Translations under genes and position numbers: made by a program
In this document: piece after piece, positions 1 to 64,000 of the stretch
Layout of the letters: each line of letters starts with the position of its first letter
Numbering within the stretch: the stretch's first letter is position 1
The notes under the pieces: generated by a model
What the model saw: the letters and a program-made list of their open reading frames with translations, nothing else
Database searches by the model: none
What the model was told of the DNA's origin: nothing
Source: Porphyromonadaceae bacterium COT-184 OH4590
Lineage (GTDB): Bacteria > Bacteroidota > Bacteroidia > Bacteroidales > Paludibacteraceae
Direction: 5' to 3'
Assembly: GCA_000768855.1 (NCBI GenBank)
Contig: JRAN01000069.1
Span: 1-64,000 of the forward strand
Length of the DNA stretch: 64,000 nucleotides

Positions 1-1
1 T

Positions 2-55
2 CCTATTACAAAGGTAAGAAAACTTGCAGATTTATCAAAGGGTTTTGCAGATTAA
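2..55 (+). CDS. C-terminal fragment of an upstream gene (partial)
   Basis: Reading from base 2 gives an open frame that ends PITKVRKLADLSKGFAD and a TAA stop at 53-55. The composition looks like a protein C-terminus, but only 17 residues are visible. Another open frame runs from base 1 to a TGA at 61-63, so the choice of frame is uncertain. No function can be assigned. Confidence 0.3.
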   Translation, partial: PITKVRKLADLSKGFAD

Positions 56-147
56 TTTACTGAATATCAGATGATCGATGGTTTTTAAGGGACAACTAAA
101 TAGCAAATTGAATTAAGTATAAATAATGTTATTATTAAAAAAAATAA

Positions 148-155
148 TATCTTTG
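148..155 (+). promoter_or_regulatory. Bacteroidota -7 element for the LRR gene
   Basis: TATCTTTG followed by C matches the TAnnTTTG -7 consensus of Bacteroidota sigma-ABfr promoters. It lies about 70 nt before the ATG at 227. No good TTTG -33 box is present at the right distance, so the call rests on the -7 element alone. Confidence 0.45.
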
Positions 156-226
156 CATTTTTAAAAATTTAATTAATTTAATAATCAGGAATATCTTAAA
201 AATATTCCATAAATAAAAAAAGAAAT

Positions 227-1681
227 ATGTTAAAAACTACTTTTAATTTTCTTATGATTATGGTACTTCTGTTTGTACCATTATGTTTATCTTCTCAAAA
301 TTCATCTACTCCTGCTCCTGTAGATGGTCCAAGTATTACTCTTACAACACAACTTATACCAAAACAAAGTATAATTAGTTTGAGGGTAAATAGTAATGTT
401 AAAAATGCTTGGATTGATCTCAATGGAGATAAACAATGTCAAGATTTTGAGAAGTTTAAAGGTTATTTACAACAAGAACCATTAAGTGATGATTTTGTAG
501 TAATAAATCAAGATATTGTTATATATGGAGATCTAACAGAATTCTATTGCTCAAGTATGAATATATCTATGCTTGATGTGTCAAAAGTTCCTAATTTGGA
601 AATTCTTGATTGTAGCGATAATCTTCTTTCCGGAATTAATATAAGTAATAATATCAATCTTAAAACATTAAATTGTTCTTTTAATGTTTTAGGAAAAATA
701 GATCTTTCTAAAAATACAAAAATAGAATCAATTGATGCCTCAAAATGTAATATTGCATTGATTGATTTAAATAATTGTCCTGAATTAAAATATCTTGCTA
801 TATCTTGGAATAAGATTTCCAAGATTGATATAAGCAAACATACAAAATTAGAAGAACTTTATATGTTAGATAATGAACTAACATCTTTGGATGTTAGTAA
901 CAATTTATTACTAACAACTCTTTCATGTACTAGTAATAGATTGGGAACAATTGATGTAAGTAAAAATAAAAAATTGCAAAAATTATATTGTGATTTTAAT
1001 CAATTACAATATTTGGATATTACAAATAATAGGGAACTTATAGAATTAGATTGTGCTAAAAATATGCTTAGTTCACTTGATATAAAAAATAATATTTATT
1101 TAAAGGAACTTGTTATCAGTAACAATGAAATTACTAATATCCAATTAGCTGAAAAATACGACTCACTAATTAAGGTTTTGTTGCATTCAAATCAATTAAA
1201 AGGTTCACATTTAGATGATATTATTAAAACTATGCCAACATTAAATATTTCAGAAGATGATGCTGAGTATGGAGATGGATTTTTTGTAGTTGTAGATTTA
1301 ACTAATAATATGGAAAAAAATGTTTGTACAGTAAAACAGGTTGCTGATTTGAAACTTAAAAAGTGGATAGCCTATAATTATAATGGAGACTGGGATAATA
1401 TGGAACCTTATGCAGGAAGTACTCCTACTAATATTAATAATATTCATACGGATAATCAGTCAATACAAATATTTCCTAATCCCACAACAGATATAATAAA
1501 TATATCTTATGACAGACAAATGCTAGGACATACGGCTAAGATATATAATATTAAAGGCGAATGTTTGATGAATTTCATTTTGACAAACACTGAGCAAAAA
1601 GTTAATGTAGCACATCTAACATCCGGTATGTATGTTATCGTAGTTAATGGGAAATATTATACAAAGTTCGAAAAATATTGA
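227..1681 (+). CDS. Secreted leucine-rich-repeat protein with T9SS type A sorting domain
   Basis: The 484-residue protein starts with a signal peptide (hydrophobic stretch at about residues 8-22, likely cleaved after LCLSSQ). Residues about 105-320 hold roughly nine leucine-rich repeats with a 21-residue period and the pattern LxxLDCSxNxLSxIDISxN, the bacterial LRR type. The last 75 residues (from IQIFPNPTTDIINIS to the end) have the PNP motif and the 'GMYVIVV...' strands of a type A T9SS C-terminal domain. The protein is therefore expected to pass the outer membrane through the T9SS whose por genes lie at 7.4-13.6 kb and to be anchored or released at the surface. LRR proteins often bind host or partner proteins, but no ligand can be inferred. 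The gene is markedly more AT-rich than kdd and kamA downstream. Confidence 0.85.
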   Translation: MLKTTFNFLMIMVLLFVPLCLSSQNSSTPAPVDGPSITLTTQLIPKQSIISLRVNSNVKNAWIDLNGDKQCQDFEKFKGYLQQEPLSDDFVVINQDIVIYGDLTEFYCSSMNISMLDVSKVPNLEILDCSDNLLSGINISNNINLKTLNCSFNVLGKIDLSKNTKIESIDASKCNIALIDLNNCPELKYLAISWNKISKIDISKHTKLEELYMLDNELTSLDVSNNLLLTTLSCTSNRLGTIDVSKNKKLQKLYCDFNQLQYLDITNNRELIELDCAKNMLSSLDIKNNIYLKELVISNNEITNIQLAEKYDSLIKVLLHSNQLKGSHLDDIIKTMPTLNISEDDAEYGDGFFVVVDLTNNMEKNVCTVKQVADLKLKKWIAYNYNGDWDNMEPYAGSTPTNINNIHTDNQSIQIFPNPTTDIINISYDRQMLGHTAKIYNIKGECLMNFILTNTEQKVNVAHLTSGMYVIVVNGKYYTKFEKY

Positions 1682-1706
1682 TAAGATCAATTATTATATA
1701 AGGTTT

Positions 1707-1748
1707 AAAAACTCTCTCTGATATTCTAATAGTTTAGAGAGAGTTTTT
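1707..1748 (+). terminator. Intrinsic terminator after the LRR gene
   Basis: AAAAACTCTCTCT (1707-1719) pairs with AGAGAGAGTTTTT (1736-1748) across a 16-nt loop, and the 3' arm ends in a T run. It lies 26 nt after the LRR stop codon. Confidence 0.85.
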
Positions 1749-1839
1749 GATAAATTTTTAGTAAAAACATACTTTTATTAAAATATTTGGTTCTATATAA
1801 TGTATATTCTTATTATCTTGTTTGTAGGTTTAAAATATA

Positions 1840-1869
1840 TTGATAATACAATAAATTTTTATAACTTTG
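1840..1869 (+). promoter_or_regulatory. Promoter of kdd
   Basis: TTG (1840-1842), a 19-nt spacer and TAACTTTG (1862-1869) fit the Bacteroidota -33/-7 consensus. The inferred transcription start is near 1875, giving a leader of about 50 nt before the kdd ATG. Confidence 0.65.
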
Positions 1870-1927
1870 CGAACTTTATATATTTTATCTAAGAAATTAA
1901 ATTATATTTAAAAATATCGAAGAAATT

Positions 1928-2971
1928 ATGCAAAAGAAAGGAAACAAATACGGTACGCACCGTGTAATTGAACCCAAAGGCGTTCTACCACAGCCGGCTA
2001 ACAAACTCGACAATAACATGGACGAGATTTACGACAATGAAATCTTGATTGATGTTCAAACTCTCAACATCGATTCTGCTTCTTTTACAGATATTGAAAC
2101 TCGTGCGGGTGGTGACCACGAAAAAATTAAAGAGATAATGTTTGATATTGTTGCCAAACAGGGTAAACACCGAAATCCTTGGACAGGATCCGGAGGAATG
2201 CTACTTGGTACTGTTGAAAAGATTGGGGATGCCCTTAAAGGTAAAATAGATCTTAAAGAAGGAGACAAAATTGCTACACTTGTGTCATTATCTCTTACAC
2301 CTCTTCGTATTGACAAAATCAAAGAAATTCGTGCTGATGTGGACCAAGTGGATATTGACGGTAAAGCTATACTTTTCGAAAGTGGTATTTATGCAAAAAT
2401 ACCTGCTGATATGCCAGAAAAACTTGCTCTTTCTGCACTTGATGTAGCAGGCGCTCCGGCTCAGACAGCAAAATTGTGCAAGCCGGGTGATACTGTACTT
2501 ATTATAGGTGCTGGTGGAAAATCGGGTATGTTGTGCTGCTACGAAGCCAAAAAACGTGTCGGTGTAACAGGTAAAGTTATAGGTATGACACATAGTCAAA
2601 AATCAACAGAGCGTTTGGAAAAACTGGGTTTCTGTGATGTAGTATTTTCTGGTAATGCTGCTGATCCTGTATCTTCTATGGAGAAGGTTAGCGAACTTAC
2701 AAATGGTAAAATGGCGGATATTACTATTAATAATGTAAATATTCCGGATACAGAAATGACTTCTGTACTTTGTACCAAAGACGACGGTTTGGTATATTTC
2801 TTCTCAATGGCTACAAGCTTTACTAAAGCTGCTCTTGGTGCGGAAGGTGTAGGTTCGGATGTTACAATGATAGTGGGTAATGGATATACTAAAGGACATG
2901 CAGAGATTACACTTCAAGAGTTGCGTGAAAGCCCCGAACTTCGTAAGATTTTCGAAGAACTTTATGCATAA
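1928..2971 (+). CDS. kdd: L-erythro-3,5-diaminohexanoate dehydrogenase
   Basis: Kdd oxidatively deaminates L-erythro-3,5-diaminohexanoate to 5-amino-3-oxohexanoate with NAD(P)+, a middle step of anaerobic lysine fermentation to acetate and butyrate. The 347 residues match the usual family length. The N-terminal block with 'GTHRVIEPKGVLPQ' and 'AGGDHEKI' is typical of Kdd, and a Rossmann nucleotide-binding loop IIGAGGKSG lies at about residues 190-198. kamA, which acts two steps earlier in the pathway, follows 98 nt downstream on the same strand. The intervening enzymes (KamDE) and the cleavage enzyme Kce are not in this window and may lie upstream. The start at 1928 is the first ATG after a good promoter. 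Confidence 0.9.
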   Translation: MQKKGNKYGTHRVIEPKGVLPQPANKLDNNMDEIYDNEILIDVQTLNIDSASFTDIETRAGGDHEKIKEIMFDIVAKQGKHRNPWTGSGGMLLGTVEKIGDALKGKIDLKEGDKIATLVSLSLTPLRIDKIKEIRADVDQVDIDGKAILFESGIYAKIPADMPEKLALSALDVAGAPAQTAKLCKPGDTVLIIGAGGKSGMLCCYEAKKRVGVTGKVIGMTHSQKSTERLEKLGFCDVVFSGNAADPVSSMEKVSELTNGKMADITINNVNIPDTEMTSVLCTKDDGLVYFFSMATSFTKAALGAEGVGSDVTMIVGNGYTKGHAEITLQELRESPELRKIFEELYA

Positions 2972-2983
2972 TCGTCTAATATA

Positions 2984-3024
2984 AAAAAGCCTGACACTAC
3001 AAAAAATGCGTGTTGGGCTTTTTG
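2984..3024 (+). terminator. Hairpin between kdd and kamA (terminator or attenuator)
   Basis: AAAAAGCCTGACAC (2985-2998) pairs with GTGTTGGGCTTTTT (3010-3023), using two G-T wobbles, and the 3' arm ends in T5. Because kdd and kamA act in one pathway, it may terminate only partly and set the ratio of the two products. Confidence 0.7.
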
Positions 3025-3069
3025 TATGAAATTATTATTAAATAAAATACTAATAAGATTAAATCTAAA

Positions 3070-4305
3070 ATGAACGAAAACGCAAAAAAAATGTTTCCCA
3101 ATGTTACTATCGAGGAGTGGAACGATTGGCATTGGCAAGTAAGAAACAGAATAGAGACATTGGAGCAACTCAAACAATATATCGAACTTACCGCAGAGGA
3201 AGAGAATGGAGTAAAAGAGAGCCTCAAAACCTTGAGAATGGCTATTACTCCTTATTACCTTAGCCTTATCGACCAAAGCAATCCCGATTGTCCGGTTCGT
3301 AAGCAGGCTATTCCTACACACGCCGAGACACATCAGGCAGCAGCCGACTTGCTAGACCCCTTGCACGAGGATGGTGACTCACCTGCTCCCGGTCTTACAC
3401 ACCGCTATCCCGACCGTGTGTTATTGTTGGTAACAGATATGTGTTCAATGTACTGTCGTCACTGTACACGTCGTCGCTTTGCAGGGCAGAAAGATACTGC
3501 TTCGGCAATGGACAATATCAACAAGGCTATTGAGTATATAGCTCGTACTCCACAGGTACGTGACGTACTGCTTTCTGGTGGCGATGCCTTGATGATTTCC
3601 GACAATCGTCTTGAAGACATAATCTCTCGTCTCCGTCAGATACCACATGTAGAGATTATCCGTATCGGTACACGTACCCCTGTGGTTTGCCCACAACGTA
3701 TTACCGACGATTTGGTTAATATGCTCAAAAAATATCATCCCGTGTGGCTCAACACACACTTCAATCACCCACAAGAGGTTACTCCTGAGTCTATTGCTGC
3801 TTGTGAACGTATGGCAAATGCGGGTATTCCTCTCGGCAACCAGAGTGTATTGCTACGTGGCATTAACGACTGCGTGCCTACAATGAAAAAACTTGTTCAT
3901 CAGTTGGTAAAAATGCGTGTTCGCCCTTACTACATCTATCAATGCGATTTGTCGATGGGCTTGGAACACTTCCGTACACCTGTATCAAAAGGTATAGAGA
4001 TAATTGAAAACTTAAGAGGACATACTTCGGGATATGCTGTGCCTACCTTTGTGGTAGATGCTCCGGGTGGAGGAGGCAAAACTCCTGTGATGCCTACTTA
4101 TGTTATATCACAAAGTCCTAATAGGGTGGTCTTGAGAAACTTTGAGGGTGTAATCACTACCTATACCGAACCGACCGACTACCAAGATTGTCAGTGCGAA
4201 GAGTGCAAGAAGTTTGCCACACAAGGCGTTGCATCGCTCCTTAACGGACAGACTTTGGCGCTTGAACCCGAAAATATGGAACGTAAAAAACGCTCTCATC
4301 ATTAA
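3070..4305 (+). CDS. kamA: Lysine 2,3-aminomutase
   Basis: KamA is a radical-SAM, PLP-dependent enzyme that moves the alpha-amino group of L-lysine to give L-beta-lysine, the first step of lysine fermentation. The radical-SAM cluster ligands are C125, C129 and C132 in the motif CSMYCRHC. The glycine-rich block 'VDAPGGGGKTP' carries the PLP-binding lysine. At 411 residues it has the normal length of the fermentative enzyme, including the C-terminal 'CQCEECKK' zinc cysteines. EpmB-type relatives are shorter and lack that tail, so the catabolic role is favoured. kdd lies immediately upstream. Confidence 0.93.
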   Translation: MNENAKKMFPNVTIEEWNDWHWQVRNRIETLEQLKQYIELTAEEENGVKESLKTLRMAITPYYLSLIDQSNPDCPVRKQAIPTHAETHQAAADLLDPLHEDGDSPAPGLTHRYPDRVLLLVTDMCSMYCRHCTRRRFAGQKDTASAMDNINKAIEYIARTPQVRDVLLSGGDALMISDNRLEDIISRLRQIPHVEIIRIGTRTPVVCPQRITDDLVNMLKKYHPVWLNTHFNHPQEVTPESIAACERMANAGIPLGNQSVLLRGINDCVPTMKKLVHQLVKMRVRPYYIYQCDLSMGLEHFRTPVSKGIEIIENLRGHTSGYAVPTFVVDAPGGGGKTPVMPTYVISQSPNRVVLRNFEGVITTYTEPTDYQDCQCEECKKFATQGVASLLNGQTLALEPENMERKKRSHH

Positions 4306-4318
4306 TATTTTGAGGTAA

Positions 4319-4361
4319 TTTGCAATAAAAACCGTAAAGAAACTTTATCTTTGCGGTTTTT
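4319..4361 (+). terminator. kamA terminator whose stem contains a promoter -7 box
   Basis: AAAAACCGTAAAG (4327-4339) pairs with CTTTGCGGTTTTT (4349-4361), with one G-T pair and a 9-nt loop: a strong intrinsic terminator 21 nt after kamA. The sequence TATCTTTG (4346-4353), a perfect -7 box, overlaps the loop and 3' arm, and TTTG at 4319-4322 could be a distant -33 box (23-nt spacer). The element may therefore end kamA transcription and start that of the methyltransferase gene at 4400. Confidence 0.75.
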
Positions 4362-4399
4362 ATGATTAATTTTGTTTTGGCAATTTATCATTAATTTGT

Positions 4400-5176
4400 A
4401 TGAAAATGTTATCAAAATCGCAGATAAAACTTATTTCATCTTTGAGACAGAAGAAATTTAGAGATAAATTAAATCTTTTTGTTGCCGAAGGCGAAAAAAT
4501 TATATTTGATTTGGCTAAAACATTCAGATGCAAATATCTTATTTCGAGTCAAGAGTCTTTGTTAAGCCTTGTTGCTGCCGACCAATATATAAAGGTTAAT
4601 AGCGATGACGAACTCAAACAAATATCATCACTTAGTACTCCTCATAAGATTATTGCAGTATTTGAGAAACCGGTATCTCTGCCAAATATTGATTTTCTTG
4701 CTATAAAAAATAAATTAGTTTTAGCTGTTGATTCCGTTCAGGATACCGGTAATTTTGGCACCATTATTAGAGTTGCCGACTGGTACGGGATAGATAATAT
4801 TGTTTGTTCCAATAATACGGTAGATGTGTTCAATCCAAAGACTGTTCAGGCTACTATGGGAGCTTTGGCTAATGTTAATATTACTTACACCGATCTATTC
4901 GATTTTTTAGTTCGAGCCCAAACACACGATATACCTATTTATGGCACATTCCTCTATGGAAATAATATTTATCGAGAGTCTTTGGAAACACGAGGTATTG
5001 TGGTGGTGGGCAATGAAGGAAATGGTATTTCTGATGAAATAGCTAATATTGTTACCAATAGGCTTACTATTCCCAATTTTTCGAATCGTAGCCATAAATC
5101 GGAGTCTCTTAATGTTGCTATTGCTACAGCAATTGTTTGTTCCGAGTTTTGTCGTTATAACCAAATGTCTTTATAA
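4400..5176 (+). CDS. TrmH/SpoU-family RNA 2'-O-methyltransferase
   Basis: The 258-residue protein has an N-terminal substrate-binding region (KFRDKLNLFVAEGEKII, the SpoU_sub_bind type) and a C-terminal SPOUT knot domain. The SPOUT motifs are 'DSVQDTGNFGTIIRVADWYG' (motif 1), 'VVVGNEGNGIS' (motif 2) and 'IPNFSNRSHKSESLNVAIATAI' (motif 3, with the SLNVA core). It should methylate a ribose in rRNA or tRNA using S-adenosylmethionine; the target base cannot be told from sequence. The ATG at 4406 is an alternative start, since family members often begin MLSK. Confidence 0.88.
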   Translation: MKMLSKSQIKLISSLRQKKFRDKLNLFVAEGEKIIFDLAKTFRCKYLISSQESLLSLVAADQYIKVNSDDELKQISSLSTPHKIIAVFEKPVSLPNIDFLAIKNKLVLAVDSVQDTGNFGTIIRVADWYGIDNIVCSNNTVDVFNPKTVQATMGALANVNITYTDLFDFLVRAQTHDIPIYGTFLYGNNIYRESLETRGIVVVGNEGNGISDEIANIVTNRLTIPNFSNRSHKSESLNVAIATAIVCSEFCRYNQMSL

Positions 5177-5187
5177 ATAATTGAGAG

Positions 5188-5270
5188 TGGGGTAGTTTTG
5201 AGTTATTTATTTAGCCTGATGCCTTGCAATTCTGGTCTCAGACACAAATATATCCTAAGAAACTACCACA
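5188..5270. other. Long-range inverted repeat, possible structured RNA
   Basis: TGGGGTAGTTT (5188-5198) and AAACTACCACA (5260-5270) pair at 10 of 11 positions, closing a 61-nt interior with no ORF. The stem has no T tract, so it is not an ordinary terminator. It sits between two convergent genes. No known RNA family was recognised. Confidence 0.3.
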
Positions 5271-5322
5271 TAAAACGCCATTTATGCCTGACATAATTAT
5301 ACCTGTATTCAAGAATATAAAC

Positions 5323-5361
5323 AAAAATAGGAGAACTTTTTATTTAGTTTCTCCTATTTTT
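5323..5361. terminator. Bidirectional terminator between convergent genes
   Basis: AAAAATAGGAGAA (5323-5335) and TTCTCCTATTTTT (5349-5361) form a perfect 13-bp stem with A and T tracts on both sides. It can serve the methyltransferase gene on the plus strand and the OmpA-like gene at 5379 on the minus strand. Confidence 0.85.
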
Positions 5362-5378
5362 TACATTACAAATCTTAA

Positions 5379-7355
5379 TTACTGATTGTTTTTACTTATC
5401 GTATTGTTTGCGTTAGGCATTAATCTTACAAAACATATATCAGTACGTCTATTAGGTTGGTAATCTACTGAAGGAGCCCCTTTTACGGAACCAAATCCCT
5501 TACATAATACAATACGACTCTCGTCCACATTATACTCTTTTATTAGAATATCTTTGGTCTCTTGTGCCCTTACCTCTGTAAGTTTTTGATTGTCAAATCC
5601 TACATCATCACCTTGTTCGTCAGCATAAGCCTTAATCTGTATTAGTAGCTGAGGATTTGCTTCTAATCTGCGAGCAACTTCTGCTAATGTGGCTTTTGCG
5701 TCTTCGGCATCTTGTGTGTTGTGTTTAGATGTGCTATAATAAATAGGCATACAGCTACTATTTGATACTCTTTTAGCACCTGATGCTTTGTTTGTATTTG
5801 TTCGGGCTAATGCCTGATTAGTCTTATCGCTTGTACTTTGATTATTATTATCGGGAGCAAGAGCTATCTGAAATTTAGGCGAAGCAATATTTTTTTTCGA
5901 AGTGTTCGCTCTCTTTTCTATTCTTGCGGTATTTTTATTGTTTGTGCCAGTAGTCCTACCACTATTATCTACTCTTGCGGCTACATTATCGTTGGTATGG
6001 CGTTTTTCTACTCTGGAAGCCACATTATTAGATGCAACATTCTTTTTGTTTGTTGCTCTACTTGTAGTCGCTGTTCGATTCGACCCTGATGTTTTTGTGT
6101 TTTTTGCTGTTGTTTTTGTGTCTGTTTTTGCTTCCATCTCAGGAGTGGTATTATCTACAGCCGGTACATTATTGTTTTCTACACCGGGTATATTCCATGT
6201 GATTTCCCATACACCCTCAGGAGTAGAAGACTGCTCTTTGGGGGCAACTTGCTGTACTTTTTCTTCCTTAGTATCATCTTTTTTTGCCTCTGTAACAACC
6301 GAGTTCTCTTTTAATTCGCTTATGGACTCTTTTTGAGAGTTGTCTTCGGTTTCGACTTTGTTTGCTAAATTATAATCATTTGGTTTGTGAAATTTGTTTA
6401 TCTCACTCTCTAATGTTTTTATTTGCTGACTCAATTCTGCTATCTGCTGTTCTAATTGAGCTTTGTCAGAATCTTGTGTCAATGATTGACTATTGTTCTT
6501 TATATATTCTGCTGCTATATTGGGCTCAAATTGGCACATAGACATATCTCTGAAATGTTTGGGTCCTTGGTTGTTGTCCTTCGAATTAGTTATTTTCCAA
6601 CGAAGTCCTAAACCTGCAAAAAGAGTTCTGTCATTGCTACTTCCAATGACTGATGCATCGTAATTGTCTGCCGAATGAAAGCGATATTGAACATTAGCTA
6701 CAACAGCCAACCAACTATTTGCATTCCACTCCAGTGTAGTACCAATAGGTATAGTAAGTGTTTGCGCTTTCAAAGGTACTACCTCTAATTGGTCTCCTTT
6801 AAAATCTTTGTTGGGGAATAGTGTGTGCAATTGCATATTGAAAAAAGATATACCGGCACCTACATTTGCATACCATTGCCACTTTTGATAACGACAATTG
6901 TAGAATAAATTCAAAATATTGATAGATGTACCAAGAGTAAACTCGTGATTGATACCTTTGTAATTGTATAAATCCTCTTTGCCTACAACAAACTGTTTAG
7001 TAGGGTCATAAATATTTTGATTCACATATCTCGAATATCCTTCATAAGGATTGTAAAGATATTCCAAAAATATGCCCCAAGCCGGATTAATTGTATATTC
7101 TAAATTAAACAATCCGTTAATTTTATAAAAGTCCTGAGGCGAATTTGAGGTTTTTTGTTGGTCGCCACTTAATAGACCTGCCCCTACACTACCCATAACA
7201 GACCAATGGCTGGCTGCTTTACGATTTTTGATATAGTCGCCAATCGATATTGTAGTGGTCTCAGTGCTTTTTTTCCTTTTATTTCTTATATTTCGTTGTG
7301 CTAATAAAGGCATGCACAACATAGCTATTATAGCTAATAATAATATTCTTTTCAT
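5379..7355 (-). CDS. OmpA-family outer-membrane barrel protein of the T9SS locus
   Basis: The 658-residue protein starts with a signal peptide ending LLAQ. Residues about 45-285 are rich in alternating aromatic strands ('WSVMGSVGAGLLSGDQQ', 'WGIFLEYLYNPYEGYSRY', 'LFAGLGLRWKIT') and look like an outer-membrane beta-barrel. A short coiled coil (QLEQQIAELSQQIKTLESEI) follows, then about 200 residues of low-complexity linker rich in T, N, K and A. The last 110 residues form an OmpA-like peptidoglycan-binding domain ('LLIQIKAYADEQGDD', 'LTEVRAQETKDIL', 'YQPNRRTDICFV'). It lies 67 nt downstream of porN in the same direction. It may tie the secretion machine to the cell wall, as the OmpA domain of PorE does in Porphyromonas, but PorE has TPR and WD40 parts that are absent here. 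Confidence 0.8.
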   Translation of the reverse strand: MKRILLLAIIAMLCMPLLAQRNIRNKRKKSTETTTISIGDYIKNRKAASHWSVMGSVGAGLLSGDQQKTSNSPQDFYKINGLFNLEYTINPAWGIFLEYLYNPYEGYSRYVNQNIYDPTKQFVVGKEDLYNYKGINHEFTLGTSINILNLFYNCRYQKWQWYANVGAGISFFNMQLHTLFPNKDFKGDQLEVVPLKAQTLTIPIGTTLEWNANSWLAVVANVQYRFHSADNYDASVIGSSNDRTLFAGLGLRWKITNSKDNNQGPKHFRDMSMCQFEPNIAAEYIKNNSQSLTQDSDKAQLEQQIAELSQQIKTLESEINKFHKPNDYNLANKVETEDNSQKESISELKENSVVTEAKKDDTKEEKVQQVAPKEQSSTPEGVWEITWNIPGVENNNVPAVDNTTPEMEAKTDTKTTAKNTKTSGSNRTATTSRATNKKNVASNNVASRVEKRHTNDNVAARVDNSGRTTGTNNKNTARIEKRANTSKKNIASPKFQIALAPDNNNQSTSDKTNQALARTNTNKASGAKRVSNSSCMPIYYSTSKHNTQDAEDAKATLAEVARRLEANPQLLIQIKAYADEQGDDVGFDNQKLTEVRAQETKDILIKEYNVDESRIVLCKGFGSVKGAPSVDYQPNRRTDICFVRLMPNANNTISKNNQ

Positions 7356-7422
7356 GGCCTTTATATTTAAATGTGTTAATATGAATAATATTGTTTCATT
7401 AAGATTTGTGGGATATTAAAAA

Positions 7423-8388
7423 TTAATATTCCCACAAATCTTGTTCGAAATTAAGTATTTTCTCTTCAACCTGTTGCTGTTCTTGGCGAATCATACGAGG
7501 ATCAGTCAAGCCGTCATCTATATCCTTGCTGGTTACATTGTAGTCTTTGATAATATAGCTACTGTAAAATCCTCTCGACAAAAACTCATCAAAAGATATT
7601 TTTGAAGCAGTGTTGTTATCATTCATTTTTATAAACTCTTCTTGTAAGAAAGGACGCAGTTGTGCATAGGGTACCCAGAAAAATAACTGTGTATGCAAAT
7701 CGTCTCTTTTACCATAATTTTCATCGTATAGAGAACCTACAGCAATGATTCTGTTATGGAAAGTAGAGGTTGATTTATCAAAATAATACGCTATTTTCAA
7801 ATAATATTTAACTATACCCTGGTTTACATAGTTGATTCTGCTCCAAGTATCGTCTCCGCCCATATAACGGATATTGGTAACATTCAAAAAGTCTTCTACA
7901 TCAAGTCTATTTTCGTCAGTAAAAGGAGGACAATATGTTTGTTCTAATATTACGCTCGATTTGTATGCGGTCAATTTTCCCTCCAAAACTTTAGAAAATA
8001 TAATGGCATATAGATTTTTTGAGGTTTCGGCAGTTAAATCTTCACATGGATAATACAATGGGCGATTTTGCAACTCTCTCATATCTACTACTTTAAGTAC
8101 TGTCCTTTGCCACACTATATCATCATAACGTGGGTTTGGAGATATTATTTTATTTTGTACATCATTAGGTGATACTTTTATCTGAGTAAGATCTCCATTT
8201 TCGTCAAACATACGAGGTGCATCATCTGCCGATACTCTTTCCATTGGCTGTTGTTGCTGAGGAGTGTATATGTAATCATTGTCATCCCAGTCGAATACTG
8301 CTACATATACACTATCTGTGTCTTGTGCATTCACTCTACAAACAACAAGTGCCAATAATATGATTAAAAATAATTTTACTTTTCTCAT
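7423..8388 (-). CDS. porN: T9SS ring protein PorN/GldN
   Basis: PorN forms the periplasmic ring with PorK under the outer membrane and is needed for T9SS secretion. The 321-residue protein has a signal peptide ending CRVNAQ and the GldN-family blocks 'WQRTVLKVVDMRELQNRPLYYP', 'LFFWVPYAQLRPFLQEEF' and 'FDEFLSRGFYSSYI'. It lies 65 nt downstream of porM in the order P-K-L-M-N, as in Porphyromonas gingivalis. Confidence 0.92.
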   Translation of the reverse strand: MRKVKLFLIILLALVVCRVNAQDTDSVYVAVFDWDDNDYIYTPQQQQPMERVSADDAPRMFDENGDLTQIKVSPNDVQNKIISPNPRYDDIVWQRTVLKVVDMRELQNRPLYYPCEDLTAETSKNLYAIIFSKVLEGKLTAYKSSVILEQTYCPPFTDENRLDVEDFLNVTNIRYMGGDDTWSRINYVNQGIVKYYLKIAYYFDKSTSTFHNRIIAVGSLYDENYGKRDDLHTQLFFWVPYAQLRPFLQEEFIKMNDNNTASKISFDEFLSRGFYSSYIIKDYNVTSKDIDDGLTDPRMIRQEQQQVEEKILNFEQDLWEY

Positions 8389-8453
8389 TTTTTTATTTAT
8401 TTTTTGATTTTATACTACTTATTTGCTCTAATCTAAATCGCAAAAGATAATTT

Positions 8454-10034
8454 TTAAGGTATTTCAATTCTTGGGAAAGCCAATTCGGCTGTTTTAGCTC
8501 CTGTAACTTTAATTCTTTCCAACATAAAAGATGTGCCTGATTTTATTCTCAAGAAATTATTCTTTTGACTTTCAGTAAAGTTTTTACCATCAGAAAGAGA
8601 ACCTGTAAAACCACCTCTACCGTCAGATATAGCAACCGAAAAACTTGATACATTAAATGTAGCTTGTAGCAAGCCATCTTCATACTCTGCTACCACATCT
8701 GCTTCTGCAAGGTTTTTACGAGTTAGTTTAATATTTTTACTAACAGTAGGATTGTATAGTACAACATTACCATTATTGTCTTTGAAACGTAAGAAAGCTG
8801 TTGGATTAGGCAATGCTCTTACACGGAACTTATTGCTACCCATAGATACATTTTTACCATCTACATTAGCACTAACATTGATAGTAACCATATCGTAGCT
8901 TGATGGGCGGCAGATAAATTTACCATCACCTTTGCTTTCCAATCTTGCATTAGTAGCAGTTACTGAAAGTTGATTAGCCGAGAAACCGGGTACAGATACA
9001 CTCAATCTGTTTGTATATCCCATATATACAACATTCATGTCTTCATTGGCAATGGTAGCCGAAGGTGCAACAACAGTATATTCGCTCTTAATAGGATACT
9101 CACGAGGTTCACCTGTTATGGGGTCTTTCAATACGATTTTACCTGTAATATCTTTTGGTCCAAGTGCAGTTGCTTGTGCTGTATATATACCATTGGGGGT
9201 TGTCAGTTCGGCTCCGTTTACAAAGATTTTCGGTTTTGCATTGGTGTCTCTTGCGGCAAGTATAATACGTGCTTTATATTGACCTCCGGCAACAACCATT
9301 TTTGATTCCGGAATAACTTCTGCCACTATTTCGTTTACACGAAAATCGCCTGCGTCGGTTTGATTTTTGAGATATTGGATAACCTCTGTCTGTGCTTGAC
9401 GAACATCGGTTTGATATTTAGACAACATAGTAACAACAGCTGCCAACGGCATATAATCGAAATTTGCATTTATCCAATCGGTCGCTTGAGCTTTGTCTAA
9501 TCCAATAACCGGTTTTGTAGAGAATATTTTGTCGTATTCTGCATTCTTTTCCTGGTTATTACCTCCATATACACTTTTTACAAATTCACGATATTCGTCA
9601 ATTTTCTTTTTCAACTCTTTGCCGTGTCCTTGTACAAGACCATAAGTTCCGGAAGCACTGGTATCGTCCTGTTTTCTTATATTGACAGCATCTTTATCGG
9701 CATCTTCACCATCTGCTATCTTTATCATTTCGTATTTGAAATTCTGAATATAATTAACAAGATCGTCCGATTTTGCTTCTACTTCTTTTGCTTTTTTAAG
9801 CCATTCTCCTATTTTCTCAGGATAACGAGAATTCAAATCTTCAAAAGATTTCATAAGATATGAATTACGTTCGTCAGCAGATTTAACAGAAGTTATCAAC
9901 CCATTATTTACCAAACTAAACCCTTTCAAAATATCGGCAGAGACATTCAGTGCCAACATTGCAGTTAACACCAAATACATCATCGCTATCATCTTCTGCC
10001 TCGGGGTTTCGGGACAATTCTTTGCTCCACTCAT
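8454..10034 (-). CDS. porM: T9SS motor protein PorM/GldM
   Basis: PorM (GldM) is anchored in the inner membrane and, with PorL, forms the proton-driven motor that spans the periplasm to the PorK-PorN ring. The 526 residues match the family. An N-terminal cytoplasmic piece (NCPETPRQKMIAMMYLVLTAML, where the PRQKMI motif is diagnostic) runs into the single membrane helix at about residues 15-33. The periplasmic D1-D4 domains follow, with 'VVAGGQYKARIILAA' and the C-terminal 'FRVRALPNPTAFL'. It starts 50 nt after porL. Confidence 0.95.
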   Translation of the reverse strand: MSGAKNCPETPRQKMIAMMYLVLTAMLALNVSADILKGFSLVNNGLITSVKSADERNSYLMKSFEDLNSRYPEKIGEWLKKAKEVEAKSDDLVNYIQNFKYEMIKIADGEDADKDAVNIRKQDDTSASGTYGLVQGHGKELKKKIDEYREFVKSVYGGNNQEKNAEYDKIFSTKPVIGLDKAQATDWINANFDYMPLAAVVTMLSKYQTDVRQAQTEVIQYLKNQTDAGDFRVNEIVAEVIPESKMVVAGGQYKARIILAARDTNAKPKIFVNGAELTTPNGIYTAQATALGPKDITGKIVLKDPITGEPREYPIKSEYTVVAPSATIANEDMNVVYMGYTNRLSVSVPGFSANQLSVTATNARLESKGDGKFICRPSSYDMVTINVSANVDGKNVSMGSNKFRVRALPNPTAFLRFKDNNGNVVLYNPTVSKNIKLTRKNLAEADVVAEYEDGLLQATFNVSSFSVAISDGRGGFTGSLSDGKNFTESQKNNFLRIKSGTSFMLERIKVTGAKTAELAFPRIEIP

Positions 10035-10084
10035 TTATGTAATGATTTTTTGAAGTTTATAACTATTTTGATAAATATTACTTA

Positions 10085-10948
10085 TTAACGACGAACTACA
10101 TTGAGCATATCGCCATATACTTGGTTAAGATCGGAAATTTGTCTTGCAAGTTTTTCGGTTTGCTGTTTGTAAATTTCCATATCTTTTGCTGAGCTCGAAA
10201 CAATAGTAAACAGTTTATCTACGTCTGCAGAAGCAGCATTTAGCTTGCTTGTATGGCTGCTGATTGCTTGTGCTTGTGCTTGAATATTTTTAAGCTCAAG
10301 TTCGTAAATAGAGTTGATAGAACTGATATTATTGCCGAGAGCTTCGGTTTTAGATGCATAATCTTTCATACCCGAACTTACATTCGACAGTGTACCTGAG
10401 ATTTCTTGATAAGATTTTATCATATTTACAGATACTTCATCTAAGCTTTGTTGTTTTATTGTAAATGCCGCAACAGCATCTGAGGCATGCGAAAGATTTC
10501 TTGCAAATGTTTCCGATTTAGCGGCAGCTTGCGATATATTACCAAGTTGCCCTGCTGTTTCGGCTAACTGTTTTATGCCATCTTCAAGTTTTTTAGCATC
10601 ACTTTGGTCTAAAGAAGCTGCATCTGATATTCCAATTCTTTCTGCCGGTCTGATAGTTGCTACAGGACCTGCATAATTATCCAAAAGAGAAGGATAAACA
10701 TTTTCCCAGTTATAATTTTTGTGTGGTTTTTCAAAAACACCTATGAAAAACAAGATAGCTTCGGTAATCATACCGGCAGTAAGTACATAACCCGCACCCG
10801 GCCAGTGCATAATTTTAAATAATGCTCCTAAGATAACAACAGACGCTCCAACAGAATACAAAGCTCCTACTGTACGTTGTCCGCCATTACTATTATACCA
10901 TGCTGAAAATCCACTTGGTTGTTTAATTGTTGCTCTATTTTGTGACAT
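10085..10948 (-). CDS. porL: T9SS motor protein PorL/GldL
   Basis: PorL (GldL) is the inner-membrane stator of the T9SS motor. The 287-residue protein has two N-terminal membrane helices (about residues 28-48 and 53-73), with the family motif 'VILGALFKIMHWPGAGYVLTAGMITEAILFFIGVFE'. A long cytoplasmic coiled-coil region follows, rich in A, S, Q and L. In this family a glutamate in the second helix (here in 'ITEAILFF') is required for proton flow. The gene lies between porK and porM with spacers of about 50 nt. Confidence 0.95.
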   Translation of the reverse strand: MSQNRATIKQPSGFSAWYNSNGGQRTVGALYSVGASVVILGALFKIMHWPGAGYVLTAGMITEAILFFIGVFEKPHKNYNWENVYPSLLDNYAGPVATIRPAERIGISDAASLDQSDAKKLEDGIKQLAETAGQLGNISQAAAKSETFARNLSHASDAVAAFTIKQQSLDEVSVNMIKSYQEISGTLSNVSSGMKDYASKTEALGNNISSINSIYELELKNIQAQAQAISSHTSKLNAASADVDKLFTIVSSSAKDMEIYKQQTEKLARQISDLNQVYGDMLNVVRR

Positions 10949-11004
10949 AATAAAGAAATTTTATTTTTTTGTTATTAATTATGTGATTTATTCTAAGTAA
11001 TTTT

Positions 11005-12420
11005 TTATTTTCCAATATAGCTTCTTACACAGCGGAAACCGATAGAAGCACTACGTTTGTCTTGATATTCGTAAGTTACTGTTGCACATTGTAGATATGC
11101 TGCCACATCTTTCCAACTACCGCCACGTACCACTTTTTTACGCATAATAAGCGGGTCGTTTCTTTTTGCTCTGTAGTTGTAGTGAGGGTTGAGGTCTAAC
11201 GTAAATGTACTTGATTGGTCGTCGTAAGCAGTAACCGTCCATTCTGCTACATTACCTGCCATATCGTACAAACCAAAATCATTTGGAGTATATTTAGCTA
11301 CTCTTGCCGGATACAAGTAACCGTCTTCTGTATAGTTACCACGCATTGGTTTGAAGTTAGCTAAAAAACAACCTTTATTGTCTCTGATATACGGACCTCC
11401 CCAAGGATAAATAGCATTGTGTCTTCCACCACGTGCCGCATATTCCCATTCTGCATCTGTAGGCAGACGCCATTCAGGAGTTTTAGGTTCACCCGATTCG
11501 TTACGGTGAAGTTCAGTACGCCACCAACAAAAAGCTTGTGCTTGGTCCCAAGATACCCCTACTACAGGGAATTCATCAAAACTTGGATGAGCAAAATAAT
11601 TATGCATCATAGGCTCGTTGTAAGAGTAAGAGAAGTCTCTCATCCAAACCATTGTGTCCGGATATATATTTACTATTCTGGTAGAGATGAGGTCGCTTCT
11701 ATAACGAAGTGGCTTAATAATAACGCTATCGCCGATAGAACCGTCGGGATTGAACCACGCAGAGTCGATTCTAACGCGTGCATTGTCGTTATACCTGCTG
11801 GTATAGACATTAAACTCATTGCCAGGCAAAGCTGCTTGGTCGTAGTTTACTACTTTATACTGATATATCAAAAGATGAGCGTTTAGTTGCCTCTCTTCAA
11901 TCATATCCGCACCGCTGAAATACATTTGTTGAATAGCACTCCATTTTCCTGTATTCACATCATCGTCTTCTCTATATTGGGCGTTCCAAGGTATTTTGGT
12001 TTTCCAATTAAGAACACTGTCTATAACAGGACCGTCTAATGTGTAACGAGCTCTTTCGGTAAACCATTTGGCTGCCTCAGCTTCGTCTAATTGTTCCATC
12101 TCTCTGAGTAGGTTCGTCCTAACTAAAGAGTCTCTAACCCATTCTACAAATTGACGATATTTACCATTGGTAATCTCTGTTTGGTCCATATAAAAGGCAT
12201 CAATAGATACCTGTCGTTGATTCGATTGTAAGGTCCAAGTAGCCGACTGGTCATTAGCACCCATATTGAAAGAACCACGAGGGATTAGTAACATTCCGTA
12301 AGGATAAGCCTCCGGTTGTGCTTTACGGTAAACACCTACTAAATGCCCTTTGGGCGTTCCACAGCTAGTAACACCTAATAATACTGCCATTACAATGGCA
12401 AAGAATAATTGCTTTTTCAT
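11005..12420 (-). CDS. porK: T9SS ring lipoprotein PorK/GldK
   Basis: PorK is an outer-membrane lipoprotein that builds the 50-nm periplasmic ring with PorN. The 471-residue protein has a lipoprotein signal peptide with lipobox VTSC (C20). It also has a formylglycine-generating-enzyme/SUMF1-like fold: 'LIPRGSFNMGAND', 'VDAFYMDQTEITNGKYRQFV', 'VVGVSWDQAQAFCWWRT', 'RLPTDAEWEYAARGG', 'YDMAGNVAEWT' and 'VRGGSWKD'. It heads the K-L-M-N run and has its own promoter upstream. Confidence 0.94.
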   Translation of the reverse strand: MKKQLFFAIVMAVLLGVTSCGTPKGHLVGVYRKAQPEAYPYGMLLIPRGSFNMGANDQSATWTLQSNQRQVSIDAFYMDQTEITNGKYRQFVEWVRDSLVRTNLLREMEQLDEAEAAKWFTERARYTLDGPVIDSVLNWKTKIPWNAQYREDDDVNTGKWSAIQQMYFSGADMIEERQLNAHLLIYQYKVVNYDQAALPGNEFNVYTSRYNDNARVRIDSAWFNPDGSIGDSVIIKPLRYRSDLISTRIVNIYPDTMVWMRDFSYSYNEPMMHNYFAHPSFDEFPVVGVSWDQAQAFCWWRTELHRNESGEPKTPEWRLPTDAEWEYAARGGRHNAIYPWGGPYIRDNKGCFLANFKPMRGNYTEDGYLYPARVAKYTPNDFGLYDMAGNVAEWTVTAYDDQSSTFTLDLNPHYNYRAKRNDPLIMRKKVVRGGSWKDVAAYLQCATVTYEYQDKRSASIGFRCVRSYIGK

Positions 12421-12534
12421 TCTTATGTTTATTTATTATTGTTAATTACAAATTATTTATCTCTCTCTTGTAAATCATTTATTTTAAAATTATATCATAC
12501 CAATTGTTGCAAAATAGTAATACTAATTTGGTGG

Positions 12535-12542
12535 CAAAGGTA
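12535..12542 (-). promoter_or_regulatory. -7 element for the porKLMN operon
   Basis: On the minus strand this reads TACCTTTG, a match to TAnnTTTG, 115 nt before the porK ATG and downstream of porP. It suggests that porKLMN can be transcribed separately from porP. The -33 position lacks a clear TTTG. Confidence 0.5.
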
Positions 12543-12591
12543 AATAAAATTTTTTAATTATTTCACATTTTTTTTTAAAAAAGTTTTTTCA

Positions 12592-13569
12592 CTACAAAAT
12601 TCTTATACTTTTAGATGCTTTGCTTTTTTCTCTGAAAAGGCTAAATTCATAAGTAGCAAACAATTCGTGAGAGCCAAATGTTCTCGAAATCAAAGAGTTG
12701 GTAGGTAGGTCAAAATTATACCCGATTTTGAAGCCTTCAAATATTTTTATTCCAGCCATTATAGATAAAGCATCTTGTACTCTATAGCCTGCACCAATCC
12801 AAAAACGATTTTTTATATCTAATGCAGCTGAAATATGCGATGTCCAAGATACAAAATCACTCGCAAAAATTAAATTAGTACGTATTTTATAGTCTTCGTT
12901 GCCTGTTAGTATGTTGTAACCACCATGTATTTGTATAAATGGTGAAATCTTAAAATCTGTTTTTTCGCCTAAACCTACTGTTGGTGAATTGATATGGGTT
13001 AATGAAACACCTACCCTATAATTGTCGGCAGAGTAGTTAACCCCAAGCCCAAAGTCGAAACCCATACCTGTTTGTGTACCTATTGGTATTACTGGATCAT
13101 TTGGGGTATGATAGCCATCATCTTGACTGATTTTGGTTAGATTTATACTGTCTCCATAACAAATTATATTAAGTATTCCGATGTTTGTACCTACGCTGAT
13201 AATACCATTACCTAACGTATGTTTATACGAGTACATCAAACGTACCTGTTGATTGTTGAATACCCCGAATATATCGCTTAGAAACTGTATGCCTGCACCG
13301 TGGTCTGCATTCATAAGTTTGAATGGAGTATCCAACGAAAGCATTGATACAATAGGAGCCCCCGGCATTCCTATCCATTGTGTGCGTTGGAATATAGAGG
13401 CTTGAATCATTGTCGATTGACCTACGTAAGAGGGATTTATCAAACTCAGATTGTTCATATATTGGCTAAACTGCCCATCAAATTGAGCCAATGCATTATT
13501 AAAGCAAAAAGCTAACGACAAAATTGCCATTACTACTTTTTTATTGAAAATTTTCTTTAAACAACACAT
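12592..13569 (-). CDS. porP: T9SS outer-membrane protein PorP/SprF
   Basis: The 325-residue protein belongs to the PorP/SprF family, a 14-strand outer-membrane barrel of the T9SS. After a signal peptide ending NALAQ come the family hallmarks 'FDGQFSQYMNNLSLINPSYVG', 'FQRTQWIGMPGAPIVSMLSLDTPF', 'HGAGIQFLSDIFGVFNNQQVRLMYSYK' and 'GYNFDLPTNSLI'. It precedes porK by 171 nt, the position of porP in P. gingivalis. A second ATG 13 codons in would also leave a full signal peptide. Confidence 0.93.
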   Translation of the reverse strand: MCCLKKIFNKKVVMAILSLAFCFNNALAQFDGQFSQYMNNLSLINPSYVGQSTMIQASIFQRTQWIGMPGAPIVSMLSLDTPFKLMNADHGAGIQFLSDIFGVFNNQQVRLMYSYKHTLGNGIISVGTNIGILNIICYGDSINLTKISQDDGYHTPNDPVIPIGTQTGMGFDFGLGVNYSADNYRVGVSLTHINSPTVGLGEKTDFKISPFIQIHGGYNILTGNEDYKIRTNLIFASDFVSWTSHISAALDIKNRFWIGAGYRVQDALSIMAGIKIFEGFKIGYNFDLPTNSLISRTFGSHELFATYEFSLFREKSKASKSIRIL

Positions 13570-13629
13570 CTGTAGCCGAATTTATTTTATATTAATATAT
13601 AAGTGTTAACGATAATAGTGAAACGAAGT

Positions 13630-13851
13630 TTAATATTCATCTTCGTTGAAGAAAAAATCTTCTTTACTTGGATAATCTGGCCATATGTCTTCGATATTGT
13701 CGTATATATCTCCCTCATCTTCGATACTTTGTAAGTTTTCTATTACTTCGAGAGGTGCACCTGTGCGCATTGCATAGTCAATAAGTTCTTCTTTGGTAGC
13801 AGGCCAAGGAGCGTCTTCCAGTTTTGATGCTAATTCTAATGTCCAATACAT
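13630..13851 (-). CDS. Small acidic DUF2795-like protein
   Basis: This 73-residue acidic protein begins MYWTLELASKLEDAPWPATKEELIDYA, the signature of the DUF2795 group found throughout Bacteroidota. No catalytic motif, signal peptide or membrane segment is visible. The family's function is not established. It lies 60 nt upstream of porP on the same strand and may share its transcript. Confidence 0.8.
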   Translation of the reverse strand: MYWTLELASKLEDAPWPATKEELIDYAMRTGAPLEVIENLQSIEDEGDIYDNIEDIWPDYPSKEDFFFNEDEY

Positions 13852-13951
13852 TTTTTATTCTTTGGCAATTATTTAATATATATTGATAATTGAGTTTACT
13901 TGTATTATAATCAAATACTTAGCTAAAACTTTGTTTTAAAACAAAGGATTG

Positions 13952-13959
13952 CAAAATTA
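13952..13959 (-). promoter_or_regulatory. -7 element upstream of the DUF2795-like gene
   Basis: The minus strand reads TAATTTTG followed by C, a match to TAnnTTTG, about 100 nt before the ATG at 13851. No TTTG is seen at -33. It could drive the small gene and porP. Confidence 0.4.
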
Positions 13960-13990
13960 TAAAAAAAATATTATACAGAATAATAAAAGT

Positions 13991-14494
13991 TTATGCCAAC
14001 TTCAAACCAAACATATACAATAAGTCCGAAAGTCTGTTTACATATACCATTACATTATTATCTACTGCCTCGTCGTTATTAAGGTCTATTATACGCCTTT
14101 CGGCTCTGCGAGCCACAGCTCTGCAAATATGGCTGATAGATGATATTTCGTTGTCGCCATACACTATAAACCCTTTGAATGGAGGTAAGGTAGCACTTAT
14201 TTCATCAATTTTATTTTCGAGTTGCTGTATAAGGCTGATGTCAAGCTCTATCTTTTGCCCTTTATAGTCTTCTGGGGTAGCCAAAATAGCACCTACAGTA
14301 AAGAGTGTTTTTTGTATTTGGTAAATAAAGTCTTTGTGTTCGTTATCCGTGAGTTTGCTGCGAAATAGCCCCAGAAAAGAGTTCAACTCGTCTATTGTAC
14401 CGTATGCTTCGAGTCTTTTATCGGCTTTCGATACACGCTTACCTCCCAATAAAGAAGTCTTCCCCTTATCGCCTGTTTTTGTGTAAACTTTCAT
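13991..14494 (-). CDS. PduO-type cob(I)alamin adenosyltransferase
   Basis: The enzyme transfers the adenosyl group of ATP to cob(I)alamin to make adenosylcobalamin. The 167 residues show the ATP-binding N-terminus 'YTKTGDKGKTSLLGGKRVSK', the 'YGTIDELNSFLG' helix and the arginine-rich 'CRAVARRAERRIIDL', all typical of the PduO/MMAB class. Adenosylcobalamin is the cofactor of lysine 5,6-aminomutase and methylmalonyl-CoA mutase, so it fits the lysine-fermentation genes at 1.9-4.3 kb. The start codon overlaps the stop of the upstream gene (ATGA), which implies translational coupling. Confidence 0.92.
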   Translation of the reverse strand: MKVYTKTGDKGKTSLLGGKRVSKADKRLEAYGTIDELNSFLGLFRSKLTDNEHKDFIYQIQKTLFTVGAILATPEDYKGQKIELDISLIQQLENKIDEISATLPPFKGFIVYGDNEISSISHICRAVARRAERRIIDLNNDEAVDNNVMVYVNRLSDLLYMFGLKLA

Positions 14495-15051
14495 TTGTAT
14501 AAGTTTTTAAAATAAAATTTATAATATTGCTTTGGAAAATTATTTTTTGCAAATATAATACCAAAATCAAAAAAGTCTATAAAAATTTTTGAAATTTCTC
14601 TTTTTTTAACTATTTCAAAGTTTTGATAGTTTTCAAAAAGATTTTCTATTATTACTATCTGTTCGTTGTTGAATGTATGAATGCTGTTGTTAAAAGTGTC
14701 TTTTGCAAAATATACCAAATCGAATTTTCCTAAGTTTTGTATGTTTTTTGTATCATCTACTTTGGTAATCTTTGTGTTATGGCACAAAGTAGCTATTTTA
14801 TCTATTTTTGTGTTGTAGCCTATTGCTATGACATTCTTTATTTTATAATAGTTTATAATACGATATATGAGTTTTAAATAAGCATTTTCCTTTTTGTTTG
14901 ATATAAGATTATCTATGTAATCGTATGCATAGTAGGGGTTTGTTTCGTTCATAACATTTGTTATAAAATCGAAAACAAACGGAGAGTGTACGCCAAATCC
15001 CCGATATCTGTTTGCTGTCAGTCTATGAATGAGTTTTTTGTATAGTTTCAC
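14491..15051 (-). CDS. Conserved Bacteroidota protein, divergent methyltransferase-like
   Basis: The 186-residue protein begins with the conserved N-terminal block 'RLTANRYRGFGVHSPFVFDFI', which precedes a methyltransferase-like fold in a Bacteroidota-specific family. A central 'NVIAIGYNTKIDKIATLC' resembles strand 1 of a Rossmann fold but lacks the GxGxG loop. The end 'FFDFGIIFAKNNFPKQYYKF' is typical of the family, so the protein is not obviously truncated. It starts with GTG, and its TGA overlaps the ATG of the adenosyltransferase gene. The activity is unknown. Confidence 0.65.
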   Translation of the reverse strand: MKLYKKLIHRLTANRYRGFGVHSPFVFDFITNVMNETNPYYAYDYIDNLISNKKENAYLKLIYRIINYYKIKNVIAIGYNTKIDKIATLCHNTKITKVDDTKNIQNLGKFDLVYFAKDTFNNSIHTFNNEQIVIIENLFENYQNFEIVKKREISKIFIDFFDFGIIFAKNNFPKQYYKFYFKNLYK

Positions 15052-15185
15052 TCCTTGTATCAGATGATTTAAAAAAATAGTATTGCAAAATTAACACTTT
15101 TTTTGACAAAAATAGATATATCTTGGATTTTGGTAATAATAAATACAAAACGTGAATTTATTAATAAAATTAATTTTAAAAAGAG

Positions 15186-15193
15186 TAATTTTG
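15186..15193 (+). promoter_or_regulatory. -7 element for tgt
   Basis: TAATTTTG followed by C matches TAnnTTTG. It lies 51 nt before the ATG at 15244. The in-frame TTG at 15208 would be only about 14 nt downstream, which supports the ATG as the start. A -33 box is not evident. Confidence 0.45.
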
Positions 15194-15243
15194 CATTCTG
15201 ATTTTGATTGAGTACAAAAATACCTTACAGTATTAAAATAACA

Positions 15244-16374
15244 ATGATATTTAAATTAGAACAAACCGATACATACACGCAGGCACGAACAGGTAGCATA
15301 ATTACTGAACACGGTATTATAGAGACACCTGTTTTTATGCCTGTAGGTACGGTGGCTTCTGTCAAAGCGGTGCATCAACGAGAGTTGAAAGAAGATATAA
15401 AAGCACAGATAATATTGGGTAATACATATCATCTTTTTATGCGTCCTGGCTTGGATATTCTCCAAAAAGCCGGCGGATTGCACCGTTTTAATGGATGGAA
15501 TAAGCCGATACTTACGGATAGCGGTGGTTATCAGGTTTTTTCGCTGTCAGGTACACGTAAGATAAAAGAAGATGGAGTAACATTCCAAAGCCATATAGAT
15601 GGCTCTCGTCACTTGTTTACGCCTGAAAATGTGGTAGATATTCAGAGAGTAATAGGGGCTGATATTATTATGGCTTTCGACGAATGTACCCCAGGTACAG
15701 CCGATTATGACTATGCTCGCCTATCTATGGAACGTACCCATCGTTGGTTGGCTCGCGGTTACGAACGTTTTTTAGAGACAACGCCACACTATGGCTACTC
15801 TCAAACATTTTTCCCGATAGTACAGGGCTGTGTTTATACCGATTTGCGAAAACAGTCCGCCGAGTTTGTCAAAGGGTTCGATGCCGAAGGATATGCAATA
15901 GGAGGGCTTGCAGTGGGTGAACCAACCGAGAAGATGTACGAAATGGTCGAGGTAGTAAATGCTATTTTGCCGGCTGACCGTCCTCGTTATCTTATGGGTG
16001 TGGGTACTCCTGCCAATATACTTGAAAATATAGCCAGAGGAGTAGATATGTTCGATTGTGTAATGCCTACTCGCAACGGTCGTAACGGAATGATTTTTAC
16101 CGAAGATGGTATTATCAATTTCAAAAACCGTAAATGGGCGGATGACTTTTCGCCGATACAGGAGGGTACGGGGTGTTTTGTCGACGAACAATATACAAAA
16201 GCGTATCTCCGTCATCTGTTTGTAGCCGACGAACTTTTGGCTATGCAGATAGCCTCTATACACAATCTTGCTTTCTATTTGCGATTGGCAAGGCAGGCAA
16301 GACAGCATATACAGAGTGGTACATTTGCCGAATGGAAAAACGAAATGGTGCAAAAAACAATGCGTAGATTATAA
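15244..16374 (+). CDS. tgt: Queuine tRNA-ribosyltransferase (tRNA-guanine transglycosylase)
   Basis: Tgt exchanges the wobble guanine of GUN anticodons for preQ1 (or a related base) on the way to queuosine. The 376-residue protein carries 'DSGGYQVFSLSGTRK', 'PIVQGCVYTDLRKQSAE', 'GGLAVGEP' and 'VDMFDCVMPTRNGRNG', which includes the nucleophilic aspartate region. The start at the ATG 15244 gives the normal N-terminus MIFKLEQTDTYTQAR; an in-frame TTG lies 12 codons upstream. Unusually, the C-terminal zinc motif CxCxxC is missing: the region reads 'EGTGCFVDEQYTKAYLRHLF'. No other queuosine gene is in the window. Confidence 0.93.
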   Translation: MIFKLEQTDTYTQARTGSIITEHGIIETPVFMPVGTVASVKAVHQRELKEDIKAQIILGNTYHLFMRPGLDILQKAGGLHRFNGWNKPILTDSGGYQVFSLSGTRKIKEDGVTFQSHIDGSRHLFTPENVVDIQRVIGADIIMAFDECTPGTADYDYARLSMERTHRWLARGYERFLETTPHYGYSQTFFPIVQGCVYTDLRKQSAEFVKGFDAEGYAIGGLAVGEPTEKMYEMVEVVNAILPADRPRYLMGVGTPANILENIARGVDMFDCVMPTRNGRNGMIFTEDGIINFKNRKWADDFSPIQEGTGCFVDEQYTKAYLRHLFVADELLAMQIASIHNLAFYLRLARQARQHIQSGTFAEWKNEMVQKTMRRL

Positions 16375-16391
16375 AACTATTTCACTCAGAG

Positions 16392-17561
16392 ATGGAATTG
16401 AAGCAAGCAAATAGGGATAAAAATCGGATTAATGCAGTGTCGGACAAGTTATTAGGCTTTGCTTATGACTTTAAGCGAATGAAGATGTTTTCGATTTTAG
16501 ACCGATATATAATCAGAAAATATTTGAGTACTTTTTTCTTTTCTATGGTTTTGATAATATCGGTGAGTGTGGTATTCGACTATGCCGAAAAGATAGACGA
16601 TTTTTCGGCAAATAATGCTCCGGCAAAGGCTATAATATTTGATTATTATTTAAATTTTATTCCATTCTTTACGAACCTGCTTACTCCATTATTTGCCTTT
16701 ATATCAGTGATATTCTTTACCTCGAAGCTTGCTTATAATACTGAAATAATAGCTATGCTATCTACAGGTATGAGTTTCAAAAGATTACTTGTGCCATATT
16801 TTGTGTCTGCTACAATAATCGGTATTATGTCTTTTATATTGGGGGGATATGTGATACCTGCATCGAATAAGACAAGGCTCGACTTTGAAGATAAATATTA
16901 TAAAAAATTTCGTTCGGAGTCGGCTTATAATATACAGATGGAGCTCGAATCGGGAGTAATAGCCTATTTTGAGCGATACGAAGAGAGTATCAATCGCGGA
17001 TACAACTTTTCGTTAGAAAAATTTGAGGGGAAAAAACTTGTATCGCGACTTATCGCACAATACATAGATATGGATTCGCTATATCATTGGCACCTATCTA
17101 ACTATGTACAAAGAGAGTTTAAAGGTATGAGAGAGATAATGACTATGGGCGAAAGACTCGATACCGTTATCAGAATGAACCCGCAAGACTTCTTTATATC
17201 CGGACTTGATGCTCCTCAAATGACTAATACTAAACTTTATAACTATCTAAAACGACAGAAAGAGAGAGGTATTCCTGGAGCACAAATGTTTGAAAATGAG
17301 TATAACAATCGTTTTGCAATGCCCTTTGCATCTCTTATACTTACTCTTATAGGAGTATCGCTTGCATCTCGCAAAGTAAGAGGCGGTACAGGTTTGCATC
17401 TTGGTATAGGTATAGCTTTGAGTGCTATTTATGTGCTTTTTACTACGGTATCTACCACCTTTGCTATCAACGGCTCTATGCCTTCGTTGCTCGCTATATG
17501 GTTGCCTAATATTATATTTACTGCTATCGGAATATTTTTATATATGAAAGCCCCTAAGTAG
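16392..17561 (+). CDS. LptF/LptG (YjgP/YjgQ) family lipopolysaccharide export permease
   Basis: The protein belongs to the inner-membrane permease pair that, with LptB, extracts lipopolysaccharide and feeds it to the Lpt bridge. The family N-terminus 'MFSILDRYIIRKYLSTFFFSMVLIISVSVVFDYAEKIDDF' appears after residue 31. Three more membrane helices follow: two flanking 'LAYNTEIIAMLSTGMSFKRLL' and, in the C-terminal third, 'FAMPFASLILTLIGVSLASRKVRGG'. The true start may be the ATG at 16479 or 16485, because residues 1-29 are hydrophilic and not part of the family; the first ATG lies 18 nt after tgt. LptB is encoded far away at 52.8 kb. Confidence 0.88.
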   Translation: MELKQANRDKNRINAVSDKLLGFAYDFKRMKMFSILDRYIIRKYLSTFFFSMVLIISVSVVFDYAEKIDDFSANNAPAKAIIFDYYLNFIPFFTNLLTPLFAFISVIFFTSKLAYNTEIIAMLSTGMSFKRLLVPYFVSATIIGIMSFILGGYVIPASNKTRLDFEDKYYKKFRSESAYNIQMELESGVIAYFERYEESINRGYNFSLEKFEGKKLVSRLIAQYIDMDSLYHWHLSNYVQREFKGMREIMTMGERLDTVIRMNPQDFFISGLDAPQMTNTKLYNYLKRQKERGIPGAQMFENEYNNRFAMPFASLILTLIGVSLASRKVRGGTGLHLGIGIALSAIYVLFTTVSTTFAINGSMPSLLAIWLPNIIFTAIGIFLYMKAPK

Positions 17562-17772
17562 TTTTGAGCGTTGGATTGTTTAATGATTTGTTTTTAACAC
17601 TCGAATATTAACTTGTTTGCAACAAACAGAAAGTTTTGAATGTATTATATATTGGATGCAAAGAATATTTTTCAATGAATTGATTACAGCAGAGTTTGTA
17701 TGAATTATAATAAAATTGAAAAAAATAAAAGCTAACACAATAACACTAAAATAATAAACAACAGAAAAATAT

Positions 17773-18876
17773 ATGTCATTACAGTGTGGAATAGTAGGGC
17801 TGCCCAATGTGGGCAAATCGACCCTTTTCAATTGTTTGTCGAATGCTAAGGCTCAAGCGGCTAATTTTGCCTTTTGTACCATTGAACCAAATGTGGGCGT
17901 TATTACCGTTCCCGACGAACGGCTCAACAAACTTGCCGAGATATGCAAACCCCAAAGAATAGTACCTACAACTGTCGAAATAGTTGATATAGCGGGTTTG
18001 GTAAAGGGAGCAAGTAAGGGTGAGGGCTTAGGCAACAAATTCTTGTCGAACATACGCGAAACCGACGCTATTATTCACGTATTACGTTGTTTTGATGACG
18101 AAAATGTTACTCACGTCGATGGTTCGGTCGATCCTGTCAGAGACAAGGAGATAATCGACACCGAACTACAAATACGCGACCTCGAAACTCTCGATAGCCG
18201 TATAGCAAAAGTTCAAAAGCAGGCTCAAACAGGTGGCGATAAACATGCAAAACTTGCCTACGATGTTTATGTGAAGATAAAAGCAGCTCTCGAACAGGGG
18301 CTTTCGGCTCGTACCGTTTCGTTTGACACCAAAGATGAACAGCAGGTGGCTCGTGAACTTTTCTTGCTTACTGATAAACCCGTCATGTATGTTTGTAATG
18401 TCGATGAAAAATCGGCTGTAACAGGCAATCGCTATGTAGATATGGTTCGTGAGGTGGTAAAAAATGAAAATGCTGAGGTGCTTGTGCTTGCAGCAAAGAC
18501 CGAAGCCGAAATAGCCGAACTCGATGACTACGAAGAGCGTCAGATGTTTCTTTCCGAATTGGGATTGCAGGAGTCGGGCGTGTCGCGATTGATAAAATCG
18601 GCTTACGCTCTGCTAAAGCTAAAAACTTTTTTAACAGCAGGTGTAGATGAGGTCCGTGCGTGGACATTTCGCGATGGTTTTAAGGCTCCACAATGTGCGG
18701 GAGTTATACACTCTGACTTCGAGAAGGGTTTTATCCGTGCCGAAGTAATCAAGTTTGACGACTATATACAATATGGCTCTGAGGCAGCTGTCAAAGAGGC
18801 AGGCAAACTTGCTGTAGAAGGCAAAGAGTATATTGTCCAAGATGGAGATATTATGCATTTTAGATTTAATGTCTAA
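17773..18876 (+). CDS. ychF: Ribosome-associated ATPase YchF (OLA1 family)
   Basis: YchF is a universally conserved Obg-related NTPase that prefers ATP and is linked to ribosomes and the stress response. The 367 residues contain the P-loop GLPNVGKS (9-16), the switch region 'VEIVDIAGLVKGASKGEGLGNKFL', the diagnostic 'IRETDAIIHVLRCF' and a non-canonical G4 'CNVDEKS' in place of NKxD, which explains ATP preference. A C-terminal TGS-like domain ends 'EAVKEAGKLAVEGKEYIVQDGDIMHFRFNV'. It follows a 211-nt gap after the permease gene with no clear promoter seen. Confidence 0.95.
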   Translation: MSLQCGIVGLPNVGKSTLFNCLSNAKAQAANFAFCTIEPNVGVITVPDERLNKLAEICKPQRIVPTTVEIVDIAGLVKGASKGEGLGNKFLSNIRETDAIIHVLRCFDDENVTHVDGSVDPVRDKEIIDTELQIRDLETLDSRIAKVQKQAQTGGDKHAKLAYDVYVKIKAALEQGLSARTVSFDTKDEQQVARELFLLTDKPVMYVCNVDEKSAVTGNRYVDMVREVVKNENAEVLVLAAKTEAEIAELDDYEERQMFLSELGLQESGVSRLIKSAYALLKLKTFLTAGVDEVRAWTFRDGFKAPQCAGVIHSDFEKGFIRAEVIKFDDYIQYGSEAAVKEAGKLAVEGKEYIVQDGDIMHFRFNV

Positions 18877-18943
18877 AGTGCATATTTGTACCGTTTTACA
18901 GTTTCCGTTTTTTTTAAGGGTTAGGCTTTTTGGGCTTAGCTCT

Positions 18944-19642
18944 TTATAATTTAAATGTGTATATAGCCGACAATTTAATAACGTGGTTAAAAAGGTATTT
19001 GGTTTGCTTTGAGGGGAGCGAGTATGTCCAGCCAAAAGAGGGACGTGTAATATTGGTAAGGCTTGTAGAATAAATCGGACGAATACCCCAATTTTTGTAT
19101 TTAAACAATATCCCTATTTCGGGAGCAATCTCGAACCTGTACATTCTGCCGTCTTTACCAAAAAGTTCGTCGTTTCTTGTCTCTTTGTCAACAGGTTTTT
19201 GGTTGGCAATATCTTGATATGCCATATCTTTGCCATGTATACTTGCATTCGCCGATACACCTACAAGTGGCAATACCGACAGTTGGTCGTTTATTTTGAA
19301 TCTGTAATTGAGATGAACGGGCAACTCTATATTGAAAACTTGCCTTTTGAAGATAGTGGTAATATTATCGTCCATATATCGCATATTGAATGAGTACGAA
19401 CGCATTGCATAAACCAACTGAAAGTCCATACCAAAGTTTTTGTAGAAGTTCCAACCGAAATATCCCCCCGCGTTGAAACCCATTCCGGAACGAGGATTGA
19501 AGTTGATTTTATTGACATCTCCACTTACAAGAGCGTAAGGGAAAGTGTGTTGGTAACCACCAATAAAGCCGATTTCCAACTTTTGGGCGTATATGTTTGT
19601 TGCTAAAAGTAATGACAATATTGCAAAAAATGCTTTTTTCAT
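18944..19642 (-). CDS. Outer-membrane beta-barrel protein (PorT-like family)
   Basis: The 232-residue protein has a signal peptide ending NIYAQ and about eight amphipathic strands such as 'FNAGGYFGWNFYKNFGMDFQLVYAMRSYSF', 'FNIELPVHLNYRFKINDQLSVLPLVGV' and 'YRFEIAPEIGILFKYKNWGIRPIYSTSL', ending in an aromatic strand 'IKLSAIYTFKL'. That is the outline of a small outer-membrane barrel of the outer_beta-barrel/PorT type. Its cargo or partner cannot be told. It is convergent with ychF. Confidence 0.75.
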   Translation of the reverse strand: MKKAFFAILSLLLATNIYAQKLEIGFIGGYQHTFPYALVSGDVNKINFNPRSGMGFNAGGYFGWNFYKNFGMDFQLVYAMRSYSFNMRYMDDNITTIFKRQVFNIELPVHLNYRFKINDQLSVLPLVGVSANASIHGKDMAYQDIANQKPVDKETRNDELFGKDGRMYRFEIAPEIGILFKYKNWGIRPIYSTSLTNITRPSFGWTYSLPSKQTKYLFNHVIKLSAIYTFKL

Positions 19643-19691
19643 ACGATAATTTAGACTGTTTGTATTAAATAGTTATATCTCTTTTGACCGA

Positions 19692-20219
19692 TTAGTTGTT
19701 TGGAGGATAGTTAGTAATTTCGTTTATTATCACTTCGCTTATAAGGGTAGAGTAGGGCGGAATAAAATATCTCGAAACACTTGCTACCTTATTACCGTCT
19801 TTGCCATAAGCTAAATTCCACGGTATGTACATTTTGAAGTTTGCACCCTGTTTTAGCCCTCTGTCGCAAATCATCTCCTGCCAGCCGGGTACCAACTCAT
19901 CCACTTTCATTACGGCGTCGGTAACGCTACCAACCTTAGTACCATCTATAAGATAGTTGGTGTACGATACTTTTATAACCGAACTGCGTTTGGCTGTAAT
20001 ACCAAATCCATTATGAAATACAATATACTGAATACCTGTTTCTGTAATACCTGCTCTTTCGTAACCATCTTTTACAGTGGCATTTTGTAGCGATTCTATA
20101 TAAGGTTTGTTAGTCTGTTCGAGCCAAGTTTCGTTCCACTTTTTCCAGACAGAGAAATCCTCTTTACAAGAGGTGAAAAAAACTAATAAAACGAGGAATA
20201 ATAATGATTTATGCTTCAT
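19692..20219 (-). CDS. FKBP-type peptidyl-prolyl isomerase-like lipoprotein
   Basis: The 175-residue protein has a lipoprotein signal with lipobox FFTSC (C18). Residues 60-170 resemble an FKBP fold: 'IKVSYTNYLIDGTKVGSV', 'VDELVPGWQEMICDRGLKQGANFKMYIPWNLAYG' and 'IPPYSTLISEVIINEI'. It probably helps fold periplasmic or outer-membrane proteins. Several FKBP active-site aromatics are replaced, so catalytic activity is uncertain. It is followed 49 nt later by the barrel gene, a possible client. Confidence 0.8.
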   Translation of the reverse strand: MKHKSLLFLVLLVFFTSCKEDFSVWKKWNETWLEQTNKPYIESLQNATVKDGYERAGITETGIQYIVFHNGFGITAKRSSVIKVSYTNYLIDGTKVGSVTDAVMKVDELVPGWQEMICDRGLKQGANFKMYIPWNLAYGKDGNKVASVSRYFIPPYSTLISEVIINEITNYPPNN

Positions 20220-20333
20220 TGTTGTTAGTGATAATGGTACTTTTTAGAGTGTTAGTAAATCTAACTGATTTGTTTATAGACAACTAAACGCTTTTTTTGT
20301 TATATCTTCAATTCTTTTCGTTTTTAAAAAGTA

Positions 20334-20366
20334 CAAAGGTAAGAAAATTATTTAAAACCATACAAA
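20334..20366 (-). promoter_or_regulatory. Promoter of the FKBP-like lipoprotein gene
   Basis: The minus strand reads TTTG (20366-20363), a 21-nt spacer and TACCTTTG (20341-20334), a good -33/-7 pair. Its -33 box lies inside the 3' end of the PAP2 gene. The leader to the ATG at 20219 is about 105 nt. Confidence 0.6.
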
Positions 20367-20968
20367 AAAATAATATTTGGTATCAATGTAAAAGCTAACC
20401 CAGCCCCAAATCCCGCTACTACCTGCCCCAATGTATGAGCATTTAGTACGCATCGCGCTGTCATTACAACGCCCGAAAACAGTATTGAGGCACCAAGCCA
20501 CCATACTATATCAACTGAGTAGAATAGAGATAAAAACACTATAAATCCGCATAAAATACCCATACCACAGCTGTGAATAGATATTTTCCACCATATATTG
20601 ACTACTGTCAGAAAAGCCAGAGAGAATATAGCAAAAACAAAAAATAGTACAAACATATACGATTGAAGTACCGCAAAAATCAGGTAAGCACATATCAACG
20701 AAGAGGTGATTGTTTGTAGATAAACAGTTGTGCGCTGGCTGCGTTCGGATAGCTCCAAATCGCTTATTTTACCTTGTTTGTATCTGTACCATATCAGCAA
20801 ACAAGGTATTGCTATGGTAAATAATATGATAAGCACCAAAAACATTATATTGCCCAAAACAGAGTAACTGCCTGCAATGTCTGTGGTAATATACATAATC
20901 AATGCACAGTATAAGGCTATAAATATGGGGTGAAATATTATAGATACTACTTTGGATATTTTTATCAT
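20348..20968 (-). CDS. PAP2-superfamily membrane protein (divergent)
   Basis: The 206-residue protein has about six membrane helices. Three weakly conserved PAP2 motifs can be seen: 'DLELSERSQR' (motif 1, K/R region), 'KISIHSCGMG' in place of PSGH, and 'TARCVLNAHTLGQVVAG' in place of SRxxxxxHxxxD. The histidines of motifs 2 and 3 remain, whereas the final aspartate is Q. PAP2 proteins dephosphorylate lipid phosphates such as undecaprenyl pyrophosphate or phosphatidylglycerol phosphate; the substrate here is open. It follows rpoN by 18 nt and probably shares its transcript. Confidence 0.7.
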   Translation of the reverse strand: MIKISKVVSIIFHPIFIALYCALIMYITTDIAGSYSVLGNIMFLVLIILFTIAIPCLLIWYRYKQGKISDLELSERSQRTTVYLQTITSSLICAYLIFAVLQSYMFVLFFVFAIFSLAFLTVVNIWWKISIHSCGMGILCGFIVFLSLFYSVDIVWWLGASILFSGVVMTARCVLNAHTLGQVVAGFGAGLAFTLIPNIIFLYGFK

Positions 20969-20986
20969 TATATATAGAGGAGAGAG

Positions 20987-22474
20987 TCAGTTTTTGGTAG
21001 TAAGTCGTTGATTTGATGTGGGTATTTGTAGTTCTTCACGATATTTGGCTATGGTACGTCGTGCTATCCGATAACCCTCTTTGTTCAATATATCGGTTAT
21101 TTGGTCGTCTGTAAAAGGATGTTCTTTGTCTTCTCCGCTTACTATGTCACGTATTATGGACTTTACCTTTTTGTTTGATACCTCTTCGCCTCCATCGGTC
21201 TTGATAGCCTCCGAAAAGAAATATCGTAAGGGGAATATTCCATATTCTGTTTGCACATATTTGTTGTTGGTAGCACGCGATATGGTCGATTGGTCATAGT
21301 TGACTATTTCGGATATATCTTTGAGTTTCATAGGTACAAGCGTGGTGTCATCGCCCGACACGAAAAATGCTCTTTGCTTGTTGGTAATAGCTATCATAGT
21401 GCGTATCAGTGTGAGGTTTCGTTGCTTTATAGCCTCAATAAATATATTTGCCTCATCTACCTTTTTGCGTGTAAAAGATATGGCTTGACGTACTTGTGAG
21501 TTTTTGTTTTTGTTTCCCGACAAGTCATTCAACATATCTTTGTATGCTTCGCTTACAGATAGTTTTGGGTAATTGAATCTGTTGAGCGATACATACAGAT
21601 TGTTGTTGTAATGCTCTACTGTAAAATCGGGTATGATTTGTGAAGAAAGATCTTCGGATTTGCTCTGTACCAGTTCGTTGCCCGGTTTGGGATTTAGCTT
21701 CAGTATCTCATCAAGAGCCTCATTAAATTCACTGGCTGTTATATTAAGTTTGGCTTCGATATAGCTGTACCGCTTTTCGGTAAACTTATCTAAATGGTGT
21801 TTGAGTATCTCTTTTGCTCGCTCTATGCTTGGGGTGCTTTTTTTACGGTTTAGCTGTAATATGAGGCACTCTTGCAGGTCTTTGGCACCGATACCGGCAG
21901 GTTCGAGGGTTTGCACCAAGTTTAAGGCTTCTTTTAGTTTACTTTCGGTGGTTTCGATACCCATCGAAAAAGCCAGGTCATCCGATATGTTAGCTATATC
22001 GCGTGTGAGATAGCCGTTTTCGTCGAGATTACCTATTATATACTTTGCCAGATTTTTTGTCCATTCGTCGGCAGATGTCTCATCCAATTGAGCGAAGAGA
22101 TTCTCTTGAAATGACTCTTCCGACGAAAATACTTGGGAAGGCGGAGTGTCTTTGTCGCTGTTGAAGTTTTTTACTATCACATAATCGGATTGATAATCGT
22201 TGTAGCTGTCTGCCTCCATTATATCCAAATCATCTTTTAAAACGGAAGTGTTGTTGTTGTCTGTATCGTTGTCGATAAAATCCTCTTGGTTTGTGTCAAA
22301 CTCTTCGTCGGAGAGAGATACATCGTCGCGCTCCTCAAGAGCAGGATTTGCTTCAAGTTCTTTGTTGATGACCTCCTCCATCTCCACAGTAGAGTACCCC
22401 AACATTCGTATTACCTGATATTGTGTTGGCGAGAGTTTTTGTCGCTGAGTGGTAGATAGTTGTTGCTTCAACAT
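20987..22474 (-). CDS. rpoN: RNA polymerase sigma-54 factor
   Basis: RpoN directs RNA polymerase to -24/-12 promoters that need an ATP-driven activator. The protein (495 residues from the ATG at 22474) shows region I, rich in Q and L ('MLKQQLSTTQRQKLSPTQYQVIRML'), an acidic region II, the core-binding domain ('LEPAGIGAKDLQECLILQL') and the helix-turn-helix 'LKDISEIVNYDQSTISRATNNKYVQ'. The C-terminal RpoN box is ARRTIAKYRE. An in-frame TTG at 22498 is possible, but a -7 box at 22510-22517 would leave almost no leader, so the ATG is preferred. No sigma-54 activator gene lies in the window. Confidence 0.95.
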   Translation of the reverse strand: MLKQQLSTTQRQKLSPTQYQVIRMLGYSTVEMEEVINKELEANPALEERDDVSLSDEEFDTNQEDFIDNDTDNNNTSVLKDDLDIMEADSYNDYQSDYVIVKNFNSDKDTPPSQVFSSEESFQENLFAQLDETSADEWTKNLAKYIIGNLDENGYLTRDIANISDDLAFSMGIETTESKLKEALNLVQTLEPAGIGAKDLQECLILQLNRKKSTPSIERAKEILKHHLDKFTEKRYSYIEAKLNITASEFNEALDEILKLNPKPGNELVQSKSEDLSSQIIPDFTVEHYNNNLYVSLNRFNYPKLSVSEAYKDMLNDLSGNKNKNSQVRQAISFTRKKVDEANIFIEAIKQRNLTLIRTMIAITNKQRAFFVSGDDTTLVPMKLKDISEIVNYDQSTISRATNNKYVQTEYGIFPLRYFFSEAIKTDGGEEVSNKKVKSIIRDIVSGEDKEHPFTDDQITDILNKEGYRIARRTIAKYREELQIPTSNQRLTTKN

Positions 22475-22509
22475 AAAGATTGCCTTATTTCCTTTCAAAA
22501 ATTGCTTTG

Positions 22510-22517
22510 CAAAAGTA
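22510..22517 (-). promoter_or_regulatory. -7 element for rpoN
   Basis: The minus strand reads TACTTTTG followed by C, a match to TAnnTTTG, 36 nt before the rpoN ATG at 22474. The -33 region is weak. Confidence 0.45.
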
Positions 22518-22550
22518 ATATTTTTTTAATACTTAACCCTTAATTTTTTC

Positions 22551-22558
22551 TATCTTTG
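22551..22558 (+). promoter_or_regulatory. -7 element for the DUF2520 gene
   Basis: TATCTTTG matches TAnnTTTG, 39 nt before the ATG at 22598. It is divergent from the rpoN promoter 34 nt away. A TAGGAG at 22581-22586 lies 11 nt before the ATG and is a rare visible Shine-Dalgarno sequence here. Confidence 0.5.
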
Positions 22559-22597
22559 TCCATTGTTTTATAAATAAAAATAGGAGTTTTTTTTGAT

Positions 22598-23374
22598 ATG
22601 ATAAAAAAAGTTGTTGTAATAGGTACAGGTAATGTGGCGTGGCATTTGGCTCACAGTCTGCCTTTGTTTGGATATTGTGTGGTTCAGATTTTCGGTAGAG
22701 ACTTAGACAAAGCGCAAGGGCTTGCCTTAGAGATAGGTGCAGACTATACTACCGATTATAACGAAATTTATATCAATGCCGATTTTTATATATATGCCGT
22801 TGCCGATAATGCCCTGCATCAGGTTATAGATAATGTAAAGGTAGATAGCGGAGTACATATACATACCTCCGGTAGTGTCGATATAGATGTTTTTAGGGGT
22901 AAAAAAAGTAATTACGGTGTGGTCTATCCTTTACAGACATTTACCCGCAACAAGAAGATTAATTTTTCGAAGATAGCCATATTTATAGAGGCAAACAGTA
23001 CCGATACTATGCCTAAAGTAGAGGAGTTTGCCAAAAAATTATCGCTCAAAATATTCGATACCGATAGCCGACAACGTCGTATGGTTCATCTTGCTGCTGT
23101 TGTTGGATGTAATTTTACTAACTATCTTTGGCAGGTTGCTAACGAGTTGCTAAAAGAGAATCATTTCCCGTTTCGTGATGTTATGTTGCCTTTAATAGAG
23201 GAGAGCGTCGATAAACTGAAATATCTCTCACCTATGGAAGCTCAGACCGGTCCGGCTGTTCGACAAGATACCGATACTATAACCAAACACCTACAACTGC
23301 TTGATAAAAACGACGACTTTCGACATATATACCGATATATATCGGATTTGATAATTAAGAGTGTCGGAAAGTAG
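22598..23374 (+). CDS. Rossmann-fold / DUF2520 family dehydrogenase-like protein
   Basis: The 258-residue protein has an N-terminal NAD(P)-binding motif 'VVIGTGNVAWHLAHSL' (residues about 6-21) and the C-terminal all-helical DUF2520 domain ('RRMVHLAAVVGCNFTNYLWQVANELL', 'SPMEAQTGPAVRQDTDTI'). This architecture resembles pyrroline-5-carboxylate reductase and F420-dependent NADP reductases, but the substrate of the DUF2520 group is not known. It stands alone between rpoN and a long non-coding stretch. Confidence 0.85.
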   Translation: MIKKVVVIGTGNVAWHLAHSLPLFGYCVVQIFGRDLDKAQGLALEIGADYTTDYNEIYINADFYIYAVADNALHQVIDNVKVDSGVHIHTSGSVDIDVFRGKKSNYGVVYPLQTFTRNKKINFSKIAIFIEANSTDTMPKVEEFAKKLSLKIFDTDSRQRRMVHLAAVVGCNFTNYLWQVANELLKENHFPFRDVMLPLIEESVDKLKYLSPMEAQTGPAVRQDTDTITKHLQLLDKNDDFRHIYRYISDLIIKSVGK

Positions 23375-23678
23375 GAAGTTGCCTTGTTGGTCTTTTGTGT
23401 ATGGAGTTTGATAAAATTTCATATCGACTCTTTCAACTCTTCTTTTATTTATAAAAGTTAAGCAAAAATATTGCTTTCTAACCCCTCATAAACTCTGTAC
23501 TTTCGCAGTGAAATTTTTTGACTTACGGAAATTTTGCTCCACACGTTCACAGTTTTTATTACCAATAATAAAAAAATAATTGACTGTATTACAGTGTTTT
23601 ATGGTTACGCATGGAAAAGTTTTATTTTGTTTGACAGGTTAAAATTTTCGCCTTAATCACTATTTAATCTAAAATTAT
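23375..23678. other. Non-coding stretch, no gene recognised
   Basis: No convincing ORF is present on either strand. TACTTTCG at 23498-23505 is close to a Bacteroidota -7 box, with a TTG at 23471-23473, but nothing recognisable follows. A small palindrome, CTTTTATTTATAAAAG, occurs near 23441. A short unannotated RNA cannot be excluded. Confidence 0.3.
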
Positions 23679-23802
23679 GCAATAGAAGTGTTTTTTTTGT
23701 TGAAGTATTTTTAATATTATCAATTATAGATAGTACCAAATATCCAATCACGTTTTTTACTTTTAGGTTGGGGACAGACAGCCCCAAATTATTTTCTATT
23801 GC
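23679..23802 (+). repeat. Dispersed intergenic repeat, copy A
   Basis: GCAATAGAA (23679-23687) and TTCTATTGC (23794-23802) are perfect 9-bp inverted repeats. They flank a core (23715-23788) that shares TATTATCAAT, TACCAAA, TCCAATC, TTGGGG, CAGACAGC and CCAAA, in that order, with the element at 49564-49797. The TTGGGG...CCCCAA part forms a hairpin and may also act on transcripts from either side. Confidence 0.6.
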
Positions 23803-23813
23803 GGAATCCGGGT

Positions 23814-26138
23814 TTATCGCATTCCCAGTACGCAAACCAGTTGTGCGTTTATCTTTCTGCCTGCTTTTATTGCCTCAATACGGATAACGTATATACCCAC
23901 CTCGCACAGAGAGCCGTTGTTGCCTCGCCCGTCCCAGCGGATAGTGCCTGCGGTGCCTGCTATGAGGTTGTTTGCCAATGTACCTGCCCTTACACCTGTG
24001 GGAGTGTAGATGTTGGCTGTGATGTTGTAACCGCTTTCGGGCAACTTGTAGTTGAGTATGAGTTGATCGCGGTAACCGTCGTTGTTGGGTGTGAATGTTT
24101 CGTATTCGAGTCTGTAGTTTTGCTCGGAGTCGGTGTTGGCAACTGAATATTGCGAGTTTTGGCGGGCAGGTGTGCCGTATTTTTCGACAAAGGAGGCACT
24201 TGTCCAGTTGTTTGCATCATTTGTAGGCATATATGGATTGATACGCTCAAGGCTTACCCCTTTGGAGCTTACCACCGAAGGCGATTGGAACTTGTCGCTA
24301 TATCTTACCTCGTCAATAATATCGGTGTTGGCAAGACATATCACTATATTGCCCTCGCTGTTTGGAAGTGTCGGCATGTTGGTGTTGAGCAATATACCAT
24401 CTGTACCACAGTTATAGCGGTCGCAGACAGAGGCAATATTTTTGCTTAGTAATAGATATTGGTTCGGAAATAAGAGTATGCTGTCGGTGGTTATGGCATT
24501 TTTTGTATCGAAAAGTCCGCTGCTGTTGCGTGTGGTAACGAATATTTTAGCAAGATTTATTACCTTATTGCTTTTGTTGAATAGTTCAATATACTCTTCT
24601 ATGCCACTATCAGGGTTGTAGAGTATTTCGTTGATAACCACATCGCCTGCTTGTGGCTCTTGTGGAACGGCAAGCCTAAAAACGGTTTGCCCCAAAGCAA
24701 ATCCCGAAACGCATTCCAAGCCGTTAATCTGTATGCCGACAGTATCGTTCGATAGCGTAGGCAAAAACGAAAGTGTAATCCTGTCGTTTTTAGGGTCGAT
24801 AGGCGTGATATTGCCTATAGTAATATTGTCGGACGAGTAGTTTGAGCTTATCTTGGCTATTGAGTCGTTCATCTCTTTGTTGAAAACAAGTTGGCTCTGC
24901 CCTAAGCCCAATAGCGATACGGCTAATAGCTTTGGTGTTACTTGGTCGGGGTTAGAAGTTGCAACTGAATTGACTGCCCCCGGTGTACCTCCGTTGCCAT
25001 TTTGTGAAGGTCTCCAATTGAGCGACGAAGAGTGCAGATTGTCGTTGTCGATTCGCTCTAACGAAAAACCGCCATCTTTTCTGAAATTATCTGTTCCATA
25101 CCAATCACTCGAATATTGTGTGAATGTGATAGTTTTGCCCGCCTCGTCGGTCAGCACAAGCAATGCTCCGTTATTGGCAAGCGACGGTAGGCTGTTTAGA
25201 TGAGCCACTACCACGCCCATAGCCTCAAAAGTAGCTTTCTGTGCGGCAGAACATAGTACAATATAGCCTTTGGGAGCTATTTGCCCTGCCTGAATCGTTG
25301 TCTTGGTATTGCCGCTTGCAATATGCCAACCGGATAGCTCTATCGGTTTGTTGGTGCGGTTGTATAGTTCGATATATTCGGCATTTGGTAATGTACCTAC
25401 AACAGGGTCGGGGTCTGCCATTATTTCGCTCATAACCACTTGGTGGCGTTGGATGTTTTGTGTGATAACGATATGTTCCGAGCCTGTAACCGTGAAGTCG
25501 TCAAACGAATATTTGTTTTTGTTCGATGACGAGTAGTTGACCATTATGCCCGAATGTCTCGACTGCATAAACTGAGCATCGAGCGTTTGCCCTTCGAGTA
25601 AGAAGTCGCTTTCGGTATGTAGCTTTGAGAATAGTTGCCAATTGCCATCCGCATTGCGTGTGGCTTTGACAATAAGGTTGTTAGCTGTTGTGGAAAGACG
25701 GTTGTCGGTGCCGTCGATAATTTTGGTAGTGGAGGAGCCGCTTTGACGGTAGAGAGCCACCTCTTTTTGGATGCCTCCGACAAGTATGAAGTATCCATTG
25801 AGCCTGCTTGCTGTGAGTTCGGCTGTGTCGGACATAAGGTAAAAACGGACATAGTTTGTAGAGGTTAGATTAACTTGAGCCGTTACACGGCACTCCCACG
25901 AGGCATCGACAGATGCCACCGATGAGGTCGATAGATAGGCTTTGAACGAACCGCTGCCGGAAGCGTTTTGGTCGTTGAGTTTAAGAATATTATCCGTGAC
26001 CGAAAATTTATCGGTAGTGCCGCTCCACGTCGGATTGTGGGTAAAGTTGCCATCGGCAAAGTTGTCGGTATATTGAGCTTTTGCCACAACAGAAACCAAC
26101 AACGTCAAAGACAATATTATTCTTCTGACCAAACACAT
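23814..26138 (-). CDS. Secreted lamin-tail-domain (LTD) surface protein
   Basis: The 774-residue protein has a signal peptide ending VVAKAQ. Residues about 25-215 look like a jelly-roll lectin-like domain ('YTDNFADGNFTHNPTWSGTTDKFSV', 'KYSFDDFTVTGSE'). Two lamin-tail domains follow: 'VVMSEIMADPDPVVGTLPNAEYIELYNRTNKPIELSGW' and 'DVVINEILYNPDSGIEEYIELFNKSNKVINL'. Near the end comes a FlgD-Ig-like domain ('ANIYTPTGVRAGTLANNLIAGTAGTIRWDGRGNNG', 'VGIYVIRIEA'). The last domain resembles T9SS-related C-terminal modules, so surface export is likely but not proven. Such proteins are common in Bacteroidota and their role is unknown. Base composition is more GC-rich than in its neighbours. Confidence 0.82.
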   Translation of the reverse strand: MCLVRRIILSLTLLVSVVAKAQYTDNFADGNFTHNPTWSGTTDKFSVTDNILKLNDQNASGSGSFKAYLSTSSVASVDASWECRVTAQVNLTSTNYVRFYLMSDTAELTASRLNGYFILVGGIQKEVALYRQSGSSTTKIIDGTDNRLSTTANNLIVKATRNADGNWQLFSKLHTESDFLLEGQTLDAQFMQSRHSGIMVNYSSSNKNKYSFDDFTVTGSEHIVITQNIQRHQVVMSEIMADPDPVVGTLPNAEYIELYNRTNKPIELSGWHIASGNTKTTIQAGQIAPKGYIVLCSAAQKATFEAMGVVVAHLNSLPSLANNGALLVLTDEAGKTITFTQYSSDWYGTDNFRKDGGFSLERIDNDNLHSSSLNWRPSQNGNGGTPGAVNSVATSNPDQVTPKLLAVSLLGLGQSQLVFNKEMNDSIAKISSNYSSDNITIGNITPIDPKNDRITLSFLPTLSNDTVGIQINGLECVSGFALGQTVFRLAVPQEPQAGDVVINEILYNPDSGIEEYIELFNKSNKVINLAKIFVTTRNSSGLFDTKNAITTDSILLFPNQYLLLSKNIASVCDRYNCGTDGILLNTNMPTLPNSEGNIVICLANTDIIDEVRYSDKFQSPSVVSSKGVSLERINPYMPTNDANNWTSASFVEKYGTPARQNSQYSVANTDSEQNYRLEYETFTPNNDGYRDQLILNYKLPESGYNITANIYTPTGVRAGTLANNLIAGTAGTIRWDGRGNNGSLCEVGIYVIRIEAIKAGRKINAQLVCVLGMR

Positions 26139-26174
26139 AACTATTCAGATTTTTTATTTGTACGATTGAGAATA

Positions 26175-26182
26175 CAAAGATA
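26175..26182 (-). promoter_or_regulatory. -7 element of the lamin-tail gene
   Basis: The minus strand reads TATCTTTG (TAnnTTTG) 37 nt before the ATG at 26138. No clear -33 box was found. Confidence 0.5.
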
Positions 26183-26281
26183 ATGATTTTTTAATGTAGA
26201 ATTTAGAATGCATAAAGCATAATTTTTAAATGCTTAAACCTTTCAACAACTCCAAAAGGCTTTGATAATGCCAATGATAGA

Positions 26282-27856
26282 CTATCTATTAAAAGCAAAA
26301 TCGTAAGCTTCCAAATATTTGTCGAAAAAATTCTCCCAAAGGGCTTTGTCTGTAATTGCCTTGGCTCGCTTGGAAACAATCAATTTTTCCTCATCACTCT
26401 TTTTTGAAAAACATATAACCTCGTTTGCAATGTTTTGTACAACTTCAAAATAATTGCCGTCTGTGCGATTTACTACGGCTATTCCGTTATTGATGCCGAT
26501 AGGTGAGGTAGATACCCATTGCCCGAATCCCGCCAAAGAGGTGGTAACGGTAGGAATGCCAAAGGCGGCACTCTCCATCGGCGTGTAGCCCCATGGCTCG
26601 TAATACGACGGAAATAGCGTCATATCAAGCCCTATAAGTATGTCGTAATATGGAGTGTTCAAAGCCCCGTCGTTGCCGTTGAGGTAGGTGGGGACGAATA
26701 TTATCTTTACCTTGCTGTCAGGTGTATTGCCAAAATTGTGCTGTCGGATATAGTTGAGCGTTAAGTCGCTATCTTCGTTTACAAGGGCTGAGGTAGCAAA
26801 ACGCGAATTGGTATAGCAGTTCTCTTTTACCCACGCCGGCACTATTATAAATGCTAATATCTTTTTGTTTAACTCTTGCGAATGATTGAGCCTGTTCATA
26901 ACATCTATAAAAACATCAATACCCTTATTTTTATATTCATATCGCCCCGATATACCGACAAATATGTGTTCGTCGGTGAGTTCAAATCCGAGTGTCCGCT
27001 CGGCAAGCGATTGTAGCATAGCCTTTGCCTTATTGCGTTTTGGGGTGTATTGTGTTCTTGCCGGCACAAAGCTGTTGTCGAAACCGTTGGGAGTAACCAC
27101 ATCGGGCTTTTTGTCGAGCAGAGCCTCGCACTCGCGTGCCGTAATATCGCTGACGGTAGTAAAACAATCCGCTAAATGTGCTGCTGTTTTTTCTGCCGAG
27201 TGTTTTGCTTCTACATTCAACTCCTGTGCCATTTGATTGCCGTTATATGCATCAAGGTAATCGTAAAGCGGTTTGCCATTACCTGCGATACTTCGTCCTA
27301 TGGTGGTGGCGTGCGTGGTAAAAAGCGTTTTTATGTGTGGGCAATATTTTTTTAGATATAGCAATCCGAATGCTGTCATCCACTCGTTGAAGTGTGCAAT
27401 AGTGTGTCTCTCTCTAAGGTTGTAACACTCCACAAAAGCCTCTACTACCACGCCTGTGGCATAGCCAAACATAGATGCCTCGTCGTAGTCGCCGTAAGCG
27501 TGGAGCGATTCCACTCCAAACTCTGCCCACATATTGCCGTAGATTTGGTTTTTGTTGTCGAAAACAGGTCTGAAGTCCACCAATACGGCAATGGGATTGC
27601 CCGGAATATTCCACCTGCCTGTTTTTATAGTTAATCCTTTGGTTCGTATTAGATAATCTTTTAACACGTTTAGCTCGGCGGTTGGAGTAAAGTCAATCGA
27701 TAGTTTGTCCGTCTGTATATAGGGACCTATGAATATTACGTTATCGGCAAAAAGGTTTCGCATAGTCAGTGCCCTCGACGATAGTACGGTATAGATACCG
27801 CCAACCTTATTGCACACCTCCCACGAGGTTTCAAATATATAATCAGGTTTTGTCAT
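26282..27856 (-). CDS. Glycogen synthase, GT3 (eukaryote-like) family
   Basis: The 524-residue protein begins with 'YIFETSWEVCNKVGGIYTVLSSRA', the signature of GT3 glycogen synthases, which use UDP-glucose in eukaryotes. It has the donor-site block 'FGVGISGRYEYKNKGIDVFIDVMNRL'-like sequence (residues about 300-325) and the C-terminal catalytic glutamates in 'PSYYEPWGYTPMESAAFGIPTVTTSLAGFG'. It probably elongates alpha-1,4-glucan. It is shorter than animal enzymes (about 700 residues) and lacks their regulatory termini, as is usual for Bacteroidota. No other glycogen gene is nearby. It is transcribed divergently from gmd. Confidence 0.88.
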   Translation of the reverse strand: MTKPDYIFETSWEVCNKVGGIYTVLSSRALTMRNLFADNVIFIGPYIQTDKLSIDFTPTAELNVLKDYLIRTKGLTIKTGRWNIPGNPIAVLVDFRPVFDNKNQIYGNMWAEFGVESLHAYGDYDEASMFGYATGVVVEAFVECYNLRERHTIAHFNEWMTAFGLLYLKKYCPHIKTLFTTHATTIGRSIAGNGKPLYDYLDAYNGNQMAQELNVEAKHSAEKTAAHLADCFTTVSDITARECEALLDKKPDVVTPNGFDNSFVPARTQYTPKRNKAKAMLQSLAERTLGFELTDEHIFVGISGRYEYKNKGIDVFIDVMNRLNHSQELNKKILAFIIVPAWVKENCYTNSRFATSALVNEDSDLTLNYIRQHNFGNTPDSKVKIIFVPTYLNGNDGALNTPYYDILIGLDMTLFPSYYEPWGYTPMESAAFGIPTVTTSLAGFGQWVSTSPIGINNGIAVVNRTDGNYFEVVQNIANEVICFSKKSDEEKLIVSKRAKAITDKALWENFFDKYLEAYDFAFNR

Positions 27857-27891
27857 TTACTTGCTTATGTTTATTCTTAATTAACAAGCCA

Positions 27892-27899
27892 CAAAGGTA
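27892..27899 (-). promoter_or_regulatory. -7 element of the glycogen synthase gene
   Basis: The minus strand reads TACCTTTG (TAnnTTTG) 36 nt before the ATG at 27856. It is divergent from the gmd promoter that begins 12 nt away. Confidence 0.5.
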
Positions 27900-27910
27900 T
27901 AAAATTTTCG

Positions 27911-27941
27911 TTGTTCGTTGTTTGTAATTTTTGTACTTTTG
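27911..27941 (+). promoter_or_regulatory. Promoter of gmd-fcl
   Basis: TTG (27911-27913), a 20-nt spacer and TACTTTTG (27934-27941) form a good -33/-7 pair. The inferred start near 27948 leaves about 25 nt before the gmd ATG at 27972 and rules out the in-frame TTG at 27918 as the start. Confidence 0.65.
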
Positions 27942-27971
27942 TATATCAAAAAATATATATTGATTTTTTTT

Positions 27972-29051
27972 ATGGCAAAAACGGCATTAATCACGGGTGT
28001 CAATGGGCAAGATGGTTCTTATCTTGCAGAGTTTCTTTTGGACAAGGGATATGAGGTGCATGGTATCATACGGCGAAGTTCGAGCTTCAATACCAATAGA
28101 ATAGAACATCTTTACATAGACGATTTGATAGAAGACATGCGTAAGGATCGTAAAATAAAGTTGTACTACGGTGATATGACTGATTCTTCAAACCTTATTC
28201 GTTTGATACAGACTATTCGCCCTGATGAGGTCTATAATCTTGCAGCACAGTCGCATGTTAAGGTGTCGTTTGAGGTCCCTGAATACACTGCAGACACCGA
28301 TGGTATAGGTACATTACGTTTATTGGAGGCTATTCGTATCTGTGGACTCGAACAGAGTACCAAAATATATCAAGCATCCACTTCAGAACTGTATGGACTT
28401 GTGCAGGAGGTACCACAGAGTGAGACTACGCCTTTTTATCCACGTTCTCCATACGCTGTGGCTAAACTGTATGCTTTTTGGATAACCAAAAATTACCGCG
28501 AGGCTTACAATATGTTTGCCGTAAATGGTATTCTGTTTAACCACGAGAGTGAGCGTCGCGGAGAGACTTTTGTGAGCCGTAAGATAACTCTTGCCGCAGC
28601 ACGTATAGCACGAGGCTATCAAAAAAAACTATATCTCGGCAATCTGAATGCCAAACGCGATTGGGGCTATGCCAAAGATTTTGTGGAATGTATGTGGCTG
28701 ATGCTTCAACATCATACGCCCGAAGATTTTGTTATTGCCACAGGTAAGATGCACACGGTAAGAGAGTTTTGTACCTTGGCGTTTAGAGAGGTTGGTATAG
28801 AGCTCCAATGGAAAGGGCAGGGTATAGACGAAAAAGGTGTCTGTAAGAAAACGGGCGAGGTGCTTGTGGAGGTTGATCTAAATTACTTCCGTCCTACCGA
28901 AGTGGAACAACTTTTGGGTAATCCAGCCAAGGCTCAAAAACTACTTGGTTGGAATCCTACCAAAACTTCATTTGATGAACTTGTGTGTAAAATGGTACAT
29001 TTCGATTATCAATATGTGGAGAAAATTCACAATTTGAGTATTCGATATTGA
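27972..29051 (+). CDS. gmd: GDP-mannose 4,6-dehydratase
   Basis: Gmd converts GDP-D-mannose to GDP-4-keto-6-deoxy-D-mannose, the first step to GDP-L-fucose. The 359-residue SDR protein has the NADP-binding '[22 protein letters not shown]' at its N-terminus, '[10 protein letters not shown]' and the catalytic YxxxK in '[12 protein letters not shown]'. The C-terminal part has '[22 protein letters not shown]' and '[17 protein letters not shown]', typical of Gmd. The start at the ATG 27972 gives the family N-terminus MAKTALITG. fcl follows 28 nt downstream. Confidence 0.96.
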
Positions 29052-29079
29052 TGTGTCTAAATAGGTGGTAATAAGCATT

Positions 29080-30009
29080 ATGAATAAAAATTCTAAAATA
29101 TATGTTGCCGGACATAACGGATTGGTCGGGTCTGCCATTGTAAGGGTATTACAGGCTAATGGCTTTGAAAATATTTTGATTAGAGATTCCTATTCGCTCG
29201 ATTTGAGGTGTCAGCAGGCAACCGAATATTTTTTTACGACCCAAAAACCTGATTATGTATTTCTTTCCGCAGCCAAAGTGGGCGGTATAGTGGCAAACAA
29301 CACATATCCGGCAGATTTTATCTACGACAACACAATGATTGCTTTCAACGTCATTCATTCGGCTTATAGGCATAATGTAAAGAAATTGATGTTTCTTGGC
29401 AGTTCGTGCATCTATCCTAAAATGAGTCCTCAACCTATCAAGGAGGAGTACCTTCTTACCGGTGCATTGGAACCCACTAATGAGGCTTATGCCATTGCCA
29501 AAATATCGGGATTGGAGTTGTGTAAGTTTTATCGTCGTCAGTATGGTTGCGACTTTATTTCGGCGATGCCTACCAATCTCTATGGTATCAACGACAACTT
29601 CGACTTTCACACATCGCACGTATTGCCTGCACTAATACGCAAGTTCCATGAGGCAAAACTCAACCAATTGCCATACGTAACACTTTGGGGCACAGGCAAA
29701 CCATTACGCGAGTTTCTCTATGTTGATGATTTGGCAGAGGCTCTACTATTTTTGATGCTCAACTATTCGGACGAACCACATATCAACGTCGGTACAGGTG
29801 AAGATTGCTCCATTAGCGAGCTTGCTCAGGTTATAAAAACGATAGTCGGTTATGAGGGAAATATTGTTTATGACACAACCAAACCCGACGGTACACCACG
29901 CAAACTGCTCGATGTATCACGCCTACACTCAATGGGTTGGAAGCACAAAACCTATTTGAACCAAGGTATTGAAACTGTTTATAAATGGTATTTGCAAAAT
30001 GAGGTTTGA
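29080..30009 (+). CDS. fcl: GDP-L-fucose synthase
   Basis: Fcl (WcaG, GMER) epimerises and reduces the Gmd product to GDP-L-fucose with NADPH. The 309-residue protein has the GHNGLVGSAIV dinucleotide loop, 'FLSAAKVGGI', 'FLGSSCIYP' and the YxxxK of 'NEAYAIAKISGLELC'. The C-terminal 'VGTGEDCSISELAQVI' and 'KPDGTPRKLLDVSRL' are standard. The ATG at 29080 is preferred over the in-frame GTG at 29065. GDP-L-fucose probably feeds O-glycans of secreted proteins or capsule. Confidence 0.96.
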   Translation: MNKNSKIYVAGHNGLVGSAIVRVLQANGFENILIRDSYSLDLRCQQATEYFFTTQKPDYVFLSAAKVGGIVANNTYPADFIYDNTMIAFNVIHSAYRHNVKKLMFLGSSCIYPKMSPQPIKEEYLLTGALEPTNEAYAIAKISGLELCKFYRRQYGCDFISAMPTNLYGINDNFDFHTSHVLPALIRKFHEAKLNQLPYVTLWGTGKPLREFLYVDDLAEALLFLMLNYSDEPHINVGTGEDCSISELAQVIKTIVGYEGNIVYDTTKPDGTPRKLLDVSRLHSMGWKHKTYLNQGIETVYKWYLQNEV

Positions 30010-30231
30010 ATACAATCATATAGAGAGAAAATGGCAAATTCGTAAAAGCTAAAATTATTTTTGGTTTCAATATTAGTTGTATTTTTTTGTTTACTAAATC
30101 ATTATCCGAGAACCATACACAAATGGGCGATATAATATTTATATTATTACATTGTTTTTGTATGTAATTATTAGTCGGGGATAAAATATTACCCTTGTAT
30201 ATTAACTTAACTAAATTACAATATAAATTTT

Positions 30232-30718
30232 ATGAAGAAAGTATTAAATTGGAGGCTGCTAATGGTAGTATCGGTTTGGTACCTATGGTTTTATTTGCAT
30301 GTACAAAAGATAAATCTACAAAGGTAGATGTTACCCGTTTTGTATATATGGGAGTTTAGTAAGATGGCAATTATCTGTTTCTGTTGTATATGCATTTGGA
30401 AGGAGCTATTTTTGATAATAAGCTCGTAAAAAATATGACCGAATGGTATTTGCCTTTTCTTTCGGAATCGGTAAGTGAAGATTTGAAACCGAAATTTGGA
30501 GAATATCCCATTGTCTTTGAAACAGATTATAAAAAAATACAGTTAATGGTAATTTTGCTTACACTCAAAATCTCGTAGGCGGAAGTAGACATGGATAATA
30601 ACTTAGATATACAACAGGTAAGCAGGTAATTGAAACCAATAAAATAACTTTCCAAGGCACGCTACAGACAATAAAGAGTACAAAATTATGTTTTTATCAT
30701 ACAGTAATAAAAAAATGA
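30232..30718 (+). pseudogene. Decayed lipoprotein gene with several frame breaks
   Basis: The segment reads as one lipoprotein broken into frames. An ATG at 30232 gives a signal start, MKKVLNWRLLMVVSV. A shift near 30280 leads into a frame reading MVLFACTKDKSTKVD, a perfect lipobox, which ends at TAG TAA (30357-30362). The same frame then continues as DGNYLFLLYMHLEGAIFDN up to 30578. A shift near 30540 gives NGNFAYTQNLVGGSRHG, and a last piece from about 30608 (GKQVIETNKITFQGTLQTI) ends at the TGA 30716-30718. At least three disruptions are visible. The family is not recognised. Confidence 0.65.
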
Positions 30719-30796
30719 TTGCTTGATATTAATATTACTGCCAAAAGGTATTATACAATAGATTTTTTAAGTACATTCTTTTATTTTCTACATATT

Positions 30797-30811
30797 TGCA
30801 ACTCGGTTGCA
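30797..30811 (+). promoter_or_regulatory. Palindromic operator candidate for the metal-efflux operon
   Basis: TGCAAC-TCG-GTTGCA is a perfect 6-3-6 palindrome. It covers the place where the -33 box of the downstream -7 element (30824-30831) would lie. That is a classic position for a repressor site, for example of a Fur/Zur- or ArsR-type metal regulator. No regulator gene is present nearby, so the binding protein is unknown. Confidence 0.5.
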
Positions 30812-30823
30812 TCTATTTTGTAC

Positions 30824-30831
30824 TACCTTTG
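30824..30831 (+). promoter_or_regulatory. -7 element of the metal-efflux operon
   Basis: TACCTTTG matches TAnnTTTG. It ends only 8 nt before the ATG at 30840, so the mRNA would be leaderless or nearly so. The palindrome at 30797-30811 overlaps the -33 position. Confidence 0.55.
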
Positions 30832-30839
30832 AAATCATT

Positions 30840-31163
30840 ATGCGATTCGTAATAGTTTTATGGTTTTTTTATGTTTCTGTGCTTATGGTGTTGCCTTGCG
30901 AAAGGAGCTATAAGAGTGGCAGACTTGGTGCGGTGGCAGACACTTCGCACACGTTACCCTTGCACGGCGACGACGATCATCACTATTGCACTCCGTTTTG
31001 TAACTCTTGCTCGGCAAAGAGCGTTTTGGCTGCTGAGTATAAGTTTTACTACATAACCTCGCCTACGGTTATGGTAGCCAATCGTAACACACCTCTACAC
31101 AATACCCAACCAATTACCGACTACTACGGTAATATTTGGACTCCTCCTAAAATCAAAGCATAA
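30840..31163 (+). CDS. Small exported His/Cys-rich protein (DUF6660-like)
   Basis: The 107-residue protein begins with a hydrophobic export signal (MRFVIVLWFFYVSVLMVLPCE). It has a metal-ligand-like cluster 'HGDDDHHYCTPFCNSCSAKSV' at about residues 52-72. Small proteins of this kind (DUF6660 type) commonly precede CzcA genes in Bacteroidota, and it probably senses, buffers or hands over metal ions in the periplasm; that role is inference. The ATG at 30840 is chosen because an earlier in-frame start at 30807 would lie upstream of the -7 box. The pump gene starts 231 nt downstream. Confidence 0.75.
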   Translation: MRFVIVLWFFYVSVLMVLPCERSYKSGRLGAVADTSHTLPLHGDDDHHYCTPFCNSCSAKSVLAAEYKFYYITSPTVMVANRNTPLHNTQPITDYYGNIWTPPKIKA

Positions 31164-31394
31164 AAGACTGTTTGTCCGAGACTGTTATTCTGTTTCTGAT
31201 AAATTGTCGTATCTCTCTGATTGCTTATTTGGTATTTAACTCTTTTTTCGAGTAGGATAAACGATAACAAAAGCAATTTTAAAAGTATTATTTCTTTTAT
31301 ATTAAACGAGAAATGCAATATTGGTATAAAATCAAGATATACTCCTATTTATTTAAGTATATTATTTTCAAAAAAATAAAAAATAAAATCAACT

Positions 31395-34300
31395 ATGTTA
31401 GAAGCAATAATCAAATTTAGTATCAAAAAAAAGCTCATAATAGGAATACTTACCCTTGCCCTTGTGGTATGGGGCGTGTGGAGTGCCACCCGTTTACCTA
31501 TCGATGCCGTACCCGACATTACCGACAATCAGGTGCAGATTATTACTATTGCTCCTACTTTGGCGGGACAGGAGGTGGAGCAGCTTATCACTTTCCCTAT
31601 CGAACAGAGTATAGCCAACACGCCTAAACTCAAAGAGACACGCAGTATATCGCGTTTCGGGCTGTCGGTGGTTACTGCCGTTTTCGAGGAGAATGTAGAT
31701 ATATACTTTGCCCGTCAGCTTATAGGCGAAAATCTCAAAGTGGCACAGGAGAGTATTCCCACAGGACTGGGCACACCCGAACTTGCACCTGTCAGTACAG
31801 GTTTGGGCGAGGTCTATCAGTATATTATCCGCCCTACCAAAGAGAATGAACACAAGTATTCGGCCAAAGACTTGCGTGAAATGCAGGAGTGGATAGTATC
31901 GCGTCAACTCTACGGTACGCCCGGCGTGGCAGAGGTCAATAGCTTTGGCGGTGAGCTAAAACAGTACGAGGTAGCCGTCAATCCGTATCGCCTCAAAGCA
32001 ATGGGCATAAGTATCACCGATATATTCAACGCCTTGGAGCAAAACAATCAAAACACAGGTGGTGCTTATATCGACAAAAAGCCTAATGCACACTTTATTC
32101 GCGGTATAGGACTTGTAACCTCGCTCGAAGATGTAAGCAATATCTGCGTTACCAACAGGGCGGGCAAGGTGCCTGTATTCATCAAAGATGTGGCTGATGT
32201 ACGCTTTGGGTCGGCGGTACGCTATGGAGCGCTCACGCACAACGGACAGGGCGAAGTAGTGGGAGGAATAGTGATGATGCTCAAAGGCGAAAACAGCAAT
32301 GAAGTGGTCAAGCGAATCAAGGAGAAACTCCCGACCATCCAAAAGTCGCTCCCAGACGACATTGTAATAGAGCCATACTTAGACCGCACCGACCTTGTGA
32401 GCAGAACTATCCGTACGGTACAGACCAACCTCATCGAAGGAGCATTGATAGTGATATTCGTGCTGGTTATGTTTTTGGGTAATTTGCGTGCCGGTCTGAT
32501 AGTGGCATCAGCTATTCCATTGTCGCTTCTGTTTGCCTTGGGTTGTATGAATATTTTTGGTGTCAGTGCCAACCTTATGAGCTTGGGAGCTATCGACTTT
32601 GGGCTTATAGTCGATGGAGCGGTGATAGTGGTAGAGGCTACCCTTCATCATCTGGGGCTGCGAAAAACCACTCACCGTCTCTCGCAACGAGAGATGGACG
32701 AAGAGGTCTATCTCTCGGCATCGAAGATACGCAATAGTGCCGCCTTCGGCGAAATTATCATTTTGATAGTCTATATCCCGATACTTACATTAGTAGGAGT
32801 CGAAGGCAAGATGTTTCGCCCGATGGCTCAGACCGTTGGTTTTGCCATCTTTGGAGCGTTGATATTGTCGCTTACCTACATACCTATGATGAGTGCTATA
32901 TTTTTATCAAAAAATGCTATAAGAAAACAGACCATATCCGACAAGGCAATAGAGTGGCTTCAGGCAAAATATCAGCCTCTGTTGGAGTGGGCGATACGTT
33001 TTAAATATGCTATGATAGGTACTTCTATTGTAATACTTATTGGAGCAGCGTTGCTTTTCCGCTCAATGGGTGGTGAGTTTATACCGCAGTTGCAGGAGGG
33101 CGACTATGCTTTCCACTGTATATTGCCGCAAGGCAGCTCATTGAGCCAGAGTATCGAGACTTCGATGCAGGCAGCAAGGCTTATAATGGAGTTCGACGAG
33201 GTGAAAGACGTGATAGGCAAAACAGGTACTGCCGAGGTTCCCACCGACCCTATGCCTCCTGAGGCTACCGATATGATGGTAATACTGAAACCGCAAAGCG
33301 AATGGACAAGTGGCAGGAGTTATCGCGAACTTGGAGACGCCATAGAGGAGAAGTTGCACGCTATTCCGGGAGTGTTCTTTGAACGCAATCAACCTATACA
33401 GATGCGTTTCAACGAACTTATGACAGGTATCCGTCAGGATGTGGCGGTAAAGATATTCGGCGAAAATCTCGACTCTCTGGCTATCTATGCTGATAAGGTT
33501 AGTGCCGTAATATCAGAAGTGGAAGGCACGACCGCACCGCAGGTAGAGCGTGTCAGCGGACTGCCTCAAATCAATATAGAGTACGACCGTCGCCGACTTG
33601 CTAATTATGGGTTGAATATCACTGATATAAATGACGTGGTAAGTACTGCTTTTGCGGGCAAAAATGCAGGAGTGGTGTTGGAGGACGAACGTCGCTTCGA
33701 CCTCGTTGTACGACTTGATACCACATATCGAAGCACTATTGAGGATGTGAGCAGTCTGCTTATACCTACACCCATAGGTTACCAGGTGCCGTTGTCACAG
33801 GTAGCAAATGTGGGTTACAAGATAGGACCGGCACAGATAAGCAGAGAAAACGGCAAACGGCGTATAGTGATAGGTTTCAACGTGTCGGGACGCGACGTGC
33901 AGAGTGTTGTAGAGGATATACAGACACGGCTCGATGATGAGATAAAACTCCCTTCGGGCTACTATTTTACATACGGCGGTCAGTTCGAAAATCTACAAGA
34001 GGCGAGCCTGAGACTAAGATTTGCCGTACCCGTATCGTTGCTTTTAATATTCTCTTTGCTATATTTTACCTTTGGTTCGCTAAAACAGGCAGCTCTTATA
34101 TTTACTGCCATACCTATGAGTGCTATTGGTGGCGTTTTGGCTCTATATACGAGAGGTATGCCATTTAGTATTAGTGCAGGCGTGGGTTTTATTGCTCTTT
34201 TTGGGGTGGCGGTGCTAAATGGTATAGTGCTTATAAGTACCTTCAATCAGCTGTACAAAGAGGGTATTACAGATGTCGTACAGCGAGTAATACAAGGCAC

Positions 34301-35768
34301 TCGGATGCGTCTCCGCCCCGTATTGATGACTGCTCTTGTGGCAAGTCTCGGCTTTATGCCTATGGCTTTGAGCATAAGTGCCGGTGCCGAGGTACAAAAG
34401 CCTTTGGCAACGGTAGTTATCGGCGGACTATTTACCGCTACCTTGCTAACATTATTTATATTACCGTTGCTCTATATTATTTTTGGTTCGCAATATAATT
34501 TCAAACATAAGATGAAAAACAAAATAGGCTACTCAGCGATAATAATAGGGTTACTGCTATTTACTCAAAATATAAATGCCCAAGAGCAAGCTGCACGGAG
34601 GATAACACTTGACGAGGCTATATCAATAGCAATAGAGAACAACTATGGGCTAAAGGCTGCCGACTACAACCTTAAAGCAGCCAAAGCACTCTCGGCAACC
34701 ACTATCGAACTACCCAAACTCGACCTCGACGTTCAGTACGGACAATATTCGGGTATCAACAAAGACAATTCGTTTTCTATAAAACAAACCATACCTTTTC
34801 CTACTCTTTTCTTTGCCCGAAAACAACTTGCCTCATCGAATGTCAAAGCTACGGTGTTGCAGCGTGAGCTTAGTGAGTTGGAATTGAAAAATATGGTACG
34901 AACCTATTATTATCAAGTATTGTTTTATTATAATAATAAAATAGAACTCCAACACCTCGACAGCCTCTACACCGACTTTCTTCGTGTGGCTAAAACCCGC
35001 TACCAAACGGGCGATATACGTAAGATAGACATAAGTACAGCCGAAGCAAAACATGGCGAAATAGCCCTAATGGTAAAGCAAAACGAGCAGTATCTTGCCG
35101 ATGCTTATCAACTTTTGTATGCGATACTCAACAGTAGCGAACCTTTAGATGTGGCAACCAATGTCAGATACGAACCTATAGTCGATGCTAAAATTCTTTC
35201 CTTGTCGTCGATTTTAGAACATCCGTCGGTGAACTTGCTATATCATCAGGCAGAGATTGCCGCTCGCAATAAGTGTGTAGAAGCACATCAGGCTCTGCCC
35301 GATATTACCATTGGGTACACCAACCAGTCGCTTATCGGAGTGCATAATATCAATGGAGTGGAGCAGGAGGTCGGCTCACGCTATCGCTTTCAGTACATCA
35401 GTCTCGGTGTGTCTATACCGCTAACGTTTTGGGCAACCAGCAGAAAACTCCGTGCATTGGAGCATCAAAAGCAGTCGGCTCTCAACAACGCCCATCAACA
35501 ATTGGCAAAAATGGAGGCAGAGGCAAACAGTACACTAGGACAGTATCAGAGAGCTATGGAGCGTTATCAATATTATACCGAACAAGCTCTGCCCAATGCC
35601 AAGGAGATGATAGACAACGCCCAATTAGGCTACAAAACAGGCGAAATAGGTTATCTCGAATATCTATACGCCTTGCAAACAGCCACCGATATTCGTCTAA
35701 GCTACCTACAAGTGATACACGAGGCGAACCAATTGGCAATAGCCTGTTATTCTTTTATAAACAAATAA
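31395..35768 (+). CDS. czcA: Heavy-metal efflux RND pump CzcA fused to a TolC-like CzcC
   Basis: The 1457-residue protein joins an RND pump (residues 1-1039) to an outer-membrane factor (1040-1457). The pump part has 'RLPIDAVPDITDNQVQI' near its N-terminus and the proton-relay motif DFGLIVDGAVIVVE in helix 4. Its D-D-E spacing (6 and 7) is the HME1 signature of Zn/Co/Cd pumps, unlike CusA. At residue 1040 a fresh signal-peptide-like sequence starts (MKNKIGYSAIIIGLLLF, ending NINAQ), followed by two TolC/OEP repeats ('ITLDEAISIAIENNYGLKAADYN', 'YLEYLYALQTATDIRLSYLQVI'). Such fusions occur widely in Bacteroidota. czcB follows 30 nt later. Confidence 0.93.
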   Translation: MLEAIIKFSIKKKLIIGILTLALVVWGVWSATRLPIDAVPDITDNQVQIITIAPTLAGQEVEQLITFPIEQSIANTPKLKETRSISRFGLSVVTAVFEENVDIYFARQLIGENLKVAQESIPTGLGTPELAPVSTGLGEVYQYIIRPTKENEHKYSAKDLREMQEWIVSRQLYGTPGVAEVNSFGGELKQYEVAVNPYRLKAMGISITDIFNALEQNNQNTGGAYIDKKPNAHFIRGIGLVTSLEDVSNICVTNRAGKVPVFIKDVADVRFGSAVRYGALTHNGQGEVVGGIVMMLKGENSNEVVKRIKEKLPTIQKSLPDDIVIEPYLDRTDLVSRTIRTVQTNLIEGALIVIFVLVMFLGNLRAGLIVASAIPLSLLFALGCMNIFGVSANLMSLGAIDFGLIVDGAVIVVEATLHHLGLRKTTHRLSQREMDEEVYLSASKIRNSAAFGEIIILIVYIPILTLVGVEGKMFRPMAQTVGFAIFGALILSLTYIPMMSAIFLSKNAIRKQTISDKAIEWLQAKYQPLLEWAIRFKYAMIGTSIVILIGAALLFRSMGGEFIPQLQEGDYAFHCILPQGSSLSQSIETSMQAARLIMEFDEVKDVIGKTGTAEVPTDPMPPEATDMMVILKPQSEWTSGRSYRELGDAIEEKLHAIPGVFFERNQPIQMRFNELMTGIRQDVAVKIFGENLDSLAIYADKVSAVISEVEGTTAPQVERVSGLPQINIEYDRRRLANYGLNITDINDVVSTAFAGKNAGVVLEDERRFDLVVRLDTTYRSTIEDVSSLLIPTPIGYQVPLSQVANVGYKIGPAQISRENGKRRIVIGFNVSGRDVQSVVEDIQTRLDDEIKLPSGYYFTYGGQFENLQEASLRLRFAVPVSLLLIFSLLYFTFGSLKQAALIFTAIPMSAIGGVLALYTRGMPFSISAGVGFIALFGVAVLNGIVLISTFNQLYKEGITDVVQRVIQGTRMRLRPVLMTALVASLGFMPMALSISAGAEVQKPLATVVIGGLFTATLLTLFILPLLYIIFGSQYNFKHKMKNKIGYSAIIIGLLLFTQNINAQEQAARRITLDEAISIAIENNYGLKAADYNLKAAKALSATTIELPKLDLDVQYGQYSGINKDNSFSIKQTIPFPTLFFARKQLASSNVKATVLQRELSELELKNMVRTYYYQVLFYYNNKIELQHLDSLYTDFLRVAKTRYQTGDIRKIDISTAEAKHGEIALMVKQNEQYLADAYQLLYAILNSSEPLDVATNVRYEPIVDAKILSLSSILEHPSVNLLYHQAEIAARNKCVEAHQALPDITIGYTNQSLIGVHNINGVEQEVGSRYRFQYISLGVSIPLTFWATSRKLRALEHQKQSALNNAHQQLAKMEAEANSTLGQYQRAMERYQYYTEQALPNAKEMIDNAQLGYKTGEIGYLEYLYALQTATDIRLSYLQVIHEANQLAIACYSFINK

Positions 35769-35798
35769 TTTATTAATCAAAAAAAATAGATAAAACAA

Positions 35799-37004
35799 AT
35801 GATACAGAATAAAAAAAGATTTTTAGGTAACATTGCCATTATTGCCTTTGCCACAATAATGTTTGCCTGCGGCAACAACGGCAAGGCTAAATTGACACAA
35901 GGCGAGGAGGCAACCCACGAGGAGAGCCACATTGCCACCCTTACAGACGAACAGATACGTACAGTAGGTATCGAGGTCGGAAAGATCGAGATGAGGTCGA
36001 TGAACGCCTCTATCAGAGCCAGCGGTACACTCCGAGTGCCAAACAACTACAAAGCTGATATTACCACGCTATACGGTGGTGTTGTTACCTCACTCACAGT
36101 ACATATCAACGACAATGTGCGTAAGGGGCAGACAGTTGCCCTTATAGCCAATCCGCAGTTTATACAGCTTCAAGAGGAGTATATAACGTTGGAAAGTAAG
36201 ATTACCTTTGCCCAACAGGAGCTGCAACGACAGCAACAGCTCACGGAGGGTAATGCAGGCACAGGTCGCAATCTTCAGAGTGCCACTGCCGAACTTAATT
36301 CACTTCGCACTCGTCGACAGTCGATTCAGAAGCAGTTGCAGATAATGGGTATCGATCCGTCGAGCGTATCGGATGGCAATATTCGTGAGGCGTTGCCGTT
36401 GAGAAGTCCTATCGGCGGTACGGTAAGCCAAATATTTGCCAAAATAGGTAGCTATGTCGATGTAGCGATTCCTGTAATGGAGGTAGTCGATAACGGTGCT
36501 TTGCACCTCGACCTCGAAGTATTCGAACAGGATTTGCCAAAGGTAAAGGTGGGACAAAGCATCGAATTTACCCTTACCAACAACCCAACAACACATTACA
36601 AGGGTAAAGTGTTTAGTATTGGGGCATCGTTCGAGAACGAGAGTAAAACTATTTCGCTACACTGCGAGGTATTCGGCGACAAGAGTGGGCTTATCGACGG
36701 AATGAATATAACAGGTACTATCGGGTTAGACAATGTCGTTCTACAAGCCGTTCCCAACGAGGCTGTAGTGGAATCGGAGGGCAAATATTATGTCTTTGTA
36801 GAGCTTTCGTCCTGTGAGGATAGCGACGACAGCCATAAGCACGATATGCGGTTTGAGCGTATAGAGGTATATCGCGGAGCTGCCAATATGGGCTATGTCG
36901 CCGTTACCGCTGTCAAACCCTTACCCCAAGATGCCCGAATAGCAACCAAAGGAGCGTTTTTTATCAACGCCACTCTGGTAGATGGTAATGGACACTCTCA
37001 TTAG
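35799..37004 (+). CDS. czcB: RND efflux periplasmic adaptor CzcB/CusB
   Basis: This membrane-fusion protein links the CzcA pump to its outer-membrane channel. The 401 residues begin with a lipoprotein signal (lipobox IMFAC). A barrel-sandwich lipoyl-like domain, 'YGGVVTSLTVHINDNVRKGQTVALIANP', is split by a coiled-coil hairpin ('EEYITLESKITFAQQELQRQQQL') and returns at 'PLRSPIGGTVSQIFAKIGSYVDVAIPVMEVVD'. The beta-barrel and membrane-proximal domains follow. His-rich patches 'DSHKHD' and 'DGNGHSH' near the C-terminus may bind metal. It closes the operon. Confidence 0.92.
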   Translation: MIQNKKRFLGNIAIIAFATIMFACGNNGKAKLTQGEEATHEESHIATLTDEQIRTVGIEVGKIEMRSMNASIRASGTLRVPNNYKADITTLYGGVVTSLTVHINDNVRKGQTVALIANPQFIQLQEEYITLESKITFAQQELQRQQQLTEGNAGTGRNLQSATAELNSLRTRRQSIQKQLQIMGIDPSSVSDGNIREALPLRSPIGGTVSQIFAKIGSYVDVAIPVMEVVDNGALHLDLEVFEQDLPKVKVGQSIEFTLTNNPTTHYKGKVFSIGASFENESKTISLHCEVFGDKSGLIDGMNITGTIGLDNVVLQAVPNEAVVESEGKYYVFVELSSCEDSDDSHKHDMRFERIEVYRGAANMGYVAVTAVKPLPQDARIATKGAFFINATLVDGNGHSH

Positions 37005-37026
37005 AATTTAGGGGAAAAAACAATAA

Positions 37027-37077
37027 TTTGGGGCGACTTGCAAAACTGTATAAACTTGCATTCGCCCCTCAATTTTT
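37027..37077. terminator. Bidirectional terminator between czcB and glyS
   Basis: GGGGCGA (37030-37036) pairs with TCGCCCC (37062-37068), with a further partial stem TTGCAA/TTGCAT inside. T-rich flanks follow on the plus strand (37071-37076). It lies between convergent genes. Confidence 0.75.
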
Positions 37078-38620
37078 ACATTAACTTTTTAAACACGCTT
37101 TTCGGGTTTACCTTTTGGTCGATGATACCGTGCAGGTCCGCAATAGGTACACGGCTCTGCTCCATTGTGTCGCGGTGGCGTATGGTAACTGTCCGGTCTT
37201 CGAGTGTTTGGTGGTCGATAGTGATACAGAATGGTGTACCAATGGCATCCTGACGTCGATAACGTTTGCCTATGCTGTCTTTTTCGTCGTAGATGGTCTT
37301 GAAGTCGAATTTAAGCAGGTGCATCACCTCTTTTGCCTTTTCGGGCAGTCCGTCTTTTTTGAGTAACGGCAATATTGCTACCTTGTTAGGAGCCAATATA
37401 GGAGGTAGGTGCAGCACTACACGAGAATCGCCTCCTTCGAGGGGTTGTTCCTCGTAGCTTGCAGCCATTATCGAGAGAAACATTCTATCGACACCTATTG
37501 AGGTCTCAACGACGTAAGGAACATAGCTCTCGTTTAGTTCGGGGTCGAAATATTTGATGTTTTTACCCGAATGCTGTTCGTGTTGTGAAAGGTCAAAGTC
37601 GGTACGGCTGTGAATACCCTCCACCTCCTTGAATCCGAAAGGCATCTCGAACTCTATATCGGTGGCGGCGTTGGCGTAGTGTGCCAGTTTGTCGTGGTCG
37701 TGAAAACGATATTTGTGGTCACCCAAGCCAAGCGCCTTGTGCCACTTCATACGGAACTCTTTCCAATATTCGAACCACTGCATTTCCTCTCCCGGACGCA
37801 CAAAAAACTGCATCTCCATCTGCTCGAACTCACGCATACGGAAGATAAACTGACGTGCTACTATTTCGTTACGGAATGCTTTGCCTATCTGAGCAATACC
37901 GAATGGTATTTTCATTCTACCTGTCTTCTGTACATTTAGAAAATTAACAAAAATACCTTGTGCTGTCTCGGGGCGAAGGTAAATTTTGGTAGCACCATCG
38001 GCAACAGAACCTATCTCTGTTGAGAACATAAGATTAAATTGACGAACATCAGTCCAGTTTTTGGTACCGCTAATGGGGCATACCACCTCGTAGTCGATGA
38101 TTATTCGCTTTAGCTCTTCGAGGTTGTTGTTGTTCATAGCAGAGGCAAAACGTTCGTGCAGAGCATCACGCTTTTGGGCGTATTCCACTACTCGCGGGTT
38201 GGTTTTGATGTACAGTTCGCGGTCGAAACTCTCGCCGAAACGTTTGGAGGCTTTGTCCACCTCTTTGGCTATCTTCTCATCGAACTTAGCCATTGCCTCT
38301 TCGATAAGCACATCGGCACGATAGCGTTTTTTGCTGTCGCGATTGTCGATAAGTGGGTCGTTGAACGCATCTACATGTCCCGATGCTTTCCATGTGTTAG
38401 GGTGCATAAAGATAGCGGAATCGATACCTGCCACGTTGTCGTGTAACATAGTCATAGCTCCCCACCAGTAACTTTTGATATTGTTTTTCAGTTCTACGCC
38501 GTTCTGCCCATAGTCATAGACGGCGGCAAGTCCGTCGTAAATTTCGCTTGAAGGGAATACAAAGCCATATTCTTTGCAGTGAGCAATAAGTTTTTTGAAA
38601 ATTTCTTCCTGTGAAGCCAT
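37076..38620 (-). CDS. glyS: Glycine--tRNA ligase (alpha-2 type)
   Basis: The enzyme charges tRNA-Gly. It is the single-chain class II type (514 residues), not the alpha2-beta2 bacterial type. Visible signatures are 'CKEYGFVFPSSEIYDGLAAVYDYGQNGVELKNNIK' at the N-terminus, motif 2 'FGIAQIGKAFRNEIVARQFIFRMREFEQMEMQFFV', motif 3 'VVETSIGVDRMFL', and the C-terminal anticodon-binding block 'LAPNKVAILPL'. The start ATG at 38620 gives the normal N-terminus MASQEEIFKKLIAHC. Confidence 0.96.
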   Translation of the reverse strand: MASQEEIFKKLIAHCKEYGFVFPSSEIYDGLAAVYDYGQNGVELKNNIKSYWWGAMTMLHDNVAGIDSAIFMHPNTWKASGHVDAFNDPLIDNRDSKKRYRADVLIEEAMAKFDEKIAKEVDKASKRFGESFDRELYIKTNPRVVEYAQKRDALHERFASAMNNNNLEELKRIIIDYEVVCPISGTKNWTDVRQFNLMFSTEIGSVADGATKIYLRPETAQGIFVNFLNVQKTGRMKIPFGIAQIGKAFRNEIVARQFIFRMREFEQMEMQFFVRPGEEMQWFEYWKEFRMKWHKALGLGDHKYRFHDHDKLAHYANAATDIEFEMPFGFKEVEGIHSRTDFDLSQHEQHSGKNIKYFDPELNESYVPYVVETSIGVDRMFLSIMAASYEEQPLEGGDSRVVLHLPPILAPNKVAILPLLKKDGLPEKAKEVMHLLKFDFKTIYDEKDSIGKRYRRQDAIGTPFCITIDHQTLEDRTVTIRHRDTMEQSRVPIADLHGIIDQKVNPKSVFKKLM

Positions 38621-38671
38621 TATCTATTCTTTATGTTTTATAAGTTGATTATTATCAGTAATTTATTTTTT

Positions 38672-40243
38672 TTAATGTTTGTTGTAAAGATTGATTGCAC
38701 ATCCAGTAGATGAATTTGGATATGGTATTTGTAGTATTTTACAGAGAGTAGGAGCAATGTCTGTTACAAAATATTGTTGTTCGATAGTTGATTTTTCCAT
38801 ATTAAGACCATAAAAAAAGACAGGAGTCTGCTGTAAAGCCGTAGATGCTATCTGACTTTCGTTACCGTCGATGTCAATATCGCTCCAACCGGCATTCAAG
38901 ATAACTATAACATCGCCGCTACGACCTCTAAACAAGCTATTTTTGAGTCTTACATTAATGTCAGCAATATCGCCATTAGCTTTTTTCAAATCGTCGTAGG
39001 CAGCTACAAAACCAACTCCTTGAATATCTGCCAAAAATCGTATTACTTCAGATTTAAACTTTTCTCTATCAATGTTCTTTTTATCTATTTCTGCATTATT
39101 GAAAAAAATATTACCATCGGCATAATTCAAAATCCAGCGTGTTTGTCCGTATTTAGCCATCAAGAAACTATTGAGCAGAGCTACCACTTTTTTTCCGTCA
39201 AATTTGCCTACTGTCAAATTGTTGTCCGTCAATGTCTTTTGAGAAAAAGGCTCGGTTTGTGTACCGGTAAGCACTATCAAAGTATTGCTCATTTTTATCT
39301 TTTCGTTAATAATACGAAAAAGCATTTTCAAATCGTCGTCGAGACTCAAATATAAATCTTCTTTCTCCGCAGAATTTAACTCTGCAGTATTATTAAAAAA
39401 AGTATTTACATTAAAATTGAGGCAAAGTATATCGGTAGCACTATCTTGCCCTAAATCTTCCTGTAAGATCGCTTTCTCTGCCAACTCACCAACTATAGAA
39501 TTGGCATACGCCGTGTATATAAAGTTTGCAAACATGTCTTTGTTTTTGGAAGGCACATAAAAGTTGCCGTTTAGTTCGTAGAAAGGTTTGTAAATATATG
39601 TATAAAGCGAATACATAGGTACCCAATTGCTATGAAGGTAGTTATTCATAATGCCCGATTCGTTAAAATCGGTAGCCCAGATAGGAATTTTTTTATAAAA
39701 ATCGGTCGAAGAGATATTAACCTCTTTGTCGAGCCATACTACTCCGTCGGCATTGTGTCCACCCATTACTATTGCCTTCTCTGGAGTAAGAGCTATAGAA
39801 AACACTTTTGATCTTGGGTTTGATATTTTGAGATTGTCGGTAAAAGTGGTGGTTACAAGATTTTTGGGTGACCTGCCTACCGAGGAGTAAATACCATTAT
39901 ATTTGGTGTCGTCAACGATGGATATAAAATTATTGTTCTGATTAGAAAAGATACGATTGCTTACTATACCGTTATTAGACGGGGTAGTAGCGGTACAGAT
40001 AGATGCCAAGTCGGAAACATTGTTTTTGGCAATATAGTTGAAAAATACATTTGGTACATACACACCATTATTGATGATTTGTTTGAACCCACTTTCGCCA
40101 AATCTGTTATACAGTATCGACAAATGTTCGTTTTTGAGCCCGTCCACAGTGATAAAAACCACTAATCTTGGCTTGTTGTTATAAACTTGAGCAAATACAG
40201 AAAACGAACTTAATAAAAAGATAAATAAAAGGAATTTTCTCAT
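38672..40243 (-). CDS. Alkaline-phosphatase-superfamily protein, probably inactive
   Basis: The 523-residue protein has a signal peptide ending SVFAQ and follows the PafA/nucleotide-pyrophosphatase layout: 'PRLVVFITVDGLKNEHL', 'NYIAKNNVSDLASICTATTPSNNGIVSN' and the C-terminal 'VTDIAPTLCKILQIPYPNSSTG'. Active members have a nucleophilic threonine followed by GH near residue 75 and D/H metal ligands in three later blocks. Here these positions read NNVSDLA, NFNVNTFFNN and LTGTQTEP, so the nucleophile and most zinc ligands are gone; only the first aspartate (VDG) remains. It may be a structural or binding protein. It follows the DUF4105 gene by 7 nt. Confidence 0.75.
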   Translation of the reverse strand: MRKFLLFIFLLSSFSVFAQVYNNKPRLVVFITVDGLKNEHLSILYNRFGESGFKQIINNGVYVPNVFFNYIAKNNVSDLASICTATTPSNNGIVSNRIFSNQNNNFISIVDDTKYNGIYSSVGRSPKNLVTTTFTDNLKISNPRSKVFSIALTPEKAIVMGGHNADGVVWLDKEVNISSTDFYKKIPIWATDFNESGIMNNYLHSNWVPMYSLYTYIYKPFYELNGNFYVPSKNKDMFANFIYTAYANSIVGELAEKAILQEDLGQDSATDILCLNFNVNTFFNNTAELNSAEKEDLYLSLDDDLKMLFRIINEKIKMSNTLIVLTGTQTEPFSQKTLTDNNLTVGKFDGKKVVALLNSFLMAKYGQTRWILNYADGNIFFNNAEIDKKNIDREKFKSEVIRFLADIQGVGFVAAYDDLKKANGDIADINVRLKNSLFRGRSGDVIVILNAGWSDIDIDGNESQIASTALQQTPVFFYGLNMEKSTIEQQYFVTDIAPTLCKILQIPYPNSSTGCAINLYNKH

Positions 40244-40250
40244 AAAATTA

Positions 40251-41441
40251 TTAAATAGTCTTGTCTCTCTTATTGATGTTTTGCTGATAAAACAGTAGCG
40301 AACGTACCAACATCATAGCCATAAGGGCCAAAAACGAAGCGTGCATAATCTGAAACCTCGTTACAAATACGATTATAGCCAAAAGTGTAGCAAAAGCATT
40401 AACAATAGCAAAATAAGATAGAGGTTTTCTCCATTTTTTATTAAGTAACAAAAATGCAAATATAAGTTGTAGTGGATTTAACCACAGTAAGTTATAGTTG
40501 TAGTGTACAAGTGGATGTGTCGAAAGAAACATAAGATAAAATACCACAGAACCCATTATACCGCATATCAAAAATAGAACAAAATCGAGCCAAGCCGGAT
40601 ATTTTTCTTTTCTCCACCACCAAAATGATATGAATACCACTATTATAAGTAGTAGAGAACATACAATAGTCGGACGAAAAATGGAGTTTTCCGAAGGTAT
40701 TTTAATAGGGTATTCTGTGAGGGTATTAGTCTGTAATACAAGAGGTTTATTTATGGTGTCTTTAACCAAAGCGGTTGCCGCCATAATATCCATAGTGTAT
40801 TTTGGGAAAGCAATAAGACTTTCGGTAGTGATAGGCGAATCGGCTTCTTGTCCTATTACAACATCAATAGCAAACCGTTGCCAATTGTCTCTGCCCAGAA
40901 ACTCTTCAAAAACTCCTCTGTACGATTTATTTTTATTCGGATAGGTGATAACCATTGTTTGCCCCGATTGGTCTAATATCCGTTTGATAATATAATAATC
41001 GCGTGTGGCACAATTGTCATATACAAAATTGTAGCGATACACTCTATTTTCGGGACGATAATTCTCTTCCAAAGCATCGAACAGAGCTTGTTTTTCTTCT
41101 TGTGAAAGACTTAAGATCTGTTCATAAACAGTCGATTGACGAGTAATATAAGACGACATAAAGTATTCCATTGGGTAAACATCGAGCATATAATCTGTAT
41201 GTCCTTTAATGAATTTTGGTATGAAATATGGTGTCGAAAAATCGAAAATCCCATAATTATATGCGTTGTCGATATTATTTTTTTCGTCGCACACTCTGAT
41301 GGCACTATGCCAAAACCTTGCATAAATAGCTTCGGCTGGCTCACAGGTAAGCAGACTTATGTACGAAGAATCGGATAGTTGAATATTAGCCTTGGCAGAT
41401 ATAGAACACAGTACAAAAGACAAAATGAGTATCTTTTTCAT
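40251..41441 (-). CDS. DUF4105 (Lnb N-terminal domain) membrane protein
   Basis: The protein (396 residues from the ATG at 41441) has a signal sequence and an N-terminal periplasmic domain with 'SYISLLTCEPAEAIYARFWHSAIRV', 'NYGIFDF' and the conserved 'YRYNFVYDNCATRDYYII', where C and H are the proposed catalytic residues. About five membrane helices fill the C-terminal half ('PTIVCSLLLIIVVFISFWWW' onward). The domain is that of Lnb, a lipoprotein N-acyltransferase that makes lyso-form lipoproteins in Gram-positive bacteria, so a lipoprotein-modifying role is plausible here. An in-frame TTG at 41456 is less likely as start. Confidence 0.78.
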   Translation of the reverse strand: MKKILILSFVLCSISAKANIQLSDSSYISLLTCEPAEAIYARFWHSAIRVCDEKNNIDNAYNYGIFDFSTPYFIPKFIKGHTDYMLDVYPMEYFMSSYITRQSTVYEQILSLSQEEKQALFDALEENYRPENRVYRYNFVYDNCATRDYYIIKRILDQSGQTMVITYPNKNKSYRGVFEEFLGRDNWQRFAIDVVIGQEADSPITTESLIAFPKYTMDIMAATALVKDTINKPLVLQTNTLTEYPIKIPSENSIFRPTIVCSLLLIIVVFISFWWWRKEKYPAWLDFVLFLICGIMGSVVFYLMFLSTHPLVHYNYNLLWLNPLQLIFAFLLLNKKWRKPLSYFAIVNAFATLLAIIVFVTRFQIMHASFLALMAMMLVRSLLFYQQNINKRDKTI

Positions 41442-41491
41442 CTTAGTCAACCACAAAAAAATAATTTATTATTAAAATAACCGTCTGTGTA

Positions 41492-42439
41492 TTATTGAAG
41501 AAACAGAATCATTCCCTCTTCGGCAGCCACGCCATAAGGCATATTGTTCATTTTATAAAGTGCCTTTAAAGTAATACCAAACTGTTGAGATATAGAGTGC
41601 ATCGAATCTCCGTCTTTTACCGAATAGCTGCGGTATCTACTGTCGGCTTTATTGCGTTTTTTTGAAGTATAAACGAATGTTCCCGCTTTCAAAACACCGT
41701 CTTTATACATATCGTTGTAATAAAGAAATGTCTTTATGTTGGTTTTGTTCAGCGAGTTGGCAACTCTTTGTAATGTAGCGTCTTTTTTGAGTTTATAGCA
41801 CTTTTTGCCATTGTTGGTCGTAGTCACAAGCAAGTCGTTGATATCTACACTATAGTTGTTGTTGTCTTCGGTAATATTTACAGAATTACTATTGTTATCT
41901 GTATTGTCTGTTGTTTGATTATCAGAGCTGTAATTGTCATAAACCAAATTGTCGAGTTTATAATCTTCGATGATTTTTATCAACTTATTGGCATAATTTG
42001 GGTCTGTGGCATATCCGAGACGTTTTAGTTCGTTTGCCCATGCTTTATAATCTTTAATAGGTATTGCGTATAATGAAGAGTATCGGTCGCGTTTCAAAAA
42101 AAGAGAGTGGTCTTCGTACGAATCTATAACTTCACTGTACGAACGGAAACAATCTTGAATATTGTCGTCGTTTTTGTGAATAGTTTTTCCTGTCCAGTTG
42201 TTACCGCATTTTATCCCGAAATGATTTTTGCCTTTCACAGCGAGCATACTTTGTCCTGCATTCGATTCTATAATAGCTTGTGCCATAGTAATAGAGGCAG
42301 GTATGCCATGTCTGTATTGTTCTTTTATTGCCAACGATTTATACTTTTCAATATAATCCAAATAACTTTGATTTTGTCTTTGAGAAAATACATTAATCGC
42401 AAAAAACACAAATACCACCGAAATAATTAATCTATTCAT
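41492..42439 (-). CDS. Secreted glucosaminidase with LysM domains
   Basis: The 315-residue protein has a signal peptide ending NVFSQ. Residues 25-165 form an FlgJ-like beta-N-acetylglucosaminidase domain ('GIPASITMAQAIIESNAGQSMLAVKGKNHFGIKCGNNWTG', with the catalytic E in AIIESNAG, and 'CFRSYSEVIDSYEDHSLFL'). A Asn/Asp/Ser-rich linker follows, then a degenerate and a good LysM repeat ('RSYSVKDGDSMHSISQQFGITLKALYKMN'). It should cleave peptidoglycan glycan strands in the periplasm or at the surface. It lies 50 nt before the DUF4105 gene. Confidence 0.88.
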   Translation of the reverse strand: MNRLIISVVFVFFAINVFSQRQNQSYLDYIEKYKSLAIKEQYRHGIPASITMAQAIIESNAGQSMLAVKGKNHFGIKCGNNWTGKTIHKNDDNIQDCFRSYSEVIDSYEDHSLFLKRDRYSSLYAIPIKDYKAWANELKRLGYATDPNYANKLIKIIEDYKLDNLVYDNYSSDNQTTDNTDNNSNSVNITEDNNNYSVDINDLLVTTTNNGKKCYKLKKDATLQRVANSLNKTNIKTFLYYNDMYKDGVLKAGTFVYTSKKRNKADSRYRSYSVKDGDSMHSISQQFGITLKALYKMNNMPYGVAAEEGMILFLQ

Positions 42440-42476
42440 ATCAATCTGTTTAACTATTAAATTTAAAATTAGAGTG

Positions 42477-42484
42477 CAAAGATA
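42477..42484 (-). promoter_or_regulatory. -7 element of the glucosaminidase gene
   Basis: The minus strand reads TATCTTTG followed by C (TAnnTTTG), 37 nt before the ATG at 42439. Confidence 0.5.
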
Positions 42485-42561
42485 ATAAATTTTAAATGAA
42501 AACCACCCCCCATAATCTTAAAAACTATGTAATTTCAAATATAAAATGCAACGCATAGATT

Positions 42562-42597
42562 AAAAAAAACACCATTTCGCTGTGAAATAGCAATGGC
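42562..42597 (-). terminator. Probable terminator of the thiamine operon
   Basis: On the minus strand a CCATT...AATGG / ATTTC-ACAGC-GAAAT hairpin is followed by GGTGTTTTTTTT (T run at 42569-42562). It lies 20 nt after the thiF stop. The stem can pair in two alternative ways. Confidence 0.55.
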
Positions 42598-42616
42598 ATT
42601 ACACAAATGTAACAAA

Positions 42617-43327
42617 CTATTGTAACCTTATAGTATCGAAACTAAGGGTAAGTCCGTCTATCAGCATTATCTTATCCGTCAATGTGGGAATACCCAATAT
42701 CAATTTTATGACTTCTAAGGCTTGAATAGTGCCTACTATTCCTGCGAAAGCTCCGATTATTCCGTTAGATTGCACAAAATTTCCTATATCAACCTCATCA
42801 AAAGGATATATATCCGAATATGAAACACCTCCTCTGTAATTGAAAATTGCAACCTTGCCTTTAAACTCGCACAAACTACCGTAAACAAAAGGAATACCTA
42901 ACTTTTGTGTATATTTATCAATGATATACCTTGTCAACAAATTGTCAGAGCAATCCACAACAATATCATATTCTTTAAAAATATCAAAAGCATTATCATC
43001 TGTTAGTCTGAACGGATATATCAAAGCTTTGCAGTCGGGATTCAACTTCTCTGCATACTCTTTGGCACACTCTACTTTCGATTTGCCTATCTGCATATAG
43101 TTGTACAAGACTTGTCTATGCAAATTGTGTATGGCAACCGTATCATTGTCCATGATACCAATATTACCGACTCCTACGGCAACTATGTATTGAATAAGCG
43201 GCGACCCCAAACCACCGGCACCTACCACCAATACTTTGGCATTACATATCTTGTATTGCCCATCTGCACCTACCATATCAAGTATTGTCTGTCTATGATA
43301 TATTTCGGATAAATCATTTTTAGCCAT
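42617..43327 (-). CDS. thiF: ThiS adenylyltransferase ThiF (HesA/MoeB family)
   Basis: ThiF adenylates the C-terminal glycine of ThiS so that sulfur can be loaded for thiazole synthesis. The 236 residues show the ATP-binding 'VLVVGAGGLGSPLIQYI', 'DNDTVAIHNLHRQVLYN' and 'YDIVVDCSDNLLTRYIID'. The ATG at 43327 overlaps the thiH stop (TAATG), so coupled translation is likely and the in-frame start at 43354 is not needed. The two CxxC zinc pairs and the 'PSC' cysteine of classical ThiF are absent: the region reads 'GGVSYSDIYPFDEVDIGNFVQSNGIIG'. Confidence 0.88.
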   Translation of the reverse strand: MAKNDLSEIYHRQTILDMVGADGQYKICNAKVLVVGAGGLGSPLIQYIVAVGVGNIGIMDNDTVAIHNLHRQVLYNYMQIGKSKVECAKEYAEKLNPDCKALIYPFRLTDDNAFDIFKEYDIVVDCSDNLLTRYIIDKYTQKLGIPFVYGSLCEFKGKVAIFNYRGGVSYSDIYPFDEVDIGNFVQSNGIIGAFAGIVGTIQALEVIKLILGIPTLTDKIMLIDGLTLSFDTIRLQ

Positions 43328-44433
43328 TACATCCATACGTCCCAATCTTTCCAAACAGCTTCATATCCTCTTGATTTGAGCGAAACGACAAACTCTTCGG
43401 GTGTTCGACAATCGTTAATTTCAAACTGTTCCAATCTCGCTGACGTATTGGCATAGCCCCCCGGCTCTGTACTCGACCCTGCACTCATAGAGGTAATACC
43501 CAAAGGGAAAACATTATCACGAAATTCGCTACTTTCGCGTGTAGATAAAGAAATTTCCACATCTTTGTCCAAAAGTCTATAAGCACAAATAAGTTGCACC
43601 AGATTTTTGTCAGACACGGGAGAATTCGGTTTATATCCACCCACCACCGGTCTCAAACGAGGAAGCGAAATGGAATATCTTGTCTTCCAATATTTTTTTT
43701 CCAAATATTTGAGATGTACTGCCGTAAAAAAAGCATCTGTACGCCAATCTTCAAGCCCCAAAAGAGCACCAATGCCGATTTTGTGAATCCCTGCTTCGCC
43801 TATTCTGTCAGGTGTTTCGAGGCGATAACGAAAATCCCTTTTTTTCCCTGCTATATGGTATGTGGCGTAATTTTTTTCGTTGTATGTCTCTTGGTAAATA
43901 CAAACATAATCGAGTTTTTCGTCTTTTAGCATCGCATATTCGTATGTATCAAGAGGTTGTACCTCCAAAGCTATTTGCGAGAAATCTTTTTTTATGAAAT
44001 TAATAACCTTTCTATAATAATCGGCGTTTGATTTGTTTGGAGCTTCTCCCGAAACTAACAAGATATGCTTGTATCCTAACCGTTTGATAACTTTTATCTC
44101 TTGTTCTATTTCTTCGAGAGACAATATTTTGCGTTCTATTTTATTCCTGTTACTGAAACCGCAATATATACAAGCATTATTACAGTAGTTTGACAAATAC
44201 AGAGGTATATATAGTTGAATAACATTGCCAAACCGCTCTATTGTCAATTGTTTGGCTTCCTGTGCCATATCTTCAATAAACTTTTCTGCGGACGGCGACA
44301 GCAAAGCTTTGAAATCCTCCAAATCACGTTTCGGTTTATCGAGAGCCATACGGACATCTTCGGTCGTTTTGGAATATATTTCGTTGGTGATATTATCCCA
44401 TTTATATTTTTGTATATGGTCGTAAAAAGTCAT
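43327..44433 (-). CDS. thiH: 2-iminoacetate synthase (tyrosine lyase)
   Basis: ThiH is a radical-SAM enzyme that cleaves tyrosine to 2-iminoacetate (dehydroglycine) and p-cresol for the anaerobic thiazole pathway. The cluster motif is CNNACIYC in 'YLSNYCNNACIYCGFSNRNKI', and 'LLVSGEAPNKS' and 'GIGALLGLEDWRTDAFFTAVHL' follow. The start MTFYDHIQKYKWDNI at 44433 is chosen over an in-frame start at 44451. It begins 22 nt after thiG. Use of ThiH rather than glycine oxidase fits an anaerobe. Confidence 0.94.
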   Translation of the reverse strand: MTFYDHIQKYKWDNITNEIYSKTTEDVRMALDKPKRDLEDFKALLSPSAEKFIEDMAQEAKQLTIERFGNVIQLYIPLYLSNYCNNACIYCGFSNRNKIERKILSLEEIEQEIKVIKRLGYKHILLVSGEAPNKSNADYYRKVINFIKKDFSQIALEVQPLDTYEYAMLKDEKLDYVCIYQETYNEKNYATYHIAGKKRDFRYRLETPDRIGEAGIHKIGIGALLGLEDWRTDAFFTAVHLKYLEKKYWKTRYSISLPRLRPVVGGYKPNSPVSDKNLVQLICAYRLLDKDVEISLSTRESSEFRDNVFPLGITSMSAGSSTEPGGYANTSARLEQFEINDCRTPEEFVVSLKSRGYEAVWKDWDVWM

Positions 44434-44455
44434 AATAATGATAACAAACAAATAT

Positions 44456-45223
44456 TCAATCCCAAAAAGAGGTTAGTGGTGAACTTGCATAGGCTTGTTT
44501 GGATGTTTTGCCGAGTTTTGCTTCGAATGCCATTCGTCCGGCTATTACAGCCAATTTAAAGGCTTCTGCCATCTCCACAGGATTTTTTGCAACGGCAATG
44601 GCGGTATTTACCAATACCGCATCGGCTCCCATCTCCATAGCCAAAGCTGCATCGGATGGTGCTCCTATTCCCGCATCTATTACAACGGGCAGATTGCTTT
44701 GGTCTATTATTATTTCGAGCATATCTCTGGTTTTCAATCCGCGATTGCTACCGATGGGCGAACCCAAAGGCATTACAGCCGCTGCTCCTGTGTCTTCCAA
44801 CAACTTGCACAAAACAGGGTCGGCTTGAATATATGGCAAAACCACAAAGCCCTGTTTTGCGAGTTCTTCGGTGGCTTTGAGCGTCTCTATCGGGTCGGGC
44901 AAGAGATATTTAGGATCGGGGTGTATCTCAAGTTTTATCCAGTTGGTATGCAACGCTTCGCGTGCAAGTTGAGCGGCAAATACCGCCTCTTTGGCATCAC
45001 GTACTCCCGATGTGTTGGGTAGCAGGTGGATACGTTCGTGGTAAAGATGTGTGAGGATATCGTCATCGGCATTATCAAGTTCTACGCGTTTGAGGGCTAC
45101 CGTTACAAGTTCCGATTCTGAGGCAAGTATCGCTTCACGCATCGCGTCGTTCGACGAAAATTTACCTGTGCCTGTAAATAGGCGAGAAGAGAAAATTTTA
45201 TCTGCTATTTTCAATTTTTGCAT
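44456..45223 (-). CDS. thiG: Thiazole synthase
   Basis: ThiG joins deoxyxylulose phosphate, dehydroglycine and the ThiS thiocarboxylate into the thiazole phosphate. The 255-residue (beta/alpha)8 protein carries '[20 protein letters not shown]', '[22 protein letters not shown]', '[18 protein letters not shown]', with the Schiff-base lysine, and '[12 protein letters not shown]' for phosphate binding. Its ATG lies 13 nt inside the end of the thiED fusion gene, so translation is likely coupled. thiH follows. Confidence 0.96.
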
Positions 45224-47211
45224 TGTTCTATATTTTTATAAATAGTTTGTATGTAATGGTTTATGTCGCTGCTGTTTATTATTGCTCCCGACATAGCTAC
45301 GCCGTGTATGCCACAAGCAATTATCTGAGACACGTGGTTTACTTCAATACCGCCAATGGCGTAAGATGGTAGATCTATATTTTTGATTTTCATTTGTTTA
45401 ACAACGTTGGCTAATCCATCGATACCGAGTATTGGGCTTAGTTTTTTCTTAGTTGTGGTATGGCGAAATGGTCCCACTCCAATATAATCGGCTCCGTTGC
45501 GGTAAGCCTCTGCCACATCGTCGAAGGTGTTGCAGGTGGCACCGATTATTTTGTTTTCGCCCAAAATCTCTCTTGCACGCTCTATCGTTGTGTCCTCTTT
45601 GCCGAGATGAACGCCGTCTGCACCTACCTGCATACATATATCGACGTTGTCGTTAATAATCAATAAAGTATTATATCTTCTACATATTTGAATAGCTATT
45701 CGGGCTTGTCGAAAAAACTCTTTATCGTCCGTATCCTTCATACGTAGTTGTACCAGTTTTATACCTGCCTTGCAGGCAAGTTCCACTTGTTGTGCAATTG
45801 ATATGCTATCCGAATAGTGGGTCAAAAACATTAATTTTATATCCTTTGTTATCATAGGTATATTTGTATGATATTCACTATTAAAAAACAACAATCCTTT
45901 ATTCTCATTTATCTTACGTGCAACATAAATTTGCCCAAACCTTATTGCTTCAGAGATAGATAACCCTTTTGCCATATACGAAGCAATCGCAGTAGAGAGC
46001 ATACAGCCCGTACCATGCTTTTTTTCATCAGACCTCAATACGGTAAAACTCTCAATATCGTTACCCGAAAACAAGATGTCTGTCGATACAGTGTCGTATT
46101 CTGAACAATGACCGCCTTTGAGAAGAATATTTACTTCATATTTTTTAGATAAATATGATAAATGCTCTTTGCTTATATCTTTGTTAAACAGCGAAATAGC
46201 TTCGTCATAATTGGGTGTAATGAGATATACTTTGTTTAATATTGCTTCCAATAAAGCTCTCTTTGTATTGTCGTGAAAAACAAACCCTGAGGAACTACTT
46301 AAGATAGTATCCCAACAGATTTTTGCATAGGGTATCTTTTGGTTTATATAACAACAAATTTCATAAAGTACTTCAAAAGACTCTACTATACCTATTTTTA
46401 TAAAATAGACATCGTTTTGTGAGGCAATAGCATCAATCTGCCGTTTAATCAAATCAATATCAATCCATTGTACATTATAAAACTCATATTGATTTTGTAC
46501 CGTATTAGCCGTATTTACCCCCAAAGCATATACGCCAATGTCGTTTGCCGTTCTAACATCGGCACTTACACCTGCACCCGACGAGGGGTCAAATCCTGCT
46601 ATGCTAAGTATCCGTGGGGTATTGATATTTCGCCAATTACGTATCACATCGGCATATTGTGGTACATCACTCTTGCCCCAAAGACCGCCCAATAGAGCTA
46701 CACCCGAAAACCCCAAATCGAAAGCTCTATAAAGATTATCTTCACATACTCCCCCCAAAGCTAAGATGGGTTTGTGCAATTCGGATAACTTCTCACGTAA
46801 ATACTTTTCGTCAAAAGCCTTTGTGTAGCCCTCTTTGGAAATACTGTCAAAAATCGGACTCAAAAAACATTCCGATACTCTTGGGTGCAATTGCTTCACC
46901 TCTTGAATACTATGACACGATACCGAAATAAATCCATATCTATCAAACTCATTAAACGATTTATAAAGAGTTGAATTCAGATGAATACCTCTAAGACCGT
47001 ACTTTTCGACCAACTCGAAACAGTCGTGTATCACTATCCTACCTCTGTATTTAGGTTCTATCCGTTCAATAAAATCTGCGTAATTATAGGCAGTATAATT
47101 GGGTTTACGCAAGTGTAGCTGCCTCAATCCATTATCAAACAGTAAATTGCAGATGACAGTCTCATCGCAAAAATCATTAGGAAGAGTGATTACAACTATT
47201 TTTTTAGGCAT
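45211..47211 (-). CDS. Three-domain thiamine protein: ThiE/TenI-like, ThiD, ThiE
   Basis: The 666-residue protein combines three modules. Residues 1-190 are a ThiE/TenI-like barrel ('[28 protein letters not shown]', '[22 protein letters not shown]', '[11 protein letters not shown]'). Residues about 200-450 are ThiD, the HMP/HMP-P kinase ('[27 protein letters not shown]', '[20 protein letters not shown]'). Residues about 455-660 are ThiE, thiamine-phosphate synthase ('[18 protein letters not shown]', '[25 protein letters not shown]', '[13 protein letters not shown]', 'YAIGGI'). The protein would phosphorylate HMP and join it to the thiazole. The first domain lacks parts of the ThiE active site and may be a thiazole tautomerase (TenI). 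Confidence 0.9.
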
Positions 47212-47331
47212 AAATCATAAATTATATAAAATAATCAACTGATTGTATCTTTTATTATTTTATATCTTTGTGTGTTTTCACCACAAGATTTGCAAAATAT
47301 AGACTAAAGCAATAAGTGCAACAAATTGGGG

Positions 47332-47339
47332 CAAAGATA
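47332..47339 (-). promoter_or_regulatory. Possible internal promoter -7 element in the thi operon
   Basis: The minus strand reads TATCTTTG followed by C in the 177-nt gap between thiC and the fused gene. It would allow thiED-G-H-F to be made independently of the riboswitch. No -33 TTTG is seen. Confidence 0.4.
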
Positions 47340-47388
47340 ATAAAAAGTGTTTGAAGTGTTTTTTCTTTATGAAAAATTTATTTAATCG

Positions 47389-49167
<1,779 letters not shown>

Positions 49168-49171
49168 TTAT

Positions 49172-49372
49172 TCAACCTCCTTGTGTTGCTTTTATTAATA
49201 AAATTTTTGAATTATCGCTTAGAGTAAATTCCGCCCAATGGCTACGGCTTATCACAACATTATTGACAGCAATGGCAGTATTTGCAGTATCTATCCGTTC
49301 GTCTGTCAAGAGTTGTACTAAGGTAATACCTTCGGCGACGGCAATTGCTTTTCCGTTTAATACAACAGTCAT
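49172..49372 (-). CDS. thiS: Sulfur carrier protein ThiS
   Basis: ThiS is a ubiquitin-fold carrier that delivers sulfur as a thiocarboxylate to ThiG. The 66-residue protein begins MTVVLNGKAIAV and ends with the required GG (residues 65-66). It is the first gene after the TPP riboswitch. Confidence 0.95.
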   Translation of the reverse strand: MTVVLNGKAIAVAEGITLVQLLTDERIDTANTAIAVNNVVISRSHWAEFTLSDNSKILLIKATQGG

Positions 49373-49426
49373 AAAAAATATTTGAATTTAAAATCGGGAG
49401 GCTATCCAAAAGGAAAGAAATCTACA

Positions 49427-49503
49427 ACTCTAATTTCTACGGCGGCATTATCCGCATCAGATTCGAGGGTATAATCTCAGCCCATCTGTATGAGCACCCC
49501 TTA
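49427..49503 (-). promoter_or_regulatory. TPP riboswitch (THI element)
   Basis: Read on the minus strand, the leader shows AGGGGTGC near its 5' end, then GGGCTGAGATTATACCC, GAATCTGATGCGGATAATG and CCGCCGTAGAAA: the CUGAGA and GGAUAAUGCC signatures of the thiamine-pyrophosphate aptamer. It lies about 55 nt before the thiS ATG. No clear terminator is visible between it and thiS, so control may act on translation or by a weak hairpin near 49394-49412. Confidence 0.92.
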
Positions 49504-49519
49504 TTGTTATAATTTTTTG

Positions 49520-49527
49520 CAAAGGTA
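49520..49527 (-). promoter_or_regulatory. -7 element of the thiamine operon
   Basis: The minus strand reads TACCTTTG followed by C, 17 nt upstream of the riboswitch 5' end, exactly where the operon promoter is expected. The -33 box is weak. Confidence 0.6.
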
Positions 49528-49563
49528 ATAATAAAATCGTAAAAATCGTATTTGTGTAAAAAA

Positions 49564-49797
49564 ATATTGCTGTCCGATAAAAATTTTGGATTTGGAAAAA
49601 AAGTATTGTTATCCGATATATTATCAATGATACCAAAGCTCCAATCGTGTTTTTGAGAGGGTATATTGGGGCAGACAGCTCCAAAAAAGCCAAACTGCTT
49701 TTATAATATAAGCCAAGCCCTCTATTAAAAAAGAGGGTGTTTTATATTGTATTACAAAAATTTACTTATATAAAAAATTTTTGTCGGACAGCAATAT
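49564..49797. mobile_element. MITE-like intergenic element, copy B
   Basis: A 24-bp sequence at 49564-49587 (ATATTGCTGTCCGA followed by TAAAAATTTT) recurs inverted at 49774-49797 with a single mismatch. The 234-bp unit has no real gene. Its core (49619-49685) matches copy A at 23715-23788. A CCCTCT...AGAGGG hairpin lies near the right end (about 49719-49738). The flanks are A-rich, so a target duplication cannot be defined. It sits between the clpC terminator and the thi promoter. Confidence 0.65.
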
Positions 49798-49798
49798 A

Positions 49799-49838
49799 AA
49801 AAAACTACCTAAAGAGTATCACTCTAAAAGTAGTTTTT
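49799..49838 (-). terminator. clpC terminator
   Basis: The plus strand reads AAAAACTACCTAAAGAGT, ATC, ACTCTAAAAGTAGTTTTT: a long stem with few mismatches. Read on the minus strand it follows the clpC stop by about 20 nt and ends in T-rich sequence. It abuts the right repeat of the MITE-like element. Confidence 0.85.
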
Positions 49839-49856
49839 ATTTTTGTTTTTTGAGCT

Positions 49857-52388
49857 TTATACTGCACTATTTTCTGTTTTTTTTAATGTGTGCGATACTG
49901 TTTTTTTTCCTATTTCCAGCCCTGTTTTGTCTTCTTTAAGTTCGAGTGTAACTTTTTGATTTTCTTTGATTTTGCCTAACAAAATTCCTTCTGATATAGT
50001 ATCTTCGATATGATTTTGAATAGCGCGTTTCAGCGGACGAGCTCCATACTGTACATCATAACCTTTCTCGAACAGGAAATTTTTGGCATCTTCGGTAAGC
50101 GATAATTCGATTCCTAACGAATTCAAGCGTTTTTTTAGAATATTCAGTTCTACGTCAATGATTTTATAGAGCGACTCTCTGTTAAGTTGGTCGAACATAA
50201 CTACTTCGTCTATTCTATTTAGAAATTCTGGCGAAAAGGTTCTTGTCAAAGCCTTTTTTATAACCGAACTTGCATATTCATTGTCCTGATTTTGATTAGG
50301 TATAGAGAAGCCCACCCCTTTGCCGAAATCTTTCAATTGGCGAGTACCCACATTGGAGGTCATCACTATTATAGTGTTCTTAAAATCTATTATTCGTCCC
50401 AAACTGTCGGTAAGCCTTCCTTCATCCATTACTTGCAACAAAATATTGAATACATCTTGATGAGCTTTTTCTATTTCGTCCAAAAGTACTATGGAATAAG
50501 GCTTGCGACGTACCTTCTCAGTAAGCTGTCCGCCCTCTTCGTAGCCCACATACCCCGGAGGAGCTCCTATAAGACGAGAAACACTGTATTTCTCCATGAA
50601 TTCGCTCATATCTACTCGTATTACCGCATCTTCATTGCCAAACACAGCTTCAGCCAATTTTTTTACCAACAGAGTTTTGCCCACACCGGTAGGACCAAGA
50701 AATATAAATGACCCAATAGGACGATTGGGGTCTTTGAGTCCCACAGAATTACGCCTGATAGCCTTTACAACAGTCTCTATAGCCTTATTTTGTCCTATTA
50801 CTTTGCCTGCAAGCTCGTCGCCCATACGTATAAGTCTTTCGTTGTCAGACTCTTCAAGTCGTTTGATAGGCACACCACTCATCATTGATATAGTCTCCGA
50901 TACGTCGTCGATAGTTATATGTATGCGATTTTTGTCCTCCTCTTTTTGAAATTCGCGTTGCAGTCGGTCAATCTCTTTGGATAACTCTACTATTTTGTCT
51001 CTTATATTTGCCGCTTCTTCAAAGTTTTGTAATCTGGCAGCATCATTTTTTTGACTTTCGAGAGCAAGCACCTCTTTTTCAAGATTTTCGACATTCTGTG
51101 GTGCTTTCATATTTTTTATTCTTATTCTCGAACCAACCTCGTCGAGAGCATCTATTGCCTTATCTGGGAAACATCTGTCGGATATATATCGTCCTGTAAG
51201 TTTTACACATGCCTCTATTGCATCGTCGTCATAAATAACCTGATGATGGTCTTCATAACGATTTTTTATGTTTTTCAGAATAGTTATAGTCTCCTCTTCG
51301 GAGGTAGGCTCCACTATAATTTTTTGGAATCTGCGTTCCAAAGCACCGTCTTTTTCGATGCTTTCGCGATACTCTTTTAGTGTGGTAGCTCCTATACATT
51401 GGAGTTCACCACGCGATAGTGCAGGTTTGAGTATGTTTGCCGCATCCAGAGACCCCGAAGCACTACCTGCCCCTACAATAGTATGTATCTCATCTATAAA
51501 TAGTATAATATTGGGGTTACGTTCTATCTCGTTCATAATAGATTGAATACGCTCTTCGAACTGTCCTCTGTATTTGGTACCGGCTACTATAGAAGCCATA
51601 TCCAATGCTATAACACGCTTGTCAAACAATATCCGTGATACTTTGCGTTGATGTATCCTGATAGCCAATCCTTCTACAATGGCAGTTTTACCTACTCCCG
51701 GTTCTCCTATTAATACAGGATTGTTTTTCTTTCTACGCGAAAGTATTTGCACTAAACGCTCTACTTCTACTTCTCTGCCTACTATGGGGTCGAGTTTGTC
51801 CTCTGCTGCATATCGTGTAAGGTCTTTGCCAAAATTGTCGAGAGCAGGAGTGTCAGAGTTTGACTTTTTGTCAGTTTTCTTTCTTATTTTAGGGCTATTG
51901 TTTTGAGGTTTGTCGTCGTCGTCCTCGTCTTCTTCAAAATCAAACTTAGATTTTGTGGGCGAACTCTCTTTCTCTATAATATGCTCCTTAACAGCATTGT
52001 AGTCGATGTTTTGTTCTTTTAAGCTGTTGTATGCCAAAGAGTTACCGTCTTTCAAGATAGCAAGTAACAGATGTTCGGTATCTACTGCTTTTTGTTGTTG
52101 ATTACGAGCTTCGAGTGTAGCTATTCGTAGTATATTTTCTGTACTTTCTTGTAATAGTATAGACGAAATATACTTTTCGGGAAAATTAGTTAGATTATCC
52201 TCTATATTTTGCTTGGCTTTGGTAATATCGAAGTTCATTTTTTTCAATATCTTCATAGCATTGCAGTTTTCGATTCTAAACATCGAAAGCATAAAATGTT
52301 CGGGAGATATATGTTTGTGTTTCAGGCGTTCTGCCTCCTCCCAACTGTATTGTAATAAGGTTTTTAACTGTTCAGAATGATTTGTCAT
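49857..52388 (-). CDS. clpC: ATP-dependent Clp protease ATPase subunit ClpC
   Basis: ClpC unfolds proteins and feeds them to ClpP. The 843-residue protein has two N-terminal Clp_N repeats (about residues 1-145), AAA-1 with Walker A GEPGVGKT and Walker B '[15 protein letters not shown]', a middle UVR motif ('[26 protein letters not shown]'), and AAA-2 with GPTGVGKT, '[12 protein letters not shown]' and '[18 protein letters not shown]'. A 'GKGVGFS' loop suits ClpP docking. An acidic linker '[10 protein letters not shown]' follows the N-domain. The UVR-bearing middle domain makes it ClpC rather than ClpA or ClpB. Confidence 0.95.
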
Positions 52389-52460
52389 ATAAAATTATTT
52401 CCTTTTTTAGTATTTTGTTATGATGAATCGACCAATAAAATTGTAAATTCATCTAAACTT

Positions 52461-52468
52461 CAAAGTTA
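52461..52468 (-). promoter_or_regulatory. -7 element of clpC
   Basis: The minus strand reads TAACTTTG (TAnnTTTG), 73 nt before the clpC ATG. A TTTG lies 16 nt upstream, somewhat short of the usual 19-21 nt. Confidence 0.5.
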
Positions 52469-52629
52469 TGTAATATCTGTCTTGCAAATAAAGTGCCACG
52501 CTTTTTTGTTGTTGCAAATACGACATTTTGACATATTTTTTTGACAAAAGTTACTAATTAGCAATCAATAAAAATGATTTTTGTAATATTATTGACTGTT
52601 AATGTTTAGGCAATTATTTGATTTCATTC

Positions 52630-52740
52630 TACTGCTATCCAACAAAATTATTCCTTTTAAGCATTGCTTAATTAAGCTGTGCCAAAAAAGCAAAATTAAG
52701 CAACAGGACTAAATCTCCAAAAGAAGACAGCCCTGCTTTT
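52630..52740 (+). repeat. Diverged repeat, possible copy C of the intergenic element
   Basis: TACTGCTATCCAACAAAATTATT (52630-52652) resembles the left terminal repeat of copy B (ATTGCTGTCCGATAAAAATT) at most positions. CTCCAAAAG...CTGCTTTT at about 52709-52732 resembles the CTCCAAAAAAG...CTGCTTTT of copy B, in the same orientation. The rest has diverged, and no right terminal repeat is visible. The remainder of the gap 52469-52782 holds no gene. Confidence 0.35.
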
Positions 52741-52782
52741 GTTTAATGTTTTTGGTTCTCTTGTTTTGCCTAACTTCCAGAA

Positions 52783-53541
52783 CTAAATTCTTGTCTTCCG
52801 CTTCAGTTCAAAGTCTCTACCGAGGTAGTTTGTGCGGACCGTTTCGTTTTCGGCTAACTGTTCGGGTGTGCCTTGAAACAATATTTTTCCCTCAAACAGC
52901 AGATAGGCTCTATCGGTAATAGCCAAAGTTTCATCGACGTTGTGGTCGGTAATGAGTATGCCTATGTTCTTATTTTTTAGATTCCACACTATATCCTGAA
53001 TATCCTGTACTGCTATCGGGTCAACACCTGCAAAAGGTTCGTCGAGCATAATAAAATCGGGCTCTATGGCAAGGCAACGAGCTATCTCGGTACGCCGACG
53101 TTCACCTCCCGATAGGCGGTCGCCTATGTTGGTTCGTACGTGGTCGAGATGAAACTCTGCTATAAGGCTTTCTAGTTTCTCTTTCTGTTTCTGTTTCGAG
53201 AAATTGGTCATCTCCAAAACTCCTTTGATATTATCCTCCACCGACAGTTTGCGGAATACCGATGCCTCCTGTGCCAAGTATCCGATACCTGCACGGGCTC
53301 GTTTATAGACAGGATAGTCCGTTATATTGAGGTCGTTGAGAAATATTTTTCCCGAATTTGGGGTAACAAGTCCCGTGGTCATATAGAAAGTTGTAGTTTT
53401 GCCCGCTCCATTGGGACCGAGTAAGCCCACTATCTCGCCCTGATGCACCTCAATAGAAACATCGTTTACAACCGTGCGTTTGCCGTATGTTTTGTATAGA
53501 TGCTCTGTGCGAAGTATTTTTTCTTGCTTATTTTCAGACAT
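52783..53541 (-). CDS. lptB: LPS export ABC transporter ATP-binding protein
   Basis: LptB drives lipopolysaccharide extraction from the inner membrane. The 252-residue ATPase has Walker A GPNGAGKT (42-49), the Q-loop sequence '[21 protein letters not shown]', the signature '[16 protein letters not shown]' and Walker B '[16 protein letters not shown]', all characteristic of LptB. It ends a three-gene run (DUF151 nuclease, nucleoside transporter, lptB). Its likely permease partner is at 16.4 kb. Confidence 0.94.
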
Positions 53542-53571
53542 TTGAGTGCTGTTATTTTTATTGTAATAAAA

Positions 53572-54864
53572 CTAATGCTTTATATCTTGCATAGAATTTG
53601 GATCATGCTTGTGCTTGAATATCAATGCAAAAGATATAGCCACCACTAATGCAAATCCTGCAAAGACAAACCACGATGTTTGCCAGCCGTCAACCTTTGC
53701 CAAAGCGTCGGTTTGAGAGTAAACAAATTTATTTACAACCACTTGTGCGGCAAGCATACCAATGGTAGCCCCAAATCCGTTGGTCATCATCATAAACAAC
53801 CCTTGCGAACTAGCCCGTATCGACCTGTCTGTCTCTTTTTCGACAAATAGCGATCCGGAAATATTGAAAAAGTCGAATGCTATACCGTAAACTATCATAG
53901 ACAGCACAAATGCCCACACGCCTGCGCCGGGGTCGCCTATACCGAACAGCCCAAAGCGCAGCACCCAAGCAAACATCGACATTAACATCACTTTCTTTAT
54001 TCCGAAACGACGTAAGAAGAAAGGAATGAGCAATATACAAAGCGTTTCGCTCATCTGTGAAAGCGATATAAGGGCATTGGCGTTGTTTGCCCCGAAAGTG
54101 TCGGCAAATTCGGGAATTTCTCTAAATCCTTTGATAAAATCGTTTGCATATCCGTTGGTAATCTGCAACATAGCACCGAGCAACATCGAGAAGATAAAGA
54201 ATATAGCCATTTTCTTATCTTTGAACAGTACAAATGCTTTAAGCCCAAGGGCTTCGACAAGCGATTTTTTGCTTTGATTGTTGTTTGTCTCACATTGTGG
54301 CAAGGTAAATGAATAAATTGCCAATATTAGGCCCAATATAGCTGACACAATAAACTGAATAGCAGTATTTTGAAACGCCTCGCCATTTAGTTTTGCAAAA
54401 TTGACAAACAGCATTGAGCAGATAAAACCTATTGTTCCGAATATCCTTATCGGTGGAAATGTTCTGACAATATCTAAGTTAGCCTTGTTGAGCGAGGTGT
54501 ACGCCACTGAGTTCGACAGAGCGATAGTAGGCATATAAAAAGCCACACTCAATGAATAGAGCGTAAAGAGAGGAGCAAAAGCCACCTCTGAACCACTCTG
54601 CAATGCATAATAACCTGCTGCAAACATAAATGCCGCCGCCAGACCATGGCATATACCTAGCAGTCGCTGAGCCTCTACCCACCTGTCGGCAACTATGCCC
54701 ATTATTGCAGGCATAAAGAGCGATACCAAACCTTGCATAGCGTAAAATGTACCGATATTGCTACGCATTGTCTCGAATCCTCCTAAATATGCCCCCATTG
54801 AGGTTAAGTATGCTCCCCAAACGGCAAATTGGAGGAAATTCATTATTATTAGTCTTATTTTCAT
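53572..54864 (-). CDS. Nucleoside:H+ symporter family MFS transporter
   Basis: The 430-residue protein has 12 predicted membrane helices and the NupG/XapB-type N-terminus 'MKIRLIIMNFLQFAVWGAYLTSMGAYLG'. Motifs 'AMQGLVSLFMPAIMGIVADRWV' and 'ALISLSQMSETLCILLIPFFLRRFGIKKVML' are typical of the nucleoside:proton symporter family. It probably imports nucleosides by proton symport. It lies 35 nt after the DUF151 gene, a common neighbour in Bacteroidales, and 30 nt before lptB. Confidence 0.87.
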   Translation of the reverse strand: MKIRLIIMNFLQFAVWGAYLTSMGAYLGGFETMRSNIGTFYAMQGLVSLFMPAIMGIVADRWVEAQRLLGICHGLAAAFMFAAGYYALQSGSEVAFAPLFTLYSLSVAFYMPTIALSNSVAYTSLNKANLDIVRTFPPIRIFGTIGFICSMLFVNFAKLNGEAFQNTAIQFIVSAILGLILAIYSFTLPQCETNNNQSKKSLVEALGLKAFVLFKDKKMAIFFIFSMLLGAMLQITNGYANDFIKGFREIPEFADTFGANNANALISLSQMSETLCILLIPFFLRRFGIKKVMLMSMFAWVLRFGLFGIGDPGAGVWAFVLSMIVYGIAFDFFNISGSLFVEKETDRSIRASSQGLFMMMTNGFGATIGMLAAQVVVNKFVYSQTDALAKVDGWQTSWFVFAGFALVVAISFALIFKHKHDPNSMQDIKH

Positions 54865-54899
54865 ACTAATGATAATTTTGCTTAATTAAATATTTGTGT

Positions 54900-55523
54900 T
54901 TACTCATTGGTATTGAGTGTGTTATCATCTGGTTTGTTTGAATCTTGCTCCTCCTTGTTGTTGCGGCGGTTTATCTCGTCGCGTATGGAGGCAGCCTCCT
55001 CGTAATTCTCCTCATCAACAGCTGTTTTGAGTTCCTCCTCAAGTTCTGCCATCGACATATCTTGTATAGGCATTTTGTTTACCAACATTTCGTTGGGGTT
55101 TGACATAAGGTTCTGGAAAAACTGCTCCACTATATATTTTTCTACAAAAATAGGTGCTCCTACCTCTATTGCAAGAGCCAAAGCATCTGATATTCTGGTA
55201 GTTATTTCCTGTCTATTGCCATCTTGGAATAGTATTATTTTCGAGAATATAACATTGTCTTTTGCTCCGAAAATGATTATTTCGCGAAGCTCTATATTGT
55301 ATAATTTGAAAATGTCGTTCATAACGTTGTATGGCATTGGGCGTTTGAAAAACTTGTTGTTCAGAGCCGCAGCTATAAAATCGGCTTCAAACATACCCAA
55401 CACCACCTTCATTACCCGTTTGCCGTTGGTTTCGCTAAGTTCTATAACGCGGTAATTATTATTGTTTTGTGAGGTGTAAATACTTTTTACGTATACTTGT
55501 ACGAGTTCCCTGTTTTGCTCCAT
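54900..55523 (-). CDS. Bifunctional nuclease family (DUF151) protein with UVR motif
   Basis: The 207-residue protein has a DUF151 domain (residues about 8-140: 'VLGMFEADFIAAALNNKFFKRPMPYNVMNDIF', 'ISDALALAIEVGAPIFVEKYIVEQ'), named for plant proteins with DNase and RNase activity. A C-terminal UvrB/UvrC-type helical motif follows: 'MAELEEELKTAVDEENYEEAASIRDEINRR'. The tail is acidic and disordered. The cellular role in bacteria is unclear. Confidence 0.87.
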   Translation of the reverse strand: MEQNRELVQVYVKSIYTSQNNNNYRVIELSETNGKRVMKVVLGMFEADFIAAALNNKFFKRPMPYNVMNDIFKLYNIELREIIIFGAKDNVIFSKIILFQDGNRQEITTRISDALALAIEVGAPIFVEKYIVEQFFQNLMSNPNEMLVNKMPIQDMSMAELEEELKTAVDEENYEEAASIRDEINRRNNKEEQDSNKPDDNTLNTNE

Positions 55524-55572
55524 TATACTGATTGTTAATGATGTTTTTTGTAAGTTTTGATTGTCTTCTCAA

Positions 55573-55614
55573 AAAAGTTGCGGTTACAAAAATCAATCTG
55601 CAACCGCAACTTTT
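55573..55614 (-). terminator. Terminator of the 83-residue protein gene
   Basis: AAAAGTTGCGGTT (55573-55585) and AACCGCAACTTTT (55602-55614) form a perfect 13-bp stem with a 16-nt loop. On the minus strand it ends in T6 and lies 15 nt after the stop at 55629. Confidence 0.88.
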
Positions 55615-55628
55615 GAATGATTCCACGC

Positions 55629-55880
55629 TTATTTTTTATTATCTAACATTCCGACAGCAATATCGTATATTGTTGTATCGTCCAATGTTACTAATCCACC
55701 GTCTGGACCTGCTTCGAGATGTACGCCAATGGCACCTCCGTCTTTAAAGTTTTGTCCGCCGAAGTAGTTGCGAACCGTTTCCACTTCAAGAGAAAGTCTG
55801 TTTGCTATCTCTTGCATTGCTCCGTTGGGCAGACTATCTTTAAGTCTGCGTAACTCATTAAAACTTATTACTTTACTCAT
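55629..55880 (-). CDS. Small conserved protein with helix-turn-helix-like N-terminus
   Basis: The 83-residue protein begins 'SFNELRRLKDSLPNGAMQEIANRLSLEVETVRNYFGG', which looks like a helix-turn-helix (IANRLSLEVETVRNYF). An acidic strand-like tail follows ('GVHLEAGPDGGLVTLDDTTIYDIAVGMLDNKK'). It may be a DNA-binding regulator; I know no assigned function. It stands alone with its own terminator. Confidence 0.7.
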   Translation of the reverse strand: MSKVISFNELRRLKDSLPNGAMQEIANRLSLEVETVRNYFGGQNFKDGGAIGVHLEAGPDGGLVTLDDTTIYDIAVGMLDNKK

Positions 55881-56094
55881 ATTGTATCTTATTAAGATTA
55901 TTTACTTTTATTTTCAGGTGCTAATTTATAACATTTTATTTATATGGCAAAATTTTTTTGCATTTAATAATAACTTAATCTCTCAAATCATTGTAATGTT
56001 GCTATTATAGGAAGTTAAAAAATATCTGCTTTTGTACTTTTTATGATATAAAAAAACTTTTTTACAAAAGTACATATATATTATATCTATTTTT

Positions 56095-57030
56095 CTACAC
56101 TTTTTTCTTTACAAATAATAATCCGGCCAAAGAGGGTATACAGAAGTTGAGTAACCAAAAAATAGTACTCCCAATCACTATATACAAAGGATTGTCGGTG
56201 TAACGTCCAAATATGAAAATAGCTATCGAACTTCTAACAGCTACCTCAAAAACATTTATCAGAGGAGTATAAGTAAGAAAAAGATAGAAAACAGACATAT
56301 CAACGGCTGCTCTGTTTAATGGTATATCTATTCCCAAAAATATTAATACTAACATAAATTGGGTACTGAATGTAACATACTTTAAAAATGATATTATAAA
56401 TAGCTTTAATGTTTGCGAATGGGTAGTATAATTAAGACTTTGGGCTATTTTGCCGATAAAGTTTAACCGACTCTTTTGAAGACAAATAGCCGCTGTTTTT
56501 ATATTTATCAGAAACAATATACCTATTGTCGAAACTATAATAATGGCACAGTAAAGGGCAATTGTTGTATGTGTATTCAGAGTATGCTCTTTTATCCAAA
56601 ATAAGAGTCCCACAATACCACATAGAGTAATGACCAGTGTCTGTGTTAAGCTGCCAACAAAGCCCATTGTAACGGCTTTTGTACGATAGCCTTCGGGTAG
56701 ATTAAGCGAGCGAGTAGGATATTCACCAATCGAGTTTGGCGTGATAAAAGCACCAGTATAACCCCAAAGTACCGATTTGATAGACTCTTTTAATGTGATA
56801 CCTATAATATTACTCAATGCTGTTTGCCATTTGATACTTTCCCAAAATATATTGACAGGCAACAACACTACTGCTAATATCAATAATATATATCGCTCAA
56901 CCGGTATTAGATATAGTTGGGTAAAAGCCAATTTGATATCGTCTGTTGATAATATCTTGTAAGTCAAAAACAAAAGACAGATAATACTGATACAATATCT
57001 TATTATGTTATATGTTAATGTTTTTTTCAA
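56095..57030 (-). CDS. UPF0104 / lysylphosphatidylglycerol synthase-like membrane protein
   Basis: The 311-residue protein has about eight membrane helices and the family motif 'SIKSVLWGYTGAFITPNSIGEYPTRSLNL' (compare the GxGxxxTPxxxGExxR pattern). It lacks the cytoplasmic catalytic domain of MprF, so it is a stand-alone flippase-like protein, possibly for lipids. It begins with TTG (MKKTLTYNIIRYC); no suitable ATG is near. Its -7 box lies inside the terminator of the upstream gene. Confidence 0.78.
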   Translation of the reverse strand: MKKTLTYNIIRYCISIICLLFLTYKILSTDDIKLAFTQLYLIPVERYILLILAVVLLPVNIFWESIKWQTALSNIIGITLKESIKSVLWGYTGAFITPNSIGEYPTRSLNLPEGYRTKAVTMGFVGSLTQTLVITLCGIVGLLFWIKEHTLNTHTTIALYCAIIIVSTIGILFLINIKTAAICLQKSRLNFIGKIAQSLNYTTHSQTLKLFIISFLKYVTFSTQFMLVLIFLGIDIPLNRAAVDMSVFYLFLTYTPLINVFEVAVRSSIAIFIFGRYTDNPLYIVIGSTIFWLLNFCIPSLAGLLFVKKKV

Positions 57031-57048
57031 AGTTGTATTTTAAAAAAA

Positions 57049-57081
57049 ATTATGGCAAAATTAATAATATTTTGCCATAAT
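57049..57081 (-). terminator. Terminator of the 57.1-kb lipoprotein gene, with embedded -7 box
   Basis: ATTATGGCAAAAT (57049-57061) and ATTTTGCCATAAT (57069-57081) form a perfect 13-bp stem with a 7-nt loop. On the minus strand a T7 tract follows. The minus-strand sequence TAATTTTG (57063-57056) is a -7 box for the gene that starts at 57030 and lies across the loop and 3' arm. Confidence 0.75.
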
Positions 57082-57139
57082 AACATCGAATAAAATTGTG
57101 ATTTTAAAAGTTTTGTTTGAGAGTAGTTTTTAATTCAAA

Positions 57140-57781
57140 TTATTTAGATATGTACGTGAAATAATTCTCGTTTATAGACAGGTCGAATCTGCCGTTTTTT
57201 ATTACAAAATATTGATTTCCAACTCTATGTTTTATCCAAAATGTCCCCGAAAGTACTGCTGCCACTTTTTGGTCGTCTATATTGAGGTTTTGTGCTCGCC
57301 TAAAGAATAATTCTCCCTCTACTACATTAAGCAATTTTGGGCTGTATGTGTCTATTTGTTGCCTTACTTGGCAGTCGGCAGAGGTTAAATTTATCTTTGT
57401 GTTATGCAGTTTTAATAACTCTTCGTACGATTTACATTCGTCAAAAGGAAATATAAAAGATATTGCCATCTTTGACTCTGAGTAGTTGTAGTAACCAGAT
57501 TCTTCCGACTTTACTATTCCGCTTAGAGTCATCAACATATTTCCTTTTTCATATTGCATTTTAAAAGGGATAATATTTTTGGTAACTACGAAATATTGCT
57601 TTTCATACATAGCTCCAAATGTATTGTAGCCCAATTCGGTGTATGCGGGTAACATAGGATAGTATTCGTCTCGAATAAAAATTAAATCGTCTGTTAGGTT
57701 GGGTATGCTATTAAATTTTTTAGAACAGCCGACGAATATTGATAATACAGACAAAACAATAAATAAATATTTGGCTTTCAT
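57140..57781 (-). CDS. Unrecognised lipoprotein
   Basis: The 213-residue protein has a clear lipoprotein signal with lipobox IFVGC (C19). The mature part is a mix of predicted strands ('YFVVTKNIIPFKMQYEKGNMLMTLSGIV', 'GTFWIKHRVGNQYFVIKNGRFDLSINENYF'), with no motif I recognise. It follows the barrel gene at 57.8-58.6 kb by 46 nt in the same direction, so the two may work together in the outer membrane. Confidence 0.7.
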   Translation of the reverse strand: MKAKYLFIVLSVLSIFVGCSKKFNSIPNLTDDLIFIRDEYYPMLPAYTELGYNTFGAMYEKQYFVVTKNIIPFKMQYEKGNMLMTLSGIVKSEESGYYNYSESKMAISFIFPFDECKSYEELLKLHNTKINLTSADCQVRQQIDTYSPKLLNVVEGELFFRRAQNLNIDDQKVAAVLSGTFWIKHRVGNQYFVIKNGRFDLSINENYFTYISK

Positions 57782-57827
57782 ATTATTTATAAGTGTTATT
57801 TTAGTTTGTTAAAAAAAATAATGATAC

Positions 57828-58622
57828 TTACTTTTGAATATTAATAGGTATTTTAAGCGATGTATTGAATCCCATTATATGTTCGTCTAATTCGGCAAAT
57901 GAAGATACTCTATTACCTCTTGCCGACAACATAGGAAAATGAAACTCTATATTACCGAAAGGATTGTTCATTTTGCCTATCTTCAAACCAATACCCAAAT
58001 AATAATAGGTTGAGAAGTTGTTGGGTTTGTTTAGCTGGTTTTTTATATCTTGTTCGTATTTTGCCATTGCCGAGTTTGCGAAATTTACATCGGTATCGGT
58101 AAATGCTGCCAAATTGAACATTGCCCCAAGCACAAAATATTGACGTACAGTATTATCATGTTTTTTTGGATAAAAGCGAATCTCCAACGGAATACCCACG
58201 TTATAGACTGTTTGCCTGATATTGGCAACTCTTAAATAATTGATGTTGTTGGTATTGCCCGGCGCTTCCCACAAAAAGAAACTTCTGTCGGATTTAATAA
58301 TATCTTCGAAAAAGCTAAATCGTATGCCCGATGCAATATTAAATCTATCACTAATTTGATATTCCGGCTTAATGCCAAAATAATATATGGCTTTGGTACT
58401 ATTGTGGTATAGATAATCTTTCGAGTAATAGTCGTAGTAAGGCTGATATTCTGTTCCAGATGAGCGTATTTTGTCAATCTTTGGGATATTCTGATTTCTA
58501 ATGTAAATGCCGGCTTCTACTCCTATAAACCAAGGATGTTTTTTTTCAACAACTTCTTGAGATATTATATTACTGCTTATCAGTAATATAAATATTGTAA
58601 TAAAAAATTTACTTTTGTGCAT
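57828..58622 (-). CDS. Outer-membrane beta-barrel protein
   Basis: The 264-residue protein has a signal peptide ending NIISQ, and then strand-rich sequence typical of an 8-10 strand barrel: 'WFIGVEAGIYIRNQNI', 'IYYFGIKPEYQISDRFNIASGIRFSFFED', 'VYNVGIPLEIRFYP', 'YFVLGAMFNLAAF' and 'YYLGIGLKIGKM'. It fits the outer_beta-barrel/PorT superfamily, but the specific role is unknown. The unrecognised lipoprotein gene follows. Confidence 0.75.
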   Translation of the reverse strand: MHKSKFFITIFILLISSNIISQEVVEKKHPWFIGVEAGIYIRNQNIPKIDKIRSSGTEYQPYYDYYSKDYLYHNSTKAIYYFGIKPEYQISDRFNIASGIRFSFFEDIIKSDRSFFLWEAPGNTNNINYLRVANIRQTVYNVGIPLEIRFYPKKHDNTVRQYFVLGAMFNLAAFTDTDVNFANSAMAKYEQDIKNQLNKPNNFSTYYYLGIGLKIGKMNNPFGNIEFHFPMLSARGNRVSSFAELDEHIMGFNTSLKIPINIQK

Positions 58623-58717
58623 ATTGCTGGATAATTTTAGAACTTAAACGTAACTGTACACATATAAGACGACATAAATTCTAAAATGTTGCAACCCAAA
58701 AGATTTTTTTGTAAAAA

Positions 58718-59881
58718 TTATTTGTTTTTAGTTGATTTAGAGGCTAAAAAATCGTTGCGTTTGCCCGAAAAAATTTCAAATTTCCAAAATTCGCACTCCA
58801 AACTTCCATTTAGTAGCTCTATTCTTTTAGAGGGTTTTAGTCCTATAGCTTTGAGCAGGTCGATATTCGAAGATATTATCCAAGTATCAATCCCTTGACA
58901 ACGGTGTTTTAGTATTTGTCCCAAGGTATTGTATAGCTTTATTATATTATTGTCTAATAGTCGCTCTCCGTATGGTGGGTTGGATATTATAGTGCATTTC
59001 TCTCCTTGTGGAGACTCAAAATCGGCTATATTTGCCGCTTTCAGCTCGATATATTTGCTCATACCTGCCGACTTTATGTTGCTTTGAGCTATCTCAATAG
59101 CCTTTGAGGAAAGGTCGTATCCATATATTTTGTGGTCGAACTCTCGCTCTTGACTTTCGTCGTTGAATATCTCTTCAAACAACTCACGGTCGAAGTTGTT
59201 CCAGTTTTCGAAAGCAAACTTTTTTCGATATATACCTGGGGGTATATTTAGAGCTATTAGAGCAGCCTCTATAAGCAATGTGCCTGATCCACACATAAAA
59301 TCCACAAAGTTACTTTTGCCATTCCACCCCGATAGCATTATCATACCGGCAGCTAATGCCTCATTGATAGGTGCTTTGGTCTGTACGGTACGGTAGCCGC
59401 GCTTGTGCAGACTTTCGCCCGACGAATCGAGCGATACGGTACATATATTGTTCGAAATATGGATGTTAATGTATATGTCGGGGTTGGTAACTCTCACCGA
59501 AGGACGTTTGCCGTACTTTTCGTTGAAGTAATCTGCTATGGCATCTTTGGTACGGTATGAGACAAACTGTGAGTTTCTGAATGTTTCGGAATATACTGTT
59601 GAATTGATAACAAAAGTTTGATTAACAGATATATATTGGTGCCAATCTATCTTTTTTACTTCGTTGTATATTGTATCGGCATCGTTAGCCTCAAATGTTG
59701 CTATTGTTTGCAGTATCCGAGATGCCGTTCTTAACCATATATTGGCTCTGTACATAAGGGCTAAATCGCCCTCAAACGATACGGCTCGTCTCTCTTTTTT
59801 TATGTTTTCGGCTCCTATTTTTTTTAGCTCGTCGTATAATACATCTTCGAGACCTTGAAATGTTTTTGCTATGTATATCAT
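58718..59881 (-). CDS. THUMP-domain 23S rRNA m2G methyltransferase (RlmL-type)
   Basis: The protein (387 residues from the ATG at 59881) has an N-terminal ferredoxin-like/THUMP RNA-binding region ('MIYIAKTFQGLEDVLYDELKKIGAEN', 'IYINIHISNNICTVSLDSSGESLHKRGYR') and a UPF0020 methyltransferase domain with 'FMCGSGTLLIEAALIALN', 'IYGYDLSSKAIEIAQSNIKSAG' and the N6/N2-methylase motif NPPYGERL. It matches RlmL-type enzymes that modify G2445, without the C-terminal RlmK half found in E. coli. A farther in-frame start at 59914 would overlap the upstream gene. Confidence 0.88.
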   Translation of the reverse strand: MIYIAKTFQGLEDVLYDELKKIGAENIKKERRAVSFEGDLALMYRANIWLRTASRILQTIATFEANDADTIYNEVKKIDWHQYISVNQTFVINSTVYSETFRNSQFVSYRTKDAIADYFNEKYGKRPSVRVTNPDIYINIHISNNICTVSLDSSGESLHKRGYRTVQTKAPINEALAAGMIMLSGWNGKSNFVDFMCGSGTLLIEAALIALNIPPGIYRKKFAFENWNNFDRELFEEIFNDESQEREFDHKIYGYDLSSKAIEIAQSNIKSAGMSKYIELKAANIADFESPQGEKCTIISNPPYGERLLDNNIIKLYNTLGQILKHRCQGIDTWIISSNIDLLKAIGLKPSKRIELLNGSLECEFWKFEIFSGKRNDFLASKSTKNK

Positions 59882-59891
59882 TATGTTTTTT

Positions 59892-60413
59892 TTAGTTATT
59901 TTGTTTCGACACAATTGCCATTTTTACCTCAAATGTATCTCTATAATTTTCGACCCACCCAACTAATGCAAATGCTAAATTGTTGTCTATAAGGGTATTG
60001 TTTGTAATTTTAAATATCCGCTTTAAGTCAAATTTCTCAAGGACATAAAAAGAGGTTTCTCCACAAAACTTATTGCGTATAGCTATCTCTCCTGCACAAA
60101 TATTGGGTAGAGTATATACAAAAAGCGATGGAGAAGGGAAATAGTTGTCGCTGCTTTTGATAGTGTTTTGATATTCGGTATCTACTTCAAGCGACGAAGA
60201 TGAGTTGAAAAATATTACTGCGACATCGTCTCTAAGCACAAATCTATTGTCAGTATCTTTGAGCAGTAGCTCCGATGCTACAAAAGCCATTTTTGATAGA
60301 TTATCCATTTTGAAAAACTTAGGATAATCTACATTTAAACCTCTGTACATATCGGCAATTTCAGCCGAATTGTTGAAATTCAAACTTATATGTTTTTTGA
60401 TAATAAAACTCAT
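59892..60413 (-). CDS. Ketosynthase-like protein without catalytic cysteine
   Basis: The 173-residue protein resembles only the N-terminal part of a beta-ketoacyl-ACP synthase. The block 'SPSLFVYTLPNICAGEIAIRNKFCGETSFYV' aligns with the FabF segment '[30 protein letters not shown]'. In FabF the active-site cysteine follows at once (TACTSG); here that place reads LEKFD. The C-terminal half of the fold with its two histidines is absent. It may be a scaffold or partner of an ACP or ketosynthase. The gene lies between xer and the rRNA methyltransferase gene. Confidence 0.6.
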   Translation of the reverse strand: MSFIIKKHISLNFNNSAEIADMYRGLNVDYPKFFKMDNLSKMAFVASELLLKDTDNRFVLRDDVAVIFFNSSSSLEVDTEYQNTIKSSDNYFPSPSLFVYTLPNICAGEIAIRNKFCGETSFYVLEKFDLKRIFKITNNTLIDNNLAFALVGWVENYRDTFEVKMAIVSKQNN

Positions 60414-60457
60414 AAAGTCTTTTTCAAGTTGCCAATTATCGGATTTTTGCTTGCAGG

Positions 60458-61345
60458 TTAGTTTGCTCTTGGGTGTGTCTGGTTGTATATCTCTTGTAGC
60501 TCTTTGAAAGTGGTGTGAGTATATACCTGTGTCGATGCAAGTGAAGAGTGTCCGAGCAACTCTTTTACGGCATTTAAGTCTGCCCCGTTATTTAGAAGAG
60601 TAGTGGCAAAAGTGTGACGTAGAGTATGCGGAGAGTGTTTTGCATTTGTGCTGATAGCACTTAACTTTTTGGTTACTATATTGTATACAGCCCTATCGTA
60701 TATTTGTTTGCCTGTTCTTAATACAAAAAGAAAGTTGTTGTCTGACTTTATTGTCTCTATTTTAGTTTTAATGTATGATTTCAACTGCTTTTCGAGAGAC
60801 TCCCCAAAAGGTATCAACCGTTCTTTGTTGCGTTTACCTAATACCTTTATTGTTTTTCGGCTAAAGTCTATATCCGTGACTTTTAGATTAATAAGCTCTT
60901 TTCGTCTAATTCCTGTCTGGTATAACAACTCTATTATCAAATCATCTCTCTTTTCTTCAAATCTATTTTTTGCTAAATGTTTTTTTGTATCTCTCAATCG
61001 GTCAATCTCTTTTTCTGTAAAAAATACAGGGAGGTTAACCGTAATTTTCGGAGCAGGTATATCTACAGGATTCTTGTTTATAACGCCTTTTTCGAGTAAG
61101 TACATATAAAAGGAATTCAAAGCAGCTAACTTTCGTCGAATAGAGCGAGGTGCTATTTCGTTTTCGTCTATCAATTTTGCTATCCAGAGCTTTATGTCGT
61201 CTGTTTCGGCATTTTTTAATTCTTGGTTATTGGTTATAGCAAAGTAGTATTTGGCAAACTGACCAATATCTCTTTTATATGACGAAACAGTATGAGTCGA
61301 AAAATTTTTCTCATACTGTAAGTATCTCGAATACTCTTCTAACAT
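60458..61345 (-). CDS. Tyrosine recombinase XerC/XerD
   Basis: The 295-residue protein has the SAM-like N-terminal core-binding domain ('YSRYLQYEKNFSTHTVSSYKRDI') and the catalytic domain with R in 'YQTGIRRKELINLKVTDID', K in 'KVLGKRNKERLIP', HxxR in 'SPHTLRHTFATTLLNNGADLNAVKELLGHSSL' and Y in 'STQVYTHTTF'. This is the full R-K-H-R-H-Y set. Its length and position next to rpsU point to the housekeeping chromosome-dimer resolvase rather than a phage integrase. Which of XerC or XerD it is cannot be settled here. Confidence 0.92.
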   Translation of the reverse strand: MLEEYSRYLQYEKNFSTHTVSSYKRDIGQFAKYYFAITNNQELKNAETDDIKLWIAKLIDENEIAPRSIRRKLAALNSFYMYLLEKGVINKNPVDIPAPKITVNLPVFFTEKEIDRLRDTKKHLAKNRFEEKRDDLIIELLYQTGIRRKELINLKVTDIDFSRKTIKVLGKRNKERLIPFGESLEKQLKSYIKTKIETIKSDNNFLFVLRTGKQIYDRAVYNIVTKKLSAISTNAKHSPHTLRHTFATTLLNNGADLNAVKELLGHSSLASTQVYTHTTFKELQEIYNQTHPRAN

Positions 61346-61356
61346 AAAAAAGGCGT

Positions 61357-61548
61357 TTACTCTTCTTTTGTTTGGAGCTGCTGAACATAAATAGCGTGCA
61401 TCTTAGCTTTACGCTTTATTACCGAAGGCTTGTCGAATGCCTGACGGCGACGAAGTTCTTTAACCACTCCTGTTCTTTCATATTTACGTTTGAACTTTTT
61501 TAAGGCTCGTTCGATGTTTTCGCCCTCTTTAATTGGTACTACTATCAT
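61357..61548 (-). CDS. rpsU: 30S ribosomal protein S21
   Basis: The 63-residue basic protein has the S21 pattern 'IVVPIKEGENIERALKKFKRKYERTGVVKELRRRQAFDKPSVIKRKAKMHAIY'. S21 sits near the 3' end of 16S rRNA. xer starts 11 nt downstream. Confidence 0.96.
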   Translation of the reverse strand: MIVVPIKEGENIERALKKFKRKYERTGVVKELRRRQAFDKPSVIKRKAKMHAIYVQQLQTKEE

Positions 61549-61661
61549 TATTTAGCGTTTTAAAAATTAATTAAGTTAGAAAATGTTTTATCTTATTATT
61601 ATTTATTACAAATATATCAATATGTTTCTTTAAAGAATAATTCTTGCCAAAAATTGAAGTG

Positions 61662-61692
61662 CAAAAGTAATACATTTTTCTGAATAGACAAA
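61662..61692 (-). promoter_or_regulatory. Promoter of rpsU-xer
   Basis: The minus strand reads TTTG (61692-61689), a 19-nt spacer and TACTTTTG (61669-61662), close to the full Bacteroidota consensus. The leader to the rpsU ATG is about 108 nt. Confidence 0.7.
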
Positions 61693-61815
61693 CAATATTT
61701 TATGTAAAAATCAAAAAAGATAAGGTTGATAGGTAATCCAAGTATCAAAAACAAGATTTAAATATTTGTTTTTTAGAATTTTATAAAAAATATGTAAAAA
61801 AGTGCGTGTTAAAAT

Positions 61816-61847
61816 TTTGTCAAGCAGATAAAAATTAATTATCTTTG
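61816..61847 (+). promoter_or_regulatory. Promoter of the nuo operon
   Basis: TTTG (61816-61819), a 20-nt spacer and TATCTTTG (61840-61847) give the best promoter match in the window. The inferred start near 61853 leaves a leader of about 105 nt before nuoA. The rest of the 409-nt gap between rpsU and nuoA shows no gene. Confidence 0.75.
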
Positions 61848-61957
61848 CAAACTTTTTAATGCAGGCTATTAAAGGGTATTGGTGTTATGTAAAACATTAT
61901 TAGACAATGAATTAATTGCTAAAAAATTCTAAAAAGACAAATAAATAATTTTTATTT

Positions 61958-62311
61958 ATGACTAACTCAGCGTTATTTTTAGTAGTATTGGTTACGGCTG
62001 TATTTATGGTTGTAGCAGCTATGGCTTTGGCTATGTGGCTGTCGCCCAAGTCGTACAATGCTCTCAAAGGCGAACCTTATGAGTGTGGTATTGAGACTCG
62101 CGGTCCGTCGTGGGGACAGTTTAGAGTGGGGTATTACCTCATCGCTATTCTCTTTTTGATATTTGATGTCGAAGCTGTGTTGCTCTTCCCTTGGGCTACT
62201 ATTTATAGTTCAATAGGTTTGGATGGGCTTATTTTGGCTTCCTTCTTTATCTTTGTTCTTCTTCTTGGTTTAATCTATGCGTGGAAAAAGGGGGCACTCG
62301 AATGGAAGTAA
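61958..62311 (+). CDS. nuoA: NADH-quinone oxidoreductase subunit A
   Basis: NuoA is a membrane subunit of respiratory complex I. The 117-residue protein has three membrane helices and the conserved loop 'EPYECGIETRGPSWGQFRVGYYLIAILFLIFDVEAVLLFPW', which includes the YECG motif. Its stop codon overlaps the nuoB start by 10 nt. Confidence 0.95.
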   Translation: MTNSALFLVVLVTAVFMVVAAMALAMWLSPKSYNALKGEPYECGIETRGPSWGQFRVGYYLIAILFLIFDVEAVLLFPWATIYSSIGLDGLILASFFIFVLLLGLIYAWKKGALEWK

Positions 62312-62895
62312 AAGATATTAAGGTAAAAAATTTCACTACTGCCGATTTTAGAGACAATGAGTATCTCGAAAAGTATGTAGAGGAGCTTCGTAAGGGTGGT
62401 GTAAATGTAGCTATCGGCAAACTCGACGACATTATCAACTGGGGACGAAGCAACTCCGTTTGGCCCCTGACCTTTGCCACCTCGTGCTGCGGTATTGAGT
62501 TTATGAGCCTTGGCGCTGCTCGTTTCGACTTTGCACGCTTTGGTTGGGAGGTTACGCGTAACTCGCCCCGTCAGGCTGACGTGGTATTCTGTTTTGGTAC
62601 TATTGTACACAAGATGGCTCCTGTGGTAAAGCGTCTTTATGAGCAAATGGCTGAACCCAAGTATGTTATCGCTGTAGGTAGCTGTGCCATTTCGGGAGGT
62701 CCGTTCAAAAAATCGTACCACACCGTTATGGGACTCGACGAAATTATTCCGGTTGATGTGTATGTACCCGGATGCCCTCCGTCTCCAAATGCCATTATTT
62801 ATGGTATGATGCAGTTGAGCCGTAAGATAAAGGTTCAGGAGTTTTTCTCTTTGCCAAAAGAGCCAAAAATAATTGTAAATAAAGCTAATAACTAA
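62302..62895 (+). CDS. nuoB: NADH-quinone oxidoreductase subunit B
   Basis: NuoB carries iron-sulfur cluster N2, which passes electrons to the quinone. The 197-residue protein has the paired cysteines in 'TFATSCCGIEFMSLG', the third in 'VGSCAISGGPF' and the fourth in 'VPGCPPSPNAII'. The ATG at 62302 is chosen because an in-frame GTG at 62281 would overlap nuoA by 31 nt. Confidence 0.95.
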   Translation: MEVKDIKVKNFTTADFRDNEYLEKYVEELRKGGVNVAIGKLDDIINWGRSNSVWPLTFATSCCGIEFMSLGAARFDFARFGWEVTRNSPRQADVVFCFGTIVHKMAPVVKRLYEQMAEPKYVIAVGSCAISGGPFKKSYHTVMGLDEIIPVDVYVPGCPPSPNAIIYGMMQLSRKIKVQEFFSLPKEPKIIVNKANN

Positions 62896-62910
62896 AAATT
62901 GAGGAGCGAA

Positions 62911-64000
62911 ATGAATAATAAATTGGAACAAATTTTTTCGCAGATACCCAGCGCCGAAATATCGAATAAAGAGAATATATATACTATCTATGTGTCCAAA
63001 GAGAATCTTCGTAGGTCAGCAGAGATATTGAGAAACAACGATATTTTGGATTTCGATTTTCTTCGCGATATAATAGGTATGGATTATACCGATTCGTTTG
63101 GTGTAACCTACAACCTTTCGCCCTCCGACGACCTTACTATAATAGTGTTGTTGAAATCGACCACTACCGACCGCGAAAAACCTGCTTTCGATACTGTTAT
63201 AGACTTGTGGGAATCAGCTCCATTCTACGAACGTGAGGTACACGATTTCTTCGGCATCCGTTTCTTGGGCAATGAAGATATGCGTCGCATATTCTTACGT
63301 CAGGATTGGAGAGGTTATCCGCTGCGTAAAGATTACGACAACAGCCCTATTATTAACCCTGTGCCGAAAGATAACGAAAATCTCGACGATATGGAAAATC
63401 TTCCTGTCTTAGACCTCGAAGATTTGGGCAAACCAAAGAAATCGGTTTTTGACAAAGATGAGTATGTAGTCAATTTCGGTCCTCAACACCCTGCTACTCA
63501 TGGGGTATTGCACCTTAGAATTTCGCTCGATGGCGAGACCGTAAAAAAGGTTGACCCTAACTTTGGATATATCCACCGCGGTATCGAAAAGATGTGTGAG
63601 GCATATACCTATCCGCAGATATTGCACCTTGCCGACAGACTCGACTATTTATCAGGTTCTATCAACCGCCATGCCGTATGTATGGCTGTGGAGAAAGGGC
63701 TCGAACTCGAAGTGCCTCAGAGAGCACAATATGTTCGCACCATTATCGACGAACTCACACGTATTGCCTCACACCTTCTTGGTTGGGGAGCTATGGCTCT
63801 CGATATGGGTGCCATCACAGCCTTTGTGTACGGTATGCGCGACAGAGAGAAGATTATGGATATATTTGAGCAGACCTGCGGAGGCAGACTTATGGCTAAC
63901 TACGCCGTTATAGGTGGTCTTATGGCTGATATTCATCCCGAATTTCAGAAGAAAGTAAAAGAGTTTATTCCATATATGCGTAAGATGCTCAAAGAGCATC
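62911..64000 (+). CDS. nuoCD: Fused NADH-quinone oxidoreductase subunit C/D (3' end outside window)
   Basis: The open frame runs from the ATG at 62911 to the window edge (363 codons visible). The first part is NuoC, with 'FDFLRDIIGMDYTDSFGVTYNLS' and 'YEREVHDFFGIRFLGNEDMRRIFLRQDWRGYPLRKDY'. After a linker comes NuoD: 'YVVNFGPQHPATHGVLHLRISLDGE', 'PNFGYIHRGIEKMCEA', 'ADRLDYLSG' and 'RTIIDELTRIASHLLGWG'. The fused subunit binds quinone at the interface with NuoB. A strong GAGGAG at 62901-62906 precedes the ATG, rare in this window. Confidence 0.94.
   Translation, partial: MNNKLEQIFSQIPSAEISNKENIYTIYVSKENLRRSAEILRNNDILDFDFLRDIIGMDYTDSFGVTYNLSPSDDLTIIVLLKSTTTDREKPAFDTVIDLWESAPFYEREVHDFFGIRFLGNEDMRRIFLRQDWRGYPLRKDYDNSPIINPVPKDNENLDDMENLPVLDLEDLGKPKKSVFDKDEYVVNFGPQHPATHGVLHLRISLDGETVKKVDPNFGYIHRGIEKMCEAYTYPQILHLADRLDYLSGSINRHAVCMAVEKGLELEVPQRAQYVRTIIDELTRIASHLLGWGAMALDMGAITAFVYGMRDREKIMDIFEQTCGGRLMANYAVIGGLMADIHPEFQKKVKEFIPYMRKMLKEH

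Follow-up and report, generated by a model that had tools for sequence, protein, structure and literature searches.

The 232-bp unit between the clpC and thi genes of Porphyromonadaceae bacterium COT-184 OH4590 is very probably a decayed, non-autonomous (MITE-like) element that carries the ends of a Bacteroidota insertion sequence (IS) of the IS4 family, with a transposase of DUF4372 and DDE domains and with IS4Sa as the best-fitting subgroup. It lies in the window analysed here, a 64,000-nucleotide stretch of contig JRAN01000069.1, and was previously described in an initial annotation as a non-autonomous transposable element of a family that was not recognised. The first half of this description is supported, except that the unit does not represent one clean MITE family, being single-copy and having a composite core. 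The second half can now be replaced by a name, that of an IS4-family IS, so an unrecognised intergenic repeat has been given a family.

The 24-bp terminal inverted repeat with one mismatch reported earlier is found at 49564–49587 and 49774–49797 (96% complementary, 186 nt apart), and 2,000 first-order Markov shuffles of the surrounding 706 bp gave no comparable inverted repeat. The arms extend to an imperfect inverted repeat of 57 bp (77%). Because other copies end at TATTG...CAATA, the outermost base on each side has been reassigned to the flanking repeat TAAAAAAA, which gives the corrected limits listed in Table 1. This repeat, present on both sides, has 8 bp, one short of the 9 bp of the related elements, and is homopolymeric (mostly A); it is therefore weak evidence for a target duplication. 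As had been stated, the unit has no gene: nothing recognisable is encoded in it, and no transposase match was obtained in window positions 47001–53000. The placement between the clpC terminator and the thi promoter is also correct, with the terminator stem at ca 49798–49838 (clpC being assigned by Pfam) and a TPP riboswitch, belonging to thiS/thiC, at 49416–49511 on the minus strand; the latter was the only match in an Rfam search. Elsewhere in the window, positions 45211–47211 (minus) hold one gene of 666 aa, in which two thiamine-phosphate synthase (ThiE-type) domains flank a phosphomethylpyrimidine kinase (ThiD) domain.

Table 1. Features of the unit and related repeats, in window coordinates.
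Feature	Position	Strand	Remarks
Window copy of second MITE-like family	23673..23808	+	ends AATTATGCAATAGAA...TTCTATTGCGGAATCC
Left flanking direct repeat TAAAAAAA (putative target duplication)	49557..49564	.	8 bp
Whole non-autonomous element	49565..49796	.	232 bp, TATTG...CAATA
Left terminal inverted repeat TATTGCTGTCCGATAAAAATTTT	49565..49587	+	IS left-end profile match, E 1.6e-4
Internal end-motif copy ATTGTTATCCGATAT, 3 mismatches	49605..49619	+	possibly fortuitous, or a second end nested inside
Core common to second repeat family, 69 bp	49616..49684	+	includes hairpin TTGGGGCAGACAGCTCCAA at 49666-49684
Terminator-like hairpin GCCCTCTATTAAAAAAGAGGGT with T-rich tail	49717..49738	+	like in kind to hairpins inside complete-IS ends
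Right terminal inverted repeat TATTGCTGTCCGACAAAAATTTT	49774..49796	-	IS left-end profile match, E 0.007
Right flanking direct repeat TAAAAAAA	49797..49804	.	minus strand: clpC terminator T-run
Decayed 5' end of same-group IS (hairpin, start-codon region)	52632..52741	-	between clpC and next upstream gene; E 1.1e-8

The ends of the unit, YATTGCTGTCCGAYAAAA, were then compared with its own genome (2.39 Mb in 79 contigs) and with relatives, as the initial annotation had proposed, and a dispersed repeat family was found behind them. With up to two mismatches, TTGYTGTCCGAYAAAA has 54 matches in the own genome versus 7 for the reversed control, and ATTGYTGTCCGAYAAAA is present without mismatch in 26 of the 200 genomes searched from the same taxonomic family, versus 0 of 200 for the control. 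Those in named genomes, among the matches listed, fall mainly in Muribaculaceae, Prevotella, Paludibacteraceae and other Bacteroidales. In many cases the distance between an end match and the end of its contig is just 30–130 bp, which is expected since repeats break assemblies. The end sequence was not found in a literature search, and DUF4372 was not mentioned in the literature that was found.

A transposase gene with matching ends, the proposed autonomous partner, could be located in relatives. The complete IS at locus L114 (G186:C38 503–1903) is bounded on either side by ATTGCTGTCCGATAAAA and has a single gene, the product of which contains DUF4372 (PF14294) and DDE_Tnp_1 (PF01609) domains. 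It scores 191.6 bits against NCBIfam NF033592 (IS4 family transposase), for which the cutoff is 115, and at residue 306 it has YRQRWEIELLFKQIK, an exact YREK signature (Y-x2-R-x3-E-x6-K). A near-identical IS with a 9-bp duplication is present in another organism (L170), and together with L163 these are complete IS in relatives, related gut bacteria, that share the unit's type of end. Other complete copies are 1,397–1,458 bp long (ca 1.4 kb).

Duplications were read just outside the Y/ATTG...CAAT/R ends, with left flanks shuffled against right ones as the control. Exact 9-bp duplications flank 5 of 55 distinct end pairs, versus 0.11 in the shuffled pairings, and with at most one mismatch the count is 8 of 55 versus 0.44. 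The five exact cases are two complete IS (L153 and L170) and three non-coding elements, namely L068 and L179, which represent the same 139-bp element in two different genomes, and the 255-bp L077. Since these three have the same exact duplication as the IS, non-coding elements with such ends do move. The interiors of four non-coding elements with IS4-type ends (L077, L079, L251 and L256) contain REP-like palindromes of the GCCCCATAGGGGCGA type. The genus-mate G049 has a near-perfect palindrome of 54 bp, bearing the variant end ATTGCTGTCCGCTAAAC, in ca 40 copies scattered over the genome (for example L323, L325, L330, L331, L332 and L335–L337). No 9-bp duplications were seen among the copies read, and some of these palindromes pair around a spacer of ca 110 bp rich in AACAAAG.

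The own assembly has no intact transposase of the group, only two decayed fragments (C53:36768–37052 and C70:103981–104133). A single genomic occurrence had been named beforehand as an argument against a transposable element, and here the outcome is divided: the complete unit is single-copy in its own genome and was not found among 60 relatives, while its ends and the 69-bp core recur. The unit has terminal inverted repeats, is short, lacks a transposase gene and has ends common to an autonomous IS in relatives, all of which are properties of MITEs; because it is not multi-copy, we call it MITE-like, or a relic, and not a MITE family. The clpC–thi junction is absent in four genus-mates, where thiC is missing and other genes follow clpC; no relative examined has this junction, and no empty site was seen. 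In four relatives at a greater distance that do have thiC, neither paired ends nor the core were found upstream of that gene. The element was present in 0 of 4 loci at thiC and in 0 of 4 genus-mates 3' of clpC, which is not what a conserved leader, the other counterargument raised earlier, would give. Being single-copy, with only transposase scraps in the genome, the unit is best regarded as an isolated, non-autonomous and probably immobile relic.

The claim that the core is shared with a site 26 kb away also holds. The core matches a repeat family with a copy in the window (Table 1), and its E-value against a profile of this second family built without the element is 2.3e-8. The members are ca 140–170 bp long; their ends, GGATTMYGCAWTAGAAA, have 60 matches at up to three mismatches versus 17 for the control, and their hairpin, TTGGGGCAGACAGCCCCAA, has 11 matches versus 0. 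Further copies include L025, L138, L139, L144 and L280, and no transposase was identified for the family. Another candidate, 22200–22226, was considered as a core-like copy and rejected, as it is a weak match without profile support. Because the core belongs to an unrelated repeat family, the unit is a composite, with IS4-type ends around a second-family piece. The core probably entered by nesting, followed by decay; at C1:121874–122039 of the own genome, a second-family element is found inside a decayed IS4-type left end. No source element with the unit's interior was found.

We infer that this particular unit once transposed and is now immobile. The movement would have been in trans: a transposase bound to both ends would excise the unit and insert it into an AT-rich target with duplication of ca 9 bp, the target in this case being the terminal T-run of the clpC terminator. 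No IS sequence can be recognised in the interior, which would have acquired its fragment of the second MITE-like family through nesting or capture. We have also considered a derivation of the unit from an IS 5' end into which 85 bp had been inserted. The lengths would fit (ca 145 + 85), but no start codon can be recognised in the right arm and the match by covariance, at E 0.022 in the genome, is weak; this option was rejected.

Another option is that the arms are what is left of two independent IS ends, or of a single IS plus an inversion, now facing each other by chance after decay and never having formed one mobile unit. Many end relics in the own genome stand alone, without a partner, one decayed IS 5' end lies nearby (52632–52741), and the interior is composite, all of which would agree with this scenario. 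However, the outer 24 bp of the arms match with one mismatch, the terminal bases are symmetric, the same octamer flanks both sides, and the arms are alike over 57 bp, which is more than the two ends of L114 visibly are. We consider it improbable. That the unit belongs to clpC or to the thi operon, as a long terminator acting in both directions or as a regulatory hairpin, is still less probable, to the point of being hard to defend. The unit does have a strong single-strand fold (z −7.5), contains a terminator-like hairpin and is positioned between two transcription units, but the terminator of clpC is a separate one outside the unit, thi has the TPP riboswitch, the element is missing from the relatives examined (four with thiC and four genus-mates at clpC), and its ends are scattered through the own and other genomes. 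The preferred reading is that of a single decayed element with IS4-family ends.

We now turn to the left end of the parent IS, which consists of the end repeat, ca 30 bp, a strong hairpin, a promoter box of Bacteroidota type (TAnnTTTG, assigned by eye) and then the start codon. Compensatory changes, with 10 pairs altered on both sides, back the hairpin. The first codons of the transposase, [ST]-[HN]-F-x-G-Q-P, are spelled CATTTTATCGGACAGCC, which is an inverted copy of the outer end. This start-codon arm agrees with the protein's own outer end at 9–11 of 12 positions in 10 of 11 proteins, and at 8 in the remaining one (L265); the loci with the arm (alignment A1) are L114 1763–1903 (minus), L147, L149, L151–L155, L163 and L170. 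The codon choice in the arm also deviates from that elsewhere in the same genes: the glycine codon is GGA in 14 of 15 proteins versus 33% (P 1.7e-6, with shared descent ignored), CAG is used in 13 of 15 versus 53%, and TTT in 13 of 15 versus 56%. In the predicted RNA fold of the left end, the outer end is paired with the start-codon arm. By analogy with IS10 and IS50, such pairing could keep transcripts that come in from outside silent.

Several shortened IS copies lose the IS sequence exactly at this arm, including C48:49665–49810 and C16:31751–31883 of the own genome and positions 52632–52741 of the window. The loci of copies ending there are L311 1501–1646, L326, L104 1507–1652 (G013), L109/L309, L310 and L167 6906–7051, of which L109/L309 and L310 are from two genus-mates (the joins in L309 and L310 were read by eye), while in L167 the arm is joined to the apparent last codons of the transposase. 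The shortened copies are either mini-elements of ca 130–147 bp or short internal-deletion forms, and the position of the breaks suggests a route toward the former, in which the arm might act as a surrogate transposon end. Taken together, one can speculate that the arm of the DUF4372 IS has a dual role, as a foldback block of translation and as a surrogate end at which breaks made by the transposase keep generating mini-elements of ca 130–147 bp. We offer this proposal tentatively and think it rather unlikely as a whole; if true, it would tie the regulation of the IS to the birth of its MITEs. A tandem array of ca 22-bp units (ACGAGCAGAGCGTCAAAACGACT) adjoins the C48 mini-element, at G000:C48 ca 49860–50150 (L061 660–950).

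The parent IS, a member of the IS4 family, fits subgroup IS4Sa best by size, duplication length and end sequence. The published traits of IS4Sa are ends of CA------T, a length of 1150–1750 bp and duplications of 8–10 bp (De Palmenaer et al. 2008, PMC2266710). Likewise, the parent IS has ends with N-A at the start and T as the ninth base (YATTGCTGT), a length of ca 1.4 kb, 9-bp duplications and a YREK-bearing transposase. It differs in that the first base of its end is Y, often T, rather than a strict C, and the unit in the window itself has no transposase. A text search of PMC2266710 gave no occurrence of 'Bacteroid', and Bacteroidota members containing DUF4372 are apparently not discussed there.

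The MITEs described in P. gingivalis (MITE239, MITE464/PgRS, also called MITEPgRS, MITE700 and BrickBuilt) belong to the same order and have the same general structure, being short, AT-rich, non-coding and intergenic, with ends common to an autonomous IS and sometimes nested, but their ends, ACGTSAGTTCGA and GAGACYNTTGCA, are of IS5 type (PMC4596501) and unlike the IS4-family TATTGCTGTCCGA found here, so the probability that the unit is a member of one of these families is practically nil. Beyond the IS5-type ends of P. gingivalis, IS4-type ends too have given small non-coding elements across Bacteroidales.

In IS10 and IS50, which are members of the IS4 family, the translation of the transposase is under foldback control. 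The parent IS resembles them in that its outer end can, according to the prediction, base-pair with the region around the start codon in read-in transcripts, but differs in that its pairing arm lies within the first ten codons and is a nearly full copy of the end.
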